From Azospirillum sp. B510 (GTDB taxonomy: Bacteria; Pseudomonadota; Alphaproteobacteria; Azospirillales; Azospirillaceae), in NCBI RefSeq assembly GCF_000010725.1, contig NC_013855.1, positions 1,344,501 to 1,408,500 of the forward strand: a stretch of DNA of 64,000 nucleotides, written 5' to 3'. Below the pieces are notes generated by a model. The model worked only from the letters and a program-made list of their open reading frames with translations, was not told the origin of the DNA and did no database searches. The position numbers and the translations under genes are program-made. Positions 1-64,000 of the stretch are shown here, piece by piece. The first letter of the stretch is position 1, and the number at the start of each line of letters is the position of its first letter.

Positions 1-305
1 ACCTCGGCGATGCGGACCATGCGGGTGCCGTAGGCGCCGTTGACCAGCACCAGCAGCCGGCCGGCACGCGGCACCAGCGTGCCGATCATCGCCTCCACCG
101 CGAAGGTGCCGGAGCCCTGGACCGGCACCGCGACATGGCTGTCGCCGCCGCCGCCCGCCAACCGGACCAGCCGCTCGCGGATGGCGGCGTTGAGCGCGAT
201 GAAGCGGCCGTCGCGCGACCCCCAGTCGCGCAGCATCGCCTGCTTGACGGTGGCGGAGGTGGTCAATGGACCCGGAGTCAGCAGATAGGGCACGGTGTCG
301 GACAT
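1..305 (-). CDS. phnW: 2-aminoethylphosphonate--pyruvate transaminase, N-terminal part
   Basis: Only the first ~101 codons are in the window; the rest lies beyond base 1. The start is ATG at 305. The N-terminus reads [20 protein letters not shown] and is followed by [10 protein letters not shown] and [14 protein letters not shown], the substrate- and PLP-phosphate-binding start typical of PhnW, a class V aminotransferase. PhnW moves the amino group of 2-aminoethylphosphonate to pyruvate, giving phosphonoacetaldehyde and alanine in the cytoplasm. The gene is divergent from a LysR-type regulator and near a phosphonate-type ABC importer, which supports the call. The PLP lysine is not visible because the gene is cut. 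Confidence 0.9.
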
Positions 306-396
306 TGGGGGGAAATTCCGCAGGAGGGGGAAAGCCGTGACGGACGGAATGGCCCCATGACGCCGCTTCGCCTATCATAAATCCAATCCATTCGGC

Positions 397-410
397 CTAT
401 GGGTCCATAG
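397..410. promoter_or_regulatory. Palindrome in the phnW/LysR divergent promoter region
   Basis: The 105-base gap between phnW and the LysR gene is relatively AT-rich near 371-410. It holds the perfect inverted repeat CTATGG-GT-CCATAG, ending one base before the regulator's ATG at 411, and a second CCTAT at 371-375. A dyad in a gap shared by a LysR gene and its divergent target is the expected place for autoregulation. Its function is inferred. Confidence 0.4.
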
Positions 411-1391
411 ATGAAATCAATGAACTTCGCCCAGCTTCGCGCCTTCCACGCGGTGGCGACGGAGGGGGGATTCACCAAGGCGGCCCGCCTGCTGAACGTG
501 ACCCAGCCGACCTGCTCGCAGGAGGTGAAGGCGCTGGAGGAGGCGTATGGCGTCACCCTGTTCGACCGCTCCAACCGCCAGGTGGCGCTGACCGAGGTCG
601 GCACCGCGCTGTTCGCCGTCACCCGCCGGCTGTTCGCGGCGGAACAGGAGGCGATGGAGCTGCTGGCCGGGGTGCGGCATCTGGACGGCGGGACGCTGGC
701 GGTGGGGGCGGACGGGCCGTTCCACGCGGTGCCGCTGATCGCCCGCTTCACCAGCACCCATCCGGGGCCGACGGTGACCCTGGCGGTCGGCAATTCGCGG
801 ACGATGCTGGAAGGGCTGATGGAGACCCGCATCGACGTCGCGGTGCTGGCCGACGTGCCGGGGGACTCCCGGCTCTATGTGCTGCCGCTGCGCCGCGATC
901 CGGTGCGGGCGCTGCTGCCGAAGGCGCATCCGCTGGCGCGGCGCCGGGCGGTGGCGCTGGGCGATCTGGCGGCCGAACGGCTGGTGCTGCGGGAGCCGGG
1001 GTCGATGACCCGCCGGCTGGTCGAGCGGGCGCTGGCGGCGGCGGAGGTGGCACCCACCGCCGTCATCGAGATTCAAAGCCGCGAGGCGGTGGTGGAGGCG
1101 GTGGCGGCGGGGCTGGGCGTCGGCTTCACCTCGGCGGCGGAATTCACCGGCGACGGACGGCTGGTTCTGCTGCCGATCGCCGGGGCCGAGATCGAGATGG
1201 ACGAATATGTCGTCTGCCTGCGCGAACGCCGCCGGCTGGCGGTGGTGCGCGCCTTCCTCGATCTGGCGCGGGAGGTTGCGGCCGAGGCCGGCCGAACTCT
1301 TTCCGGCGTCAGCGCCGCCGCCACGCCTGGGTCCGCTCCCGCAACGCCCGCGACAGCAGGGCGTGCAGCGCCCGCACGAGGGCGGAGGTGA
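411..1391 (+). CDS. LysR-type regulator of aminoethylphosphonate catabolism
   Basis: A 326-residue LysR-family regulator. An N-terminal winged helix-turn-helix (about residues 4-62, with FHAVATEGGFTKAARLLNVT) is followed by a periplasmic-binding-protein-like effector domain to about residue 295. The position, divergent from phnW and beside an AEP importer, fits the LysR regulators that accompany phnW loci and suggests it senses AEP or a product. ATG 420 is an alternative start; neither has a clear ribosome site. The last ~30 residues are Ala/Pro/Arg-rich, look non-conserved, and run 83 bases antisense into the permease gene. Confidence 0.85.
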   Translation: MKSMNFAQLRAFHAVATEGGFTKAARLLNVTQPTCSQEVKALEEAYGVTLFDRSNRQVALTEVGTALFAVTRRLFAAEQEAMELLAGVRHLDGGTLAVGADGPFHAVPLIARFTSTHPGPTVTLAVGNSRTMLEGLMETRIDVAVLADVPGDSRLYVLPLRRDPVRALLPKAHPLARRRAVALGDLAAERLVLREPGSMTRRLVERALAAAEVAPTAVIEIQSREAVVEAVAAGLGVGFTSAAEFTGDGRLVLLPIAGAEIEMDEYVVCLRERRRLAVVRAFLDLAREVAAEAGRTLSGVSAAATPGSAPATPATAGRAAPARGRR

Positions 1392-3033
1392 GGACGATCA
1401 TCATCGCCATGGCGGCGGCCCCCGCCACCTCGCCGGCATCGTCCATGTTCAGCACGGCGACCGACGCCGGCTTGGTCTCCGGCGCATAGAGGAAGACCAC
1501 CGCCGACACCGTGGTCATGGCGTTGACGAAGAAATAGATGGCGATGTCGAGGATGGCCGGCAGGCAGAGCGGCACCGTCACCCGCAGGAAGGTGGTCCAG
1601 ACCGGCACCTTCAGGCTAGCCGACACCGCTTCGAATTCGGCGTCCAGCTGCTTAAGCGCGGTGACGGCGGTCAGGTGGCTGACCGTGTAGAAATGCGCCA
1701 CCGTCGCCAGCACCAGGATCGCCATGCCGTGATAGAGCCAGCCCAGCGGGTTCCACGGCGCGTTGAAGAAGAAGATGTAGGCCAGCCCCAGCACCATGCC
1801 CGGCACCGCCAGCGGCAGGATCGCCATCAGCCGCACCAGCCCCTTCATCGCCGCGCGGCCGGGCGCCCGCTCCACCAGCCAGGCGCCGGTGAAGACGATG
1901 GCCGTGCCGGCCAGCGCGGTCCAGAAGGCCAGGATCAGGCTGTTGCCATAGCTGCTCCAGCCCGCCGAATCGAACTCGGCGAAATCGTAGTTCGCCAGCG
2001 TCGGCGTCAGGTTGTAGGGCCAGAAGGTGACGATGGAGGCGAATCCCGCCACCGCCAGCAGCCCGAGCAGCAGCCCGCCGACCAGCGCGCAGAACAGCAG
2101 GGCCAGCCGGTCGCCGACCGGGCTCAGACGCGGCTGGAACGGCACCGAGCGGGCGGAGAGCTGCGCCATCTGCCGGCGCTGGCCGATCCAGTCGGCGATG
2201 AAGGCCAGCACCGCCGGCAGCAGCAGGACGATGCCGACCACCGCCCCCATGCCGAAATTCTGCAAGCCGACCACCTGCTTGTAGACGTCGGTCGCCAGCA
2301 TGTTGGTGGAGCCGCCGATCACCTTGGGCACGCCGAAATCGGTGACCACCAGCGTGAACACCACGAAGATGGCGGAGACCAGGCCATAGCGCACGCCGGG
2401 CAGCGTGATGGTCACGAAGCGTTTCCAGGCGCCGGCGCCCAGCGCCTCCGCCGCCTCGTAAAGCCGGGCGTCGGAGGTCGAGAGCGCCACGGTCAGGATC
2501 ATCACCGCATGGGGGAAGGCATAGAAGACCTCGCCCATCACGATGCCGATCGGGCCATAGACGCTCTCGCCCATCAGCAGGCCGCGCAGGATGCCCTTGT
2601 TGCCGAACAGATACACCAGCGCGATGGCCGGCAGCAGCGACGGCGCCAGCAGCGGAATCTGCGCCAGCAGCCGGAACAGCCCCTTCCCCGCCATATGGGT
2701 GCGGGTCAGGCAGAAGGCGTAGAGGAAGGCCAGCGTCACCGTGATGGCCGTGGTCAGCAAAGACAGCGACAGGCTGTTGACCACCGAGCGTCGCAGCGTC
2801 GGCGTCTCCAGGAAGGCGGCGAAATTGGCGAGCCCGACGAAGGCGCCGTCGCGGTCATAGACGCTGCGCAGGAACAGCGCGCCGAGCGGCAGCAGGACGA
2901 ACAGCGCCAGGAACAGGGCGATGCCGCCCATCCCCATCCCGAACAGCCAGCGCTCGCCCGTCTCCACCGGCCGGCCGGACTGCCGCGGGATGAAGAGGGA
3001 GAGCTTCGGCGCGGCCAACTTCAGCACGCTCAT
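1309..3033 (-). CDS. 2-aminoethylphosphonate ABC transporter, fused two-domain permease
   Basis: A 574-residue inner-membrane permease with two binding-protein-dependent transport domains in one chain, like the fused permease (PhnU2 type) of AEP importers and Fe3+/spermidine-type permeases. Many hydrophobic segments are visible, and each half carries an EAA-like loop: AAEALGAGAWKRFVTITLPG in the first and FEAVSASLKVPVWTTFLRV in the second. The start is ATG 3033, which overlaps the stop of the ATPase gene (ATGA), so the two are translationally coupled. A longer upstream open frame exists but would overlap the ATPase gene widely. The 3' end overlaps the LysR gene tail to tail. Confidence 0.88.
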   Translation of the reverse strand: MSVLKLAAPKLSLFIPRQSGRPVETGERWLFGMGMGGIALFLALFVLLPLGALFLRSVYDRDGAFVGLANFAAFLETPTLRRSVVNSLSLSLLTTAITVTLAFLYAFCLTRTHMAGKGLFRLLAQIPLLAPSLLPAIALVYLFGNKGILRGLLMGESVYGPIGIVMGEVFYAFPHAVMILTVALSTSDARLYEAAEALGAGAWKRFVTITLPGVRYGLVSAIFVVFTLVVTDFGVPKVIGGSTNMLATDVYKQVVGLQNFGMGAVVGIVLLLPAVLAFIADWIGQRRQMAQLSARSVPFQPRLSPVGDRLALLFCALVGGLLLGLLAVAGFASIVTFWPYNLTPTLANYDFAEFDSAGWSSYGNSLILAFWTALAGTAIVFTGAWLVERAPGRAAMKGLVRLMAILPLAVPGMVLGLAYIFFFNAPWNPLGWLYHGMAILVLATVAHFYTVSHLTAVTALKQLDAEFEAVSASLKVPVWTTFLRVTVPLCLPAILDIAIYFFVNAMTTVSAVVFLYAPETKPASVAVLNMDDAGEVAGAAAMAMMIVLTSALVRALHALLSRALRERTQAWRRR

Positions 3034-4112
3034 CGCACCGCCTCGAACACGCGCAGCCGCTCGCGCGGCAGCGTCACCGCCAGCCGGCGGCCCGGATCCA
3101 GCGACAGGTCGCGCACCAGATTGGCCGACAGGTCGGCGGTGACGCGGACGTCGCCCAGCCCGTCGGCGGCCAGCCGGGCGCGGTGGAAGGGGCCGAGGAA
3201 CTCCAGGCTTTCGATCACCGCGTCCAGCGTGTTGGCGCCGCCGGCCGCGCGCACCTGCACATCCTCCGGCCGCAGGCAGACGGTGACGGCGGCACCGGGT
3301 GCCGTGGTCGCCAGATGGTCGCCGTCGAAGCCGCACTCGAAGCCATGCTCGCCCAGCCGCACCCGCCCCGGCGCCTCCAGCACGCCGGAGAGGAAATTCA
3401 TCGCCCCGACGAAATCGGCGACGAAGGGGCTCGCCGGCCGGTGATAGACCTCGTCGGGCGTGCCGACCTGCTCGATCAGGCCGTTGTTCATCACGACGAT
3501 GCGGTCGGCCATGGTCAGCGCCTCCTCCTGGTCATGGGTGACCATGATGGTGGTGATGCCGAGCCGGCGGTGCAGGTCGCGGATCTGGCGGCGCAGATGC
3601 AGCCGCACCCGCGCGTCCAGCGCCGACAGCGGCTCGTCCAGCAGAAGCAGGCCGGGCGACGGCGCCAGCGCGCGGGCCAGCGCCACCCGCTGCTGTTGCC
3701 CGCCGGACAGTTGGGCCGGATATTTCGGGCCGGCGTCGGGCAGGCCGACCAGCGTGAGAAGTTCCTCCACCCGCGCCCGCTCGGCGACCCGGCCCAGCTT
3801 CAGGCCGTAGGCGACGTTGCGATGCACGGTCAGGTTCGGGAACAGGGCGTAGGATTGGAAGACGATGCCGTAGTCGCGCGCCGACGGCGGCAGCCGCGAC
3901 ACGTCGCGGTCGCCCAGCCACACCGTCCCGCCGCTCTGCGGATCCAGCCCGGCGATCACCCGCAGCAGCGTGGTCTTGCCGCAGCCGGACGGCCCGAGGA
4001 AGCAGACGAACTCGCCGCGCCGGATGTCGAGCGACACGCCCTTCAGCGCGGTGAAGGTCCCGAAACTCTTGACGATGGACTCCAGGCGGAGATGGGGCGC
4101 GGTGGCGGTCAT
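3030..4112 (-). CDS. phnT: 2-aminoethylphosphonate ABC transporter ATP-binding protein
   Basis: A 360-residue ABC ATPase that powers AEP import. Walker A is GPSGCGKTT, the signature is LSGGQQQRVALARAL, Walker B is LLLLDEPLSALD, and the switch histidine is in MVTHDQEEA. A C-terminal TOBE-like domain (about residues 240-355) is typical of the PotA/FbpC group. I chose ATG 4112, just before the conserved start LRLESIVKSFG. ATG 4136 would add eight residues. A hairpin separates it from phnS upstream, and the permease gene overlaps its stop codon. Confidence 0.88.
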   Translation of the reverse strand: MTATAPHLRLESIVKSFGTFTALKGVSLDIRRGEFVCFLGPSGCGKTTLLRVIAGLDPQSGGTVWLGDRDVSRLPPSARDYGIVFQSYALFPNLTVHRNVAYGLKLGRVAERARVEELLTLVGLPDAGPKYPAQLSGGQQQRVALARALAPSPGLLLLDEPLSALDARVRLHLRRQIRDLHRRLGITTIMVTHDQEEALTMADRIVVMNNGLIEQVGTPDEVYHRPASPFVADFVGAMNFLSGVLEAPGRVRLGEHGFECGFDGDHLATTAPGAAVTVCLRPEDVQVRAAGGANTLDAVIESLEFLGPFHRARLAADGLGDVRVTADLSANLVRDLSLDPGRRLAVTLPRERLRVFEAVR

Positions 4113-4147
4113 CGGCGGCGTGTCCCGGCAAGACATGAAGGACAACG

Positions 4148-4184
4148 AAAAGGGCGGGCGGGTGCGCGAAGGCTCCCGCCCGCC
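4148..4184 (-). terminator. Intercistronic hairpin between phnS and phnT
   Basis: On the minus strand, 10-base arms GGCGGGCGGG (4184-4175) and CCCGCCCGCC (4162-4153) enclose a 12-base loop, followed by C and TTTT. It looks like a weak intrinsic terminator or an mRNA 3' stabiliser. Such an element after a binding-protein gene normally keeps that protein in excess over the membrane components. Confidence 0.6.
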
Positions 4185-4208
4185 GGCGCGATCAGGCTTT
4201 TCCCGGCC

Positions 4209-5249
4209 TCAGCTCTTCGGCTCGGACTTGGCGCCGTAACGCTTCTCCCAGGTCGCCAGGATGGCGTCGCGGTTGGTCGCGGCCCAGACGAAGTCGTTGG
4301 TCTTGTTCATCGCCGCTTCCGCGTTCTTCGGATAGTTCGGCGTGTCCTTGGTCACGCCGGGATGGGCGGTGACCTGATAGAAGTTCACATATTCCTCATT
4401 CGCCTTGCGGCTGGCCGCCCAGTCGGCGAGCGCCTTCGCGGCCTCGGCCTTGTGGGTGCCCTTGACGATGGCGGTCGCCTCCATCTCCCAGCCCACCCCT
4501 TCGGAGGCGAGGATCACGTCGATCGGCGCACCCTTGGTCTTCTGCTGGGCGCCGGTGTATTCGATCGAGATGCCGATGGGGTATTCGCCGGACGCCGCCA
4601 TCTTGCAGGGCTTGGAGCCCGAATGGGTGTAGAGCGCGACATTGTCGTTCAGCTTGTCCATGTAGGACCAGCCCTTGTCGGCCCCCATGGTCTGGAGCCA
4701 GCCCGACACGGCGAGGAAGCCGGTGCCCGAGGAGGCCGGGTTCGGCATGACGATCTGGCCCTTGTATTCCGGCTTCAGCAGGTCGGCCCAGGAGGTCGGC
4801 CTCGGCAGCTTCTTCTTCTCGGCCTCGACCGTGTTGAAGCAGATGGCGGCCATCCAGGCATCCATGCCGACCCAGGCCGGCGGGGTCTTGGCATCGCGGA
4901 AGCCGGCCTTGAGAGCCTCGGCGCCCTTGGGCTGGTAGGGCAGCAGCATGCCCTGGGCATCGAGGATCATCAGGCTGGAGGCGGCGAGGCCCCACACCAC
5001 GTCGGCCTTGGGATTGTCCTTCTCGGCCAGCAGCTTGGCGGTGACGACGCCGGTGGAATCACGCACCCATTCGATCTCGATGCCGGGATTGTCGGCCTCG
5101 AACGCCTTCTTGTAGGGGGCGAGCTGTTCATTCTCCAGCGCGGTGTAGACGGTCAGGCGGGTGGCGGCCCCGGCCTCAGTGGCGGATGCGGCGGCGGCCA
5201 GCAGCGCAAGCGCACAAGTCCCGAGCAGAATGGTGCGGCGGATCATCAT
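4209..5249 (-). CDS. phnS: 2-aminoethylphosphonate ABC transporter substrate-binding protein
   Basis: A 346-residue periplasmic binding protein, the first gene of the importer operon. Residues 1-28 form a Sec signal peptide (MMIRR, hydrophobic core, ASATEAGA). The mature part begins TRLTVYTALENEQLAPYKKA, the fold of the Fe3+/phosphonate extracellular solute-binding family. The start is ATG 5249 with GGGAG just upstream; ATG 5246 is the next codon. Specificity for AEP is inferred from phnW and the LysR gene nearby, not from binding residues. The 187-base gap to 5437 is the likely promoter region. Confidence 0.85.
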   Translation of the reverse strand: MMIRRTILLGTCALALLAAAASATEAGAATRLTVYTALENEQLAPYKKAFEADNPGIEIEWVRDSTGVVTAKLLAEKDNPKADVVWGLAASSLMILDAQGMLLPYQPKGAEALKAGFRDAKTPPAWVGMDAWMAAICFNTVEAEKKKLPRPTSWADLLKPEYKGQIVMPNPASSGTGFLAVSGWLQTMGADKGWSYMDKLNDNVALYTHSGSKPCKMAASGEYPIGISIEYTGAQQKTKGAPIDVILASEGVGWEMEATAIVKGTHKAEAAKALADWAASRKANEEYVNFYQVTAHPGVTKDTPNYPKNAEAAMNKTNDFVWAATNRDAILATWEKRYGAKSEPKS

Positions 5250-5436
5250 GGGGGCTCCCGTGGTCCAAAGGGCGGTATGCGGTGGCGTCCTGGAACAGCG
5301 TGTTTTCCGCGGGCAGCGGTCGGTCGCCGCCGCCCCGGCACGCCAGAGTCTCTACGCCGAAGCGCCCCGTCGCTCCCGTTAAGCTTTGGTGACTCCCCAA
5401 GTGATGACGGCCGGTGATGAAATTCCCGTCTTGCGG

Positions 5437-8064
5437 TCAGGCGGCCGTCAGCAGCGCCTCGGCATCGGCCACGGACAATGGACGGGCGAACAGGTAGCCC
5501 TGGGCATAGTCGCAGCCGATCCGGGTCACGACCGCCCGCTCCTCCTCGGTCTCGATGCCTTCGGCGACGACCTCCAGCCCGATGCGGTGGGCGAGGTCGA
5601 CGATGCCGCGCAACAGGGATTCCTGCCGGGGATCGCTGCCGAGCGCGCTGATGAAGCTCTTGTCGATCTTCATGACGTCGAAGGGCAGCCGGCTGAGATG
5701 CGACAGCGAGGAATAGCCGGTGCCGAAATCATCCATGCACAGGGCGATGCCCAGCGCATGGAAGCGTTCCAGAATGGCGCGGGCCTGGTCATGGTCGGTG
5801 ACGGTCATGCTTTCCGTCACCTCGATCTTCAGCCCGTCGGCGCGGCCATCGGCGAGGAAATCGAGCATGTCGTCGACATAGCGTTCGTCCCACATCTGGC
5901 GGGCCGACAGATTGACGTTGACGGTCAAGGCGCCCCCGCCCGCCATGCCGCGCCAACGGGCGAGCTGCGCCACCGCCCGTTCCAGCACATGGCGGCCGAG
6001 CGGCAGGATCTGGCCGGTCTCCTCGGCGATCGGGATGAACTGGGCCGGGCTGACGAGGCCGAGGTCGGGATGGCGCCAACGCACCAGCGCCTCGAAGCCG
6101 GTGAGCCGTCCATCGGACAGCGCCACGATCGGCTGATAGACTAGGAAGATGTCCCCGGCCTCCAGCGACGGGGTCAGGTCGCGTTGCAGGCGGCTGCGGA
6201 TCAGGATCGCTTCGCGCAGGGAGGCGTCGAACAACACGGTGCGGCCCTTGCCATGCTCCTTGGCGCGGTAGAGCGCGATGTCGGCGTCGCGCAGCAGCCC
6301 CTCCGGATCGTCGCTGGTCCCGTCATCGACCGCCAGCCCGATGCTGAGCCCGACCCGAAGCTCCGTGCCGCCAGCGCCGAGCGGGCGCTGGAAGGCGGAC
6401 TCCAGCGCCCGCGCGCGGGCGATCGCCACCTCGCGGCCGGCGGGCACGACGACGACGAACTCGTCGCCCCCCAGCCGCGCCACGAATTCCCCCGGCTCCA
6501 GCGCCGCCGCGACCCGCTCCGCCGTCGCGATCAGAATGCGGTCGCCGACGGCGTGGCCGAGACTGTCGTTGACGACCTTGAAGCCGTCGAGATCAAGGAA
6601 CAGCAGAGCCAGATCGCCCTGCCCGCCATCCGATACCGCCTGCCGGTCATGCAGCCAGCGGACCAGGAAGGCGCGGTTGGGCAGCCCGGTCAGGAAATCA
6701 TGGGTGGCCTGATGGACCAGCCGCGCCTCGTAGGATTTGCGGTCGCTGATGTCGGCGGCGGAGCCGGCGAGCCGCGCCACCCGCCCGCCCGGATCGGCGG
6801 CGACGATGCCATGCAGATGAACCCAGCCGACATGCTCCTCCCGCATCCGGTCCGGCGGCAGGACACGGAACTCCACATCGAAGCTGGCGCCGTCCACCGA
6901 CCGCTCGCCCTGGCGGATGGCGGACAGCACGGCGTGCCGGTCGTCGGAATGGATATGCGCCAGCAGGGCGGCGAGACCGGGCTCGCCACCGTCGGCGGGC
7001 AGATGAAGCATCTGGCGCAGCCGGGGCGACAGGTACAGCTCGCCACTGTCCAGATCCCAGTCCCACAAGCCGTCATTGGTGGCGGCGGCGGCCATGGCAT
7101 AGCGGCGCTCGCTCTCGCCCAGCCGGCGGCTCTTCTCCTCGATGGCGGCGAACAGGCCGCGCAGGGCGACCCGGCTGTCCTCCAGGCTGCGGCCGAGCAG
7201 GCCCAACTCGTCCTGGCGGAACCCGGCGAAGCTGGCCCCCGCCCCTCTACCCTTGCTCCAGCCTTGAAAAGGCCGGTCGAGGTCGCGGCGGGCCAGCCGG
7301 CGGGCATCCTCCACCAGCCGGCCGAGCGGGCCGACGATGCGGCTGCGGGTGAACCAGACCGCCGCGCCGGCCAGTCCCAGCACCAGCACGGCGATCATGC
7401 CGCCGCCGACCGCCATCAGCCGTTGAAGGGCCTCGATATCGTCCAGCGTGGCGGCGGTCAGCCGGGCGCGCTGCGCGCTCAAATGGCTGTTCAGCGCCGC
7501 CAGCCCCTTCACCGCGTCGCGGCGGCAGGCGTCGAAGGCGTCCGCGGGTATGGCCGCCGCCGGATCCTGCATCTGCACCTGGATGGCGTCGAGGAAGGCG
7601 GCGATGGCGGTGATGGCCTTGGCCTCGTCCTCGCCGGGGGTGACGATGTCGCGGTAGATCTCCAGATTGGCCCGCGACAGCGACAAGGCCCGGTCGAGCG
7701 CCGCGTGATCGGCACCGCCGTTCTGCACCCCCTCGCGGTAACGGTCGATGACGCCGCCGAGACCAAGATGCCCGCGCAACTCCGACAGCGCGTCGGACTT
7801 GGTGGCGGCCTGGAGGTCATAGTCGCGCCAGCCGTCGGCCACCGCGTCCATGCCGCGCATCAGTTGCAGCCCGACCGCCAGCATCGCCGCCAGACAAACG
7901 ACCAGCGCCGCCGCCAGCAGCAGGGCCGAGCGCGCGATGGTCAGGGTGCGGCGCCCCGCTTTGCCGCCGGCCCCGGAGACGGGTCCACCGGAAACGGGAC
8001 CGGGCATGGCATTGGGCGCCGTGCCGGGCATGGCCCCGGCGTCCTCGTTGACGATGTCGGTCAC
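5437..8064 (-). CDS. Membrane GGDEF-EAL protein with PAS domain
   Basis: An 875-residue c-di-GMP enzyme. In order: TM1 (about 40-64), a periplasmic sensor of ~150 residues, TM2 (about 215-240), a HAMP-like linker, a PAS domain (about 325-440), GGDEF and EAL. GGDEF is intact at residues 532-536 (RLGGDEF), but the RxxD inhibitory site five residues before it is absent (EPGE). EAL is intact at 658-660, with DDFGTG and KIDKSFI loops. Both synthesis and breakdown of c-di-GMP are therefore possible. It starts 33 bases after the chemoreceptor gene and shares that protein's sensor motif, so it is probably the last gene of the bufferin operon. Confidence 0.9.
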   Translation of the reverse strand: MTDIVNEDAGAMPGTAPNAMPGPVSGGPVSGAGGKAGRRTLTIARSALLLAAALVVCLAAMLAVGLQLMRGMDAVADGWRDYDLQAATKSDALSELRGHLGLGGVIDRYREGVQNGGADHAALDRALSLSRANLEIYRDIVTPGEDEAKAITAIAAFLDAIQVQMQDPAAAIPADAFDACRRDAVKGLAALNSHLSAQRARLTAATLDDIEALQRLMAVGGGMIAVLVLGLAGAAVWFTRSRIVGPLGRLVEDARRLARRDLDRPFQGWSKGRGAGASFAGFRQDELGLLGRSLEDSRVALRGLFAAIEEKSRRLGESERRYAMAAAATNDGLWDWDLDSGELYLSPRLRQMLHLPADGGEPGLAALLAHIHSDDRHAVLSAIRQGERSVDGASFDVEFRVLPPDRMREEHVGWVHLHGIVAADPGGRVARLAGSAADISDRKSYEARLVHQATHDFLTGLPNRAFLVRWLHDRQAVSDGGQGDLALLFLDLDGFKVVNDSLGHAVGDRILIATAERVAAALEPGEFVARLGGDEFVVVVPAGREVAIARARALESAFQRPLGAGGTELRVGLSIGLAVDDGTSDDPEGLLRDADIALYRAKEHGKGRTVLFDASLREAILIRSRLQRDLTPSLEAGDIFLVYQPIVALSDGRLTGFEALVRWRHPDLGLVSPAQFIPIAEETGQILPLGRHVLERAVAQLARWRGMAGGGALTVNVNLSARQMWDERYVDDMLDFLADGRADGLKIEVTESMTVTDHDQARAILERFHALGIALCMDDFGTGYSSLSHLSRLPFDVMKIDKSFISALGSDPRQESLLRGIVDLAHRIGLEVVAEGIETEEERAVVTRIGCDYAQGYLFARPLSVADAEALLTAA

Positions 8065-8097
8065 GCCGGCCTTCCCTTTTCCCCGGACCCGTGGAAA

Positions 8098-9825
8098 TCA
8101 CGCGCGCAGCGCCTGCGAGAAGCTGTGAGAGGCGCCTTGAAGCCGCTCGGTCTCGCTGCCCAGCGATTGTGCGGCGGAAAACATGTCCTCCGCAACCCTG
8201 CCCGCCTGCTCGGCGGCCTGGGCGACCTCGGAGATGGCGGCGCTGACCGCGCCGGCCGCACCCGCGGTCTCCTGGATGTTGCGGGCGATCTCCCGCGTCG
8301 CCTCGTCCTGCTGGGTGACGGCGTCGGCGATCTCCCGCGCCATCTGGCGGACCTGTTCCAGGCTGCCGCCGATGCCCTGGATGGCGTCGACCGCGCCATC
8401 GGTGGCGCTGCGGATCGTCGCGATCTGCTGGGTGATGTCCTCGGTCGCCCGCGCGGTCTGGTTGGCGAGATTCTTGACCTCCTGAGCCACCACGGCGAAG
8501 CCCTTGCCCGCCTCCCCCGCCCGTGCCGCCTCGATGGTGGCGTTCAGCGCCAGCAGGTTGGTCTGGCTGGCGATGGCGTTGATCAGCCCGACCACCTCGC
8601 CGATGCGCTGCACCGCCTCGGCCAGGCTGGCGACGGTGGCCGACGAGCGGTCGGCCTGCTCGACCGCCGCCGTGGTCATGGCGACGGAGCCGCGCACCCG
8701 CTGCCCGATCCCGGCGATGGAGGCGGACAATTCCTCGGTGGCGGCGGCGACCGCCTGGACGGTGCCGGCGGTGCGGGCGGCGGCGGCGGAGACCTCCTGC
8801 GTGCTGCCGATGGTCCGGCCGGAGGAGTGCGCCAGATCCTGGCCGGTGCGGTGCAGCGTGGCGGCCCGGTCGGCGAGCGCGGCGGCCAGCGCGCCGATCT
8901 CCGCCTCGAAGGCCCGGAGATTACGCTCCAGCGCCTCCTGACGCTGGCGCTCCCGCTCCGCTTCGGCCCGCTCGCGGTCGCCGGCCGCGCGCAGCCGGAC
9001 CAGCCCGTCGCGGAACACGCGGACGGTCCCGGCCATGGCGCCGATCTCGTCGCGGTGACCGACCGACGGCACATCGCTTTCCAGGTCGCCGCCGGCCAGC
9101 CGCTCCATGGCGGCGGCGAGCCGGGCCAGGGGATGGACGATGCGGCGATGGGTGAACCACAGGAACAGCCCGGCGATGGCGACCAGCAGCACCAGCGCGA
9201 CGCCGCCACCGGTCATCACCGTACCGCCGAGCGTGGCGATGCCCTGGCGGTTGGCCTCGCCGAGCGCCGCACGGCTCCGCGTCAGCTCTCCGTTCAGCGT
9301 CCGCATGGCCGCCACCGCCGGTGCGGTGTCGAGCGCCGTACTGCGGACCAGCTGGTCGAGCGGGGTATGGGCCGCCACCCCGGCCTCGGCCTCCCTCAGC
9401 TTGGCGTCGAGCTGCGCCAGCGTCGCGGCGACGCTGTCGAGCGCGCTCGCCTCGGCCGCGGTCAGCTCGCCGGCATAGCGGTAGACCTCCAGATTGGCGG
9501 TGGCCGATTTCAGGCTCTGCCGCGTCTCGGCGGCGCGGGCCGGATCGCCGGTCAGCAGATAGTCGCCGAAGCGGTGGATCACCCCGCCGAACCCCAGCGC
9601 GCCGCGCAGATCCGACAGCGCGTCGGCCTTGGCGGCCGCCCCCAGGTCATAGGCGTTCCAGCGTTCGTCCACCTGTTGGATGCCCTGCACGGTGACGACG
9701 CTGACCGCCAGCACCAGCACCAGCACGGCGATCAGGCCGGACGACAGCAGCCAGCCGAGCTGGGCGATCCGCCGCTGTCCGGGCACCGGCGGACTCCCGG
9801 AGATGGTGGCATGCGGGGCGGTCAT
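8098..9825 (-). CDS. Methyl-accepting chemotaxis protein in the bufferin operon
   Basis: A 575-residue transmembrane chemoreceptor with TM1 (about 22-46), a periplasmic helical sensor, TM2 (about 203-226), HAMP, and a cytoplasmic signalling domain with the hairpin tip [20 protein letters not shown]. The sensor carries [19 protein letters not shown], closely matched in the adjacent GGDEF-EAL protein. The start is ATG 9825, which overlaps the DoxX stop (ATGA). A much longer in-frame open frame reaches upstream through doxX but is not coding. Co-translation with bufferin genes suggests a ligand linked to copper or redox stress; this is inference. Confidence 0.9.
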
Positions 9826-10328
9826 GGACGATCTCCGGTTTGACGGCGGTTGATGCAAAGGAGCCAATGGTCGAGCGACAGCCGTCCGCCGCCGCGGACG
9901 ATCAGACCGGCGAGCAGCAGCATCCAGAAATAATGCTGCGGATTGCTGAAGGCCGGATTTTCGGCGCCCAGCACGAACTGGATCACCAGCGCCATCGCCA
10001 GCAGCGGCAGCGCCGCCAGCCGCGTCGCCAGCCCCAGGACCAGCAGGACCGGCATGGTCAGCTCGGTGGCGGCGGCAAGCAGCGCCGCGGCGTCCGGCGG
10101 CAGCAGCGGCACCCGGTATTCCTCCTGGAACAGGAAGACGGTCGCCGGCCAGTCGCCGATCTTCTGCAAGCCGGAGCGGAAGAAGATCGGCGCCATCGTC
10201 AGCCGGACCGCGAGGTCGAACAGCGGTGCGGCATGGCGGTCGAGCCACCCGGCGATGCGGTCGCGAGCATCCAGCCCATGCCGCAGCCAAACGCATGGCG
10301 GCCCGAAGCTTGCGGGCGATGTCGTCAT
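9822..10328 (-). CDS. DoxX-family membrane protein of the bufferin cluster
   Basis: A 168-residue protein with about four membrane segments. [20 protein letters not shown] and the later [16 protein letters not shown] mark the DoxX family. DoxX-like proteins are regular fourth members of DUF2282/DUF692/DUF2063 clusters, where a role in redox or electron delivery at the membrane is suspected but unproven. The start is ATG 10328; its ATGA overlaps the bufC stop, and its own stop overlaps the chemoreceptor start, so it is coupled on both sides. The open frame upstream of this ATG is arginine-rich shadow. Confidence 0.85.
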
Positions 10329-11164
10329 GGATCGACCTCTTCGGTTCGGGTGACGGGGGGCTGCCGGTCCAGCGCGAATCCGGCCAGCAAGCGGTTCCGC
10401 AGCAGCAGGGCGAGCAGGGATTGAAGGTCGGCACCGGCCGCGGCCTCGTCGTCGGCCGCCTCGGCCAAAGTGGCGCCGGCCAGCAGCCCGGCCGCGAGCG
10501 CGCCGTCGGCGGCGGTCAGCCGGGCGCAACGCACCTCGCCACCCCCCTCCTCGGCGCCCTCCTCATCGCCTTCCCCGGCGGGACTGCGGCCGACCAGCAC
10601 CGCTTCCGGCAGAGCCAGCGGGACGGCGGCGGCGTCCTTCCACAGCGCATGGATGGTCCAGCCGCTCCGCACCAGCCGCAGCGACGGATGGGGAACCAGC
10701 CGCAGGGCGCCGGCCTGCTCCGGCGGAATCGCCGAAAGCCGCGCGAGGTCGAGCGGTTCGGCGTCGGCGGCGAACAGGGCCTCGTGCATCGCCCAGTCGA
10801 GCCGGGCGAGATCGGACGCCCAAGGGGGAAGGCCGTCGGGTGGCGTCCCCGCCACCGCCTCCAGCCCGTCGAGCCAGTCGGCGAAGCCGGCGCCATAGCT
10901 CCACAGCATCGGCAGGCGGGGCGGAACCTCCACCGCGAAGCGGCAGGCGAGCGCGGTGAAGCGCTCCTCGCCCAGGGCGCGGCGCAGGGTCGGATGGGCA
11001 TTGCCGAGGACGGCGGCCAGCGATCCCACCACCGTGTTGCGGTAGACCGCCAGCCGCCCGGCCGGCAGATCGGTCCGCAACGCCCTGGCGACCGCCGGTT
11101 CGCCCCGCAGCAGGAAGGCGGCGAAGTCGCGCTGGAGGCGCGCCAGTTCGGCGTCAGCCGGCAT
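10325..11164 (-). CDS. bufC: Bufferin maturation partner BufC (DUF2063)
   Basis: A 279-residue protein with the DUF2063 N-terminal domain: [14 protein letters not shown], then [20 protein letters not shown]. In bufferin and other MNIO systems this partner is thought to bring the precursor peptide to the DUF692 enzyme. The C-terminal half ([20 protein letters not shown] onward) is the usual second domain. A Gly/Glu-rich stretch near residues 200-212 looks like a linker. The start is ATG 11164, 11 bases inside the end of bufB, and it ends in an ATGA overlap with doxX. Confidence 0.87.
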
Positions 11165-12071
11165 GGCGGTTCTCCCGCACTTCGCTCCGGCGCGTCCGCG
11201 TGTTCAGAAGTCGCTGCGCCCGCGCCGCCTCATGCAGCAGGCCGTCGAGCGGCGGCAGGTCGTTGTCCCATTCGATCAGCACCGGACGGGGACCGATGCG
11301 CTCCAGCACATCGGCGTAGAGCGCCATCACGGCGTCGCCGACGGCGCTGCCATGATCGTCGATCAGCAGCTCCTCGCCGTCGACCGTCATGCGGACGTGA
11401 CCGGCCAGATGCAGTTCGCCGACCGCATCGGCGGGAATGGCATCGAGCCATGCCGTCCGCTCGAAACCGAGATTGACCGACGAGACATACAGATTGTTGA
11501 CGTCCAACAGCAGCCCGCAACCGGTGCGCGCCGCCAGTTCGGCCAGGAATTCGCCTTCCGGAATGGCGCTGTCGGCGAAGGCGACGCAGGCCGCCGGGTT
11601 TTCGACCAGGATGCGCCGGCCGAAGGCGTCCTGGGCGTGGTCGATGTTGCGGCGGACCCGGTCCAGGCTGGCCTCGGTGTAGGGAAGCGGCAGCAGATCG
11701 TTGAGATAGGCGGTGTCGGCGATGCTCCAGGACAGATGCTCGGAGATCAGCCCCGGCTCCAGCCGGTCGTAAAGCGCCCGCAGCCGCATCAGATGGTCAG
11801 GGTCGAGACCGCCGGCGCTGCCCAGCGACAGGCCGACACCGTGGCAACTGACCGGCAGGTCATGCCGGACCCGCAGGATGCCGGCCAACCGCGGCCCGCC
11901 CGGAACCAGATAATTCTCGGGATGAATCTCGACCCAGGGGATCGGGCAACCGGCCGCGACGAGCGCCTCCCGATGCGGCTCGCGCAGGCCGATGCCGGCG
12001 GCGACCGGCACCGGCCGGACCGGGACGGCGGACGGCCGGGCGAGCGTGGAGGGAGACGCCGTCACGGCCAT
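11154..12071 (-). CDS. bufB: Bufferin-modifying multinuclear iron oxygenase BufB (DUF692)
   Basis: A 305-residue DUF692/MNIO enzyme, a TIM-barrel iron oxygenase that oxidises cysteines of a peptide; in bufferins the products are thiooxazoles. Expected metal and active-site motifs are present in order: GIGLREPH, WVEIHPENY, CHGVGLSLGS, ISEHLSW, ILVENP, LLLDVNNLYVSSVN, GELHLAGH and IDDHGSAV. The length is typical. ATG 12071 lies four bases after the precursor gene stop. The first ~25 residues (Pro/Val-rich) are unlike the family core, and an internal start is possible. The neighbours bufA and bufC leave little doubt about its role. Confidence 0.92.
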   Translation of the reverse strand: MAVTASPSTLARPSAVPVRPVPVAAGIGLREPHREALVAAGCPIPWVEIHPENYLVPGGPRLAGILRVRHDLPVSCHGVGLSLGSAGGLDPDHLMRLRALYDRLEPGLISEHLSWSIADTAYLNDLLPLPYTEASLDRVRRNIDHAQDAFGRRILVENPAACVAFADSAIPEGEFLAELAARTGCGLLLDVNNLYVSSVNLGFERTAWLDAIPADAVGELHLAGHVRMTVDGEELLIDDHGSAVGDAVMALYADVLERIGPRPVLIEWDNDLPPLDGLLHEAARAQRLLNTRTRRSEVRENRHAG

Positions 12072-12075
12072 CGCC

Positions 12076-12366
12076 TTACGCCTTCTTCTTCGTGTTGGCG
12101 CCTTCGAACGGCTTCAGCGACCCCATTTCCGTGGTGCAGGTGCCGGCCTTGACCAGCTTCCAGTCGCCGCCGTCATAGGTCAGGTTGGTGTTGCCGGCGC
12201 AGGAATGCAGGCCCTTGGCATGGGCGCAGCCATTCTCTCCCGGCTTGGAGATGCCATAGCATTTCTCCATGTTGGACTGCGCTGCGGCCGGGCCGGCCAT
12301 CAGCGTCAGGGCGCCGGCCAGGGCGCCGGCGATGGGGAGCAGGGCCAAGGTCTTGGGGGCGGTCAT
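12076..12366 (-). CDS. bufA: Bufferin precursor peptide BufA (DUF2282)
   Basis: A 96-residue secreted precursor. Residues 1-29 are a Sec signal peptide (hydrophobic core LALLPIAGALAGALTLMAG, then PAAAQS). The mature part has four cysteines at 36, 47, 56 and 77 (KCYG, NGCAHA, HSCAG, GTCTTE), the DUF2282 pattern. Bufferins of this type bind and buffer copper in the periplasm after BufB and BufC convert cysteines. The tail ends in Lys-Lys-Lys-Ala. ATG 12366 has GAGGA upstream; an earlier in-frame start lacks a signal-peptide layout. It sits 51 bases after the peroxiredoxin gene. Confidence 0.93.
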   Translation of the reverse strand: MTAPKTLALLPIAGALAGALTLMAGPAAAQSNMEKCYGISKPGENGCAHAKGLHSCAGNTNLTYDGGDWKLVKAGTCTTEMGSLKPFEGANTKKKA

Positions 12367-12417
12367 GGTTCGGTTCCTCTCATGTGGAAGGGCTCTGTGT
12401 GGAATGGCCGGCAACGG

Positions 12418-13083
12418 TCAGGCGGCCGGCACGCGGTCGTGCAGCAGGTCGACGAGCGCCTGCGGCTCCGGGCGTTGGGTGAAGTCGGCGTCGATGGCGG
12501 CGAAGCGGACGACGCCGCTGGGCGACAGCAGATAGGTCGCCGGGATCGGCAGATGCCAGGGCTCGCCGGGCGGACGGCCCTGGCGGGCGTTGAGGTCCAG
12601 GCCGCAGCCGCGATAGACGTCGCAAAGCTCGTCCGGCACGCGGTAGATGAGGCCATAGCTGCGGGCCACGGTGGCACCCTGGTCGGACAGGATGTCGAAA
12701 TCGAGCGCGTTGCGCTCCGCCAGCGTCAGGCTGTGGTCCGGCAGCTCCGGCGACACGGCGACCAACCGGGCGCCGCCGGCGGTCAGCTGCGGCAGCGCCA
12801 GTTGCATGGACCTGAGCTGGGCGCAACAATAAGGACACCATTCGCCCCGGTAGAACAGCAGCACGACCGGTCCCGCCTCCAACGTCTCATAGAGCGACAC
12901 CGTGCGACCGAGCTGGTTCGGCAGAGCGAAGTCGGGGGCCTGGAGACCGGGGCGCAACGCCCCCAGCTCGACACCGCGCGCCTTCAGATCGGCGATGACC
13001 CGGTCCATCGTCGCCAACACCGCCGGAGGCATGGTCTTTCCGGCCTGCGCCCGGATGTTGCGGAGTTGGCGTTGAAGACGCAT
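12418..13083 (-). CDS. AhpC/TSA-family peroxiredoxin
   Basis: A 221-residue peroxiredoxin-like protein with the thioredoxin fold and the redox motif WCPYC (Cys83 and Cys86), plus cysteines in DELCDVYRGCG. Family members reduce peroxides with thiols. There is no signal peptide, so it is cytoplasmic. The start is ATG 13083, where the conserved MRLQRQLRNIRAQ begins; a longer frame reading through the LysR gene region is not coding. It is the first gene of the bufferin operon and divergent from a LysR gene, which fits an oxidative or metal stress response. Confidence 0.87.
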   Translation of the reverse strand: MRLQRQLRNIRAQAGKTMPPAVLATMDRVIADLKARGVELGALRPGLQAPDFALPNQLGRTVSLYETLEAGPVVLLFYRGEWCPYCCAQLRSMQLALPQLTAGGARLVAVSPELPDHSLTLAERNALDFDILSDQGATVARSYGLIYRVPDELCDVYRGCGLDLNARQGRPPGEPWHLPIPATYLLSPSGVVRFAAIDADFTQRPEPQALVDLLHDRVPAA

Positions 13084-13170
13084 CGGGCGATTCCCTGTCG
13101 GCGTGTTCGTTGCCGTGATCCTGTCAAAAGCCGGACTTGCGAAACAGAGGGGGACGCGCACAAGATTTTT

Positions 13171-13191
13171 GCGCAGAATGCATGAATGCGC
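13171..13191. promoter_or_regulatory. Candidate LysR operator between peroxiredoxin and LysR genes
   Basis: GCGCA and TGCGC flank an 11-base spacer centred on ATGCAT. Dyads of this spacing are typical LysR sites, and it lies in the 145-base gap between divergent promoters. On position alone it would control the peroxiredoxin-bufferin operon. The regulator's own ATG at 13229 has a purine-rich ribosome site just upstream. Confidence 0.45.
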
Positions 13192-13228
13192 CCAGGCGGG
13201 CGGGCGGGGTCGGAAGCGGGGGGAAGAA

Positions 13229-14176
13229 ATGGACCGTCTGGACGACCTGACCGTGTTGGTGGAGGTGGTGGACAGCGGCAGCCTGTCGGCGGCGGCGGAG
13301 CGGCTCGGCCTGTCGGCATCGGCGATCAGCCGGCGGATCGCCCAGATGGAGAACCGGCTCGGCACCCGTCTGCTGGCGCGCACCACCCGGCGGATCGCGC
13401 TGACCGACGCCGGCGCCACCTTCTGCCTGCGGGCCCGCGCCATCCTGGCGGCGTTGGACGAGGCGGAGCAGTCGCTGACCGAGACCGGCGAGGAGCCGCG
13501 CGGCACGCTGCGCGTCACCATGCCGGTGATGTTCGGCCAGATGCGGGTGGCGCCGCTGCTTCCCTCCTACCTGCGCCGCCATCCCGGCGTTTCACTGGAG
13601 GTCAGTCTGAGCGACCGCGTCCAGCGGCTGGTCGACGAGGGGCTCGATCTGGCGATCCGGACCGGACGGCTGGCCGATTCCACCCTGATCGCCCGCCGCC
13701 TGCGGCCGTTGCGCCGCTCCGTGGTGGCCAGCCCCGATTATCTGGAACGGCGCGGCGTGCCACGGTCCCCGGCCGATCTCGCCCGCCACGACTGCCTGAC
13801 GCTGCTGTCCGGCTCCGGCCGTCCGGAATGGGAATTCCTGGTGGGGGAGCGGCGCGAGGTCCTGCGTCCGGCCGGTGGTTTCCAGGCCGACAACCTGTGG
13901 ATGCTGCGCCATGCCGCGGTGGGCGGGCTGGGTCTGGCGCGGCTCGCCGACTTCATTGTCGAGGAGGACATCCGCGCCGGCCGCCTCGTCGCCGTCCTGA
14001 CCGACCTGGAAGTCATGGACGAGGCCATCCACGCCGTCTATCCGGCGACCCGCCATGTCTCGCCGAAGGTCCGCAGCTTCATCGAGCATCTGCTGGCCGG
14101 TCTGAACGGCCAGGACGCCACCGGGCCGGCCGACGGGCCGACCAAAGGCCCGGCAGCCACGGCCAAGACATCATAG
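13229..14176 (+). CDS. LysR-type regulator divergent from the bufferin operon
   Basis: A 315-residue LysR-family regulator. The N-terminal helix-turn-helix (about 1-60, with LSAAAERLGLSASAISRRI) and recognition region RLGTRLLARTTRRIALTDAG belong to the group that includes CrgA, AaeR and DmlR. The effector domain follows. ATG 13229 has GGGGGGAAGAA before it; upstream in-frame starts lack this. Target genes are inferred from the divergent layout with the peroxiredoxin gene. The C-terminus is Thr/Pro/Gly-rich and variable. Confidence 0.85.
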   Translation: MDRLDDLTVLVEVVDSGSLSAAAERLGLSASAISRRIAQMENRLGTRLLARTTRRIALTDAGATFCLRARAILAALDEAEQSLTETGEEPRGTLRVTMPVMFGQMRVAPLLPSYLRRHPGVSLEVSLSDRVQRLVDEGLDLAIRTGRLADSTLIARRLRPLRRSVVASPDYLERRGVPRSPADLARHDCLTLLSGSGRPEWEFLVGERREVLRPAGGFQADNLWMLRHAAVGGLGLARLADFIVEEDIRAGRLVAVLTDLEVMDEAIHAVYPATRHVSPKVRSFIEHLLAGLNGQDATGPADGPTKGPAATAKTS

Positions 14177-14286
14177 CTTTTCATGCCTTAACCGAACGTG
14201 GGATGGCACCCTGGTCAGGCGGCCTGGGTGGAACCGCGGGCGGCCATGGAGCCACCCGCATGGCGGGGCTGGATCGGGGTCGCGGT

Positions 14287-15300
14287 TCAGTCCGCTATGG
14301 GAAGCGGAGCCGCCGGATTGACCAGACCAGCCTCGCGAAGATCGCGCCAGAAGCCCGACGGAATGGTCTCGCGCAGGGCGGCACTATCCTCGGCGATGCG
14401 GTCCGGGCGGCTGGCGCCGGGGATGACCGCCGCGACGGCCGGATGGGCGAGCGCGAATTGCAGTCCGGCGGCCTTCATAGAGATCCCGTAGCGGTCGGCG
14501 ATCGCCTTGATCGCCGCGATCCTGGCGCTCATCTCCGGCCTGACGGGGGCATATTCGAAATTGGGTCCGCCGACCAGCGCGCCGGAGCTGTAGGGGCCGC
14601 CCACCACGATGCCGAGGCCACGCTCCCGCACCATCGGCATCACGCGCTGAAGCGCATGGCCATGGTCGAGCAGGGTGTAGCGCCCGGCGAGCAGGAAGCC
14701 GTCGGGACGCGGTTCGTCCAGCGCGAGCAGGAGTTCGATCGGTTCGACCCGGTTGACGCCCAGGCCCCAGCCCTTGATCACCCCTTCGTCCCGCATCCGG
14801 TCGAGCGCGCGGAAGGCGCCCTTGCGCGCCTCCTCGAACCTGCCAAGCCAGTCGTCGCCGTAGAAATCCTGCGCGACGTCATGGACGAAGACGATGTCGA
14901 CATGATCGGTTCCGAGGCGCCTGAGGCTGTCCTCGATCGACCGGTAGGTCGCGCTCTCCGAATAATCATTCACGACCTTGTTCGGACGGCCATGCTTGAA
15001 GACGTCACCCTTCTCGCCCTGGTCGCGGGAACCGGCATCCTCGACTTCATCGAGAATCACCCGGCCCACCTTGGTGCTGATCACGAAATCCCGTCGCGGC
15101 TTGTCGGCAAGCGCGGCCCCCATGCGGATTTCGGCGAGGCCGGCGCCGTAAAAGGGCGCGGTGTCGAAATAACGGATGCCGTCGGTCCAGGCGGCCTCCA
15201 CCGTCGCGCGCGCCTCCTCCTAGGGAATGTCGCGGAACATGTTGCCCAGCGGGGCTGAGCCGAAACCGAGATGTGCCGGCAGAATGTCCTTGAACGCCAT
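14287..15300 (-). pseudogene. Aldo/keto reductase interrupted by an amber codon
   Basis: The full frame would be ATG 15300 to the stop at 14287 (337 residues), an aldo/keto reductase like D-threo-aldose or pyridoxal dehydrogenases. Visible are LGFGSAPLGNMF, DTAPFYGAG with catalytic Asp and Tyr, VISTKVGR with Lys, and VFVHD with His. Codon 27 is TAG (15222-15220), between RDIP and EEARATVEAAW. The rest of the frame is open and conserved. The TAG sits inside TAGGAGGAGG, which acts as a ribosome site for GTG 15201, so a 304-residue product lacking the first beta-strand could be made. A base error is not excluded. Confidence 0.75.
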
Positions 15301-15580
15301 GATCCTGGCCCTTCATCGCGCTTCCGCGATCCCGATGATTGCGGTGAAGGGATGAAGCTACGTCCGCGGGCGGCCCCGCGGAAGCCGCCGCCCGCTCCCA
15401 TTACCTGTGAAGCGAAATCACAATTGGAGGCCGGGCGGACGTCTGGAGCCACGCCGCCGCCCGCATCGCCGCGCATGGGTCGCCGCGGACATCGCGTGGT
15501 TCCAGCTCCCGTCGAGAGGCCACCGCACCGCAACAAGCCAGCCATGCGGCAGGCGGGGCCATCAAGCGCCGCCCGCCCTC
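15301..15580. other. Intergenic region between the reductase pseudogene and MarR gene
   Basis: This gap holds no convincing reading frame. The reductase side should carry its promoter on the minus strand, but I see no clear -35/-10 pair. The central part is GC-rich like the neighbouring genes. Composition becomes AT-rich only over the last ~25 bases before the MarR promoter. Confidence 0.5.
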
Positions 15581-15616
15581 TTGCCCGATTTAGATAGCAA
15601 ACCTATTAAATAGGGA
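15581..15616 (+). promoter_or_regulatory. marR promoter with overlapping palindromic operator
   Basis: TTGCCC (15581-15586), a 17-base spacer and TATTAA (15604-15609) form a sigma-70-like promoter. The perfect dyad CCTATT-A-AATAGG (15602-15614) covers the -10 and ends one base before the MarR ATG. A transcription start six to seven bases after the -10 would fall on that ATG, implying a leaderless, self-repressed transcript. This is inferred from spacing alone. Confidence 0.5.
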
Positions 15617-16068
15617 TGCTACCTGATAAGGCTCTGCGCCTTCCCCCCAATTTCGGTCTGCACCTGTTCCGCGCCTCCCATCTGTGGCGGCGGGCGGCGA
15701 ATGCGGTGCTGGCGGACAGTGGACTTTCCACCTCGGCCATCGCGCCGCTGATGCTGCTGGCCGAACTCGGCGACGGGCTGCGCCAGCGGGAACTGGCGGA
15801 GGAGATGGGGGTCGAAGGCCCGTCGCTCGTCCGGCTGCTCGACGGGCTGGAGGCGGCCGGGCTGTTGAAACGGCGCGAGGATCCCTGCGACCGCCGGGCG
15901 AAGACCCTGCACATGACCGATGCCGGCCGCGAGCTGTTGCTGCGGATGAACGAGGCGCTGAACGATGTCCGTCAACGGTTGATGGCGGGCGTGACGGAAG
16001 CCGATCTGGCGGCCTGCTTTCGGGTGCTTTCCATCATCGAGGCCAATGCCAAGCGTGAACAGACCTGA
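15616..16068 (+). CDS. MarR-family transcriptional regulator
   Basis: A 150-residue MarR-type dimeric winged-helix repressor. It has an N-terminal dimer helix (about 10-35), helix-turn-helix LRQRELAEEMGVEGPSLVRL (about 55-75), and the wing KRREDPCDRRAKTLHMTDAG. Such regulators release DNA on binding phenolic acids or related lipophilic anions. The efflux operon starts 69 bases downstream and is the likely target. No ribosome site precedes the ATG, which fits a leaderless message. Confidence 0.88.
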   Translation: MLPDKALRLPPNFGLHLFRASHLWRRAANAVLADSGLSTSAIAPLMLLAELGDGLRQRELAEEMGVEGPSLVRLLDGLEAAGLLKRREDPCDRRAKTLHMTDAGRELLLRMNEALNDVRQRLMAGVTEADLAACFRVLSIIEANAKREQT

Positions 16069-16137
16069 CCGCGGCATGTTTACCGGAAGCGTACTGCGCG
16101 CCGGTCGCTGCGCCGTGGTGATTGAGGAACCAAGATC

Positions 16138-17055
16138 GTGACAATCCTTCCTTCCTTCCGGACGGTGGCCCGGATCGCCGTCACCCTGCTGATGACCATG
16201 GCGGCTGTCGGCGGCGGCCTGTGGCTGTGGGATTATTACATGAACGAGCCCTGGACCCGTGACGGCCGGGTGCGCGCCGACATCGTCCAGATATCGCCGG
16301 ATGTCGCCGGCCTGGTGACCGACGTGCGTGTGAGCGACAACCAGCTGGTCCATACCGGCGACATCCTGTTCGTCGTCGATCCCGGCCGTTACCGGCTGGC
16401 GGTGGAGCAGGCCCAGGCCAATCTCGACAGCGCGAGGGCCGAACAGGCCTACCGCACCGCCGAGGCGCGCCGTTATGAGCAGTTGGGCAACAGCGTCGTC
16501 TCCACCGCCCAGCGCCAGGAGGTGACGGCGGCGATGACGAAGGCCGCCGCCGCGACCAAGCAGGCCGAGGCGGCCCTCGACCTCGCCCGCTTCAACCTCG
16601 ACCGGACCGAGGTCAAGTCGACCGTCGACGGCCATGTCACCAATTTGCAGCTGAAGGCCGGCAACTATGTCGCCGCCGGTCAGGCGGTGGTGGCGCTGAT
16701 CGATGCCAAGTCCTTCTATGTCATGGGATATTTCGAGGAAACCAAGTTGCCGCGCATCCATGTCGGCGCTCCCGTCTCCGTCCGCATCATGGGGGCGGGG
16801 ACGGAGCTGCGCGGCCGGGTCGACAGCATCACCCGCGCCATCGTCGACCGCGACCGGGCGGAAGGCAGCGGGCTGGTCGCCAACGTCAACCCGACCTTCA
16901 ACTGGGTCAGGCTGGCCCAGCGCATCCCCGTCCGCATCGCGCTGGACACGGTGCCGGACGACCTGCAACTGGTCGCCGGCCGGACCGCGACGGTGTCGCT
17001 GTCCGGCGCGTCCCCGCGCCTGCCGAAATTGGCCGACCTGATGGGCGGACGGTGA
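16138..17055 (+). CDS. HlyD-family membrane fusion protein of an AaeA-like efflux pump
   Basis: A 305-residue periplasmic adaptor. TM anchor at about 10-30, then the hybrid region WTRDGRVRADIVQISPDVAG that opens AaeA/EmrA-like proteins, a lipoyl and coiled-coil segment (about 75-165), and the second lipoyl half VDGHVTNLQLKAGNYV. It links the FUSC inner-membrane protein encoded next to an outer-membrane channel for export of aromatic acids or similar anions. The start is GTG 16138 with GAGGAAC upstream. It is 10 bases from the pump gene. The substrate is not shown by sequence. Confidence 0.87.
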   Translation: MTILPSFRTVARIAVTLLMTMAAVGGGLWLWDYYMNEPWTRDGRVRADIVQISPDVAGLVTDVRVSDNQLVHTGDILFVVDPGRYRLAVEQAQANLDSARAEQAYRTAEARRYEQLGNSVVSTAQRQEVTAAMTKAAAATKQAEAALDLARFNLDRTEVKSTVDGHVTNLQLKAGNYVAAGQAVVALIDAKSFYVMGYFEETKLPRIHVGAPVSVRIMGAGTELRGRVDSITRAIVDRDRAEGSGLVANVNPTFNWVRLAQRIPVRIALDTVPDDLQLVAGRTATVSLSGASPRLPKLADLMGGR

Positions 17056-17065
17056 GCGTGCCGCG

Positions 17066-19141
17066 ATGACCAAGGCCCCTTCCCTCGACGAGCTGGTCTT
17101 CTCGCTGAAGTCGTTCGCGGGTGCCATGCTGGCGCTCTATGTCGCCTTCGGCATGGGGCTGCCGCGGCCCTTCTGGGCGATGCTGACCGCCTATGTGGTG
17201 TCGAGCCCGCTGTCGGGCACCGTACGCTCCAAGGCGCTGTACCGCGTCGCCGGCACGGTCGCCGGCAGCATCGCCTCCATCATCCTGACCGTGGAGCTGG
17301 TCGAGGCGCCGGAACTGCTGTCGCTGGCGGTCGGGCTGTGGATCGGCGGCTGCCTGTTCCTCTCGCTGCTGGACCGCACGCCGCGCAGCTACGCCTTCAT
17401 GCTGGCGGGCTATACCGCCGGGCTGATCGTCTTCCCCGGCGTCGCCAGTCCCGAGGCGATCTTCGACACCGGGCTGGCCCGGGTCGAGGAGATCATTCTC
17501 GGCATCGTCTGCGCCACCGTGATCCACAGCCTGGTCCTGCCGCGCGGCATGGGGCCGGTCCTGCTCGCCAAGCTCGACGCCGCCTTGCGCGACGCCGAAC
17601 GCTGGACGCTCGACGCGCTGGAGCAAGTGGCAACCGATGCCCGCCTGCGCGACCGCCACAAGATGGCGACCGATCTGACCGAATTGCGGGTGATGACCAC
17701 CCACCTGCCCTATGACACCTCCGACCTGCGCTGGATGACGCGGCCGATGCGGGCCTTGCAGGACCGGATGGTCTATCTGCTGCCGGTGCTGACCGCCGTC
17801 CATGACCGGCTGTCGGTGCTGCGCCGGCGCGACGGCGCGCTGCCGCCGGAACTGGCGCCGGTGGTGCTGGCCGTGCATGACTGGGTCGCCGCCGGGGCCG
17901 GGGCCGATCCGGCGGAAGCCGGCCGGCTGATCGAGCGGATCGACCGGCTGGAAGCCCTGGAGTGCGGACAGGCCGCCGCCGGCTGGGAGGCGGCGACGCG
18001 GTTCAGCTTCATCCGGCGCCTGCGCTCCCTGGTGGAGATCCACCGCGATTGCCGGGAGCTGAGGGCGCACATCGCCTCGGGCGACCATGCCCTGCCGGAC
18101 CATCTCGATCCGCTGGCCCGCAAGCGGTCGCGCGGCGTCTTCCATCTGGATCCCGGCATGGCGGCCTGGTCGGGAGCGGCGGCGCTGCTGGGGATCGTCA
18201 CCATCTGCGCCTTCTGGATCCTGACCGGCTGGTCGTCGGGCTCGGCGGCGGCGATGATGGTGGCGGTCTTCACCTGCTTCTTCGCCTCGTTCGACGATCC
18301 GGTGCCCGGAATCCGGCTGTTCCTGATCTACACGCTGGCCTCGCTGCCGCTGTCGGCCTTCTATCTGCTGGTGGTGCTGCCGTCCTTCGACAGCTTTCCG
18401 ATGCTGGTGCTCTGTCTGGCGCCGACGCTGGTGGCGCTGGGCATCTTCGTCGCCCGGCCGGCGACGATGGGCAAGGCGATGGCGCTGATCTTCGGCATCG
18501 GCGGCTCGCTCAGCCTGCTCGACACCGGCAATGGCGATTTCGCCTCCTTCCTGAACAGCAGCATCGGCCAGATCGTCGGCATCGTCACCGCCATGCTGGT
18601 CACCCATATGTGCCGGTCGGTCGGTGCCGCGTGGAGCGCGCGGCGCATGCTGCACATCGGTTGGCGCGAGCTGGCCGATGTGGCGCGGATGCGCAAGGTG
18701 TCTGCCAATGACGGGTTCGAGAGCCGGATGCTCGACCGCGTCGGGCTCTTGTCCGCCCGGCTGGCCCAGGCGGGAGGGTCGGTGGATGTGGACGCCATCG
18801 ACGCCGTGCGCGATCTGAGGGTCGGGCTGAATCTGGTGGAGCTTCAACGGGCGAGGCCGGTGCTGGGGAGCGTCGGCGGGGAGGCGCTGGAACGGTTGCT
18901 CGGCGGTGTCGCCGCCCATTTCCGTGCCCTCTCCGCCAAGCGGCCCGACCCCGCGCCGACCAATCTGCTGCGGAGCATGGACGATCTTCTGGCCGTGATC
19001 GCCGCCGCCCCCCTCTGCACGGAGCGTGACCGCGCCGTGGTGGCGCTGGCCTCGCTGCGGCGCAGCCTGTTTCCGGACGTGGTCCTGGAGGCGTCGCCGT
19101 CCATCCACGAAACCATGCATCGGGAAAGGGCCCGCGCATGA
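17066..19141 (+). CDS. FUSC-family inner-membrane efflux protein (AaeB-like)
   Basis: A 691-residue membrane protein. The N-terminal hydrophobic block (about 15-165) contains RPFWAMLTAYVVSSPLSGTV, a hallmark of the fusaric-acid-resistance/AaeB family. A cytoplasmic middle region (about 170-365) and a second membrane block (about 370-520) follow. Family members export aromatic carboxylic acids with a membrane fusion protein. ATG 17066 follows the adaptor gene by 10 bases, and the stop overlaps the DUF1656 gene by ATGA, giving the common three-gene pump layout in the order adaptor-pump-small protein. Confidence 0.87.
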   Translation: MTKAPSLDELVFSLKSFAGAMLALYVAFGMGLPRPFWAMLTAYVVSSPLSGTVRSKALYRVAGTVAGSIASIILTVELVEAPELLSLAVGLWIGGCLFLSLLDRTPRSYAFMLAGYTAGLIVFPGVASPEAIFDTGLARVEEIILGIVCATVIHSLVLPRGMGPVLLAKLDAALRDAERWTLDALEQVATDARLRDRHKMATDLTELRVMTTHLPYDTSDLRWMTRPMRALQDRMVYLLPVLTAVHDRLSVLRRRDGALPPELAPVVLAVHDWVAAGAGADPAEAGRLIERIDRLEALECGQAAAGWEAATRFSFIRRLRSLVEIHRDCRELRAHIASGDHALPDHLDPLARKRSRGVFHLDPGMAAWSGAAALLGIVTICAFWILTGWSSGSAAAMMVAVFTCFFASFDDPVPGIRLFLIYTLASLPLSAFYLLVVLPSFDSFPMLVLCLAPTLVALGIFVARPATMGKAMALIFGIGGSLSLLDTGNGDFASFLNSSIGQIVGIVTAMLVTHMCRSVGAAWSARRMLHIGWRELADVARMRKVSANDGFESRMLDRVGLLSARLAQAGGSVDVDAIDAVRDLRVGLNLVELQRARPVLGSVGGEALERLLGGVAAHFRALSAKRPDPAPTNLLRSMDDLLAVIAAAPLCTERDRAVVALASLRRSLFPDVVLEASPSIHETMHRERARA

Positions 19142-19347
19142 TCGGCGATCTCGATATCTACGGACTGTTCCTGCCGCCGCTTCTGGTCCTGGCCGTGGTG
19201 GCCTGGGCGGTGTCGGCGCTGCTGCGCCGGGGCTTGCGCGCGGTCGGGGCCTATCGCTGGGTCTGGCATGCCCCGCTGTTCGACTTCGCGCTCTATGTGC
19301 TGGTGTTGAGCGGTCTCGCCGGCCTGTGGTCGGTCTGGATCGTCTGA
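19138..19347 (+). CDS. DUF1656 small membrane protein (AaeX-like)
   Basis: A 69-residue protein starting MIGDLDIYGLFLPPLL, the diagnostic start of DUF1656/AaeX, with two membrane segments (about 10-30 and 45-66). Genes of this family nearly always accompany AaeA/AaeB-type pumps, although their own role is unknown. It overlaps the pump gene stop (ATGA). Confidence 0.85.
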   Translation: MIGDLDIYGLFLPPLLVLAVVAWAVSALLRRGLRAVGAYRWVWHAPLFDFALYVLVLSGLAGLWSVWIV

Positions 19348-19392
19348 AATCCTCCAACACCGCGGGTGGCGCGGCATGCTAATCTATCCGGC

Positions 19393-20751
19393 ATGATCGC
19401 CCCCCTGTCTCATCCCTTCGCCAATCCCGGCATGACACCCGATGCCGACGCCGAGAGCGCCTGGATCGAGGTCATCCGCAAGATGGACGAGACCTACGCC
19501 AATCTCGTGACGCAGCAGGTGGAGCTCGAGCGCAAGAACGCCGAGCTGGAGGAGGCGCAAGCCTTCATCGCCAGCGTCCTGGGCTCTATGACCGACGTCC
19601 TGATCGCCTGCGACCGTGATGGCCGGATCGAACAGACCAACCCGGCGGCGGAACGGGCGCTGGGCTGTAGCGGGCGCGAGGCGACGGGGCGTCCGCTGCG
19701 CGATTTCCTCGATCCCGCATCGCACCCCGCCTTCACCCGCTTGTGTGGTGCCGCGCTTCAGCGCGAGGAGGTCAGCGATGTGGAGCTGTCGCTGCTCGGT
19801 CCCGCCGGCCCCTTCCCGGTCGCGGTCAACAGCACGGTGCGCTACGACCAGCGCGGCCACGCCATCGGGCTGGTGCTGGTCGGGCGGCCGGTGGGGGAGC
19901 TTCGCCGCGCCTACCGCGACCTCGCCGCCGCCCATGAAGGGCTGAAGCGGACCCAGCAGCAGCTGGTCCAGTCGGAAAAGATGGCCTCGCTCGGCCGGCT
20001 GGTCGCCGGTGTGGCCCATGAGCTGAACAACCCGATCTCCTTCGTCTACGGCAACGCCCATGCCATGCGCCGCTATGTCGAGCGGATGACCGCCTATCTC
20101 GACCATGTGCATGCCGGTGCGGCGGCGGCGGAGCTTGCGGCCCTGCGCAAGGAATTGCGCATCGACCGCGCCCGCGCCGACGCCGCGGCGACACTCGACG
20201 GCATGCTGGAGGGAACGGAGCGGGTACGCGACATCGTGGCGGAGCTGCGCCGCTTCTCGTCGGAACAGAAGCACGCGTCGGAACGCTTCGATCTGACCGC
20301 GCTGCTGCGCTCCGCCGTCGCCTGGGTCGCCAAGGCGCAGATGCCGGATCTGACCGTCATCTTCGATCTGCCCGATACGCTGGACATCGCCGGCCATCCC
20401 GGCCACCTGCATCAGGTCGCGATGAATCTGGTCCAGAACGCCATCGACGCCATGGCCGGCGCCGCGGTCAGGCGGCTGGAGCTGCATGGACGGGAGGAGG
20501 CGGGGACGGTGGTCGTCACCATCCGCGACAGCGGCCATGGCATTCCCGAGCCGATCCTGGGCCGCGTCTTCGATCCCTTCTTCACCACCAAGCCGGTCGG
20601 CAAGGGCACCGGGCTCGGCCTGTCGATCAGCTACCAGCTGGTGCATGACCATGGCGGCACCCTGGCCGCCGCGAACCATGCCGAGGGTGGAGCATTGTTC
20701 ACCCTGACCCTGCCGGCCGCCGCCGGCCGCCGAGATGGAGGTGGGCCATGA
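19393..20751 (+). CDS. hupT: Hydrogen-responsive sensor histidine kinase HupT
   Basis: A 452-residue soluble kinase. An N-terminal coiled coil (about 20-60), a PAS domain (about 60-175), an H-box with His209 in [12 protein letters not shown], and an ATPase domain with [18 protein letters not shown] and GTGLGLS. HupT phosphorylates a NtrC-type regulator (HupR) according to hydrogen signals from HupUV, and hupU overlaps its stop by ATGA. There are no membrane segments. The start is uncertain: GTG 19366 would add nine residues and ATG 19432 would remove 13. No hupR gene is in the window. Confidence 0.87.
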
Positions 20752-21758
20752 GAGACCGTCCCCTGTCCGTGCTCTGGCTGCAATCGGGGGGCTGCGGCGG
20801 TTGCACCATGTCGCTGCTTTGCGCCGAATCCCCGGATCTGCCGACGCTGCTGGAGACCGCCGGCATCCGTCTGCTCTGGCATCCCAGCCTGTCGGAGGAG
20901 ACGGGAGCGGAGGCGGTGGCGCTGTTCGCGCGCCTCCTGGCGGGGGAGGAGCCGCTGGACGTGCTGTGCGTGGAAGGATCGCTTCTGCGCGGGCCGAACG
21001 GCACCGGGCGCTTCCATGTGCTGGCGGGGACCGGGCGGCCGACCATCGATTGGGTGCGTGATCTGGCCGCCGTCGCCGGCACGGTGGTTGCCGTCGGCAC
21101 CTGCGCCGCCTTCGGCGGCATCACCGCCGGGGGCGAGAACATCGCCGACGCCTGTGGCCTGCACTATGACGGCACGCGGCCCGGCGGGGCGCTGGGACGG
21201 GAGTTCCGGGCACGCGGCGGCTTGCCGGTGATCAATGTCGCCGGTTGCCCGACCCATCCGAACTGGGTGACGGAGACGCTGATGCTGCTGGCGGAAGGCG
21301 CGCTTTCCGCCAATGACCTCGATGTGTATCAGCGCCCGCGCTTCTACGCCGACCATCTGGTTCATCACGGCTGCCCGCGCAACGAATATTACGAATACAA
21401 GGCCAGCGCGGAAAAACCGTCGGATCTCGGCTGCCTGATGGAGCATATGGGTTGTCTCGGCACCCAGGCCCATGCCGACTGCAACACCCGCCTGTGGAAC
21501 GGCGAGGGATCCTGCACCCGCGGCGGCTATGCCTGCATCAACTGCACCGCGCCGGGCTTCGAGGAGCCGGGGCATGCCTTCCAGCAGACGCCGAAATTCG
21601 CCGGCATTCCCATCGGCCTTCCCACCGACATGCCCAAGGCGTGGTTCGTCGCGCTGGCCTCCCTCGCCAAGGCGGCGACGCCGGAGCGGGTGCGCCGCAA
21701 CGCCGCCGCCGACCGCATCGTCGTCGCCCCGACCGTCCGGCCTCCACGGAAAGGTTGA
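20748..21758 (+). CDS. hupU: Regulatory [NiFe] hydrogenase small subunit HupU
   Basis: A 336-residue iron-sulfur subunit of the cytoplasmic hydrogen sensor (HupU/HoxB). Cluster ligands sit in GGCGGC, VGTCAAFGG, GCPTHPNW, HHGCPR, LGCLMEHMGC, ADCNTR, GSCTRGGYACINC and TAPGFEEPGHAF. It lacks the twin-arginine signal of energy-generating small subunits, as expected for a sensor. ATG 20748 overlaps the hupT stop, and hupV follows after four bases. It works with HupV to detect H2 and control hydrogenase genes, which are not in this window. Confidence 0.92.
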   Translation: MRDRPLSVLWLQSGGCGGCTMSLLCAESPDLPTLLETAGIRLLWHPSLSEETGAEAVALFARLLAGEEPLDVLCVEGSLLRGPNGTGRFHVLAGTGRPTIDWVRDLAAVAGTVVAVGTCAAFGGITAGGENIADACGLHYDGTRPGGALGREFRARGGLPVINVAGCPTHPNWVTETLMLLAEGALSANDLDVYQRPRFYADHLVHHGCPRNEYYEYKASAEKPSDLGCLMEHMGCLGTQAHADCNTRLWNGEGSCTRGGYACINCTAPGFEEPGHAFQQTPKFAGIPIGLPTDMPKAWFVALASLAKAATPERVRRNAAADRIVVAPTVRPPRKG

Positions 21759-21762
21759 CGCG

Positions 21763-23226
21763 GTGAACGAAGCCCCCAATCGCCGCCTGATCGTCGGCCC
21801 GTTCAATCGCGTCGAGGGCGATCTTGAGATCCGGCTGGAAATCTCCGGCGCGAGGGTTTCGGCCGCCTATGTGAACGCGCCGCTGTTCCGCGGGTTCGAA
21901 CGCATTCTGGAGGGGCGCGACCCGATGGATGCGCTGGTGGTGGCCCCGCGAATCTGCGGCATCTGCTCCGTCTCGCAAAGTCATGCGGCGGCGCTTGCGC
22001 TGGCCGGTGCGATGGGGGTGGAGATCCCGCGAAACGGCCTGTTGGCCACCAACCTGATGACGGCGACCGAGACTGTCGCCGACCATCTGACCCATTTCCA
22101 TCTGTTCTTCATGCCCGACTTCGCCCGGCCCGCCTATCGGGCGCGGCCTTGGTTCGACCGGGCGGAGGCGCGCTTGAAAGCGGGCCAGGGCAGCGCCGTG
22201 CGTGGTGCCACCGCGGCACGGGCGGCGCTGTTCCATGTGCTTGGCATTCTCGGCGGCAAGTGGCCGCATACGCTGACTCTCCAGCCCGGCGGCGTCACCC
22301 GGGCGATCGATGGGCGCGACCGGGTGCGGCTGCTCGCCACCATCCGCGGCTTCCGCCGGTTCCTGGAGGACAGCCTGTTCGGCGCACCGCTGGCCCGCGT
22401 GCTGGCGCTTGCCGAGCCCGAGGAATTGGAGCGCTGGCGCCTGTCCGGCCCGGCCGGGGATTTCCGGCTGTTTCTCGAAATCGCCGAGGATCTGGACCTC
22501 GCCCATCTCGGCCGCGCCTATGGCCGCTTCCTCAGCCATGGCGCCTATGCCGGTCCGGAGGGCGGACATCTCTACCGTCGCGGCACCTTCGCCGACGGGC
22601 GGGATGCTCCCTTCGACCCGGACCTTGTGGCGGAGCATCACCGTTTCAGCCGCATGGCCGGGCAGGACCGGCCGCACCCGCCCTTCGCCGGCTCGACCGT
22701 GCCGGATGGGCTGGACGAGATCGGCTACAGCTGGTGCAAGGCGCCGCGGCTGGCCGGTCTGCCCTATGAGACGGGGGCGATCGCCCGGCAACTCGTCAAT
22801 GGCGATCCGCTGATCCGGGCGCTGGTGGCGCGGGATGGCGGATCGGTCCGCAGCCGCGTCGTCGCCCGCCTGCTGGAGCTGGCACGGACCACCGACGCGA
22901 TGGAGGGCTGGCTGCGCGCCGTCGAGCCGGCCGCTCCCTGGTGCGTCTCGGCGGAGGTTCCGGACCATGCCGAGGCGGTGGGGCTGACGGAAGCGGCGCG
23001 CGGGGCCCTCGGCCATTGGCTGAAGCTGGAGCGCGGTCGCATCGCCGGCTACCAGATCATCGCCCCGACCACCTGGAATTTTTCACCGCGTGATCTTCAC
23101 GATGTTCCAGGCCCGCTGGAACAGGCCCTGGTCGGCGCCCCGGTCCAGGAGGGAGAACCGACCCCGCTGTCGGTACAGCACATCGTCCGGTCCTTCGATC
23201 CGTGCATGGTATGCACGGTGCATTGA
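21763..23226 (+). CDS. hupV: Regulatory [NiFe] hydrogenase large subunit HupV
   Basis: A 487-residue NiFe-site subunit. The N-terminal ligand pair is RICGICSVSQSHA and the C-terminal pair DPCMVC. The protein ends at CTVH with no cleavable extension, the mark of HupV/HoxC sensors that skip the maturation protease. The start is GTG 21763 with AAGG upstream; a longer open frame begins inside hupU and is not coding. The gene is complete, but the IS1380 element begins 45 bases after its stop, so any downstream hup genes have been separated from it. Confidence 0.92.
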   Translation: MNEAPNRRLIVGPFNRVEGDLEIRLEISGARVSAAYVNAPLFRGFERILEGRDPMDALVVAPRICGICSVSQSHAAALALAGAMGVEIPRNGLLATNLMTATETVADHLTHFHLFFMPDFARPAYRARPWFDRAEARLKAGQGSAVRGATAARAALFHVLGILGGKWPHTLTLQPGGVTRAIDGRDRVRLLATIRGFRRFLEDSLFGAPLARVLALAEPEELERWRLSGPAGDFRLFLEIAEDLDLAHLGRAYGRFLSHGAYAGPEGGHLYRRGTFADGRDAPFDPDLVAEHHRFSRMAGQDRPHPPFAGSTVPDGLDEIGYSWCKAPRLAGLPYETGAIARQLVNGDPLIRALVARDGGSVRSRVVARLLELARTTDAMEGWLRAVEPAAPWCVSAEVPDHAEAVGLTEAARGALGHWLKLERGRIAGYQIIAPTTWNFSPRDLHDVPGPLEQALVGAPVQEGEPTPLSVQHIVRSFDPCMVCTVH

Positions 23227-23266
23227 AGGAATATTACCCCCTCCTCCGAATCGGTGGACATCTCTG

Positions 23267-24887
23267 CTAGCCGCCTTTATTCACCAGGGTGGCGAGCGGT
23301 CTGGTCGCCGCGTTGAGATGATCAACGTTGGGCTGTATGGGCGCGCGTCGTCGGCCGCCGCGCTGACGGCGGCGTGACGGTGTCGGAGTTGGTGGTGGAG
23401 GGGATTGGGTGACGGCTGGGGCACGCTGCCCCGGTGCTCAGCAGATGAGCCGGGGCATGCGGCCGAGGGCGAGGTGGATGATCGCCTGATCAGGCGCGCT
23501 GGTCGGCAGGTGCACCTTGATCTGCGTCTTCATCTCCACGATACGCGCGGCGGTCTTCACCAAGCGCAGCCGCAAGGTGTCGAATTGCACCGTGCGCCAG
23601 CGGGAGCGTTTCGGCATCAGCGAGCGCAGGCTCCACAGCAGCCAGTACGCCCCGGCGTGCAGGAACAGGCGGAACTGGTTGGCCGTCGCCTTGGTGCAGG
23701 AGGTCCGGTCTGCGGCAAGGTGGGATTTCCAGGCTTTTATATGATTTTCCGCCTGTCCCCTCGCGCAATACAGGCCGGCATACAGCCAGCGACCCGTGCC
23801 GTGGCGTAGGTTGGTGACGATGAAGCGGCTGTCGGTGCCCTGGTCTCCTGCCTCGACGCGCGCGACGATGCGGCGGACCCGGCTCCAGGTGCTGGCCCCG
23901 TCATAGAATTCCTTGAAGCGGCGCACCTTGTCGGCTCCGGGCATGGCCTGGAAGCGCGCCGCGGTGCTGGCCTCCAGCGTGGTGACGTGACGGCGCAGTG
24001 TGCTGCTGGTCGGCAGACCGAGCACGTAGTCGAGCCCCTCCGCCTCGCACCAGTCCAGCACCTCCGGGCAGGCGTAATGGCCGTCGGCGCGCAGCAGGAT
24101 CTCGGTCTTGGGCCAGTTTGCCCGAATGGCGCGGAGCAGGCGACGCAGGAAGGTCCGGATCTCCGTCCCCTTGGGCCGCTTGGCTGGGCGCAGCACAGCG
24201 GTGACAAAGCGGCCGTTGCCGTCGAAGACAACGATGGGCTGGAAGCCGTACTCGTCATAATGGGCGTTGAACAGGCGCAACTGCTGACCGCCATGCACCG
24301 TGTCGAAGGTGTCGTCTACATCCAGCACGATGCGCTTGGGCACCTGGCGAAAGGACGCGCAGTAGAGATCGACCATGGCTCGGCCCATGCGCAGCAGTGC
24401 GCGGGTATCCGGCAGGTTCTCCAGGCGCGAGATGGTGGCTTGCGAGCAAAGGTCACGCTCGGACGGCAGGCGTTCCAGGGCCATCTTGAACAGCGGGTCG
24501 GAGCGTAGGCTGCCGGCGTCGTTGCCGTCCTCGTAGCCCGCCGCGATGGCCAGCAGGCGAAAGCCGATGATGTCGGCCAGCGAATGCACGGTGCGCGTTG
24601 GATCGCGCGGGTCCTCAATACAGGCGGCCAGCCGATCGGCAATCCGCAGCCGCTTCGCCACCTCCCGCAGCACCAGCAGCCCGCCATCGGAGGACAGGCG
24701 GCCGCCATCAAAGCGCCCGATCACCGGCTTTCCAGCAACGGGTGACAGGCCGGGCAGCGGCAGGGTATGATCAACCATGGCGGGTGGGCGCTCCGGAAAC
24801 GGCAGGAGTTGGCGTCAGCACCCAAATCCTACGGCCGCTCAACGGATGCCGCTACACCCGCCAACCCTCATGAATTTTCCCGGCTAG
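23267..24887 (-). mobile_element. IS1380-family element, copy 1, with CTAG target duplication
   Basis: The element itself is 23271-24883 (1,613 bases). CTAG stands directly on both sides (23267-23270 and 24884-24887), a 4-base target duplication. The ends are imperfect inverted repeats: CCGGGAAAATTCATGAGGGT at the transposase-start end and CCGCCTTTATTCACCAGGGT at the other. It matches copy 2 at 28127-29739 in length and nearly in sequence; one visible difference is G at 24851 against the complement of T at 28159. It lies 45 bases after hupV. Confidence 0.9.
23438..24778 (-). CDS. IS1380-family transposase, copy 1
   Basis: A 446-residue, intact DDE transposase. N-terminal GRFDGGRLSSDGGLLVLREV is the usual IS1380 opening. 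The first catalytic Asp is in LDVDDTFDTVHG, the second in LRADGHYACPEV, and the last acidic residue in CARGQAENHIKAWK. The C-terminal KATANQFRLFLHAGAYWLLW is also typical. ATG 24778. The protein is identical to the copy at 28232-29572, so duplication is recent and the element may still move. Confidence 0.92.
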   Translation of the reverse strand: MVDHTLPLPGLSPVAGKPVIGRFDGGRLSSDGGLLVLREVAKRLRIADRLAACIEDPRDPTRTVHSLADIIGFRLLAIAAGYEDGNDAGSLRSDPLFKMALERLPSERDLCSQATISRLENLPDTRALLRMGRAMVDLYCASFRQVPKRIVLDVDDTFDTVHGGQQLRLFNAHYDEYGFQPIVVFDGNGRFVTAVLRPAKRPKGTEIRTFLRRLLRAIRANWPKTEILLRADGHYACPEVLDWCEAEGLDYVLGLPTSSTLRRHVTTLEASTAARFQAMPGADKVRRFKEFYDGASTWSRVRRIVARVEAGDQGTDSRFIVTNLRHGTGRWLYAGLYCARGQAENHIKAWKSHLAADRTSCTKATANQFRLFLHAGAYWLLWSLRSLMPKRSRWRTVQFDTLRLRLVKTAARIVEMKTQIKVHLPTSAPDQAIIHLALGRMPRLIC

Positions 24888-24893
24888 TACTAA
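24885..24893 (+). repeat. Direct repeat TAGTACTAA, left copy
   Basis: The 9-base sequence TAGTACTAA recurs at 27492-27500. The two copies bracket the IS701 remnant, the short IS21-like element and the ISL3 element. Each overlaps a stop codon: that of the IS701 fragment here and that of hxlR on the right. It may be a target duplication or a recombination scar. Confidence 0.45.
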
Positions 24894-25382
24894 AGCCGGT
24901 CTTTATCGGTTTGCGTGCGGCGTCTCCAATGGGATCGTCGCGCCCGCTGCTGATGGCGTCTTCGCCAGAGAGACCAAGCGATAACGGCGGCGCGGTCTGG
25001 CTGCGTCCAAGCCACGAGATGGTGAAGCAGGCGGCGAATTTCCGGCACGGTCAGCGGAAGAAGGTCGGCGGCGAGATCGAGCGGGTCCTCTCCCCCGATG
25101 GCCGCCTTGCGCAAGACGGTGAGAAAGGCGAAAGCCAGCATGGCCAGGGTGATGTGGCGGTGCCAGCCGGTCCAGGACCGCACCTCGTACTGGTCGAGCC
25201 CGACCTCGCCCTTGGCTATCTCGAAGGCGGACTCGATGGTCCAGCGCGTCCCGGCCACGCGCGCCAGATCCTTCAGCGTGGCCTCGGGCGGGGCGCAGGT
25301 CAGGTAAAAGGTCAAATCGCCGTCGGTCGGACGGCGGCGGATCAGCAGCCCCTTGCGCCAGCCCTCCGGGGCGGCTCCGCGG
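24890..25382 (-). pseudogene. IS701-family transposase remnant, C-terminal part
   Basis: About 160 C-terminal residues of an IS701-family transposase remain, with GWRKGLLIRRRPTDGDLTFY, then RWTIESAFEIAKGEVGLDQY and WTGWHRHITLAMLAFAF, the C-terminal DDE block of that family. Homology begins at 25382, exactly at the edge of the short IS21-like element, where an in-frame TGA also occurs. The N-terminal half is not found on the other side of that element. The 3' end, at TAG 24890, lies seven bases from IS1380 copy 1. Confidence 0.75.
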
Positions 25383-25574
25383 TGTCAGGCGACACCTGGA
25401 ACTGCCCCCCTGGCGACATGAAGGCCGCCCCCCGGTTGCCCCGGTGGGCCCACAGGCTTGATCCTCCTCGGGCTGGAAAATTGCCCGCCGGATCAAGCCT
25501 ATGGACTGGGACAACCTGAAGCCCACGCTGCGGCAATGACGGCAGAGGGGGCAGCGCTCGTGTCGCCAAGGGGG

Positions 25575-27431
25575 CAAATTGGGGCTCTTGGAAATTTTGT
25601 GTGATCAATCAGGGGTTGAGGTTACAGCCCGAAGCAGTCGAAAGTAGGCGGAGCCCTTCGAAGTTTGCGGATCGCTATATGAGAGGAAGCGTATCCTTGA
25701 CACGGTCCTCTCCTTGAACCTTTCCCTGCATTCGATTGGCTTTCTTCCTGGTCTCCATATCATTGACCAGATCGACCATGGCTCCCCACGCATCACGTTG
25801 CGCGCACAGCAGACGACGGTGTCGGCTCCCTGTACCGCGTGTGGGACGCCATCTCGGCGGATTCACGGTTCCTACTGGCGCAGCCTCGGCGACCTCGCGT
25901 GTTTCGGCCGCCCCACCGTCCTGCTGGTCCGGGTCCGTCGTTTCCGTTGCACGGCGCCGACCTGTTCCCGGCGGACCTTTGCCGAGTCATTGCCGGGCAT
26001 CGCGCAACGGCGAGGCCGGCAGACCGACCGGCTGCGCTCGGTGCACCGGTCCATCGGCTTGGCCCTAGGCGGCAACCCTGGCGCCCGTCATGCCACGGCG
26101 ATGGGAATGCCGATCAGCCGAACGACGCTGTTGCATCGCGTTCGCGCCGGCGGAACCAAGCCGATCCCTCCGGTCACTGTGCTGGGCGTGGACGATTGGG
26201 CTTGGCGTAAGGGGCATCGCTACGGCACGATCCTGTGCGATCTGGAGCGTCGGCGGGTCATCGACCTGTTGCCCGACCGCAGTGCCGACACCTTGGCGGC
26301 ATGGCTCATGATGCACCCCGGCATCTCCGTCGTCGCCCGTGACCGCGCCGGCGCCTACGCCGAGGGGGCCGCCCGTGGTGCTCCCGAAGCGATCCAGGTC
26401 GCGGACCGGTGGCATTTGCTGCGAAACGCGAGCGACGCCCTGCGCGGGGTTCTCGAGCATCATCACCGCGATCTGCGCGAGGCCGCTCAAACGGCCGCCC
26501 TGAAACCGGAACCGCTGACGCTGGAGGAGAACAACTCGGGACCAGCCACTGCATCCGAAACCGAACGGCCGTTGCGAGCCGCAGAGCGGCGGTCGCGGGC
26601 TGCGCAGGAGCGCCGCGACGCCCGCTTCGCCGAAGTTGCGCGCTTGCGTGAACAGGGCATGGCGCTGAAAGCCATTGCCCGCACCACCGGGATCGAACGC
26701 AAGACGGTGCGCCGCTGGTTGCGGGCCGGCCATGCACCGACATGGCGCCATGCCGCTCGCGCGACCAGCATCCTCGACCCGTATCGCGCCCATCTGGAGG
26801 AGCGTTGGCAAGCCGGGTGTCACAATGGGGCAGCGCTCTGGCGCGACCTCAAGGGCCAGGGCTTTGCCGGACAATATTCCGTTGTGCGGAACTGGGCGAT
26901 GCAGCGGCGGCGAGAGGACCCGAGCCTCAGAAAATCCACAGGACCGAGGCGTCACTCGGCGGCGACCAGAGTTACGGAGCCACCGACGCCTCGGCGGGCA
27001 GTGCGCCTGCTAACCGTCGACCTCGACGTGCTTTCCGAGGAGGACCGCCAGTTCGTCGTCTCCTTGCGGGACCGCTCGCCCGCCATCGCCACCGCCGCCG
27101 ACCTGATCAGCCGCTTCACGACGATGGTGAAGGACAAGACGCCGACCATGTTCGACGGCTGGCTGCGTGAGGCGGAGGCCAGTGCCCTGGGGCCGTTCGC
27201 CGCCGGCATCCGGCGCGACGAGGACGCCGTGCGCGCCGCGCTCACCGAGCCGTGGAGTAGCGGGCAAGTCGAGGGCCACGTCAATCGGCTCAAGGTCATC
27301 AAGCGGGATATGTACGGCCGTGCCGGCTTCGATCTCCTACGCAGTCGGGTCTTGGCTCACGCCTAACGCGAACATCACATCCCCAAACACCTTCTACTCA
27401 TCCACACAAAATTTCCAAGAGCCCAAATTGG
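25575..27431 (+). mobile_element. ISL3-family element with 8-bp target duplication
   Basis: The element is 25583-27423 (1,841 bases). The terminal inverted repeats are perfect over at least 20 bases, beginning GGCTCTTGGAAATTTTGTGT. The 8-base target duplication CAAATTGG lies at 25575-25582 and 27424-27431, the size normal for ISL3. It holds one intact transposase gene and has inserted into the short IS21-like element, so it arrived later. Confidence 0.93.
25714..27366 (+). CDS. ISL3-family transposase
   Basis: A 550-residue, intact transposase. An N-terminal zinc-binding region (CTACGTPSRRIHG and CTAPTCSRRTF) precedes the DDE domain: Asp in VLGVDDWAWRKGHRYG, Asp in VARDRAGAYAEGA, and Glu in WSSGQVEGHVNRLKVIKRDM near the C-terminus. 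An inserted helix-turn-helix (about 320-350, GMALKAIARTTGIERKTVRR) lies in the middle, as in long ISL3 members. It ends AFDLL-like RSRVLAHA. The start ATG 25714 lies 131 bases inside the left end. Confidence 0.92.
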   Translation: MNLSLHSIGFLPGLHIIDQIDHGSPRITLRAQQTTVSAPCTACGTPSRRIHGSYWRSLGDLACFGRPTVLLVRVRRFRCTAPTCSRRTFAESLPGIAQRRGRQTDRLRSVHRSIGLALGGNPGARHATAMGMPISRTTLLHRVRAGGTKPIPPVTVLGVDDWAWRKGHRYGTILCDLERRRVIDLLPDRSADTLAAWLMMHPGISVVARDRAGAYAEGAARGAPEAIQVADRWHLLRNASDALRGVLEHHHRDLREAAQTAALKPEPLTLEENNSGPATASETERPLRAAERRSRAAQERRDARFAEVARLREQGMALKAIARTTGIERKTVRRWLRAGHAPTWRHAARATSILDPYRAHLEERWQAGCHNGAALWRDLKGQGFAGQYSVVRNWAMQRRREDPSLRKSTGPRRHSAATRVTEPPTPRRAVRLLTVDLDVLSEEDRQFVVSLRDRSPAIATAADLISRFTTMVKDKTPTMFDGWLREAEASALGPFAAGIRRDEDAVRAALTEPWSSGQVEGHVNRLKVIKRDMYGRAGFDLLRSRVLAHA

Positions 27432-27491
27432 GATGTCGCCTGACAGTAGAATGACGATTCCAACAGCCCACACGCCGAATGATCCCGGCTG

Positions 27492-27500
27492 TAGTACTAA
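27492..27500 (+). repeat. Direct repeat TAGTACTAA, right copy
   Basis: Right-hand partner of the 9-base repeat at 24885-24893. It overlaps the TAG stop codon of hxlR (minus strand, 27499-27497). If it is a target duplication, the original target was the 3' end of hxlR. Confidence 0.45.
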
Positions 27501-27838
27501 GCGCTTTCTTTGATGGCCATCCTTCGTTTTCCCCATGCCTCCGCGAAATCCAGCAACGGGCGAAGACCCTCACCATCTTCGGTCGGACGATATTCAACGC
27601 GCGGCGGCACCTCCGCGTAGACGGTGCGCGAGATCAATTTTGCCGTTTCAAGCTCACGAAGCTGCTTGGTGAGAAGGCGTTGGGTGATGCCCGGCAGGCG
27701 TCGATGCAGTTCGTTGAACCGCAGGCATCCTGCCATCAGCAGGTGATAGAGGACCACACCTTTCCACCGGCCATCGATCAGGTCGAGCGTCACCTCGACC
27801 GGGCAGCCGGGGAGTTGGCGATAGTGTCGTTCTTTCAT
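27497..27838 (-). CDS. HxlR-family transcriptional regulator
   Basis: A 113-residue winged-helix regulator. The HxlR pattern is clear: CPVEVTLDLIDGRWKGVVLY, FNELHRRLPGITQRLLTKQL, VPPRVEYRPTEDG. HxlR proteins usually sense electrophiles, disulfide stress or aldehydes and control a divergent oxidoreductase gene. Here the divergent gene is the quinone-oxidoreductase-like gene at 27937, which is now disrupted. ATG 27838 has AGGGAAC upstream, which overlaps a palindrome. The C-terminal codons run into the direct repeat at 27492. Confidence 0.88.
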   Translation of the reverse strand: MKERHYRQLPGCPVEVTLDLIDGRWKGVVLYHLLMAGCLRFNELHRRLPGITQRLLTKQLRELETAKLISRTVYAEVPPRVEYRPTEDGEGLRPLLDFAEAWGKRRMAIKESA

Positions 27839-27841
27839 ATC

Positions 27842-27859
27842 AGTTCCCTTTCGGGAACT
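27842..27859. promoter_or_regulatory. Palindrome between hxlR and the oxidoreductase gene
   Basis: AGTTCCC-TTTC-GGGAACT is a perfect 7+7 dyad three bases upstream of the hxlR start codon. It covers the hxlR ribosome site, so it could act as an autoregulatory operator or as an RNA hairpin. The rest of the 98-base gap is AT-richer and should hold both divergent promoters. Confidence 0.5.
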
Positions 27860-28122
27860 AGATACGCCATTTTGCTGTACTTGTGAAGTCCGTCGGTTTG
27901 ATCAATCTGTCCAAACACGGAAGTCTGGAGACGCACATGAAGGCCATTCAGTTTTCAACAGGGGACATTCGCAGTGGAAAGCATCTCTTCCAGACAGTGG
28001 AATTGCCAACGCCCGTCCCCGCCCCACGTGACGTGCTGGTCGCAGTAAAGGCCGTGTCGATCAATCCCGTCGACACCAAGGTCCGGTCCGGGCTCGTTGG
28101 CGTGCCAGACGATGTCACTGTC

Positions 28123-29743
28123 CTAGCCGGGAAAATTCATGAGGGTTGGCGGGTGTAGTGGCATCCGTTGAGCGGCCGTAGGATTTGGGTGCTGACGCCA
28201 ACTCCTGCCGTTTCCGGAGCGCCCACCCGCCATGGTTGATCATACCCTGCCGCTGCCCGGCCTGTCACCCGTTGCTGGAAAGCCGGTGATCGGGCGCTTT
28301 GATGGCGGCCGCCTGTCCTCCGATGGCGGGCTGCTGGTGCTGCGGGAGGTGGCGAAGCGGCTGCGGATTGCCGATCGGCTGGCCGCCTGTATTGAGGACC
28401 CGCGCGATCCAACGCGCACCGTGCATTCGCTGGCCGACATCATCGGCTTTCGCCTGCTGGCCATCGCGGCGGGCTACGAGGACGGCAACGACGCCGGCAG
28501 CCTACGCTCCGACCCGCTGTTCAAGATGGCCCTGGAACGCCTGCCGTCCGAGCGTGACCTTTGCTCGCAAGCCACCATCTCGCGCCTGGAGAACCTGCCG
28601 GATACCCGCGCACTGCTGCGCATGGGCCGAGCCATGGTCGATCTCTACTGCGCGTCCTTTCGCCAGGTGCCCAAGCGCATCGTGCTGGATGTAGACGACA
28701 CCTTCGACACGGTGCATGGCGGTCAGCAGTTGCGCCTGTTCAACGCCCATTATGACGAGTACGGCTTCCAGCCCATCGTTGTCTTCGACGGCAACGGCCG
28801 CTTTGTCACCGCTGTGCTGCGCCCAGCCAAGCGGCCCAAGGGGACGGAGATCCGGACCTTCCTGCGTCGCCTGCTCCGCGCCATTCGGGCAAACTGGCCC
28901 AAGACCGAGATCCTGCTGCGCGCCGACGGCCATTACGCCTGCCCGGAGGTGCTGGACTGGTGCGAGGCGGAGGGGCTCGACTACGTGCTCGGTCTGCCGA
29001 CCAGCAGCACACTGCGCCGTCACGTCACCACGCTGGAGGCCAGCACCGCGGCGCGCTTCCAGGCCATGCCCGGAGCCGACAAGGTGCGCCGCTTCAAGGA
29101 ATTCTATGACGGGGCCAGCACCTGGAGCCGGGTCCGCCGCATCGTCGCGCGCGTCGAGGCAGGAGACCAGGGCACCGACAGCCGCTTCATCGTCACCAAC
29201 CTACGCCACGGCACGGGTCGCTGGCTGTATGCCGGCCTGTATTGCGCGAGGGGACAGGCGGAAAATCATATAAAAGCCTGGAAATCCCACCTTGCCGCAG
29301 ACCGGACCTCCTGCACCAAGGCGACGGCCAACCAGTTCCGCCTGTTCCTGCACGCCGGGGCGTACTGGCTGCTGTGGAGCCTGCGCTCGCTGATGCCGAA
29401 ACGCTCCCGCTGGCGCACGGTGCAATTCGACACCTTGCGGCTGCGCTTGGTGAAGACCGCCGCGCGTATCGTGGAGATGAAGACGCAGATCAAGGTGCAC
29501 CTGCCGACCAGCGCGCCTGATCAGGCGATCATCCACCTCGCCCTCGGCCGCATGCCCCGGCTCATCTGCTGAGCACCGGGGCAGCGTGCCCCAGCCGTCA
29601 CCCAATCCCCTCCACCACCAACTCCGACACCGTCACGCCGCCGTCAGCGCGGCGGCCGACGACGCGCGCCCATACAGCCCAACGTTGATCATCTCAACGC
29701 GGCGACCAGACCGCTCGCCACCCTGGTGAATAAAGGCGGCTAG
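28123..29743 (+). mobile_element. IS1380-family element, copy 2, with CTAG target duplication
   Basis: The element is 28127-29739 (1,613 bases), in the opposite orientation to copy 1. CTAG flanks it at 28123-28126 and 29740-29743. The target is inside the quinone-oxidoreductase-like gene, whose frame is restored when one CTAG is kept, so the ends are placed exactly. The terminal inverted repeats are as in copy 1. Confidence 0.94.
28232..29572 (+). CDS. IS1380-family transposase, copy 2
   Basis: A 446-residue transposase identical in protein sequence to the copy at 23438-24778, with all catalytic motifs intact (LDVDDTFD, LRADGHYA, GQAENHIKAW). ATG 28232 lies 105 bases inside the left end, and 167 non-coding bases follow its stop before the right end. 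Either copy could supply transposase for both elements. Confidence 0.92.
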   Translation: MVDHTLPLPGLSPVAGKPVIGRFDGGRLSSDGGLLVLREVAKRLRIADRLAACIEDPRDPTRTVHSLADIIGFRLLAIAAGYEDGNDAGSLRSDPLFKMALERLPSERDLCSQATISRLENLPDTRALLRMGRAMVDLYCASFRQVPKRIVLDVDDTFDTVHGGQQLRLFNAHYDEYGFQPIVVFDGNGRFVTAVLRPAKRPKGTEIRTFLRRLLRAIRANWPKTEILLRADGHYACPEVLDWCEAEGLDYVLGLPTSSTLRRHVTTLEASTAARFQAMPGADKVRRFKEFYDGASTWSRVRRIVARVEAGDQGTDSRFIVTNLRHGTGRWLYAGLYCARGQAENHIKAWKSHLAADRTSCTKATANQFRLFLHAGAYWLLWSLRSLMPKRSRWRTVQFDTLRLRLVKTAARIVEMKTQIKVHLPTSAPDQAIIHLALGRMPRLIC

Positions 29744-30689
29744 GGTGGGATGCGGCCGGCACGGTCGTTGCCGTGGGCGACGCGGTCGAGCTGTTTCGTC
29801 CCGGCGAGGACGTGTTTTACTGCGGCACCTTCACCCGCTCCGGTGCGAACGCGGACTGTCATCTTGTCGATGAGCGCATGGTCGGCAAGAAGCCATCTTC
29901 CTTGTCCTTTGCCGAGGCCGCGGCGCTCCCGCTGACCTCACTGACGGCTTGGCAGCTGCTGTTCGATCGCCGCGGCGTGCGGATGGGCAAACCCCCGGGC
30001 GCCGGCTCCTTGCTCATCGTCGGCGCGGCTGGCGGGGTCGGTTCCATCCTTATTCAGCTCGCCCGTCGGCTCACCGGCCTGACGGTGGTCGCCACCGCAT
30101 CAAGGCCGGAAACCCAGGACTGGTGCCGACGGATGGGCGCGCATCACGTGATAGATCACAGCCGGCCGATGCCGCCGCAAATCGCGGCTCTGGACATTCC
30201 ACCCGTCTCCTGCATCGCTTCGTTGACACAAACCGCAAAGCATCTCGCTGCGCTGGTCGAAATCGTCAAGCCGCATGGCAAGCTCGGCGTGATAGATGAT
30301 CATGACCACTTCGATGCGGCGCCCTTGAAGGCCAAGAGCGTCTCATTGCATTGGGAAATGGTGTTCACACGGCCGCTCTATCAGACCGCCGATCTGATTG
30401 GACAGCATCACATCCTCACCGAGATTTCCGAACTGGTGGATGCCGGAATTCTACGAACGACAATGACCCGTTGCCTGACACCGTTCTCGCCGGACACTCT
30501 GGCAGAGGCACACCGCATCGTTGAAAGCGGCGGAATGATCGGCAAGATCGTGATGAGCCGGTAGCGGCGAGCACCCCCAATCAAGTTCCATCGATCCGGG
30601 AAGCCTCAGAGCCTGACCCGAAAAGAATTGAGTGATTTCAATACCTTGTGATTCAATCGATGTTGCGAGGCATGACGAATGACAAGACG

Positions 30690-30959
30690 ATGTGGACTGA
30701 AATCACCCGAGCGCAGTATCGACGGAAAGGATTGCGGTATTCAAGCGACACGACGGACGCGGAGTGGGCGGTTCTCGAACCTTTCCTCCCGGCGGCTCGA
30801 CGCTTGGGACGGCCGCGAACGGTCAATGTGCGCGAGATCGTGAACGGCATCCTCTTTCTGGCGACCTCCGGGTGCCAGTGGCGGCAACTGCCGAAAGATT
30901 TCCCGCCGATGGCGACGGTGCAGCGCTATTTCTACCGCTGGCGCGACGATGGGACCCTG
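30690..30959 (+). pseudogene. IS5-family transposase fragment, N-terminal part
   Basis: About 90 residues of an IS5-family (IS402/IS1031-like) transposase: RYSSDTTDAEWAVLEPFLPA, then VREIVNGILFLATSGCQWRQ and FPPMATVQRYFYRWRDDGTL. Homology stops at about 30959, where the frame runs into unrelated sequence that is the far side of an IS110 fragment. In-frame ATGs at 30672 and 30690 are possible starts. GAGCCTGACCCGAAAAG near 30608 may be the element's left end. No right end or catalytic residues remain. Confidence 0.75.
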
Positions 30960-31225
30960 TGTGGACGGCCCTCTCGGCGCAAGAGGAGAATTCGTGTTGA
31001 AGGTTGGTCGGGTGCATCCGTGTGTCCGGCCTGTCGTCGCGACCTCTGGTCGCTGGGCTTGATGAAGTCCGCAGATCAACGCCCAAATCACCTCAGCGCG
31101 CTCCCGGGCGCTTGGTCCCCGTGGGTTTGGTCGATCCCCGGTCTGACCGGTTCGTCATCACGTCTCACCACCCTCACGCCATCCGCCTCGGCAGGGCCTT
31201 GGTCCGCTGCCGAGGCGAACCTCGA
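30960..31225. other. Non-coding junction between IS5 and IS110 fragments
   Basis: I recognise no gene here. Open frames crossing it join the two transposase fragments and have no family features. It most likely contains the downstream non-coding end of the IS110 remnant, with the IS5/IS110 junction near 30959. Confidence 0.4.
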
Positions 31226-31537
31226 CTATGCGGCGGTCGGTGCCACGCAGGTCCCGCCGCACGTCAGCACCGCCCAGGCGATGCGCGCCGTTTTGTTGGC
31301 CAGGGCGACGGCGGCGAGTTTGGCGGGCTTGCGCTCCAGCAGCTTCGCCGCCCAGCATCGAGCCGCGTTGTCCTGGCGCGCCAGCCGCATGACCGCCGTG
31401 GCGCCGATGACCAGCAGGCGGCGGAGGTAGCCGTCGCCTTGCTTGCTGATCCCCGTCTGCCACTCCTTCCCGCAGCCGCTGTGGGCTTTCGGCGTCAGGC
31501 CGAGCCAGGCGGCGAACTGCCGGCGGTCGTGTCCCAC
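31226..31537 (-). pseudogene. IS110-family transposase fragment, C-terminal part
   Basis: About 103 C-terminal residues of an IS110-family recombinase: RRQFAAWLGLTPKAHSGCGK, KQGDGYLRRLLVIGATAVMR and KTARIAWAVL, the transposase-20 domain. The N-terminal RuvC-like domain is missing. The 5' break near 31537 is 72 bases from the stop of the SDR gene. The stretch 30960-31225 has no recognisable gene and is probably the non-coding end of this element. Confidence 0.75.
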
Positions 31538-31608
31538 GAGGTGGTGCAGGATCCGATGATGGGGTGAAGTCGGATCGCGATGGCTTGCTCCAGCAATGAC
31601 CGGCCGGC

Positions 31609-32499
31609 TCATTCGGTTCCGCCAAGCTTCGGCCGCATGAGCCGGTCTATTCCAAGAGCCTTGAAAATCAGGCGGTCGAACACGCGATCGGGAAGATAGC
31701 GGCCGACATGCCAGATGCTGTCCAGCGGATAGCGGGTGCGGGGTTTCGGCGATTCTATGGCGTGAAGAACCGCCCGCGTCACCAGGGATGCCGGCTTGGC
31801 GGCGTCCTCCTGCTTGCTTAGGGACTGGTTGAAACGGTGCCATATCTCGGCATAATCGGTATCTCCGTACCGCTCCAGAGGCTTGGATGCCGCAGATTTC
31901 TCGAAGAGCCGGGAGCGAATGAAGCCCGGCTCGATCGCCGAGACCTCGATTCCATAGATTTTCAATTCGCGCCGCAGCCCCTGGGTAACGGCCTCCACCG
32001 CATGCTTCGATCCGGCATAGGCCGCCATGAAAGGCACGGTGATCGCGCCCGAAACCGATCCGATGTTGACGATGCGTCCCGGTGGATGGCGCGCGCCGTG
32101 GCGTGCCCCGAGCAAGGGTAGGAAGGCCCGCGTGACACCGAGCAGACCGAAGAGATTGACCTCGAAGGTCTGCCGGATCTCGTCCAGCGACTGATGCTGA
32201 AGTGGACCGGCGAAGCTGACGCCGGCGTTGTTCACCAGCCCCTTCAGGCCCCGCCCGTCCAGGGCCGCCTCGACCACCGCTACCGATTGCTCCACCGCCG
32301 CGGCGTCGGTGACGTCGAACAGCAGCGGCGTGAAGGCTTCGCCCCAGGTCGCGCGCAGTTCGTCGGCGTCCGGACTGCGGCGGACGCTGCCGAAGACCCG
32401 GTAACCGTGCCGCATCAGGTCCTCCGCGATGGCCTGGCCGATGCCGCTGGACACGCCGGTCACCAGGACGGCGGGCCGGTTCGTGACGGGCGGGGTCAT
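31609..32499 (-). CDS. SDR-family oxidoreductase
   Basis: A 296-residue classical short-chain dehydrogenase. Cofactor motif TGVSSGIG near the N-terminus, NNAG at about 92-95, catalytic Ser in NIGSVSG, and YAGSK giving Tyr and Lys. The C-terminal region is longer than in minimal SDRs. It probably oxidises or reduces a hydroxy/keto group in the hydrophobic substrate handled by the operon. Its ATG overlaps the stop of the reductase gene upstream (ATGA), and it is the last gene of the minus-strand operon. The substrate is unknown. Confidence 0.86.
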   Translation of the reverse strand: MTPPVTNRPAVLVTGVSSGIGQAIAEDLMRHGYRVFGSVRRSPDADELRATWGEAFTPLLFDVTDAAAVEQSVAVVEAALDGRGLKGLVNNAGVSFAGPLQHQSLDEIRQTFEVNLFGLLGVTRAFLPLLGARHGARHPPGRIVNIGSVSGAITVPFMAAYAGSKHAVEAVTQGLRRELKIYGIEVSAIEPGFIRSRLFEKSAASKPLERYGDTDYAEIWHRFNQSLSKQEDAAKPASLVTRAVLHAIESPKPRTRYPLDSIWHVGRYLPDRVFDRLIFKALGIDRLMRPKLGGTE

Positions 32500-33527
32500 G
32501 CCGGTTCCGCGATCTTGAGGATCAGCTTGCCCGGATTCTTGCCGCTGAACAGCGTCGGCAGGAGATCGGGGGCCTTTTCAAAGCCCTCGACCATGTTTTC
32601 CTCGACATGCAGCTTGCCCTCGGCCACCCAGCGGCCGAGCTGTGCGGCGCCTTCGGCCAGACGGTCGGCATAGAAGAAGAGCAGGATGCCCTGCACGGTC
32701 AGCATATGGGTGCAGATGCGCATATAGTTGCGCGGCCCCTGGAGTTGGACATCGGTGTAGCCCGACGCCATCGCGCCGCAGATCAGGATGCGTCCGCGCG
32801 GGGCCATGTGAAGCAGCAGGGTGTCGAGCATGTCACCGCCGACATTGTCGAAATAGGCATCGACGCCCTGGAGGCACAGCGCGCCCAGACGCTGGGCGAC
32901 ATCCTCGTTCTTGTAATCGATGGCCTCGTCATAGCCAGCCTTTTCGACGATCCAGCGGCATTTCTCCGGACCACCGGCGATGCCGATCACCTTCTTGGCG
33001 CCCAGTGCCTTGGCGATGCCGCCGGCAAGCGAGCCGGTGGCTCCGGAAGCGGCGGAAATGACGACGGTGTCACCCGGCTTGACCTTCAACCCGTCGGTCA
33101 CGCCGAAATAGGCGGTCAGGCCGCTGACGCCGAAGACGCCGAGATTCCAGGAGAGCGGATAGTCGGCCCGCGGCAGCACGCGCAAGGGCATCGGGCCGTC
33201 GGACCGGGCCAGCACATAATCCTGCCAGCTCATGAAACCTTCCACCAGATCGCCTTCCGCATAGGCCGGATTGCGCGATGCGACGACTTGGCCGATGCCC
33301 ATGCAGCGCATCGGGTCGCCCAACTGGATCGGCGGCATGTATCCGCCATGGTCGGTCAACCAGATGCGCTGGCTGGCGTCGTAACTGAAATAAAGCGAAC
33401 GCACCAGCACATCGCCGTCGCCCGGCACCGGCACGGCGCCCTCGTGATAGCGGAAGTCGCCGGTCTTCACCGCACCGGCTGGGCGGGCAGCGAGCAGCCA
33501 CTGCCGATTGATCGTCTGAACGGTCAT
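32496..33527 (-). CDS. NADP-dependent MDR oxidoreductase (CurA/leukotriene B4 reductase-like)
   Basis: A 343-residue zinc-free medium-chain dehydrogenase/reductase. The N-terminal domain begins INRQWLLAARPAGAVKTGDF, and the Rossmann domain has GDTVVISAASGATGSLAGGI and then YFDNVGGDMLD, hallmarks of the CurA/PTGR group that reduces alpha,beta-unsaturated ketones or aldehydes. I chose ATG 33527, with GGAATCC upstream, over an in-frame start 33 bases earlier. It is coupled to the SDR gene. In this operon it could act as an enone reductase in substrate breakdown. Confidence 0.87.
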   Translation of the reverse strand: MTVQTINRQWLLAARPAGAVKTGDFRYHEGAVPVPGDGDVLVRSLYFSYDASQRIWLTDHGGYMPPIQLGDPMRCMGIGQVVASRNPAYAEGDLVEGFMSWQDYVLARSDGPMPLRVLPRADYPLSWNLGVFGVSGLTAYFGVTDGLKVKPGDTVVISAASGATGSLAGGIAKALGAKKVIGIAGGPEKCRWIVEKAGYDEAIDYKNEDVAQRLGALCLQGVDAYFDNVGGDMLDTLLLHMAPRGRILICGAMASGYTDVQLQGPRNYMRICTHMLTVQGILLFFYADRLAEGAAQLGRWVAEGKLHVEENMVEGFEKAPDLLPTLFSGKNPGKLILKIAEPA

Positions 33528-33569
33528 GAATCGGGATTCCTTATCAGATTTGATGGTCAAGATCGCTTT

Positions 33570-35126
33570 TCAGATTCGACGCGCCACATCACGCCAATAG
33601 GGCTCGCGGATGTCCTTCTTGAGAACCTTGCCGACCGGGCTGCGCGGCAGCACGGCCACGAAATCGACGCTTTTGGGCGCCTTGACCGATCCAAGCTTTC
33701 GCTTGCACAGATCGATCAGCTCCTCGGCTCCGACCTGGGCCTGCGGCTTCAATTCGACCACGGCCATGACCGCCTCGCCCCAGTTGTCATCGGGCACCCC
33801 GATCACCGCGCATTCCAGCACCGCCGGGTGCGACCACAGAACCTGTTCGACCTCGCTGGGATAGACGTTGAAACCGCCGGTGATGATCACGTCGCGCTTG
33901 CGGGCGGTGATGTGGAGGTAGCCTTCCTCGTCCAGATGACCGACATCGCCGGTGTGCAGCCAGCCGTTGACGATGGTTTCAGCCGTCTTGTCGGGCTGCT
34001 TGTAATAGCCCTTCATGACGATGTCGCCGCGCACGCAGATCTCGCCCGTGCCGCCCTGGGGCAGGAATCGCCCCTCCTCATCCATGATGGCGAGGGAATT
34101 CAGAACGGACGGCAGTCCGCAGGAGCTGAGCCGGGTGTCGGAGGCGACCATGCCGTCGACGAAATGATCGCCCGGGCGCAATGCCGAGATGCCGCCCGGC
34201 GCTTCCGTTTGCCCATAGCCCTGAAGCATGACCGGGCCAAACAGCGAGAGCGCCTGCTTCAGCTTCTCGACCGACATCGGCGCGGCGCCGTACATCAGGT
34301 AACGCAGCGACGAGAAATCACGGTCCCGGATGCCCGGCATCTCCAGCAGACGGTAGATCACCGTCGGGGGCAGGAAGAATTCGGTGACCCGGTGCTGTTC
34401 GACAGCGTCGAGCAGGGCCACCGGATCGGGCTTGGTCAGCACGATCACCGTGCCGCCACGCGCGCTCGCGGGCAGCGACAGGAAGCCGGCCGAATGGGTC
34501 ATCGGCGCCGCCGCCAGGTTTACGATCGGCTCTTGCGGGTCGTAATGATTGTTGAGGATCGCATTTCCCATCGACACGCCAAGATTGCGATGCGTCAGCA
34601 TCACGCCCTTCGGCAATCCGGTGGTGCCGCCCGTCGGCATCAGGGCGGCAAGATCATCCGGTTCGCAGATCACCGCGGGCGGCGTCTTCGGCTGGTCGGC
34701 AATCCAGTCCGACAGCGAGTCACAGCCGCCCATGCCGTCGTCGATGCAGACAAGCCGACGCAGGCCAGGGCACTCCCGGCGCAGCTGTTCGACCACGGGG
34801 GCGAAGGCCTTCTGGAAGAACAGCACCTCGACGTCGAACCCGTCCAGCAGTTGCCGCTGCTCCGACGCAGTGCCGCGCGGGTTGACGGGAACCCAGGCAA
34901 AGCCGGCCCGCCAGAGGCCGAGCACGCACATCCAGGACAGCGGGTGATTGGCCGACAGCACCGCCGCCTTGGTTTCCTTGGGCAATCCCAGCCCGACCAG
35001 CGCGTGCGCGACCTGACAGGTGATGCCGTAGGATTCCGCGAAACTCCAGCGCTGACCATCCATGACGAAAGCGCTGCCCTGCCGGTTCAGACTGTAACCA
35101 CGGTCGAAGAAATCGGTGATCGCCAT
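33570..35126 (-). CDS. AMP-forming acyl-CoA synthetase
   Basis: A 518-residue class I adenylate-forming ligase that activates a carboxylic acid to its CoA thioester. The P-loop is PTGGTTGLPKGVML, then GYGQTEAPGG, the hinge region GWLHTGDVGHLDEEGYLHI, and the C-terminal lysine in PRSPVGKVLKKDI. The acyl pocket cannot be read by eye, so chain type is unknown. It is 10 bases downstream of the hydratase gene and probably supplies the first CoA ester for the dehydrogenases, hydratase and thiolases around it. Confidence 0.88.
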   Translation of the reverse strand: MAITDFFDRGYSLNRQGSAFVMDGQRWSFAESYGITCQVAHALVGLGLPKETKAAVLSANHPLSWMCVLGLWRAGFAWVPVNPRGTASEQRQLLDGFDVEVLFFQKAFAPVVEQLRRECPGLRRLVCIDDGMGGCDSLSDWIADQPKTPPAVICEPDDLAALMPTGGTTGLPKGVMLTHRNLGVSMGNAILNNHYDPQEPIVNLAAAPMTHSAGFLSLPASARGGTVIVLTKPDPVALLDAVEQHRVTEFFLPPTVIYRLLEMPGIRDRDFSSLRYLMYGAAPMSVEKLKQALSLFGPVMLQGYGQTEAPGGISALRPGDHFVDGMVASDTRLSSCGLPSVLNSLAIMDEEGRFLPQGGTGEICVRGDIVMKGYYKQPDKTAETIVNGWLHTGDVGHLDEEGYLHITARKRDVIITGGFNVYPSEVEQVLWSHPAVLECAVIGVPDDNWGEAVMAVVELKPQAQVGAEELIDLCKRKLGSVKAPKSVDFVAVLPRSPVGKVLKKDIREPYWRDVARRI

Positions 35127-35136
35127 GGCGGCGCCC

Positions 35137-35979
35137 TCAGTAGGGAAAGCCGTGGACGCGCGCGATCGTCGCGGGCAGGTCCAGTTCGTGCTCGCGGGCC
35201 TGCTTCAGCGGCAGGATCGCCTCGACCGACTGACGCATCTCGACGCCGCCGATCGCCGAGCGGAAGCCGTCGTTCTCTGCGGCGAATCCGGCGAACATCG
35301 GATCCGCCATCGGACCGTACAAGCGCCGCAACACCTCCCGGTGATAGGCGACGACCTCGGTGGACCGAACCGAAAGGCGGGCGGCGAGATCGTCGACATA
35401 GGCATCGAGCTCACCCGCCGGCAGCGCCCGGTTCACCAGCCCGTAGCGCTCCGCTTCCAAACCGCTGAAATCGCGCGCGCTGAGCAGGAGTTCGAGCGCG
35501 CGGCCCGGCCCCGCCGCCATCGCGACGCGGGTCGTGCCACCACCGCAGGCCAGGAACCCGCCGCTGGCTTCAGGCGCACAGAATTTCGCATCCAGACTTG
35601 CGAACCGCATGGTCAGGCCAAGAATGAATTCCAATCCGGCGCCACGGCAGCGCCCGGCGACTTTGGCGATGGTGACCTGTGGCAGGGCCTGCCAGCTCAG
35701 CCCCAGCGCCTGCATGGCGTTGACCTCGGGATATCTGCTGGCCTTGGATGGATCGGAAGCCGATGCGACCAGTTCCTCGATGTTGAAATGGGCAATGAAG
35801 AAATCGGGATCGGCGGTGTCGACGACGACGACCCGGACGCTCGGATCCGTCATAAGCTGGCCGCCGAGCTGGAACAGCTCCTCGACCATCTTGAAGCTCA
35901 TCAGATTGATCGGCGGGTTCGACAGGACGACGCGGAGAATCGCGCCCTCCTGCCGCAGGGAGAAGGTGGAGAAGCTCAT
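35137..35979 (-). CDS. Enoyl-CoA hydratase/isomerase family protein
   Basis: A 280-residue crotonase-fold protein. The N-terminus ILRVVLSNPPINLMSFKMVE and oxyanion region AKVAGRCRGAGLEFILGLTM are typical. The Glu of AGLEF corresponds to the first catalytic glutamate; the second sits in FCAPEASGG. I chose ATG 35979, eight bases after GAGG; ATG 35985 is two codons earlier. The C-terminal part departs from fatty-acid hydratases, so hydratase, isomerase or hydrolase activity all remain possible. It lies between the saccharopine-dehydrogenase-like and ligase genes. Confidence 0.83.
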   Translation of the reverse strand: MSFSTFSLRQEGAILRVVLSNPPINLMSFKMVEELFQLGGQLMTDPSVRVVVVDTADPDFFIAHFNIEELVASASDPSKASRYPEVNAMQALGLSWQALPQVTIAKVAGRCRGAGLEFILGLTMRFASLDAKFCAPEASGGFLACGGGTTRVAMAAGPGRALELLLSARDFSGLEAERYGLVNRALPAGELDAYVDDLAARLSVRSTEVVAYHREVLRRLYGPMADPMFAGFAAENDGFRSAIGGVEMRQSVEAILPLKQAREHELDLPATIARVHGFPY

Positions 35980-36021
35980 GGGCATGTCCTCAGGAATTGG
36001 GCTGTCGGCGCCGGGACGGAC

Positions 36022-37137
36022 TCAGGCGACCCGTTCGACCTTGATCGAGGCGTAACCGTAGCTCTCCAGCGCGCCCATCAGCTCCCGGTGGCCGAAGACT
36101 TCGCTGGGAGAACGCATCCCGGTCACGCGCGGCGTCTCCCCGACCAGCCGGCGCGCGGCATAGGCCTGCAGCAGGCCTGTCGTCAGATAGCCGCCGGTGC
36201 TGATCAGGGTGCTCTTGACCATCACGTTGTTGCCCGTGGCCAGGCAGACGTCGATCGACCGATGGACCTGGCGCGCCTCGCGCGGCGGCGAGGCGGGCGT
36301 GATCGACGCCGCCATGTGGTCGAGAACCTCGCGGAGCCGCTGTTCCGGCAGCCACTGCAACTGGACTTTGTAGATGCGCTCCAGCTCCAGCTCCTTCTTG
36401 TAGAGCTCTTGGTTCCAGATGGCGACGTCCATCTTGCAGTTGCGCACCCGGCCGTCGCGCCGGAACCAGATCGGATTCGACGAACCGCCCCAGTTGGACG
36501 CTTTCAGGACGAGGCCCGAGGGCGTACACACCTCGGTCGTCTCGATCCCGTTGTAGCGCACCAGATCATGGTCCTTGAGGTAGTAACAGGGGTGCCGGAT
36601 CGCATCGAGGATCGTCTGGGTCGAAGCCACGGTGGGCACGGCGTTGCCGACTGCATGCATCCGCAGGGAGTCGACACCCGGCGTTTCCAGGCAATGGCGC
36701 GCCCCGATCTCGCTGACCCCGTACATGTAGGCGGTGGACGGGATCATCACCAAACCCGCCTTCACGAAATCGCGGCCGAACAACTCGTCGAGCTGCAGCA
36801 TGGCCGACTGCTCGCCGGTCGTGTCGAGGTAATGGGCGCCGGCATTCAGACAGGCCTGAGCCACTTCCTTGTTGTAGCGCATGAACGGGCCGACGATGTT
36901 GCAGACCACCTTGCGGCCGGTGAAAAGCTTGGTCAGCGCCTCGACGCTGTGCTCGACCTCCGCGATCTCATAGCGAGCGCTTTCTATCCCGGGCACGATG
37001 CGCAGCGCTTCCTCGATGCGCCGGCGATCCCGTCCGGCCGCCACGAAGGGAGTGCCGAGGTCCCGAAGATGTTCGACCACCAAGCGGCCGGTATAGCCGC
37101 TGGCTCCATAGACGACGACAGGGTAGCCGCTGCTCAA
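36022..37137 (-). CDS. Saccharopine dehydrogenase-like NAD(P)-binding protein
   Basis: A 371-residue protein with an N-terminal Rossmann fold: YPVVVYGASGYTGRLVVEHL, then NIVGPFMRYNKEVAQACLNAG and HYLDTTGEQ, the pattern of saccharopine dehydrogenase-like and trans-acting enoyl reductase proteins. The start is TTG 37137, supported by GGGAGGA seven bases upstream; the next ATG is far inside. Within a beta-oxidation operon a lysine-metabolism role is unlikely. It may reduce or isomerise an unsaturated or branched acyl intermediate. Its exact function is unknown. Confidence 0.75.
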   Translation of the reverse strand: MSSGYPVVVYGASGYTGRLVVEHLRDLGTPFVAAGRDRRRIEEALRIVPGIESARYEIAEVEHSVEALTKLFTGRKVVCNIVGPFMRYNKEVAQACLNAGAHYLDTTGEQSAMLQLDELFGRDFVKAGLVMIPSTAYMYGVSEIGARHCLETPGVDSLRMHAVGNAVPTVASTQTILDAIRHPCYYLKDHDLVRYNGIETTEVCTPSGLVLKASNWGGSSNPIWFRRDGRVRNCKMDVAIWNQELYKKELELERIYKVQLQWLPEQRLREVLDHMAASITPASPPREARQVHRSIDVCLATGNNVMVKSTLISTGGYLTTGLLQAYAARRLVGETPRVTGMRSPSEVFGHRELMGALESYGYASIKVERVA

Positions 37138-37194
37138 GACTTGTCCTCCCTTTGAATTCGTTGCTCCCGACGAGTCGAGCCGGCGGGATCGACG

Positions 37195-38475
37195 TCAGGC
37201 GCGGCCCCAGCCGTCCTGCCGGTACAGCCGGCTCAGCAGATGGCCGTAATGCATCTGCAGAATGTTGTTCTCGCCATCCTCGATCTGCATCGCGCGGGCG
37301 TCACGCAGCAGCTTCTCGACAGGCACTTCGCGGGACAGCCCCATGCCACCGAAAAGTTGCAGGGATTCGTTCACCACGGTCATCAGTTCGTTGCAGCAGA
37401 AGACCTTTCCGGCGGCGGTGAAATAGGGATGCGGGCGCGGCGCGCATTTGGTGTAATGGGCGACATGGCGAGCCATCGCGCGAATGGCTTCCACCTTCGT
37501 CCCGATGCCGCCCAGCCGGTGCTGGGTCAGTTGAAGATCGGCCAGCAGCGCCCCGCCCTGTTTGCGTTCATGCACATAGGCCAGCGCCAGCTCGAACGCC
37601 GCCCGCGCAAGGCCGGTGGCGATGTGGCTCATCGCCGTGCCGGCCTGCGCCCAGGCATAGGCATGCTTCAATTCATAGTCCTCGCGCGTCGCGACGGCGA
37701 AACGACGCGGCACGCGGACACCGTCGAAGTAGATCTCACCCTGCGGCAGCGCGCGCTTGCCGAACTTGTCGAGCGGTTTTCCGCGAGAGACGCCCTTGAT
37801 GTCCAGCGGCACGATGACGTTGCAGCCGTAAGTGTTGCCCTGCCCGTCATAGAAGCCGTCGCCGTAATCGGCCACGACATCCATCAGCGCGACCTGCGCC
37901 ACTGGCCCGTTCGACACCCAGGCCGAGGTCTGACCGTTGAAGACGATCTCGTCGGCGGTGAAGGTCGCCTGCAGGTTCCCCTTGTTGCCCCGCGAGCCGG
38001 GATACCGCTCTTCCGGATAGAGGATCAGGCCGTCGGAGCCGCGGTCCGGTTGGGTGGCGCACCAGCAGCCGAGCTTGCCCTCGCACAGGTCGATCAGCTC
38101 CTGCCGACCACTGGCCCTCGCCATGACCATGGGCAGACCGCCGGCGCCGCTGGAGACGGTAAGGCCGGCATCGCCCCAGGCCATCTCCTCGATCACCAGG
38201 GCTTCCATGCGCGCGGCTTGGTCAGGGCCGAGACCACTCGTCGCGTCGGGACCGAAGCCGAGCTTCTGTGCTTCCACATGGTATTGCCAGAAGGGCGAGC
38301 CGGGACAATAAGCCTGTTCGGCGGGCAGGCGGTCGATCTCGCGGCCCAGCGGGCGCATTACGTCGCGGGCGAAGCGATGCATGGCCTGCTGGACGCCCAG
38401 TTCCTCCTCGTTCAAGCCGGTGTCGAAGCCGGACAGGCCAACCACCGGCAACGGCACAACATGACGTGCGTTCAT
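37195..38475 (-). CDS. Acyl-CoA dehydrogenase with Asp at the catalytic-base position
   Basis: A 426-residue FAD-dependent acyl-CoA dehydrogenase. Visible are EEMAWGDAGLTVSSGAGGLP, CWCATQPDRGSDG (FAD/substrate region), WVSNGPVAQVALM and GGMGLSREVPVEKLLRDARA. The usual catalytic Glu in the IYEGT context is replaced: the sequence reads IEDGENN, with Asp400 at that place. Either Asp serves as the base or the protein is specialised or a partner subunit. ATG 38475 has GGAG upstream; the long open frame before it is shadow. A G-run motif lies 75-96 bases upstream. Confidence 0.86.
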   Translation of the reverse strand: MNARHVVPLPVVGLSGFDTGLNEEELGVQQAMHRFARDVMRPLGREIDRLPAEQAYCPGSPFWQYHVEAQKLGFGPDATSGLGPDQAARMEALVIEEMAWGDAGLTVSSGAGGLPMVMARASGRQELIDLCEGKLGCWCATQPDRGSDGLILYPEERYPGSRGNKGNLQATFTADEIVFNGQTSAWVSNGPVAQVALMDVVADYGDGFYDGQGNTYGCNVIVPLDIKGVSRGKPLDKFGKRALPQGEIYFDGVRVPRRFAVATREDYELKHAYAWAQAGTAMSHIATGLARAAFELALAYVHERKQGGALLADLQLTQHRLGGIGTKVEAIRAMARHVAHYTKCAPRPHPYFTAAGKVFCCNELMTVVNESLQLFGGMGLSREVPVEKLLRDARAMQIEDGENNILQMHYGHLLSRLYRQDGWGRA

Positions 38476-38549
38476 GCATTTCTCCGGGCTTTCAGGATCA
38501 ACGCCAAATCCTGTGTCTTGCTGAATGTTAGTGGTTCCGAGCATCTTGC

Positions 38550-38571
38550 GCCCCCCCATCGGAGAGTGGGG
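38550..38571 (-). promoter_or_regulatory. Candidate regulator motif upstream of the Asp-type dehydrogenase gene
   Basis: Read on the minus strand the site is CCCCACTCTCC-GAT-GGGGGGGC followed by GCAAGATGC. Nearly the same CCCCACTCT...GGGGGGGC block stands upstream of the thiolase gene at 48797-48818, and a related one at 40521-40538. It starts 74 bases before the start codon. A LAL-type LuxR regulator encoded in the island is the obvious candidate binder. Confidence 0.5.
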
Positions 38572-38602
38572 CGAAGCAGCGCCCCCCTCCTTCCCACGGT
38601 GT

Positions 38603-40399
38603 TCAGAAGGCGGCTTCGCCCAGTTCCATGGCGCAGGCGCCCCCATGCATCGCCACCGTCGCAAGCCCCGCCGCCTGCGGCAGCACATGGGTGGCGTAGA
38701 AGCGCGCGCTCAGCAGCTTCCGGCGCAGGAAGTCCGCATTGCCTTCTCTCCGATCGAGCTGGCGGCCGGCGGCCAGGGCGGCGCGGGCCATCTGCCACCC
38801 CCCGGCGACCACCCCGCACAGCCGCAGAAACGGCACCGCGCCGGCCAGGACCTCCTGCGGTTGGCGCTCGTACTCGGCCAGCACGCGGTCGGCGGCCCCC
38901 TGCAAGGCGTCCACCGCCTTGCGCAGGTTGGTCTGGATGACGGCGAACTCGTCCCGGCCGCCGTCGCCAAGCTGCCGTAGGGTCAGATGCACCTGCGACA
39001 ACCAGGCCCGCAAGGCCGCGCCGCCGTCGCGAGCCAGCTTGCGGTCGACCAGGTCATGAGCCTGGATCGACGTCGTTCCTTCGTAGATCGACGACACCCG
39101 CACATCGCGCAACGGCTGGGACACCCCGCTTTCCAAGACATACCCCATTCCGCCATGGACCTGGATCGAGGTGGAGGTCACCTCGACGGCGGTTTCGGAT
39201 GCCCAGCCCTTGAAGATTGGAATCATCAAATTGACGAAGGCCTGCCGTTCGCGGCGAATTTCCGGATCGGGGTGGCGGCTCGCCAGATCGCGCGCGCCGG
39301 CGATCGCATAGGCCACTGCGCGCATCGCCTCGGTCTGGCTGCGCATGCTCAGAAGCATGCGGCGCACGTCCGGATGCCGGATGATTGGCACGGAGGCGGT
39401 CCCGCCCTTGGCCAGCCGGCCCTGGACCCGTTCCCGCGCATAGGCCAGCGCTTGCTGATAGGCGCGCTCGCTCATCGCCGTGCCTTCCTGGCCGACTACG
39501 AAGCGTGCCGAGTTCACCATGACGAACATGGTCTGCAAACCCTTGTTCTCCGCACCGACCAGCCAGCCGACGGCTCCCTCGCCGTTGCCGCCGTAGACCA
39601 TGGTGCAGGTCGGGCTGCCGTGATTGCCCATCTTGTGTTCGATGCCGGCGCAATACACGTCGTTGCGCCGGCCGGGCCAGCCGTCTTCGGGCAGAAATTT
39701 CGGCACCAGGAACAGGGACACGCCCTTCGACCCCTCGGGCGCTCCAGGCGTCCGAGCCAGGACGAGATGAATGATGTTCTCGGTCAGGTCATGGTCGCCA
39801 TAGGTGATGAAGATTTTCTGGCCGAACAGCCGGTGGGTGCCGTCCGGCTGCGGGACCGCACGGGTGCGCAGGGCTCCGACATCGGAACCGGCCTGCGGTT
39901 CGGTCAGATTCATGGTCGCCGCCCACGCGCCGCTGACCAGCTTTGGAATATACTGGGACTTCAGCGTTTCGCTGGCTCCCGCGGCCAGGGCCTTCACAGC
40001 GAAAGCCATCAGTTCGGGACAATAGCAAAAGGCCTTGTTGGCCGAGGTGAACATCTCCTCGAGCGGCGCGCACAGAAGGCTGGGCAGCCCCTGCCCCCCA
40101 TATTCCGCCGGCATGGCGATGTTGTTCCACCCGGCCTCGACGAACTGCCGGAACGCCGCCTGGAAACCGGGCGGCGTGGTCACTCCCTGCTCGCTCCACC
40201 GCGCCCCTTCGCGGTCGCCAACCATATCCAGCGGCGCCAGCACCTCCCTGGCGAAACGGGCAGCCTGCTCGAGAACGGCGTCCATCAGTTCCGGATCGGC
40301 GATTGCTTCGGCGTCGGGCAACTGCGCAACCGCCTCCAGCTCCGACAATTCACGCAGCACAAAGCGGATTTCCTCCAGCGGCGCAGCATAGGGATTCAT
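38603..40399 (-). CDS. Acyl-CoA dehydrogenase, long form
   Basis: A 598-residue dehydrogenase with the C-terminal extension of the FadE5/acyl-CoA dehydrogenase-C group. FAD and substrate motifs are MNLTEPQAGSDVGALRT and FITYGDHD. Catalytic Glu440 is intact in SSIYEGTTSIQ, preceded by QVHGGMGYVLESGVSQPLRD. Such long forms handle long-chain or bulky acyl-CoAs and pass electrons to ETF, which is encoded divergently at 40651. ATG 40399; the 251-base gap to etfB holds both promoters. The other dehydrogenase gene follows after 127 bases. Confidence 0.9.
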   Translation of the reverse strand: MNPYAAPLEEIRFVLRELSELEAVAQLPDAEAIADPELMDAVLEQAARFAREVLAPLDMVGDREGARWSEQGVTTPPGFQAAFRQFVEAGWNNIAMPAEYGGQGLPSLLCAPLEEMFTSANKAFCYCPELMAFAVKALAAGASETLKSQYIPKLVSGAWAATMNLTEPQAGSDVGALRTRAVPQPDGTHRLFGQKIFITYGDHDLTENIIHLVLARTPGAPEGSKGVSLFLVPKFLPEDGWPGRRNDVYCAGIEHKMGNHGSPTCTMVYGGNGEGAVGWLVGAENKGLQTMFVMVNSARFVVGQEGTAMSERAYQQALAYARERVQGRLAKGGTASVPIIRHPDVRRMLLSMRSQTEAMRAVAYAIAGARDLASRHPDPEIRRERQAFVNLMIPIFKGWASETAVEVTSTSIQVHGGMGYVLESGVSQPLRDVRVSSIYEGTTSIQAHDLVDRKLARDGGAALRAWLSQVHLTLRQLGDGGRDEFAVIQTNLRKAVDALQGAADRVLAEYERQPQEVLAGAVPFLRLCGVVAGGWQMARAALAAGRQLDRREGNADFLRRKLLSARFYATHVLPQAAGLATVAMHGGACAMELGEAAF

Positions 40400-40520
40400 G
40401 GGGCGCTCCTCAAAAACATGATTATTGCGACAAGCTCAGGCGTTAACCCGACCCAAGCCCGTGCGCATGGGCGGAGTTCGAAAACCTGCCTAGCCATAGA
40501 CGATCCGGGGGTGGTGGAGG

Positions 40521-40538
40521 CCACCCTTGAAGAGGGGG
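40521..40538 (+). promoter_or_regulatory. Candidate regulator motif in the etfB/dehydrogenase divergent gap
   Basis: The block CCACCCTTGAAGAGGGGG is followed by CAAGG on the plus strand; its complement reads CCCCCTCTTCAAGGGTGG. It resembles the CCCC-CTCT...G-run sites at 38550-38571 and 48797-48818, but is shorter and less exact. It is 112 bases before the etfB ATG and 121 bases before the dehydrogenase ATG on the other strand, so it could serve both. Confidence 0.4.
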
Positions 40539-40650
40539 CAAGGTCACGCGCAGTGGAATTTCCCGTTTCCTGTTCCTATGCTTCAGAAAAATGCTCATCG
40601 GGCGGCTCAAAAGACAATGAGTGGCGCCAGAAACAGCAGGACAATCAAAC

Positions 40651-41400
40651 ATGAAAGCAATGGTGACCGTGAAACGGGTCGTTGACTACAACGTCAAGGT
40701 CCGGGTCAAAGCGGATGGCTCCGGCGTCGACTTGGGAGCCGTAAAGATGAGCATGAACCCCTTCGATGAGATCGCGGTCGAAGAGGTCGTCCGTCTGAAG
40801 GAAAAAGGAGTGGTGAGCGAGATCGTCGCCGTTTCCTGCGGCGTCGCTCAATGCCAGGAGACGCTGCGCACCGCACTCGCCATCGGCGCCGACCGGGCGA
40901 TCCTGATCGAGACCGATGCCGAACTGCAACCGCTCGCGGTCGCCAAGCTGCTGAAGGCGCTGACAGACCGGGAGCGGCCGCAACTGATCGTTCTGGGCAA
41001 GCAGGCGATCGATGATGACTGCAACCAGACCGGCCAGATGCTGGCTTCGTTGGCCGATCTGCCCCAGGCGACGTTCGCATCGAAGATCGAGATCGCCGAT
41101 GATCTGGCCACGGTGACACGGGAGATCGACGGCGGGCTGGAAGTCGTCGGGCTGACCCTGCCGGCGGTAATAACCACCGATCTGCGGCTGAACGAGCCGC
41201 GCTACGTCGGACTGCCCAACATCATGAAGGCCAAAAAGAAGCCGCTGGAGACCCTGAAACCCACGGATCTTGGAATCGACGTGACGCCGCGGCTGCGGAC
41301 ACTGCGGGTCACCGAACCGGAGACCCGCAAGGCCGGGGTCAGGGTGCCCGACGTAGCCACCCTGGTGCAGAAGCTGAAGACCGAAGCCAAGGTGATCTGA
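40651..41400 (+). CDS. etfB: Electron transfer flavoprotein beta subunit
   Basis: A 249-residue ETF beta subunit (FixA-like) that holds AMP and carries electrons from acyl-CoA dehydrogenases with EtfA. It opens [20 protein letters not shown] and contains [38 protein letters not shown] and the beta signature [20 protein letters not shown], then [15 protein letters not shown] 40651. It leads the operon etfB-etfA-fadB-like-thiolase. Presence inside a catabolic island suggests a dedicated copy for the nearby dehydrogenases; whether a housekeeping copy exists elsewhere cannot be seen. Confidence 0.93.
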
Positions 41401-41402
41401 CC

Positions 41403-42335
41403 ATGCCCGTCCTCGTCATTGCCGAACATGACAACGCCGCGATCAGGCCTGCCACCCTGAACACGGTCGCCGCCGCCCTGCAAATCGGCGGAGCGGTGCA
41501 TGTGCTGGTGGCCGGCGAGAATGCCGGCCCGGCGGCGGAGGCCGCGGCCCGGATCGCCGGTGTCGCCAAGGTGCTGCATGCCGATGGTCCCGGCCTTGGG
41601 CAAGGGCTGGCGGAAAACCTGACGGAACAGATCCTGTCGATGGCCGCCGGCTACGGCCACATCCTGTTTCCGGCAACGGCCGGCGGCAAGAACGTCGCTC
41701 CACGGGTGGCGGCGCGGCTCGATGTGGCACAGGTCAGCGATGTCATCAGAATCCTCGGCCCCGACCGCTTCGAACGCCCGATCTATGCTGGCAACGCCAT
41801 CGCGACGGTACAGAGCCTGGACGGGGTGAAGGTCGTCACCATCCGCAGCACGGGGTTCGACCCCGCCGCGCCGACCGGCGGCGCCGCGCCGGTGAAGCGC
41901 GCGGACGCTGTCCCGCCCGGTGGCAAAAGCCACTTCATCGGCTGCGAAATGACCAAGAACAACCGTCCCGAACTGACCGCGGCGTCCGTCGTGGTCTCCG
42001 GCGGACGAGCTCTCGGTTCCTCCGAGACCTTCGCGGCGCTGTTGACGCCGCTCGCCGACAAGCTGGGCGCCGCCATGGGCGCAAGCCGGGCGGCCGTCGA
42101 TGCCGGCTATGCCCCGAACGACTGCCAGGTCGGGCAGACCGGCAAGATCGTGGCCCCTCAGCTCTACATCGCGGTCGGCATCAGCGGCGCGATCCAGCAT
42201 CTGGCGGGCATGAAGGATTCGAAGATCATCGTGGCGATCAACAAGGATCCCGAGGCGCCGATCTTCGCGGTCGCCGACTACGGCATCGAAGCCGATCTGT
42301 TCACCGCCATTCCCGACCTGGTGAAGGCTCTGTGA
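41403..42335 (+). CDS. etfA: Electron transfer flavoprotein alpha subunit
   Basis: A 310-residue ETF alpha subunit, the FAD-binding partner of EtfB. N-terminal [20 protein letters not shown], middle [20 protein letters not shown], and C-terminal FAD signature [20 protein letters not shown] followed by [20 protein letters not shown]. It passes electrons to ETF:quinone oxidoreductase in the membrane. ATG 41403 is two bases after etfB, and its stop overlaps the next start (GTGA). Confidence 0.94.
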
Positions 42336-44518
42336 GCGCCACCCCCCGGCAACCCTACAGGAAACCGCCCTTGTCCGACTACCACCTCAATGAGGGCGTG
42401 GCCGTCATCACGCTCGACCACCCGCCCGTCAACGCCCTGGCGTTGGCGCTCCGTACACGGCTGGGCGCCGCCCTGCACGCGGCCCTGCGCGATGTCTCGG
42501 TCCGGGCGATCGTGCTCGCCGGCGCAGGCCGTGGATTCTGCGGCGGCGGCGACATCACCGAGTTCGATCTCCCCGCCGTCTGCCAGGAACCGACCCCGGC
42601 GACCCTGTTCTCGCTGATCGAAAACAGCCCCAAGCCGGTGGTCGCCGCCTTGCACGGGATGGCGCTCGGCGGCGGCCTGGAACTCGCCCTGGCCTGCCAT
42701 GCCCGCGTCGCCGAGGCACGCACGCAAGTGGGACTGCCCGAAGTCCATCTGGGCCTTGTCCCCGGCGCCGGCGGCACGCAGAGGCTACCGCGTCTGGTAG
42801 GTTTCGAACTGGCGCTGAACCTGATCGTGCAGGGCCGCACCCAGCCGGCGCAGAGTCTGCGGGACAGCGGCCTCTTCGACCGTCTCACCGACGGCTCCCC
42901 CGTGGAGGCGGCCGTGGAGGTGGCGATGGCGCTGGCCGGCGAGCTTGCCGTGCCCAACGCCGCCGACGGCATGCTGCGGCGTACCGGGGCACTGACGCCG
43001 CGTCTGGCAAACGCCCAGGCGTTCTTCGCCTTCGCACGGGCAACCGTGCAATCCCGGTTCCGTGGCCTGCCGGCGCCGGTGGCCTGCGTCGATTGCGTCG
43101 AGAAGGCGGCCACCCTGCCCTTCCACGAGGGGCTGGCCTTTGAACACGACTGCTTCACGCGCCTGCGCGGAACGGCCGAATTCGCCGGGCTGCGCCATGC
43201 CTTCCTGGCTGAACGCCGGGCGGCGGACATTCGCGGCCTGCCCGACGGAATAAAGCCGCGCCCGGTCAAAACCGTTGCGGTGATCGGCGCTGGCACCATG
43301 GGCGGCGGGATCGCCATGAGCCTCGCCAATGCCGGGCTGGCGGTCACCCTGATCGAACGCGAACAGGAGGCGCTCGACCGCGGGCTCGCCATCATTCGCC
43401 AGACCTGCGAATCCGCGTTGAGGAAGGGGCGGCTGACAGCGGAAGAGGCCGCAGGGCGGCTCGACCTGATCAAGGGCTGCGTCGGATACGACCCGGTGCG
43501 GCAAGCCGATCTGGTGATCGAAGCGGTCTTCGAGGACCTGGAGGTCAAGCGCCAGGTCTTCGAACAGATCGACGCGGTCGCCCGTGCCGGAACGGTGCTC
43601 GCCACCAACACCTCGATGCTCGACCTCGACCGGATCGCCGGCTTCACCCGACGCCCACAGGATGTGCTGGGGCTGCATTTCTTCAGCCCGGCCCATGTCA
43701 TGAAACTGCTGGAGGTGGTGCGGGGTGCGGCGACCGCGCCCGACGTGCTGGCGACGGCGATCGCGCTTGCCCGCCGGATCGGCAAGACCTCCGTCGTCTC
43801 TGGCGTGTGCGAGGGGTTTATCGGCAACCGGATATTGCAGCCCTATCTGTATCAGGCTGGCCGTCTGCTCGACGAGGGCGCGCTGCCTCATCAGGTGGAC
43901 CAAGCGATCGAACGCTGGGGCATGGCGATGGGACCCTTCCGGGTCAGCGACTTGGCCGGCAACGACCTGGGGGCCGGGATCCGTGCGCAGGTCATGGCCA
44001 ACCGCCCGGAACTGGCCTTCTCGGGCAGCTTCGACGCCGTGGTGGCGATGGGGCGCTTCGGCCAGAAGTCCGGCCGCGGCTGGTACGACTATTCGGCGAG
44101 CCAGCGGGGACCGCAACCCAGCATGGAAGTGAACGCGGCGGTTGTCGCCGAATCCGGCCGACTTGGGCTCCGGCGCCGCACCATCGCCGATGAAGAGATT
44201 ATCGACCGGCTGCTGCTGGCGCTCGTCAATGAAGGGGCGAAAGTCCTGGGGGATGGGATCGCCCAACGCGCCTCCGACATCGACGTCGTCTATACCGCCG
44301 GCTACGGCTTTCCCCGTTGGCGCGGTGGACCGATGTTCGCGGCCGACCGGCGCGGACTGGCCGACATTCTGGGGACCATGCGGCGCTTCGCCGAGGCGGC
44401 CCCCGATCCGCAAGACGCCAGCTTCTGGCAGCCCGCCCCCTTGCTGCGCCGTCTGGCCGATCGCGGCCGTTCTTTTGGGACTTTCGTTGATTCGCATCTT
44501 GAATCGGAGCCTTCATGA
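42332..44518 (+). CDS. Bifunctional enoyl-CoA hydratase/3-hydroxyacyl-CoA dehydrogenase
   Basis: A 728-residue FadB/multifunctional-protein type enzyme. The N-terminal crotonase domain (about 15-210) has [12 protein letters not shown] and [20 protein letters not shown] with both catalytic glutamates. After a linker, the dehydrogenase part (about 310-700) has [34 protein letters not shown] and [14 protein letters not shown] with catalytic His. It performs the second and third steps of beta-oxidation. The start is GTG 42332, overlapping the etfA stop; a TTG at 42371 is less likely. The end overlaps the thiolase start (ATGA). Confidence 0.92.
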
Positions 44519-45693
44519 CCGACGCCGTCATCGTCTCGACCGCCCGCACCGGCTTGGCAAAATCCTACCGGGGCGGTTTCAACATGACCCATCCGGTGAC
44601 GTTGGGCGGCCATGTGGTCGCCCATGCCATCGCACGCGCCGGCATCGACAAGGCCGAGGTGGAGGACATCATCCTCGGCAGTGCCTTCCTCGAAGGGGCC
44701 GGCGGTTTCAATCTCGCCCGCATCGTCGGACTGCGGGCCGGCTGTCCGGTCGCTACCGGCGGCCTCACCATCAACCGCTTCTGCTCGACCGGACTGCAGT
44801 CCATAGCGCTCGCCGCCCAACGGGTGATCGCCGGCGAGGGAGACATCTATGTGGCGGGCGGCATTGAATCGATCACGATGGTGCAATCGAATGCCAACAG
44901 CTTCAACCTGAAGGAAGACTGGATCGAGGAGCACAAACCGGCGATCTACTGGGGAATGCTGGAGACCGCCGAAGTGGTGGCGAAGCGCTACGCCATCTCC
45001 CGCGAGCGGCAGGACGCATACGGGGTGCGCAGCCACCTGCGGGCGGCCCAGGCCCAGGCCGACGGGCGCTTCGACGACGAAATCGTACCGATGGATACGA
45101 CGATGGCGGTGGTCCGTCACGACGACACCATCGGCATCCAGCCGGTGACCGTTGCGCGGGACGAGGGCATCCGGGCCGACAGCACGCTGGACGGGGTGGC
45201 GAAGATCCGGCCGGCGCTGCCCGGAGAGGTGGTCACGGCTGGCAACGCCAGTCAGCTCTCGGATGGCGCCTCGGCCTGCGTCGTCATGAGCGGCCGTGTC
45301 GCCGAACGGCGGGGGCTGAAACCGCTCGGGGTGTTCCGCGGCTTTCAGGTGGCGGGCTGTGAACCCGACGAGATGGGGATCGGCCCTGTCTTCGCCGTGC
45401 CGAAACTGCTGGCCAAGGCCGGCCTGACGGTCGATGACATCGGCCTGTGGGAGCTGAACGAAGCCTTTGCCGTCCAGGTGCTTTATTGCCGCGACCGGCT
45501 CGGCATCCCGGACGAGCGCCTGAACGTCAACGGCGGTGCGATAGCCATCGGTCACCCCTACGGAGTCTCCGGCTCACGCCAAGTCGGTCATGCGCTGCTC
45601 GAAGGACGCCGCCGCGGCGTGCGCCATGTCGTCGTGACGATGTGCATCGCCGGCGGCATGGGAGCCGCCGGATTGTTCGAGGTGATTCCCTGA
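44515..45693 (+). CDS. Acetyl-CoA acyltransferase (3-ketoacyl-CoA thiolase)
   Basis: A 392-residue thiolase that splits 3-ketoacyl-CoA with CoA in the last beta-oxidation step. The nucleophilic Cys is in [19 protein letters not shown], then [17 protein letters not shown] with the active-site His and [17 protein letters not shown] with the second Cys. The length is standard. ATG 44515 overlaps the preceding gene, giving a FadB-FadA-like pair in one message with the ETF genes. The chain specificity is unknown. Confidence 0.93.
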
Positions 45694-45758
45694 CCGCATG
45701 GCCGTATCCGGCCAATGGAGCCAGCCGACAATCGCGCCAAGGGCAGGAGCCGGCTACA

Positions 45759-45779
45759 GTTCCATCCCCGGACGGGATG
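45759..45779. terminator. Hairpin between convergent thiolase and LuxR genes
   Basis: CCATCCC-CGGAC-GGGATGG is a perfect 7+7 stem in the 226-base gap between two converging genes. No T-run follows on either strand, so it would be a weak or Rho-assisted terminator. The gap has no other recognisable feature. Confidence 0.35.
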
Positions 45780-45919
45780 GGAGTGGTCGGCTTCGTCATT
45801 GCCCGGATCAGGTAGATCTTCACCTCGCCTGCGATCTTCAAGGCGGTTCAGGACAGTTCAGGGCGCGCGGTCCACCAGCCCAGTCCGGCCCGGCTGGGGG
45901 CTGGATCGGGCCGCTTCGA

Positions 45920-48571
45920 TCAGGCGTCGACCAATCCAAGCAGCCGGGCACGCGCCACCGCGTGCTTCCGCCCGGCGGCATTGAGCTTTCCGAAAAGGTT
46001 CTTCATGTGCCATTTGATGGTCTGTTCACCGATATCCATGGCACGAGCGATTTCCTTGTTGCTTAGATTCCGGCTCAACAGCGTCAGGACCTCTCGCTCT
46101 TTAGTTGTCAAAAGGCCTGCACCGAGAGCATGGAGCTCCTTCGGCGTCGTCGGAATGGCGGGATTTCCCCGGTCGACCGTCTCCTTCGGCTCCCTCTCCG
46201 ACAGGTCCCGCCCATGATTGGCAAAGGCGCGCAAGCTTCGGCACATGCCGCTGGCCTGGGCAAGGCTGATGGCTTCGCCGAGCACAGCGCATGCCTCCGG
46301 AGAGCCTTGGCATTGCAATAGATCAGCACGCAGAAAGCGGGTTTCGACGACGTTTCCGCCGCGCTTCAGGCCCTCCGCCAGAGCGCTGGCGGCTTCGATC
46401 GCCTGAAGCGCGTTGGTTCTGTCGTTCCGGGCCAACTCGGTATATCCGCGCGCCAGTTCAGCGTGCAGGTCGATCCAGCGCAGGAAGGGTTCCGGTGTTC
46501 TGTCGCGGTGGCGTTGAACCAGACCATCCAGACCGTCACAGTGAGAGCGGGCGGTGTCGTGACGGCCATGCCGGACGTGCAGCCGCACCAGCTCGAACTG
46601 CGCCGATACCTGAAGGCGGGGCATTCCACGCAGCCGACCAATGGCTTGCAGGGATTCCAGGCGGTCCAGCGCCAGGTCCTGCCGGCCTCCGTGGTCGGCG
46701 ATGCGCGCAAGGGTCGTGTAGGCGGCGATCAGCGCGTCGGGCAACCCGTAGCGCTCCAGCACAGGCAACCGGCCAGCCATAAGGGTGACCGGGTCGTCGC
46801 CTTGCTCGCTCTCCCAATTGGCCTGCGCAAGGAGCGCCGCCAGCATGCAGGCGACCGGATGACGACGGCCCAGGCGCTCCTCCGCACGCGCCAGCGCTGG
46901 GCGCAATTCCCGGCTTGCCAGGCTATAACGGCCCTCCCAAAGGTGGCTGAGGCCGGTGCAGTACTCGGTGAAGCCGGACGACATCGGCGAAAAATCATCC
47001 GTCCCGTCACCGATGGCGACCCGCGCCAAGGCCAGCCGGGCTTGGTCCGGCTGACCGTCATAGAGGGCGAGAGTGGCTCTCGTCAGGCCGAGAATCTGGG
47101 CTTCGCCCTGGCGCGCTTGCAACGGGGGAGTCGGCCACTGGGCGAGCACCTCCGTCATCACATCGACGCGGTCCGTGAAGCCCGCGGCCGTGACGCGGAT
47201 GAGATCGGCCTCGAAGCGTGCGGCGTCCGGCAGATCGGGTTGCGCCATGATGAGGTCGATCAGCGGCTGGACTTCGGCATTCCGCTCCCCCATGGCAAAA
47301 GCCCATGCCACAGGCGCCCAGAAGCCCGGATGCCGCTTGATCGCATCGGGGGAAAGCCGACTGTACCAGTCCAGCACTGTCGCGCTCTTCCCCTGGGTCG
47401 TCATGCTGTGGGTATGACGCTCGACCAGCGACAGGGCGATTTCGCCATCTCCAGCGAGAAGCGCATGTTGGGCCGCTTCTTCATAGAGCTTGCGATCAGC
47501 ATACCAGGCGGTGGCTGCCTGGGACATTCTCTGCCGTTCCGCCGCGGGCAACTGGCCGAGTCTTTCGCGCAGCACTGCGCGCGCCAGCGGGTGCAGGCGC
47601 ATCCAGTCGCCACCCTCCGAGCGCAACAACAGAGGCGTCTCGTCGTAGATCCGGTGCAGTTCCTGAACGATCAGCGTGTTGCCGAGCACCGCCGCGCAGA
47701 GGTCCGGATGGATCGGATCGAAATGAGCGAGCCGCACCAGCAGATGTACGGCATCGGCGCTCTGGCGGTCGATCAGCGTGTCGATGAAATAACGCCGGAT
47801 GTCGGCCGTCGCCGCCGAGAGAAGCCCTTCCATGTCGCCGCTGCGCTGCAACGCCGCCACCGCAAGCTGAATCCCCAGCGGCCAGCCCTCGGTCAATTCA
47901 TGCAACTGCAAGGCGGCTTCCGGGTTGCACCGCCCACCCAAAGCCGCCGACAGGACGGCCATAGCCTCGTCGAGGCGGAAGCGGAGGTCCGGCGCCAGAA
48001 CACGGGCGATCGTCACGGTGCTCAAGGCGCCGCTGGCCATCAGGGCGCCGGTCGGCCGGGCCGCCAAGGCAATGTGCAGGTTGGCCGGCGCGTTGTTCAG
48101 CAGGAAGGGCAGGAGCTGGCTGCGGGTCTGCGAAGGCAGGAGATGAGCGTCGTCGAGAAGCAGCAGAACATCCACCGCCAGATCCGCGACCTCGGCGAGC
48201 CAGCCGGTCAACGCGTCCTGCGGATCGGAGCGGTCTTCGATCCATCGGGTGGTGGAATCGGAAAAGCCACGCTTGCCGCAAGAACTCCGCGCCGAGCAAA
48301 TGAGCCCGCGCACCAGACGAAACGGGTCGTCGCGATGGTCCAGGCTGAGCCAGAAGGCAAGCCCGCCGCGGGCAAGCGCGTCGCGCCCCCATTGGATCAG
48401 TTGCGACGTCTTGCCGAAACCGGTCGGGGCCAGCATCACCGTCGCTTTGGCGCCCCTCAGTTCGATCCTGCTCAATTGCAATCGGTCGCGGTTCAGGAAA
48501 CCGCGCACGGCACGCGGGGGCATGGACTTCAGGGTCAGCGCCGGATCGTGGCTCGAATTGTCAATCACCAT
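45920..48571 (-). CDS. LAL (MalT-type) LuxR-family ATP-dependent regulator
   Basis: An 883-residue signal-transduction ATPase. The N-terminal NTPase domain has Walker A APTGFGKTS (about 48-56) and Walker B LLLLDDAHLL (about 136-145). A winged-helix region and a long TPR-like helical middle (about 380-790) follow, and the C-terminal LuxR helix-turn-helix is LTTKEREVLTLLSRNLSNKE with IARAMDIGEQTIKWHMKNLF. LAL activators bind an inducer and ATP, then repeated promoter motifs. Its place between the two catabolic gene blocks marks it as their likely activator. ATG 48571 has no strong ribosome site. Confidence 0.9.
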   Translation of the reverse strand: MVIDNSSHDPALTLKSMPPRAVRGFLNRDRLQLSRIELRGAKATVMLAPTGFGKTSQLIQWGRDALARGGLAFWLSLDHRDDPFRLVRGLICSARSSCGKRGFSDSTTRWIEDRSDPQDALTGWLAEVADLAVDVLLLLDDAHLLPSQTRSQLLPFLLNNAPANLHIALAARPTGALMASGALSTVTIARVLAPDLRFRLDEAMAVLSAALGGRCNPEAALQLHELTEGWPLGIQLAVAALQRSGDMEGLLSAATADIRRYFIDTLIDRQSADAVHLLVRLAHFDPIHPDLCAAVLGNTLIVQELHRIYDETPLLLRSEGGDWMRLHPLARAVLRERLGQLPAAERQRMSQAATAWYADRKLYEEAAQHALLAGDGEIALSLVERHTHSMTTQGKSATVLDWYSRLSPDAIKRHPGFWAPVAWAFAMGERNAEVQPLIDLIMAQPDLPDAARFEADLIRVTAAGFTDRVDVMTEVLAQWPTPPLQARQGEAQILGLTRATLALYDGQPDQARLALARVAIGDGTDDFSPMSSGFTEYCTGLSHLWEGRYSLASRELRPALARAEERLGRRHPVACMLAALLAQANWESEQGDDPVTLMAGRLPVLERYGLPDALIAAYTTLARIADHGGRQDLALDRLESLQAIGRLRGMPRLQVSAQFELVRLHVRHGRHDTARSHCDGLDGLVQRHRDRTPEPFLRWIDLHAELARGYTELARNDRTNALQAIEAASALAEGLKRGGNVVETRFLRADLLQCQGSPEACAVLGEAISLAQASGMCRSLRAFANHGRDLSEREPKETVDRGNPAIPTTPKELHALGAGLLTTKEREVLTLLSRNLSNKEIARAMDIGEQTIKWHMKNLFGKLNAAGRKHAVARARLLGLVDA

Positions 48572-48796
48572 GGGACTTCAACCAACCGGATTTTGGCCGC
48601 CCGGATGGGGGCCGGCGAACCAGACGGCGAACGGCCGGGTCGGGAATTTTGCCTACTTCATAACATACAGAAACACAGACGATACGCTATATAAACAATA
48701 ATCTGGCGATGACGGCCCGTCCGGAATGGTTGGAAACATCCGGCAAGTGCCGGTTCCGGCGGCAATGTCCAAAGGGCCGCGCCCATCGCCCACCCA
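48572..48796. other. luxR side of the luxR/thiolase divergent intergenic region
   Basis: No gene is visible in the 366-base gap at 48572-48937. The part nearest luxR contains an AT-rich stretch (about 48658-48708, including TATATAAACAATAAT) that probably carries the luxR promoter on the minus strand. The GC-rich remainder shows nothing I can name before the G-run motif at 48797. Confidence 0.45.
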
Positions 48797-48818
48797 CCCC
48801 ACTCTTCTCAGGGGGGGC
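48797..48818 (+). promoter_or_regulatory. Candidate regulator motif upstream of the SCP-type thiolase gene
   Basis: CCCCACTCTTC-TCA-GGGGGGGC matches the site upstream of the Asp-type dehydrogenase gene (38571-38550 on the minus strand) at all but a few central bases. GCAAGAT follows at 48829-48835. Further downstream a cluster of GAAC/GTTC half-sites occurs at 48846, 48855, 48863 and 48871. The site is 119 bases from the start codon at 48938. Confidence 0.5.
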
Positions 48819-48937
48819 ATGCGCCTGGGCAAGATCGTAGGATTTGAACAGTACGTTCTGCTGAACATTCGAACCCCGCACCGTTGTGCGGCGATCGACG
48901 GCAGACTTTCCATCCACTGCGATTGGACTGCGAATCC

Positions 48938-50179
48938 ATGGTCTCCTCCGTCTACATCATCGGTGTCGGCATGACCCAGTTTGCCCGGCACATCGAACGT
49001 TCCCTGCAGTCGCTGACCCAGGAAGCGCTGGAGGCCGCGCTACGCGATGCCGGGATCACCCGCGAGGACATCGGGCAGGTCTTCTATTCCGGTGTGACCC
49101 AGGGGCCGCTCCAGGGCCAGAATGCCGTTCCAGGACCGATCGTTCTCGGCAAGGTCGGTCTGGCGGGGATGCCGATCTGGAATATCGAGAATGCCTGCGC
49201 GTCCGGCACCAGCGCCTTTCAACTGGCGGCGCAGGCGCTGCGGGCCGGGGCCTGCGAGGTCGCCCTTGCCATCGGCGCGGAGAAGATGAACATCGAAGAC
49301 AAGCGCCGCGCCCTTGCTCTCTTCGAAGGCGGATGGGATGTCCTGACCGCCGAAGAGAACGCGGCGCGTCTGCTGGCGCTGGGAGAGGGAATGGAGATTC
49401 CGTCCGGCAGCGAATCGTCCCGTCCCTACAGTCGCTTCATGGCCATCTATGCAGCCATGTGCCGGTTCTGGATGAAGAACTTCGGCACCACTCAGCGGCA
49501 GATCGCGGCGGTGGCGGCCAAAAATCATATGCATTCGGTCCACAACCCTCTGGCGCAATACCAGCGTCCCTTCACCATTGAAGAGGTACTGGCGGCACAG
49601 CCCATCATCTATCCGCTGACCATGCCGATGTGCGCGCCGCTCTCCGACGGCGCCGCCGCGGTTATCCTGTGCGGCGAGGCCGGCCTAAAGAAATTCGGCA
49701 TCGACCGGCGGCGGGCGATCCGGGTTGCCGCCACGGCGATCGCCACCGCGGCGCCCCGCGGACCGACCGAGTTCGAGAAGGCAGCCTGCCGCCGCGCCGC
49801 CCTTGCCGCCTACGAACAGGCGGGCATCGGTCCGGAAGAGGTGTCGGTGGTCGAGGCGCATGACGCCACCGCGATGGGTGAGCTCATGGCGGTGGAGTTC
49901 CTCGGTCTTACGCCGATGGGCAGCGCCGGCGCCGCGGCCGAAGCCGGCGCGCTGTCGATCGGCGGCCGTGTTCCGGTGAACCCGTCGGGCGGGCTGGAGT
50001 GCAAGGGGCACCCGATCGGCGCCACCGGCCTCAGCCAGATCCATGAGCTGGTCACCCAATTGAGAGGCGAGGCCGGGGCACGGCAGGTGGATGGCGCGAC
50101 CGTCGCCCTGCAGGAAAATGGCGGCGGCCAGATCGGCTACGAAGAGGCCGTCGTCACCGTCAATATCTTCACCCGATGA
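48938..50179 (+). CDS. SCP2-type thiolase (lipid-transfer-protein-like)
   Basis: A 413-residue thiolase of the sterol-carrier-protein/acetyl-CoA acetyltransferase-like group. It opens SSVYIIGVGMTQFARHIERS. The nucleophile Cys is in IENACASGTSAF; VEAHDATAMGE supplies the conserved His; GLECKGHPIGATGLSQIHEL holds the second Cys region and GHP. This group often acts on branched, steroid-side-chain or terpenoid ketoacyl-CoAs. I chose ATG 48938, since the frame upstream lacks family sequence. It is divergent from the LAL regulator and 166 bases before the DUF1302 gene. Confidence 0.87.
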   Translation: MVSSVYIIGVGMTQFARHIERSLQSLTQEALEAALRDAGITREDIGQVFYSGVTQGPLQGQNAVPGPIVLGKVGLAGMPIWNIENACASGTSAFQLAAQALRAGACEVALAIGAEKMNIEDKRRALALFEGGWDVLTAEENAARLLALGEGMEIPSGSESSRPYSRFMAIYAAMCRFWMKNFGTTQRQIAAVAAKNHMHSVHNPLAQYQRPFTIEEVLAAQPIIYPLTMPMCAPLSDGAAAVILCGEAGLKKFGIDRRRAIRVAATAIATAAPRGPTEFEKAACRRAALAAYEQAGIGPEEVSVVEAHDATAMGELMAVEFLGLTPMGSAGAAAEAGALSIGGRVPVNPSGGLECKGHPIGATGLSQIHELVTQLRGEAGARQVDGATVALQENGGGQIGYEEAVVTVNIFTR

Positions 50180-50345
50180 CCGGCTGACCGCCGGAAGCGC
50201 CACCACCAACGCCGTCACCGCCATTGTGCCAGTCCCGCCGTCGCCCGACGCGAAGGCCAGGCAGGTCCATCGCACGCTGTGACCACATGAAAGACAATAA
50301 TAAAAATAAACATTCAGCGAAACACCGTCAGGGATGGAAGTAAAA

Positions 50346-52016
50346 ATGAAGAGAATCCATAGATCTTCCAGGCCAACGTTGCGGCGTCCAGAAGGGTCCG
50401 CACTAACCTTGATCGCGGTGGCGTTTGCAGGGTCGGCCGCCGCAGCACAGATCGAAACCGACATCCCGGATCTAAAGCTGCGCTGGGACAACACACTCAA
50501 GTACAGCTCCAGCTACCGGCTGCGCGACGCCGACGACACCCTGTTGGGCAACGCCAATCTCAGCGACGGCGACACCAATTTCCGCAAGCGCGGCCTCACG
50601 TCCAACCGCGTCGACCTGCTCAGCGAGTTCGAGGCCGGTTACAGGCAGTTCGGCCTCCGCCTGAGCGGGGCCGCCTGGTATGATTCGGTCTACAACCACG
50701 GAAACCACAATAACACAGCCGGCGTCTTCGGCCCGGGGACCAGCGCCGTAAATTCGTCGGACATTTCCGGCCCGACCCAGTTCAATTCCTACACCCGCCG
50801 CGTGCATGGCCGTGATGCGGAGTTGCTCGATGCGTTCGTCTCAGGAAATTTCAACGTAGGTGACCATCGGGCGACGGTGCGGCTGGGTCAACACAGCGTG
50901 ATTTGGGGCGAGAGCCTGTTCTTCGGCGACAACGCGATCGCCGGCGCGATGTCGCCGGTCGATCAGGCCAAGGCGCTGTCCGTGCCCAATCTTCGCTTCC
51001 AGGAACTCCTGCGCCCGGTTCCGCAGGCATCAGCGCAGATCCAGCTCACCGACGCGCTGACCGCCTACAGCTTCTACCAGTTCAGTTGGCGCCCGAATCG
51101 CTCGCAGGGGGCCGGCAGCTATTTCTCGCCGATCGATTTCCAGGCGGGCGGCGACCTGATCCTGACTCCCGCCGGCGCACTCCACCGCACCGCTACGCGC
51201 GATGGCAAGAACAGCGGACAGGGCGGCGTCGCCCTGCGACTGCGGGAGGAGGATGTCGATTTTGGCCTGTATGCCGTCCGCTTCAACGACAAATCCAGCC
51301 AGATCGTCACCAATCCGCTCAGGGGCACCTTCTACGAAGCCTATCACAACGGCATCAACGCCTTCGGCGCCAGCGCCAACCGCAGCATGGGATTGTTCAA
51401 CTACGCCGTCGAAACGTCCATCCGCACGAACCAGGATCTGCTGTCCCCGAACGCCTACGACCTCGGCAATGGACCGCGCTATGCGGTGGGGCGGACCTTC
51501 CACGCCAACGTCTCGGCCTTCGGATCGAATCTCGGCACCACACCGCTGTGGGACGACGCCTCCCTGGTCGGCGAGGTGGCCTTCGCGCGCGTGCTCAGCG
51601 TGCAGAAGAACGCCGACACGTTGAGCGGCTGCCAGCCGACCAGCTTCCCAGGTTCGGTGTGCGCGCCCAACGGCACACGCAACAGCCTGCGTTTCCAGGT
51701 GCTGTTCGAACCCGTCTACTATCAGGCGCTTCCGGGGGTGGACCTGCGTCTTCCTATCGGGCTGGGCTATCAGCCCAAGGGGTCGCGCAACATGGTTGGC
51801 GTGGCCCCCCTGCCCGAGAATAGCGGCTCACTCAATCTCGGTGTGAAGGCGACCTATCTCGATGTTTGGCAGCTCGGTCTGAACGTCACCCATTACTTCG
51901 GAAATTCCGGAGTTCTCGTCAGTCCGGTCAGCGCCGGGGGTACGCAGGCTTGGAATTACAAACAGTATTTCCGGGATCGTGACTTCATTTCACTGAACGT
52001 GAGCCGCACGTTCTGA
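50346..52016 (+). CDS. DUF1302 outer-membrane protein
   Basis: A 556-residue secreted protein of the DUF1302 family, predicted outer-membrane beta-barrel. An N-terminal signal region (to AAAAQ, about residue 35) is followed by LKLRWDNTLKYSSSYRL and later LRLGQHSVIWGESLFFGDNA, both typical, with a C-terminal aromatic residue (SRTF) as in barrels. Genes of this family sit beside DUF1329 and RND genes in clusters for hydrophobic substrates. I chose ATG 50346 because GGAAG lies five bases upstream; ATG 50334 is four codons earlier. The upstream gap ends in an AT-rich stretch (50295-50325), likely the promoter. Confidence 0.87.
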   Translation: MKRIHRSSRPTLRRPEGSALTLIAVAFAGSAAAAQIETDIPDLKLRWDNTLKYSSSYRLRDADDTLLGNANLSDGDTNFRKRGLTSNRVDLLSEFEAGYRQFGLRLSGAAWYDSVYNHGNHNNTAGVFGPGTSAVNSSDISGPTQFNSYTRRVHGRDAELLDAFVSGNFNVGDHRATVRLGQHSVIWGESLFFGDNAIAGAMSPVDQAKALSVPNLRFQELLRPVPQASAQIQLTDALTAYSFYQFSWRPNRSQGAGSYFSPIDFQAGGDLILTPAGALHRTATRDGKNSGQGGVALRLREEDVDFGLYAVRFNDKSSQIVTNPLRGTFYEAYHNGINAFGASANRSMGLFNYAVETSIRTNQDLLSPNAYDLGNGPRYAVGRTFHANVSAFGSNLGTTPLWDDASLVGEVAFARVLSVQKNADTLSGCQPTSFPGSVCAPNGTRNSLRFQVLFEPVYYQALPGVDLRLPIGLGYQPKGSRNMVGVAPLPENSGSLNLGVKATYLDVWQLGLNVTHYFGNSGVLVSPVSAGGTQAWNYKQYFRDRDFISLNVSRTF

Positions 52017-52033
52017 TCCCCCTGGAGAAATCG

Positions 52034-53407
52034 ATGAAACTGAATTCGCTTTTCCTGAGCGCGGTTCTGGCCGCGAGCGTCTCAGCCGGCCTGCCCGCCG
52101 TCGCCGCCGTCAGCGAACAGGAGGCCCAGCAGCTCAAGTCCACCCTGACCCCCCTGGGGGGCGAACGCGCCGGCAACAAGGACGGAACCATCCCCGCCTG
52201 GAACGGCGGGGAAGTCAAGCTGCCGTCCGGCTTCACCTCGGCGCAGCGCCGCCCGGATCCCTTCGCGGCCGAAAAGCCGCTCTACTCGATCAGCGCCAAG
52301 ACCATGGCCCAATACGCCGACGCGCTGACCGACGGCCAGAAGGCGATGCTGCAACGCTATCCGAACTACCGGATGGACGTCTACCCGACCCACCGCACGG
52401 CGGTGGCGCCGCAATGGGTTTATGACAACACCCTCAGGAACGCCACGCGGGCCAAGCTGGTCGACGGGGCCAACTATCCGATCCCGTCTGGCGCCTACGG
52501 CGGCCCGCCTTTCCCGATCCCGAAATCGGGGCTGGAGGTGATGTGGAACCATCTGCTGCGCTATCAGGGGACGCAGACCCGGACCATCAACGGGCAGACC
52601 TGGATGGTCACCGCCGATGGCAAGAAGGTGATGGTCGTCAAGGGCGAGCAGGACATCCTGATGCCCTACTACGACCCGAACGGTTCGGCGGAAAAGTTCG
52701 ACGGCGTCTTCTGGCTGACACGGGTGATGAACGACGGCCCGCCGATCCGCGCCGGCGAGGCCCTGGTCGGTCGCTTGCATGTTGACGACGCAAAAACCAA
52801 CACCTGGGTGTACCTGACCGGCCAGCGCCGGGTGCGCAAGCTTCCCAACCCGAACGGCGACACGCCGCTGCCGACCTCGGCGGGTCTGCTGAGCTTCGAC
52901 GAAGTCAGCGTCTTCGCCGGCGGACCCGGCCTGTTCGACTGGACGCTGGTCGGCAAGAAGGAGATGCTGATCCCCTACAACGCCTACAAGATGCTACAGC
53001 CCGACAATCCCGAAGCGCTGATGACCGGGGCGTTCCTCAACCCGGACCATGTCCGGTGGGAGCGGCATCGGGTCTGGGTGGTCGAAGCCAGCCTGAAGTC
53101 GGGCAAGCGTCATACCTCGCCGCGCAGCCGCTATTACGTGGACGAGGATTCCTGGCTCGCCGTCCTCGCCGACCGCTGGGACGCGAACGGACAGTTGTGG
53201 AAGACGCTCTATGGCATGCCGGTCACCTACGCGGAGATGAGCATGACCGAGATCGTGACCTTCGGCTTCTACGACCTCCTGTCCGGCGCCTGGTATGCGG
53301 GTCCCTTCATGAACGCGCCGGCCTCCGCGATTGGCGTCACCCCCAGCACCGACCTGAAGGATTCGGACTTCACGCCCGACGCGATGGTCGGCAACCAGTT
53401 GCGTTGA
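52034..53407 (+). CDS. DUF1329 periplasmic/outer-membrane-associated protein
   Basis: A 457-residue protein of the DUF1329 family, related to the LolB/outer-membrane lipoprotein-sorting fold. Signal peptide at about 1-24 (SAGLPAVAA). Family motifs include LTPLGGERAGNKDGTIPAWN and SGAYGGPPFPIPKSGLEVMW, and later YYVDEDSWLAVLADRWDANG. It follows the DUF1302 gene by 17 bases with GGAGAAA before its ATG. The pair is thought to help move or bind lipidic compounds across the envelope, though no biochemical role is firmly established. Confidence 0.88.
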   Translation: MKLNSLFLSAVLAASVSAGLPAVAAVSEQEAQQLKSTLTPLGGERAGNKDGTIPAWNGGEVKLPSGFTSAQRRPDPFAAEKPLYSISAKTMAQYADALTDGQKAMLQRYPNYRMDVYPTHRTAVAPQWVYDNTLRNATRAKLVDGANYPIPSGAYGGPPFPIPKSGLEVMWNHLLRYQGTQTRTINGQTWMVTADGKKVMVVKGEQDILMPYYDPNGSAEKFDGVFWLTRVMNDGPPIRAGEALVGRLHVDDAKTNTWVYLTGQRRVRKLPNPNGDTPLPTSAGLLSFDEVSVFAGGPGLFDWTLVGKKEMLIPYNAYKMLQPDNPEALMTGAFLNPDHVRWERHRVWVVEASLKSGKRHTSPRSRYYVDEDSWLAVLADRWDANGQLWKTLYGMPVTYAEMSMTEIVTFGFYDLLSGAWYAGPFMNAPASAIGVTPSTDLKDSDFTPDAMVGNQLR

Positions 53408-53417
53408 GGAGGGAACG

Positions 53418-54530
53418 ATGCATCGGACGCCGCGCCGGGCCGCTGTGCTCGCGCTGATCCTATGCGTTGGCAGCCTCGCTGCCGGCGCGGTGCCGGATCC
53501 GGTTTTCCGGGAAGCTGACCCGATGGAGCGGCCCGCCATGGCGACGCCCCGGGTGGAGCGGGTCACGCTGCTCGGGCTTGCCCAGGCCGGGCAGCGGCTG
53601 GTCGCGGTCGGGGAACATGGCGTGGCGCTCTATTCGGACGATGATGGCCGAACCTGGCGCCAGTCCGCAGTACCGGTCAGCGTGACGCTGACGGTGGTCC
53701 GCTTCGCCGACGCGACCCATGGATGGGCAGCCGGCCATAATGGCGTGCTGCTGCGAACCGACGATGCCGGCGCGAGCTGGCAACGGGTGCTCGATGGCCG
53801 GGACGTCATACGCCTGTACCAGCAGGCGGCGGATCGGATCGCCACCGGCAATAGCCTGTCCAACGAACGGAGCCAGCTTGCGCAGAGCCAAGCCGCCCGG
53901 TTGGCCGCCCGGTTGGCCGAGGACGGGCCGGACAAGCCCTGGCTGGACCTGACCGTCGACTCCGCCGGCCGTCTATGGCTGGCGGGGGCCAATGGTCTGC
54001 TGCTGCGCAGCGAGGATGGCCGGCAGTGGGAAGCCTGGTCGTCCCATCTGGGCGATCCGGTGGACCGCCATCTCTATGCCGTGCAGACCAGGGGCGAGGA
54101 GATCGTCATCGCCGGAGAACAGGGGGTGCTGCTGCGCTCCATTGACGGCGGCGAACATTTCGAATCTCTCTGCCTGCCTTACCGCGGCAGCCTGTTCACG
54201 CTGCAACTGGGCGAAGACGGGATGACGGTGGCCGGATTGCAAGGCAACGTCTTCCGGTCCATCGACGGCGGCCGCAGCTTCGTTCCGGTGCCGCTCCCGG
54301 CGCCGGTCAGCATCACCGCCAGCCTGCGGATGCCGGACGGCGGGACGCTCCTGGCCAATCAGGCCGGCGACCTCTACCGGCTCCATCAGGGAACGCTTCT
54401 CCCGCTCGGCGTCTCGGCGGGCAGCAATCCCTCGGCGCTGACCCTGGCCGCCGACGGCAGCCTCGTCAGTGCCGGCAGCCATGGCCCCAGCCGCATCGCG
54501 GCGCTTCCGACAATGAGCGACCTCCGATGA
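53418..54530 (+). CDS. YCF48-like beta-propeller protein
   Basis: A 370-residue secreted beta-propeller (YCF48/BNR-like). A signal peptide (about 1-25) precedes repeats with the pattern GxxGVxLYSDDDGRTWRQ, HNGVLLRTDDAGASWQRVLD, GANGLLLRSEDGRQWEAW and GEQGVLLRSIDGGEHFESL. YCF48-like proteins are regular partners of the MMPL/RND gene that follows in such clusters. GAGGAGGGAACG precedes ATG 53418, and its stop overlaps the RND gene start (ATGA). The exact role is unknown. Confidence 0.86.
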   Translation: MHRTPRRAAVLALILCVGSLAAGAVPDPVFREADPMERPAMATPRVERVTLLGLAQAGQRLVAVGEHGVALYSDDDGRTWRQSAVPVSVTLTVVRFADATHGWAAGHNGVLLRTDDAGASWQRVLDGRDVIRLYQQAADRIATGNSLSNERSQLAQSQAARLAARLAEDGPDKPWLDLTVDSAGRLWLAGANGLLLRSEDGRQWEAWSSHLGDPVDRHLYAVQTRGEEIVIAGEQGVLLRSIDGGEHFESLCLPYRGSLFTLQLGEDGMTVAGLQGNVFRSIDGGRSFVPVPLPAPVSITASLRMPDGGTLLANQAGDLYRLHQGTLLPLGVSAGSNPSALTLAADGSLVSAGSHGPSRIAALPTMSDLR

Positions 54531-56893
54531 CCGCATCCGTCGACAATCCTCACCTGGAGGACAGCGCGCTGCCCTTCGATCCGCGTTCAGGATCGATGAT
54601 CGAGCGCCTGCTGTTCAATTATCGCCAGTGGATTCTCCTGCTGTGCGTCGCGGTGACGGTGCTGGCGGCTTTCCAGCTGCCCGGCCTGCGCAGCAACGGC
54701 AGCTTCGAAAAGATGATCCCGACGGAACATCCCTTCATCGTCAACTACCTGGCGATGAAGAGCGACTTGCCGAACCCGAACGTCATCCGGGTCGCCATCG
54801 AGGCGCCGAACGGCGACATCTACGATGCGGACTTCCTCGAAACTCTGAGGCGGCTGACCAACGACCTGTTTTCGATTCCCGGCGTCGACCGGGTCGGCCT
54901 GAAAAGCCTATGGACGCCGAACGCCCGCTGGCAGGGGGTCACCGAGGATGGGTTCGATGCCGGCACCCTGGTGCCGAACGACTACCAAGGCAGGCCGCAT
55001 GACCTCCAGCAATTGCGCGTCAACGTGCAGCGGTCCGGAGAGGTCGGCAAGATCGTCGCCTTCGACGAGAAATCCGCCCTGGTTTCCGTCCCCCTGCTGG
55101 CCGACAACGCGCAGCAGCACCGCAAGCTGGATTATGGTTCGCTGAACGTCACGCTGGAGCAGCTTCGGGCGCGCTACGAGGCCCAGGGCGTGCGTATGCA
55201 CGTCACCGGCTTCGCCAAGGTCGTCGGCGACCTGATCGAAGGCTTGCGGAAGATCGCCGCCTTCTTCCTGCTGTCGATCGTCCTGGCCATGGCGGTGCTG
55301 TATGCCCACACGCGGTGCGTGCGCAGCACCCTGCTTGTCGTGGCGTGCTCGCTGGTGGCCGTCGTCTGGCAGCTGGGCGCCCTGCCGGCGCTGGGCTTCG
55401 AACTGAACCCCTATTCCGTGCTGGTGCCCTTCCTGGTCTTCGCCATCGGCATGAGCCACGGCGCGCAGAAGATGAACGGTATCATGCAGGACGCGGGACG
55501 CGGCGCGCCGAAGGAGGTGGCCGCCCGCTACACCTTCCGCCGCCTGTTCCTGGCCGGGCTGACGGCGCTGTTGTGCGATGCCGTCGGCTTCGGCGTGCTG
55601 CTGATCATCCGCATCCAGGTCATCCAGGAACTTGCCATGATCGCCAGCCTCGGCGTGGCGATCCTGATCTTCACCAACCTGATCCTCCTGCCGATTCTCC
55701 TGAGCTATGTCGGCGTCAGCCCGCAGGCGGCGGAACGGAGCCTGCGGGCCGAGCGGGGCCAGAGCCATCCGGTGTGGCACTGGCTCGGCCGGCTAACCGA
55801 ACCGCGCCGGGCCGCCGCCACGGTGGCGGTCAGCCTGGCGGCGGCTATCGCGGCCTTTCTGGTCAGCCAGCATCTGAAGGTTGGCGATCTTGACCCCGGC
55901 GCGCCGGAGCTTCGGTCGGACTCGCGTTACAACCGCGACAACGCGTTCATCAACGCCCATTACGGTGCCAGCGGCGACATGCTCATCGTGATGGTGCGCA
56001 CGCCGGTCGGCGAGTGTTCGGCCTATGATGCGCTGATGCGGGTCGATGCGCTGGACTGGAAGCTGCGCAGCCTGCCGGTCGTCGAAAGCACCGCGTCGCT
56101 TGCCAGCCAGCAGCGCCTGCTGTTGAGCGGCTACAACGAGGGCAGCCCGAAATGGTACGATCTGCCGCGCAACCGCGACATGCTCAACACCATCACCGCC
56201 AACGCGCCGCGCGGTCTGTTCAACGACAATTGCTCCGTGCTGCCGGTCACCGCCTACCTGCGCGACCACCGGGCCGATACCCTGGCGTCGGTGGTGGAGA
56301 TGTCCGACGCCTATGCAAAGGCCAATGATAGCGACTCCGCCCGCTTCCTGCTGGCAGCCGGCAACGCCGGGATCGAGGCGGCGACCAACATCGTCGTCCG
56401 CCAGGCCAATCGGGAGATGCTGCTCTGGGTTTACGGCGCGGTGCTGGTCCTATGCTTCGTCACCTTCCGGTCCTGGCGGGCGGTGCTCTGCACCATGCTG
56501 CCCCTGGCGCTGACCTCGCTGCTCTGCGAGGCGCTGATGGTCATGCTCGGCATCGGCGTGAAGGTCGCGACATTGCCGGTCATCGCGCTGGGCGTCGGCA
56601 TCGGCGTCGATTACGCGCTCTACGTGATGAGCATTCTGCTGGCCCACCTGCGCAAGGGCGAGCCGCTGCCGACCGCCTTCGAGGCGGCACTCCTCTTCAC
56701 TGGGCGCATGGTCATGCTCACCGGCTTCACGCTGGCGGCGGGCGTCACGGTCTGGGCCTGGTCGCCGATCAAGTTCCAGGCCGACATGGGGGTGCTTCTG
56801 GCCTTCATGTTCATCGGCAACATGGTCGGCGCCCTCGTGCTGCTGCCGGCGCTTGCCCGCTTTCTGCTGAAATCCGGGGCGCCCCGGGCCTGA
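54527..56893 (+). CDS. RND/MMPL-family transporter
   Basis: A 788-residue inner-membrane transporter of the MMPL/hydrophobe branch of RND. TM1 at about 33-52, a periplasmic loop (about 55-245), a TM block with sterol-sensing-like topology (about 245-410), a second loop and a second TM block (about 620-780). FVIFGIGMSHGAQ-like residues (FAIGMSHGAQKMNG) and the second-half GVGIGVDYALYVMS are family signatures. It probably moves the hydrophobic substrate or a lipid product, together with the YCF48, DUF1329 and DUF1302 proteins encoded just before. Direction is not known. Confidence 0.89.
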   Translation: MTASVDNPHLEDSALPFDPRSGSMIERLLFNYRQWILLLCVAVTVLAAFQLPGLRSNGSFEKMIPTEHPFIVNYLAMKSDLPNPNVIRVAIEAPNGDIYDADFLETLRRLTNDLFSIPGVDRVGLKSLWTPNARWQGVTEDGFDAGTLVPNDYQGRPHDLQQLRVNVQRSGEVGKIVAFDEKSALVSVPLLADNAQQHRKLDYGSLNVTLEQLRARYEAQGVRMHVTGFAKVVGDLIEGLRKIAAFFLLSIVLAMAVLYAHTRCVRSTLLVVACSLVAVVWQLGALPALGFELNPYSVLVPFLVFAIGMSHGAQKMNGIMQDAGRGAPKEVAARYTFRRLFLAGLTALLCDAVGFGVLLIIRIQVIQELAMIASLGVAILIFTNLILLPILLSYVGVSPQAAERSLRAERGQSHPVWHWLGRLTEPRRAAATVAVSLAAAIAAFLVSQHLKVGDLDPGAPELRSDSRYNRDNAFINAHYGASGDMLIVMVRTPVGECSAYDALMRVDALDWKLRSLPVVESTASLASQQRLLLSGYNEGSPKWYDLPRNRDMLNTITANAPRGLFNDNCSVLPVTAYLRDHRADTLASVVEMSDAYAKANDSDSARFLLAAGNAGIEAATNIVVRQANREMLLWVYGAVLVLCFVTFRSWRAVLCTMLPLALTSLLCEALMVMLGIGVKVATLPVIALGVGIGVDYALYVMSILLAHLRKGEPLPTAFEAALLFTGRMVMLTGFTLAAGVTVWAWSPIKFQADMGVLLAFMFIGNMVGALVLLPALARFLLKSGAPRA

Positions 56894-56944
56894 TACGACG
56901 CCGGCTTCCGGCAATCGCCGACAATCAATGAATGGGAAGGATCG

Positions 56945-57745
56945 ATGTTCAAAGATGAAGTGGTAGCGATCACCGGCGCCGGATCGGGCATTGGCCGGGC
57001 GCTGGCAATCGGGCTGGCGCCGCTTGGCGCCCGGCTCGCCCTGGCGGACATCGACCAGACCGGCCTGTTGGGAACGGCGGAGTTACTGCCCGCCCACACC
57101 GAGGCACGCTGTTACCATGTCGACGTATCCTTGCGCGAAGCGGTGTTCGCCTTCGCCGACGAAGTGACGCGCGACTTCGGCGCCGTCCACATGGTCGTCA
57201 ACAACGCCGGCATCTCGGTCATCGCCCATATGCGGAACTTGACGATCGAGGAGATCGAGAAGGTGCTGGATGTCAATCTCTGGGGAGTCATCTACGGGAC
57301 CAAGGCGTTCCTTCCCGGCATGCTGGCGCAGAAGGACGGTTGCATCGTCAACATCTCCAGCGTGTTCGGACTGGTGGCCTGCCCCGGTCAGATCCCCTAT
57401 ACCATGTCGAAATTCGCTGTGCGTGGCCTGACCGAAGCCCTGTGGATGGAACTGGCGGGAACCGGCGTGCGGGCGGTGCTGGTGCATCCGGGCGGCATCA
57501 ACACCAACATTTCCAGGAACTCCACCCATGCCCGAAACGAGAACGACCAGGATCGCCGCCTGGCGCGGGCCATGCTCTCCCAGATGACGACCTCGCCCGA
57601 GGACTGCGCGAGAGAGATCGTGAAGGGGTTGCTGAATGGCGACAAGCGCCTGCTGGTCGGCAGCGGCGCGCGAACCCTCTACCGCATGTCGCGCCTGCTT
57701 CCCGACAGCTATGACGCGCTGATCCGGCGGAAGCTCAACGCGTGA
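56945..57745 (+). CDS. SDR-family oxidoreductase at the end of the envelope operon
   Basis: A 266-residue short-chain dehydrogenase. [17 protein letters not shown] binds the cofactor, Asp at DIDQTG favours NAD, NNAG is present, Ser in NISSVFGLV, and YTMSK gives catalytic Tyr and Lys. GGAAGG stands before ATG 56945, 51 bases after the RND gene. It resembles SDRs found with monooxygenases or MMPL genes in hydrophobic-substrate clusters. It likely oxidises an alcohol or ketone intermediate; the substrate is unknown. Confidence 0.87.
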
Positions 57746-57797
57746 AGCGTCCGCCGCGGTCGCGGAACCGAGGAAACCGGCATGGGCAGGCACCACA

Positions 57798-59543
57798 ATG
57801 ACCTCGACGCAGAATTTCCTTAAATGGGGCCGCAACGCGGTCGGAACGGGCGACGGAGAGTCCACGGGCGGCCTGCTGGCCCATCTTCCGATCGCCGGCA
57901 AGGTCGGGTTTCTCCTGTCGCTGATGATCCTGCTATGCGCCGGCCTCGCCCTCTACAGCCTGGTGCAGATGCGCTCCATCAAGTCCGGGTACGAGTCTGT
58001 GGTCACGTTGTCGGAACGTAGCAAGACCGCCCTGGTCGCCACCGGAGCCCTGCGCTCGATCCGAATTCTGGCGCTGGGACTGGTTGCGCAGGACAACAGC
58101 GATACCCTGCGATACGCCGAACAGGACATGACGGCCCTGAAGACGCTGTTCGTGGACAGCGTCGCTGAACTGCAACGCATCCTTCCCCAGCGGCGCGACG
58201 AAATCGGGTCCGCCGTCGTCCAGTTCGACAGCATCCTCGCGATCGTCGACGTCGCCCGACGGCAGGTGCTGGACGGGGACCGGCAGGGCGCGGAAGCCTC
58301 CTTGCAGAACATGAACATCGACACGTCAATGCAACAGTTCGACGGCCTCGCGGATGACATCGCGCAGGCGATCACCCAGGAGAATGCCGAAGCGGAGGAG
58401 CGCTACCACCGGACCGTCATGGTGACCACCATGTCCGGCGCCGGCGGCGGCCTCATCGTGCTGACCTTGGCACTTCTGGTGAGCACCCGCTCCCTGTCCC
58501 GTCCACTCGGCCGGATCGTCGGCGAGATGCGACGGCTTTCCGATGGCGACCTGTCGGTGGTCATCCATGGCGGCAGCCGGCGGGATGAGATCGGCGCCAC
58601 CGCCCGGGCCTTGACCGTCTTCCAACAGGCCATGCGCGAGGCCGAAGCGTTGAAGGGAGCGCAGGAAGCAGCGCGGCTTCGCGCCGAGCAGCAGCAGCGT
58701 GCCACGCTGGCGGCACTGGCCGACGATTTCCAGGGACGGATGGCCGGCGTCGTCGCAGCGGTCGGCGAAGCGGCCGAGCAGATGCAGCGCACCGCCAGGG
58801 GGCTGGACCGGGTCGCCGACCATGCCAAACAGGAATCGGCGGTTGTCGCCCGCAATGCGGGGCAAGCGTCGGAAAGCATCGAGAACGTGGCTGCCGCCAC
58901 CGAGCAGATGTCGGCCAGCATCCAGGAGATCGTACACCGGGTCACGGAGGCCGAAGACATTGCCAGGAAAGCGACGGGAAGCGCCCAGCAGTCGCAGACC
59001 ACCATGGCGAAGCTGTTGCAGGCCGCCGACGAGGTGGGCGAGGTGGTTGGACTGATCAATGACATCGCCAGCCGCACCAACCTGTTGGCGCTCAATGCCG
59101 CCATCGAGGCGGCACGGGCCGGAGAGGCAGGGCGGGGTTTCGCCATCGTCGCGCAGGAGGTCAAGGCGCTGGCAGGCCAGACGTCGCAGGCGACCCAGCG
59201 CGTGCAGCAGCAAATCGCCGGCATCCTGACGGCGGCTGGCCAGTCCGCCGAGGCGATCCAGTCGGTCGGAAAGATCATTGCCCGACTGGAGGACATCGCG
59301 GTAGCGATCAGCGCGTCGGTCACCGAGCAGGGGCAGGTCGTCCACGGCATCGCCGAGGAGGCCAGCCGCGCCGTAGGCGGTGCCGATACCGTCCGCACGC
59401 TGATGGCCGGAATCATCGAGGACGCCGACGGGACCGACGCGATGGCCGGACAGGTGCTGGCCGCCGCCGATAATCTGGTGGGAGAGGCGGGCAGCCTGCG
59501 TTCGGCGGTGGACAGTTTCCTCACCCAGGTTCACACAGGCTGA
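57798..59543 (+). CDS. Methyl-accepting chemotaxis protein next to the catabolic island
   Basis: A 581-residue chemoreceptor with TM1 (about 34-54), a four-helix-type periplasmic sensor (about 55-205), TM2 (about 208-230), HAMP, a second linker, and the signalling tip [20 protein letters not shown]. It lacks the LRGxLGxGGVI motif of the bufferin-operon receptor. It lies 52 bases after the SDR gene on the same strand and may be cotranscribed with the envelope operon, which would link taxis to the same hydrophobic compound; this is inference. Confidence 0.88.
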
Positions 59544-59730
59544 GCGGTGGGTGGGATATGGCCGGCGCCGTGAAGCGGGCATCAATCCTGGGTGAGCGGC
59601 AACGTCCAGAGGCGTGGAGGAAATTCGCCGATCCTCCGCCCCGTGGGCTGTGATCTGGCGAAGGGAGGTGGTCATCGCGCGTTTTCGGTAAGGTTGTGTT
59701 GCGACCCCCAACCCCAACCGAGCTCCCACG

Positions 59731-60009
59731 ATGACCGACGACAGAATGGCGCTTCTCGAACAGATCCAGAAGAGTACCGACGGCGACTTCCTGCGCGCCA
59801 TCGCCGAGCACACGCTGCACCGGCTGATGGCCTTCGAGGTCGATGGGCTGATCGGGGCTTCACGTCACGAACGCAGCGACGAGCGGTCGACCTACCGCAA
59901 CGGCTCGCGGCCGCGCCAACTGGAAACCCGGCTGGGCACGCTCGATCTGAAGAACCCCAAGTTACGTCAAGGCTCCTACTTCCCGGCTTTCCTGGAGCCG
60001 CACAAGACA
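59731..60009 (+). pseudogene. IS256-family transposase fragment, N-terminal part
   Basis: About 93 residues of an IS256-family (mutator-type) transposase: MTDDRMALLEQIQKSTDGDF, MAFEVDGLIGASRHERSDER and KLRQGSYFPAFLEPHKT. Homology ends there, ahead of the catalytic domain, and the frame stops at 60039 after unrelated codons. Possible end sequences (GAGGTGG near 59665 and CCACCACATCACCTC near 60066) hint at an internally deleted element, but the repeat is poor. It separates two chemoreceptor genes that point at each other. Confidence 0.75.
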
Positions 60010-60105
60010 CACATGGTTTCTTCAACGACATCAGCTTGACACCGTTTCCCGGTGAAAGGGCCGTCCACCACATCACCTCAATCAGTTCAGGGACCGGTCG
60101 AAGGA

Positions 60106-62187
60106 TCAGGCCGCGCGAATGCTGGCAAGGAAGCTCTCGACCTCCTGGCGAAGAACCTTGGCCTCGCTGGCCAGCGCGCCCGACGCGCCGGTCACCTGAG
60201 TTGCCGCGCTGCTGGTTTGCCCGACGGTCCGGTTCATGTCGGCGATGGTGTAGCTAACTTCGGTGGTGCTGTGAGCCGCCTGCTGGACGTTGCGGGTGAT
60301 CTCGCTGGTGGTGGCGCTTTGCTCCTCCACCGCAGCGGCGATCGCCGCGCTGATTTCGTTGATGCTGGCGATCGTCTTACCGATCCCGTCGATGGCCAGG
60401 CTGGTCCCCTCGGTCGCCTGCTGCACCGCCGCGATCTGCGCCGCAATGTCCTCGGTGGCCTTGGCCGTCTGCGTGGCCAATTGCTTGACCTCGCTGGCGA
60501 CCACGGCGAAACCCTTGCCGGCCTCTCCGGCGCGCGCCGCCTCGATGGTCGCGTTCAAAGCCAGCAGGTTGGTCTGGCTGGCGATGTCCTGGATCAGCTT
60601 CACGACCTCTCCGATCCGCAACGCCGCCCCCGTAAGGTGAATCACCGTGCGGGTGGTCTCTTGGGCCTGCGCCAGCGCCGTCGCGGCGACCGCGTTGGAG
60701 CCAGCCACCTGACGACCGATCTCTTGGATCGAGCTGGTCATTTCCTCAGTTGCCGCGGCGATCGTCTGCACCGTCACAGCCGTCTCCTCAGCCGCGGCGG
60801 CCGTCGTGGCCGCCTGTCGGCTCGCCTCGTCGGCGACCGCCGTCATGGTGTGCGCCGTGCCGTCGAGTTCGGTCGTGGCGCCGTCCATTGTGGCCAGGAT
60901 GGCGGTGATCGAGTTGTCGAAGCCGGCAACCGCCGCTTCCATCACACGCGTCCGTTCTTGACGTCGGGCGTGCTCGCTCGCCTGTTCGGCGGCCAACCGA
61001 TCGGCTTCCTTGGCAGTCACACGCAACGCCTCGACCGCCGCGGCGATCTCGCCGATTTCGTCCGCGCGCCCACGCGCCGGCACCACCACCTCGCGTTCGC
61101 CCTGCGCCAGTTTTGACAGCACTGCCGTCATGCCGACCAGCGGGTCGACGATACGCCGGCCTATCAGGATCGCGACGCCGACCACCGTGAGAACGACAAG
61201 CGCCAAACCGCCGACAGCGAGCAGCAAGCGGACGAATGCGCGGCCGCGCGCCGCCTCCGCCTGGCTCAGCGCCTCCGCAATGGCGGCATCCCGCACCGCG
61301 AGCGCGGTTTGCACGCCGCCAACCAAGCGCGACCAGGCGTCCTGAAAGGAAATCCCGTAGTCAACACCTGTCCGTCCCCTGGCGATCAAATCGGCGATAA
61401 GCGCATCGGTGGCGCCGAAGAAGGTCGCGTCGGTACCTTTCAATGCCGCCGCGAGGGCGGGCGCGTCGGCAATCTGCGCGGCGGTGGCCTGGAGGCGCGC
61501 CCAAGCATGACGCGTCTCTCCGGCCAGGGCGGCGGCCAGTTCGATTTCGTTGCTGGTCAGCATCCGCTTGGCACCGACAACCGTGGTGAAGATGGCAACG
61601 CGGCGCCCGCCGGCTTCGCGCATGTCCCAGGACAGGCGGGCGATGCCGCCAAGCCGTGCGACGTCGGCGTCGGCGAGCGCCACGCCCTGTTCCAATCCAT
61701 TGGCGATGCCGTTCAGTTCCATGACCCGGGCAACCACGCGCTCACCGAATCCCTTGACAAAAGCCTGGTCGCGTTCGGACTTGGGGCGGGCAATCGCGGC
61801 GTCAACCTCACTGTGGAGTGCCGCCAACGCCTGCTCGACCGTGCGCAATGTACCGAGCGCTGCCGGCTTGCCGGCATAATTGGCGGCCTGAACAGTGCGG
61901 TTGGCCTCCGCCAGCGTCTTGGCGATTTCACGACGGGCGGCATCGATCTTGGCGCGCGACTCGTCGCCGGCCGGAGCGTCCGCGAGCAGGGCTCCATTCT
62001 GCACACCCCGGCTGAGCACAACCTTTTCGGTGACCCGCAGCACCGCACCCATCGCCTCGGAGAGGGTTCCGGCATCAACAGAGCGGCGGTAGTTGCCCCA
62101 CTCCACGGCCAAGAAGGTGATCGACACCACCCCTGCCACCGTCGCCATTGCCAGTACGCAAGAAAGAAAAAATGCTCGGATTTTCAT
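60106..62187 (-). CDS. Methyl-accepting chemotaxis protein with large sensor
   Basis: A 693-residue chemoreceptor. TM1 (about 7-28), a long helical periplasmic sensor (about 29-325), TM2 (about 328-351), HAMP ([11 protein letters not shown] onward), and the signalling domain with [20 protein letters not shown]. The sensor is about twice the usual four-helix-bundle size, like double helical-bundle receptors. ATG 62187 has AAGGAGAAG upstream; a longer frame beginning upstream is not coding. The leader upstream carries nested dyads, and base composition there is unusually AT-rich. The ligand is unknown. Confidence 0.88.
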
Positions 62188-62207
62188 AAAATCTTCTCCT
62201 TGCGGAC

Positions 62208-62281
62208 TTTTTACAATTTTCAAATCACCAAGGCGGATTCTTGGTGATGGTGCACGCGGATTTATTACTTTCTTGTAAAAA
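62208..62281 (-). promoter_or_regulatory. Nested inverted repeats in the chemoreceptor leader
   Basis: On the minus strand an outer pair TTTTTACAA (62281-62273) and TTGTAAAAA (62216-62208) encloses an inner perfect dyad ATCACCAAG-N7-CTTGGTGAT (62248-62224). The structure ends about nine bases before the ribosome site AAGGAG of the chemoreceptor gene. It could be an operator or a folded 5' leader. TGGTGCACGC occurs at 62248-62257 and again at 62355-62364. Confidence 0.45.
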
Positions 62282-62322
62282 TTTAGTCCGGGTCTTAATC
62301 CGAGCCCCCGGCCTCCAGGCAT

Positions 62323-62360
62323 GCATCACCCTCTCTTAGAACAATGAGAGAGGGTGGTGC
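62323..62360 (-). terminator. Strong hairpin after the enoyl-CoA hydratase gene
   Basis: CACCCTCTCT (62327-62336) and AGAGAGGGTG (62347-62356) form a perfect 10-base stem around a 10-base loop; a T-G wobble and three more pairs extend it to 62323-62360. It stands 60 bases after the hydratase stop. There is no T-run on the minus strand, so termination may need Rho, or the stem may protect the 3' end. Confidence 0.5.
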
Positions 62361-62419
62361 ACGCATTCATTGATTGTAACCGCCGGAATCCGCGCCGTCT
62401 GGCGCGGCGGCTGTAACGC

Positions 62420-63229
62420 TCAGATCCCCTTGAAGACGGGCTTGCGCTTTTCGTGGAAAGAGGCGACGCCCTCCTTGAAGTCCTCGGAGCCGCGCAGACG
62501 GCCGTAGGCCTGCCCCTCGATCTCGATGGCGCCGTTGACCGAGACATTGTTGCCGCTGTTCAGCACGCCCTTGATGGTGCGCTGGGCCAGCGGCGAGAAG
62601 CCGCGCAGTTCGTCGACCAGGGCGGCGACCGTCGCCTCCAGTTCGGCATCGGCGACGCACTCGGTGACGAAACCCCAGTCGGCGGCCTGGCGGCCGGGGA
62701 TGCGCTTGGCCCGCATCACCATGTCCTTGGTCCGGCAGATGCCGATCATGTGCAGCAAACGGGCCGAGCCGCCGGAGCCGGGGATCATGCCGATGCGCAT
62801 CTCCGGCAGGGCGAACTGTGCGGTCTCCGACACGACGCGGAAATCGCAGGCCAGCGACAGCTCGAAGCCGACGCCGAAGCAATAGCCGCGGACCTGGGCG
62901 ATCACCGGCTTGCGGCAGCGTTCCGGGGCGGCGATGTTGACCGCCAGCTCCGACACATGCTCGGCCGACTTCTCCATGAAGCCGGCGATGTTGCCGCCGG
63001 ACGAGAAATTCTCGCCCTCGGCACGCAGGACGATCACCCGCACCTTGGGATCGCGGTCCAACGCCGCGAACACGGCGCTGAACTGGTCGCGCTGAAGCAT
63101 GCTGACGATATTGAAGGGCGGGCGATGCAGCACGATGTCGGCGCGCTCCTTGGCCTCGTCGATCTCCACACGGAAGCCGTCGAGGTCGGCGAGCAGGCGG
63201 TCGTTGCTGTCGAAACGGTAAGGGGTCAC
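62420..63229 (-). CDS. Enoyl-CoA hydratase/isomerase family protein
   Basis: A 269-residue crotonase-fold protein. The oxyanion and catalytic regions are VRGYCFGVGFELSLACDFRV and AQFALPEMRIGMIPGSGGSA, with both glutamates in the hydratase positions. The C-terminal EDFKEGVASFHEKRKPVFKG is the usual end. GTG 63229 is the likely start because conserved sequence begins at PYRFDSNDRLL; a longer frame continues upstream through the ligase gene and is shadow. It follows the ligase gene by 29 bases. Pairing with a ligase suggests an aromatic or unsaturated acid pathway, but the substrate is not readable. Confidence 0.85.
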   Translation of the reverse strand: MTPYRFDSNDRLLADLDGFRVEIDEAKERADIVLHRPPFNIVSMLQRDQFSAVFAALDRDPKVRVIVLRAEGENFSSGGNIAGFMEKSAEHVSELAVNIAAPERCRKPVIAQVRGYCFGVGFELSLACDFRVVSETAQFALPEMRIGMIPGSGGSARLLHMIGICRTKDMVMRAKRIPGRQAADWGFVTECVADAELEATVAALVDELRGFSPLAQRTIKGVLNSGNNVSVNGAIEIEGQAYGRLRGSEDFKEGVASFHEKRKPVFKGI

Positions 63230-63258
63230 GGTTGAAACTCCATGGATGAAGGCTGGGG

Positions 63259-64000
63259 TCAGGAAAGTGTCGGGCTGTGTTCGAGCGAGAATTCGCCGGC
63301 CTGGAGCTTGCGGCGCAGGATCTTGCCGACCGGCGATTTCGGGATTTCGTCGAGGAAGACGTACTCGCGCGGGCGCTTGAAGTTGGCGAGGCCGGAGGTG
63401 CGGCAATGGTCGTCGAGATCCCTCGCCTCGACGCCGCGGGCGCGCTTGACGAAGGCGACGACCCGCTGGCCCCAGCGCTCGTCGGGCAGGCCGGCGACCG
63501 CCACCTCCAGCACGCCGTCATGCAGCGACAGCACGCTTTCGATCTCCACCGGAGAAACGTTCTCGCCGCCGGTGATGATCATGTCGTCGACCCGGCCGGT
63601 GACGAAGAGGTCGCCGTCGCCGTCGAGGAAGCCGATGTCGCCGGTGAAGTACCAGCCGGCATGCAGCGCCTTGGCGTCGGCATCCGGCCGCTTCCAATAG
63701 CCTTCGAAGGACTCGTCGCCCGCCAGGTCGGCGATGATCTGCCCTTCCTCCCCGGCCGCCGCGCAGTCGTCGGGATCGAAGCTGCCGAGGCGGACGATGC
63801 GGATGCGCTGGTTCAGCGCCGCCTTGCCGGCGGAGCCGGGCCTGGCCGGCGCGTTCTGGTCGAACGTGAAGGTGTAGATCTCCGACGAGCCGTAATGGTT
63901 GACGAACAGCTCGGGCCGGAAGGCGGCATCCAGCCGCTTCAGCAGGCCGTCGGTCATCGACGCCCCGGCGAAGCCCAGCTTGCGCACCGACGACACGTCG
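63259..64000 (-). CDS. AMP-forming acyl-CoA ligase, C-terminal part
   Basis: About 247 C-terminal residues are in the window; the N-terminus lies beyond 64000. The motifs are NHYGSSEIYTFTFDQNAP (A5-like), GWYFTGDIGFLDGDGDLFVT (A7), GRVDDMIITGGENVSPVEIE and the C-terminal lysine in IPKSPVGKILRRKL. YGSSEIYTF resembles ligases for benzoate-type or chlorobenzoate acids, so an aromatic substrate is possible. It is followed by the hydratase gene, making a two-gene acid-activation unit. The P-loop is outside the window. Confidence 0.87.
   Translation of the reverse strand, partial: DVSSVRKLGFAGASMTDGLLKRLDAAFRPELFVNHYGSSEIYTFTFDQNAPARPGSAGKAALNQRIRIVRLGSFDPDDCAAAGEEGQIIADLAGDESFEGYWKRPDADAKALHAGWYFTGDIGFLDGDGDLFVTGRVDDMIITGGENVSPVEIESVLSLHDGVLEVAVAGLPDERWGQRVVAFVKRARGVEARDLDDHCRTSGLANFKRPREYVFLDEIPKSPVGKILRRKLQAGEFSLEHSPTLS

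Follow-up and report, generated by a model that had tools for sequence, protein, structure and literature searches.

What does an operon for copper-binding peptides do with a chemoreceptor and a c-di-GMP enzyme? Among copper-binding RiPPs, bufferins form a large new class, and in Azospirillum sp. B510 their genes run directly into genes of both kinds. Within the open-licence PMC literature we found no account tying bufferin clusters to behaviour, no paper joining bufferin with chemotaxis, or methyl-accepting chemotaxis with copper and DUF2282, and no expression or copper data on a B510-type operon. We analysed the locus in a stretch of 64,000 nucleotides (the window; NC_013855.1, positions 1,344,501 to 1,408,500) and compared it with related genomes.

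Organization of the gene block

The sequence reads as one run of genes on the minus strand, peroxiredoxin-bufA-bufB-bufC-doxX-MCP-GGDEF-EAL, with a divergent LysR gene ahead of it. The features, in window coordinates, are:

13229..14176, plus strand: LysR-family regulator, divergent from the block (Pfam LysR_substrate 155.6 bits, HTH_1 76.8 bits)
13084..13228, no strand: putative divergent LysR-peroxiredoxin control region, conserved dyad-like sequence
12418..13083, minus strand: peroxiredoxin-like (AhpC/TSA) protein, first gene of the block (PF00578, 92.6 bits)
12076..12366, minus strand, ATG start: bufA, DUF2282 bufferin (Buf1-type) precursor (PF10048, 63.5 bits)
11154..12071, minus strand: bufB, MNIO bufferin maturase (NF050167, 349.5 bits, cut-off 310)
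10325..11164, minus strand: bufC, DUF2063 partner protein (PF09836, 76.1 bits)
9822..10328, minus strand: doxX (PF07681, 60.4 bits)
8098..9825, minus strand: transmembrane chemoreceptor (MCP), sensor-HAMP-MCP signal (PF00015 114 bits, PF00672 47.3 bits)
9121..9771, minus strand: MCP sensor region, predicted two TM helices and periplasmic four-helix bundle (homology to the GGDEF-EAL sensor; AlphaFold2)
5437..8064, minus strand, GTG start: sensor-HAMP-(weak PAS)-GGDEF-EAL protein (GGDEF 123.9 bits, EAL 251.8 bits)
7315..7941, minus strand: GGDEF-EAL sensor region, paralogous to that of the MCP (37% identity over 199 aa)

The earlier note had put a peroxiredoxin at the head of the block and had listed each join from bufA onwards, and the sequence bears out both descriptions; the divergent LysR gene and the homology between the two receptors' sensor regions are additions to what it described. 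The peroxiredoxin gene (13083..12418) ends 51 bases before bufA, a 4-base gap separates bufA from bufB, bufB and bufC overlap by 11 bases, ATGA overlaps link bufC to doxX and doxX to the MCP gene, and 33 bases lie between the MCP and GGDEF-EAL genes. The junctions carry no terminator-like site on the operon strand, and a consensus scan for sigma-70 promoters, uninformative here, returned none. Judged by sequence, the genes from peroxiredoxin to GGDEF-EAL are probably co-transcribed as one operon.

The core genes form a Buf1 cluster, with a DUF2282 precursor with four cysteines, a BufB-family MNIO, and DUF2063 and DoxX proteins, all scoring above cut-off (Pfam cut-offs: DUF2282 22.4, MbnB_TglH_ChrH 25, DUF2063 27.2, DoxX 23.6 and AhpC-TSA 26 bits). 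BufB reached 320 bits against MbnB_TglH_ChrH. By eye, the bufA product has a hydrophobic N-terminus and its four cysteines follow an apparent signal peptide. Assignment of bufA as BufA2 was rejected (19.7 bits against a cut-off of 60) in favor of the Buf1/DUF2282 kind, and neither doxX nor bufC reached its NCBIfam cut-off (HvfX and HvfC, respectively). By analogy with studied bufferins, the mature product would be a thiooxazole-modified peptide able to bind copper, and the bufABC-doxX pathway would buffer periplasmic copper.

Upstream, LysR orthologues lie divergent from and adjoining the peroxiredoxin gene at 12 Azospirillum loci and at L072, L099 and L094, so that the divergent arrangement is found outside Azospirillum also. 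Comparison by eye of the window with 12 orthologous upstream regions indicates that the intergenic sequence is conserved. We propose that this region may contain a LysR site and that LysR probably controls the block.

Two signalling proteins with a shared periplasmic sensor

We compared both receptors with known signalling domains (cut-offs: MCPsignal 34.6, HAMP 25, GGDEF 23.8 and EAL 31.3 bits). The MCP combines HAMP with an MCP signalling domain, and the hairpin-tip sequence is intact in the window's copy. The hairpin-tip pattern is identical in 13 of the 15 clade MCPs scanned and unmatched in L158 (interrupted) and L099. The GGDEF-EAL protein has intact catalytic motifs in both domains, as in bifunctional enzymes: GGDEF, EAL, DDFGTG and EGxET are present in all 18 copies scanned (the window's and 17 orthologues), the N motif in 17 and the KID pattern in 14, where the MKIDKSF of the window's copy falls outside the pattern used. 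RxxD before GGDEF is an inhibition site motif, and none was seen ahead of GGDEF in this protein. Values of dN/dS were 0.20–0.37 for MCP and GGDEF-EAL and 0.21–0.26 for bufB, indicating at the sequence level that both receptor genes are under purifying selection.

The sensors of the two proteins are homologous (37% identity, E 5e-24), and a search of the B510 genome found only these two copies. No named Pfam family or PDB chain matched the sensor by sequence above cut-off; TarH (PF02203) was weakly matched by 2 of 13 sensors, with a best E of 0.01. The sensor lies N-terminal of HAMP. AlphaFold2 predicted the MCP sensor to be a Tar/NarQ-like four-helix bundle (pLDDT 87.8), with long helices and hydrophobic flanks at both bundle ends. 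The fold matches include Tar, Tsr, PcaY, McpS and NarQ, together with LytS (with XylFII) and QseE (with QseG), which work with a periplasmic protein partner, although helical-bundle matches are unspecific.

We built a tree of 23 linked and 11 distant sensors, leaving out L086, L087 and the G-handle copies, which were near-duplicates or not retrieved by the search used. The linked sensors form one clade (98/97) and the GGDEF-EAL copies form one clade (98/96) inside an MCP grade, a topology in which the GGDEF-EAL sensor is derived from an MCP-type sensor.

Comparison of the aligned sensors reveals that most MCP copies have a GG-x-I-H motif and that the majority of GGDEF-EAL copies have GG-V-x-D. 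A histidine starts the second helix in 9/10 MCP sensors and in 11/11 distant relatives without buf linkage, and is replaced by Asp or Asn in all 13 aligned GGDEF-EAL sensors; thus, the signal may differ between the two receptors. A cysteine common to seven aligned Azospirillum GGDEF-EAL sensors is missing from the other 16. No Cys, His or Met is invariant among the 23 sensors, which leaves direct copper sensing unsupported.

Members of the wider sensor family are attached to outputs of the MCP, GGDEF, GGDEF-EAL and kinase types, and the 27 stretches examined contained no buf gene. Genomes with and without a wider-family sensor did not differ significantly in the presence of bufB (15/27 against 134/358, Fisher p 0.07).

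Distribution of the block

The block is present in 13 of 82 Azospirillaceae genomes, with the MCP in 13 (interrupted in one, G019) and the GGDEF-EAL gene in 12 (missing from strain B506). Among the 13 Azospirillum loci the overlaps are near-identical across species, and the doxX-MCP reading-frame overlap is kept in 11. The flanks change while the block stays intact in several contexts, and in A. oryzae KACC 14407 it is carried on a 426-kb plasmid. The arrangement recurs across species and is thus not due to chance. The earlier note had agreed to give up the coupling if the linkage proved confined to this strain; the genome search found it in 13 Azospirillum genomes, with reduced forms in other Rhodospirillales, and a strain-specific oddity was therefore rejected.

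The reduced forms comprise three genomes of other Rhodospirillales with bufABC and a single receptor (GGDEF-EAL only in two MAGs, MCP only in one). In addition, one MAG has LysR and peroxiredoxin-MCP-GGDEF/EAL without bufABC, and three Azospirillum genomes carry a sensor-GGDEF-EAL gene away from buf and peroxiredoxin genes; both cases count against the explanation that we prefer below. With these exceptions, and with B506 and G019, "obligate" coupling, as it was first described, is too strong a term. The sensor clade lies beside bufABC in 16/20 genomes, a count that left out three weak genomes of 22 (G055, G056 and G062, E 2e-13 to 3e-7), and the peroxiredoxin is an equally constant partner (16/20). 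Within the Azospirillaceae, bufB occurs somewhere in 22/22 genomes with the sensor and in 23/60 without it, although these genomes are related and the counts are not independent.

We next consider bufB loci more widely. In three Azospirillum genomes a further bufferin operon likewise runs at its end into an overlapping MCP gene, whose sensor is unrelated to the one above; descent of this sensor from the first as a diverged copy was not supported (hhalign probability 0.4%). Another Azospirillaceae genome, G052, carries bufABC-doxX together with AhpC/TSA and GGDEF-EAL genes, all on one strand. Outside the Azospirillaceae, no MCP or GGDEF/EAL gene was found on the same strand within 3 kb at any of 68 bufB loci (60 of the same class and 8 of other classes). 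The 60 were hand-picked from a score-ranked list with some short-contig loci skipped, so that they are not a random sample, and 3 of them have less than 3 kb of downstream DNA. Among these 60, L216 has a GGDEF gene within 3 kb on the opposite strand and L222 an MCP within 5 kb. The receptors were thus rejected as a generic feature of bufferin operons (0/60 and 0/8). The presence of an MCP at 12/14 loci with sensor and bufB follows from choosing these loci by the sensor search and cannot serve as an independent test.

The peroxiredoxin follows the sensor in its distribution. It lies 36–73 bases from bufA over the 13 Azospirillum loci and occurs on the same strand within 3 kb at 13/14 loci with sensor and bufB, against 1/40 (L175) of the other Azospirillaceae bufB loci in a profile search. 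Outside the family the corresponding count is 0/68; among the 60 loci of the class, it is 0/60 on the same strand and 2/60 on the opposite strand.

A proposed stress operon with a behavioral layer

From the observed gene order, overlaps, shared sensor ancestry, block conservation, derivation of one sensor from the other type, purifying selection, and conserved signalling and catalytic motifs, we propose, with a probability of about one half, that the block is a LysR-controlled stress operon joining copper and oxidant protection to motility and c-di-GMP. The peroxiredoxin and the bufABC-doxX pathway would form a protective layer, and the two membrane receptors, whose sensors share a common origin, a behavioral layer produced together with it. 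The MCP would signal to the chemotaxis kinase, while the GGDEF-EAL protein would make or break c-di-GMP. A cell in need of protection would then become responsive to a periplasmic signal that accompanies the stress and would adjust swimming and attachment. Directly bound copper ions are a less likely signal than a small molecule or redox product, or perhaps a protein partner; the ligand and the direction of the response are both presumptive.

Other readings share much of this evidence. LysR and both receptors may instead answer an environmental small molecule, such as a plant or soil aromatic or a quinone, with bufferin and peroxiredoxin co-induced against its redox stress and copper a side issue. 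We regard this as a tentative alternative: the predicted fold resembles those of Tar, Tsr, PcaY, McpS and NarQ, which sense small molecules, the peroxiredoxin accompanies the sensor as constantly as bufABC does, LysR, peroxiredoxin and both receptors occur together in one MAG without bufABC, and the wider family serves its various outputs away from buf genes. However, matches of four-helix bundles to many folds arise by chance arrangement, the sensor clade does sit beside bufABC in most genomes, and the second MCP, with its different sensor, is on a buf operon too, which points to bufferin itself. The earlier note had suggested copper, or the peptide itself, as the agent steering motility or attachment. 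Direct periplasmic sensing of copper, or of copper-loaded or mature bufferin, is consistent with the genetic linkage and with the protein-partnered sensors LytS-XylFII and QseE-QseG, and the second-helix His of the MCP sensors and the Cys of the Azospirillum GGDEF-EAL sensors could form a subgroup-specific metal site. Yet that His is shared with distant relatives that lack buf linkage and is absent from the GGDEF-EAL copies, four genomes have receptors without adjacent bufA, and the fold matches are unspecific. With no invariant metal ligand, a wider family not beside buf genes and an equally constant peroxiredoxin, we consider the suggestion unlikely.

A particular form of peptide sensing, which we hold to be quite improbable, is that both sensors respond to periplasmic bufferin in its mature or copper-loaded form, or to its loss, and that the His-to-Asp change after GG retuned the GGDEF-EAL copy, giving a single peptide control over swimming and attachment with two thresholds. 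If true, a self-made metal buffer would double as a behavioral signal. It is very improbable that the receptor genes are mere passengers on a mobile block, functionally unconnected to the bufferin genes. In favor of this reading, Azospirillum genomes carry many MCP genes, and the block is found in several contexts, a plasmid among them. A survey of nine Azospirillum genomes reports 29 to 41 GGDEF/EAL proteins (PMC5845226). Against this reading stand the conserved doxX-MCP overlap, purifying selection on the receptors, the second case of buf-MCP coupling, which has a different sensor, and the absence of same-strand receptor neighbors at the 68 outside loci.

Under the stress-operon reading, metal protection and behavior look wired together in Azospirillum and a few relatives, and metal and oxidant protection, taxis and c-di-GMP are predicted to be switched on together in this root-associated genus. 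A bufferin operon whose MCP and GGDEF-EAL enzyme carry sister sensors offers a direct genetic handle, and the natural His/Asp sensor pair could help to find what the sensors of a wider family, unnamed in Pfam, bind.

Comparison with known systems

Comparison with the literature indicates several partial parallels. Copper taxis in Caulobacter, a precedent for the stress-operon reading, requires a chemoreceptor and copper-generated ROS, and McpR of Caulobacter crescentus is likewise a copper-tied chemoreceptor with oxidants as part of the signal (PMC10579534). However, McpR is a cytoplasmic receptor that relies on C75 and H99, while the B510 receptor is a membrane protein with a predicted periplasmic bundle and no Cys/His pair is conserved in the 23 sensors. 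CsoR-CheA of Pseudomonas putida also coordinates copper resistance with chemotaxis, through a cytoplasmic repressor that binds CheA, whereas here the receptors are encoded in the resistance operon (PMC11978298). The Tar/Tsr/NarQ/PcaY-type sensors have a similar predicted fold, but the B510 sensor has its own GG motif and matches none by sequence above cut-off.

In the same genus, CdgB is likewise a GGDEF-EAL enzyme with sensory input; it senses via an MHYT membrane sensor, unlike the B510 protein, and the text at hand mentions no buf context for it (PMC9683572). The nine-genome survey took in A. oryzae A2P, which carries the block, and we found no mention of DUF692 in the portion seen (PMC5845226). 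The available text of PMC13097082 does not mention chemotaxis, methyl-accepting, GGDEF, Azospirillum or peroxiredoxin.

The closest relatives are the Buf1-type clusters, which share the core bufA-bufB-bufC-doxX with its four-Cys DUF2282 precursor, MNIO, DUF2063 and DoxX proteins (PMC12452194). In the main text of that study, Buf1 clusters include sigma factor and anti-sigma genes, with further conserved genes in extremely low proportions, and the terms chemotaxis, chemoreceptor, methyl-accepting, GGDEF, diguanylate and peroxiredoxin do not appear. The B510 block differs from them in having a peroxiredoxin ahead, two sensor-sharing receptors behind and a divergent LysR gene.

The peroxiredoxin-bufferin-receptor operon

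Seven genes, from a peroxiredoxin to a GGDEF-EAL gene, form an unbroken minus-strand run in the window sequence, with a LysR gene diverging from the peroxiredoxin. bufA encodes the DUF2282 bufferin precursor, bufB the MNIO maturase and bufC its DUF2063 partner; MCP is a chemoreceptor.

Genes of the operon (minus-strand genes assigned by Pfam/NCBIfam) and the divergent LysR gene
13083..12418, minus, peroxiredoxin
12366..12076, minus, bufA
12071..11154, minus, bufB
11164..10325, minus, bufC
10328..9822, minus, doxX
9825..8098, minus, MCP
8064..5437, minus, GGDEF-EAL gene
13229..14176, divergent from peroxiredoxin, LysR gene

The earlier note had described the bufferin operon as running on into the chemoreceptor and the c-di-GMP enzyme, and its junction distances were all correct when the window sequence was reread. 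By eye, the LysR-peroxiredoxin intergenic region appears strongly conserved between the window and 12 orthologous upstream regions. Directly 3' of the operon, on the same minus strand, lie genes for an ABC transporter ATPase and a solute-binding protein (3030-5249). This stretch is probably a separate unit, since A. oleiclasticum (G023) is the only other locus to match it (630 bases). The window's genome also holds a second, divergent MNIO gene (L002, G000:C1:898693-899424; 85 bits to PF05114), and no bufA, bufC or doxX matches were found within the 17 kb around it (L201).

Conservation in Azospirillum

We surveyed 82 Azospirillaceae genomes for the sensor, the periplasmic N-terminal region common to the MCP and the GGDEF-EAL protein, and 22 gave matches at E 1e-6 or better; three weak matches (G055, G056, G062) were assigned to a wider sensor family. 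The linkage of bufABC to MCP and GGDEF-EAL genes extends beyond one strain. The LysR-peroxiredoxin-bufABC-doxX-MCP block occurs in 13 Azospirillum genomes, the window's (G000) included (G014, G019, G021, G022, G023, G024, G025, G030, G031, G035, G041 and G045; continuity is inferred in G021, where the block is split across two contig ends). Twelve of the 13 have the GGDEF-EAL gene after the MCP; strain B506 (G030) lacks it. In the B506 locus (L090, from ~11714) the operon ends with the MCP; the long ORF that comes next is on the opposite strand and looks by eye like a GntR-type regulator, with other metabolic genes after it.

The junctions are similarly conserved: a 4-base bufA-bufB gap (13/13 loci), an 11-base bufB-bufC overlap (12/12), and 4-base overlaps at bufC-doxX (12/13) and doxX-MCP (11/13, the remaining two at -16 and +2). 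The MCP to GGDEF-EAL spacing is 16-52 bases in 11 of 12 loci and 411 in G019. Four comparisons for each of these two genes gave dN/dS of 0.20-0.37. The G019 MCP gene is interrupted by an EAL-domain-like fragment, which may reflect gene conversion or an assembly fault; at ~9650-9770 of L158 (G019:C4:72000-91000), the MCP coding region contains a stretch of 35 residues that matches the window's EAL domain exactly, and the reading frame is disrupted.

Flanks, compared mostly over 2.5 kb per side, are common only to small groups of relatives past the GGDEF-EAL and LysR genes, and those of the window match no other locus except for the ABC-transporter piece in G023. The block itself behaves as a unit. 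In A. oryzae KACC 14407 it is carried by a 426-kb plasmid that was typed as mobilizable, with toxin-antitoxin and recombinase genes nearby.

Related sensors on the MCP and GGDEF-EAL proteins

The MCP and GGDEF-EAL proteins have homologous N-terminal regions, sharing 37% identity across 199 residues (E 5e-24). No Pfam family scored above cut-off over them, and a PDB sequence search gave no clear relative, only one prefoldin row at E 0.03. A whole-genome search confined the domain to these two genes (next four rows E 0.07 or worse). Because the sensors are homologous and the only two copies in the genome, we read the operon as two outputs on sister sensors.

A tree of 34 sensors separated 23 clade members (five without adjacent bufABC) from 11 distant ones by a branch with support of 98/97. 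All 13 GGDEF-EAL sensors form one clade (98/96) nested within the MCP copies. The simplest reading would be an ancestral MCP whose sensor was later copied onto the GGDEF-EAL enzyme, with losses after, the root being unsure because of long branches among the distant sequences. The wider sensor domain, which is not in Pfam, occurs in 27 of 385 Alphaproteobacteria sampled. Some proteins carry it in two tandem copies (L076-L078, L137, L139-L141; genomes G055, G056, G405, G365, G228, G359), with outputs including MCP and MCP-PilZ; related single copies share the motif GYGG-x-IH-x-x-KNYVLR.

Reduced forms and base rates

Reduced forms also occur. Two Rhodospirillales MAGs (G049, G050) have bufABC then sensor-GGDEF-EAL without the MCP, with neither peroxiredoxin nor doxX seen at the G050 locus, while a Telmatospirillum MAG (L099) has peroxiredoxin-bufABC-doxX-MCP without GGDEF-EAL. 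An Azospirillaceae MAG (G057; L067/L094) keeps LysR, peroxiredoxin, MCP and GGDEF-EAL without bufABC at the locus, and has a different buf operon elsewhere. Three Azospirillum genomes (G012, G017, G042) hold the sensor-GGDEF-EAL gene on its own. Across 20 clade genomes (19 of the 22 survey matches plus L099), the sensor adjoins bufABC in 16 and peroxiredoxin in 16.

For base rates we used 60 alphaproteobacterial bufB loci from outside Azospirillaceae and 8 from other classes, neither sample random, and 40 family loci without the sensor. A same-strand MCP within 3 kb of bufB was found in 0/60 and 0/8 of these non-random samples and in 5/40 family loci, three being a second MCP and two (L167, L176) having the MCP upstream of bufB. 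Same-strand GGDEF/EAL genes within 3 kb numbered 0/60 (one on the opposite strand), 0/8 and 0/40. Same-strand peroxiredoxin accompanied 13/14 loci with sensor and bufB versus 1/40 family loci without the sensor, and 0/60 (2 on the opposite strand) and 0/8 in the non-random samples outside the family. The two upstream MCP genes lie at 5825-6859 of L167 (G048) and ~5523-6788 of L176 (G017:C162), the latter with thioredoxin-like and CcdA/DsbD-like genes (by eye) before the bufferin operon.

The second MCP ends another bufA-bufB-bufC-doxX operon in G012, G017 and G042, with four-base overlaps at bufC-doxX and doxX-MCP in G042 (L172). A LysR (39-41% identical) lies upstream in L172 and L200 and was not found in L177; relatedness of the second MCP's sensor to the first was not detectable. 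In L175 (G052:C6:7000-24000, 1737-9088), three further genes continue the bufABC-doxX strand: an AhpC/TSA gene, one for a small protein that looks secreted, and a HAMP-GGDEF-EAL gene. These recurrent joins suggest that linking signalling genes to a bufferin operon has been selected for in Azospirillaceae. The small G052 protein resembles plastocyanin by eye but has no such Pfam assignment, and this neighbourhood, whose make-up differs, also has a beta-barrel-like gene.

Comparison with known systems

The operon is real, conserved and accessory, and its twin sensors tie a bufferin pathway to both taxis and c-di-GMP. Receptors and bufferin operon together would form a copper/oxidant-stress behaviour module, a role to which we give odds of about one in two. 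The MNIO cluster survey of Antoine et al. (PMC12452194) describes a core of precursor, MNIO, DUF2063 and DoxX; it reports sigma and anti-sigma genes for Buf1 clusters and finds any other genes to be extremely rare. A word search of its main text returned no mention of chemotaxis, methyl-accepting, GGDEF, diguanylate or peroxiredoxin. Bufferin and chemotaxis were not found together as whole words in the open-licence PMC papers searched. Caulobacter McpR and P. putida CsoR-CheA (PMC11978298) link copper to chemotaxis, by other means than the operon described here.
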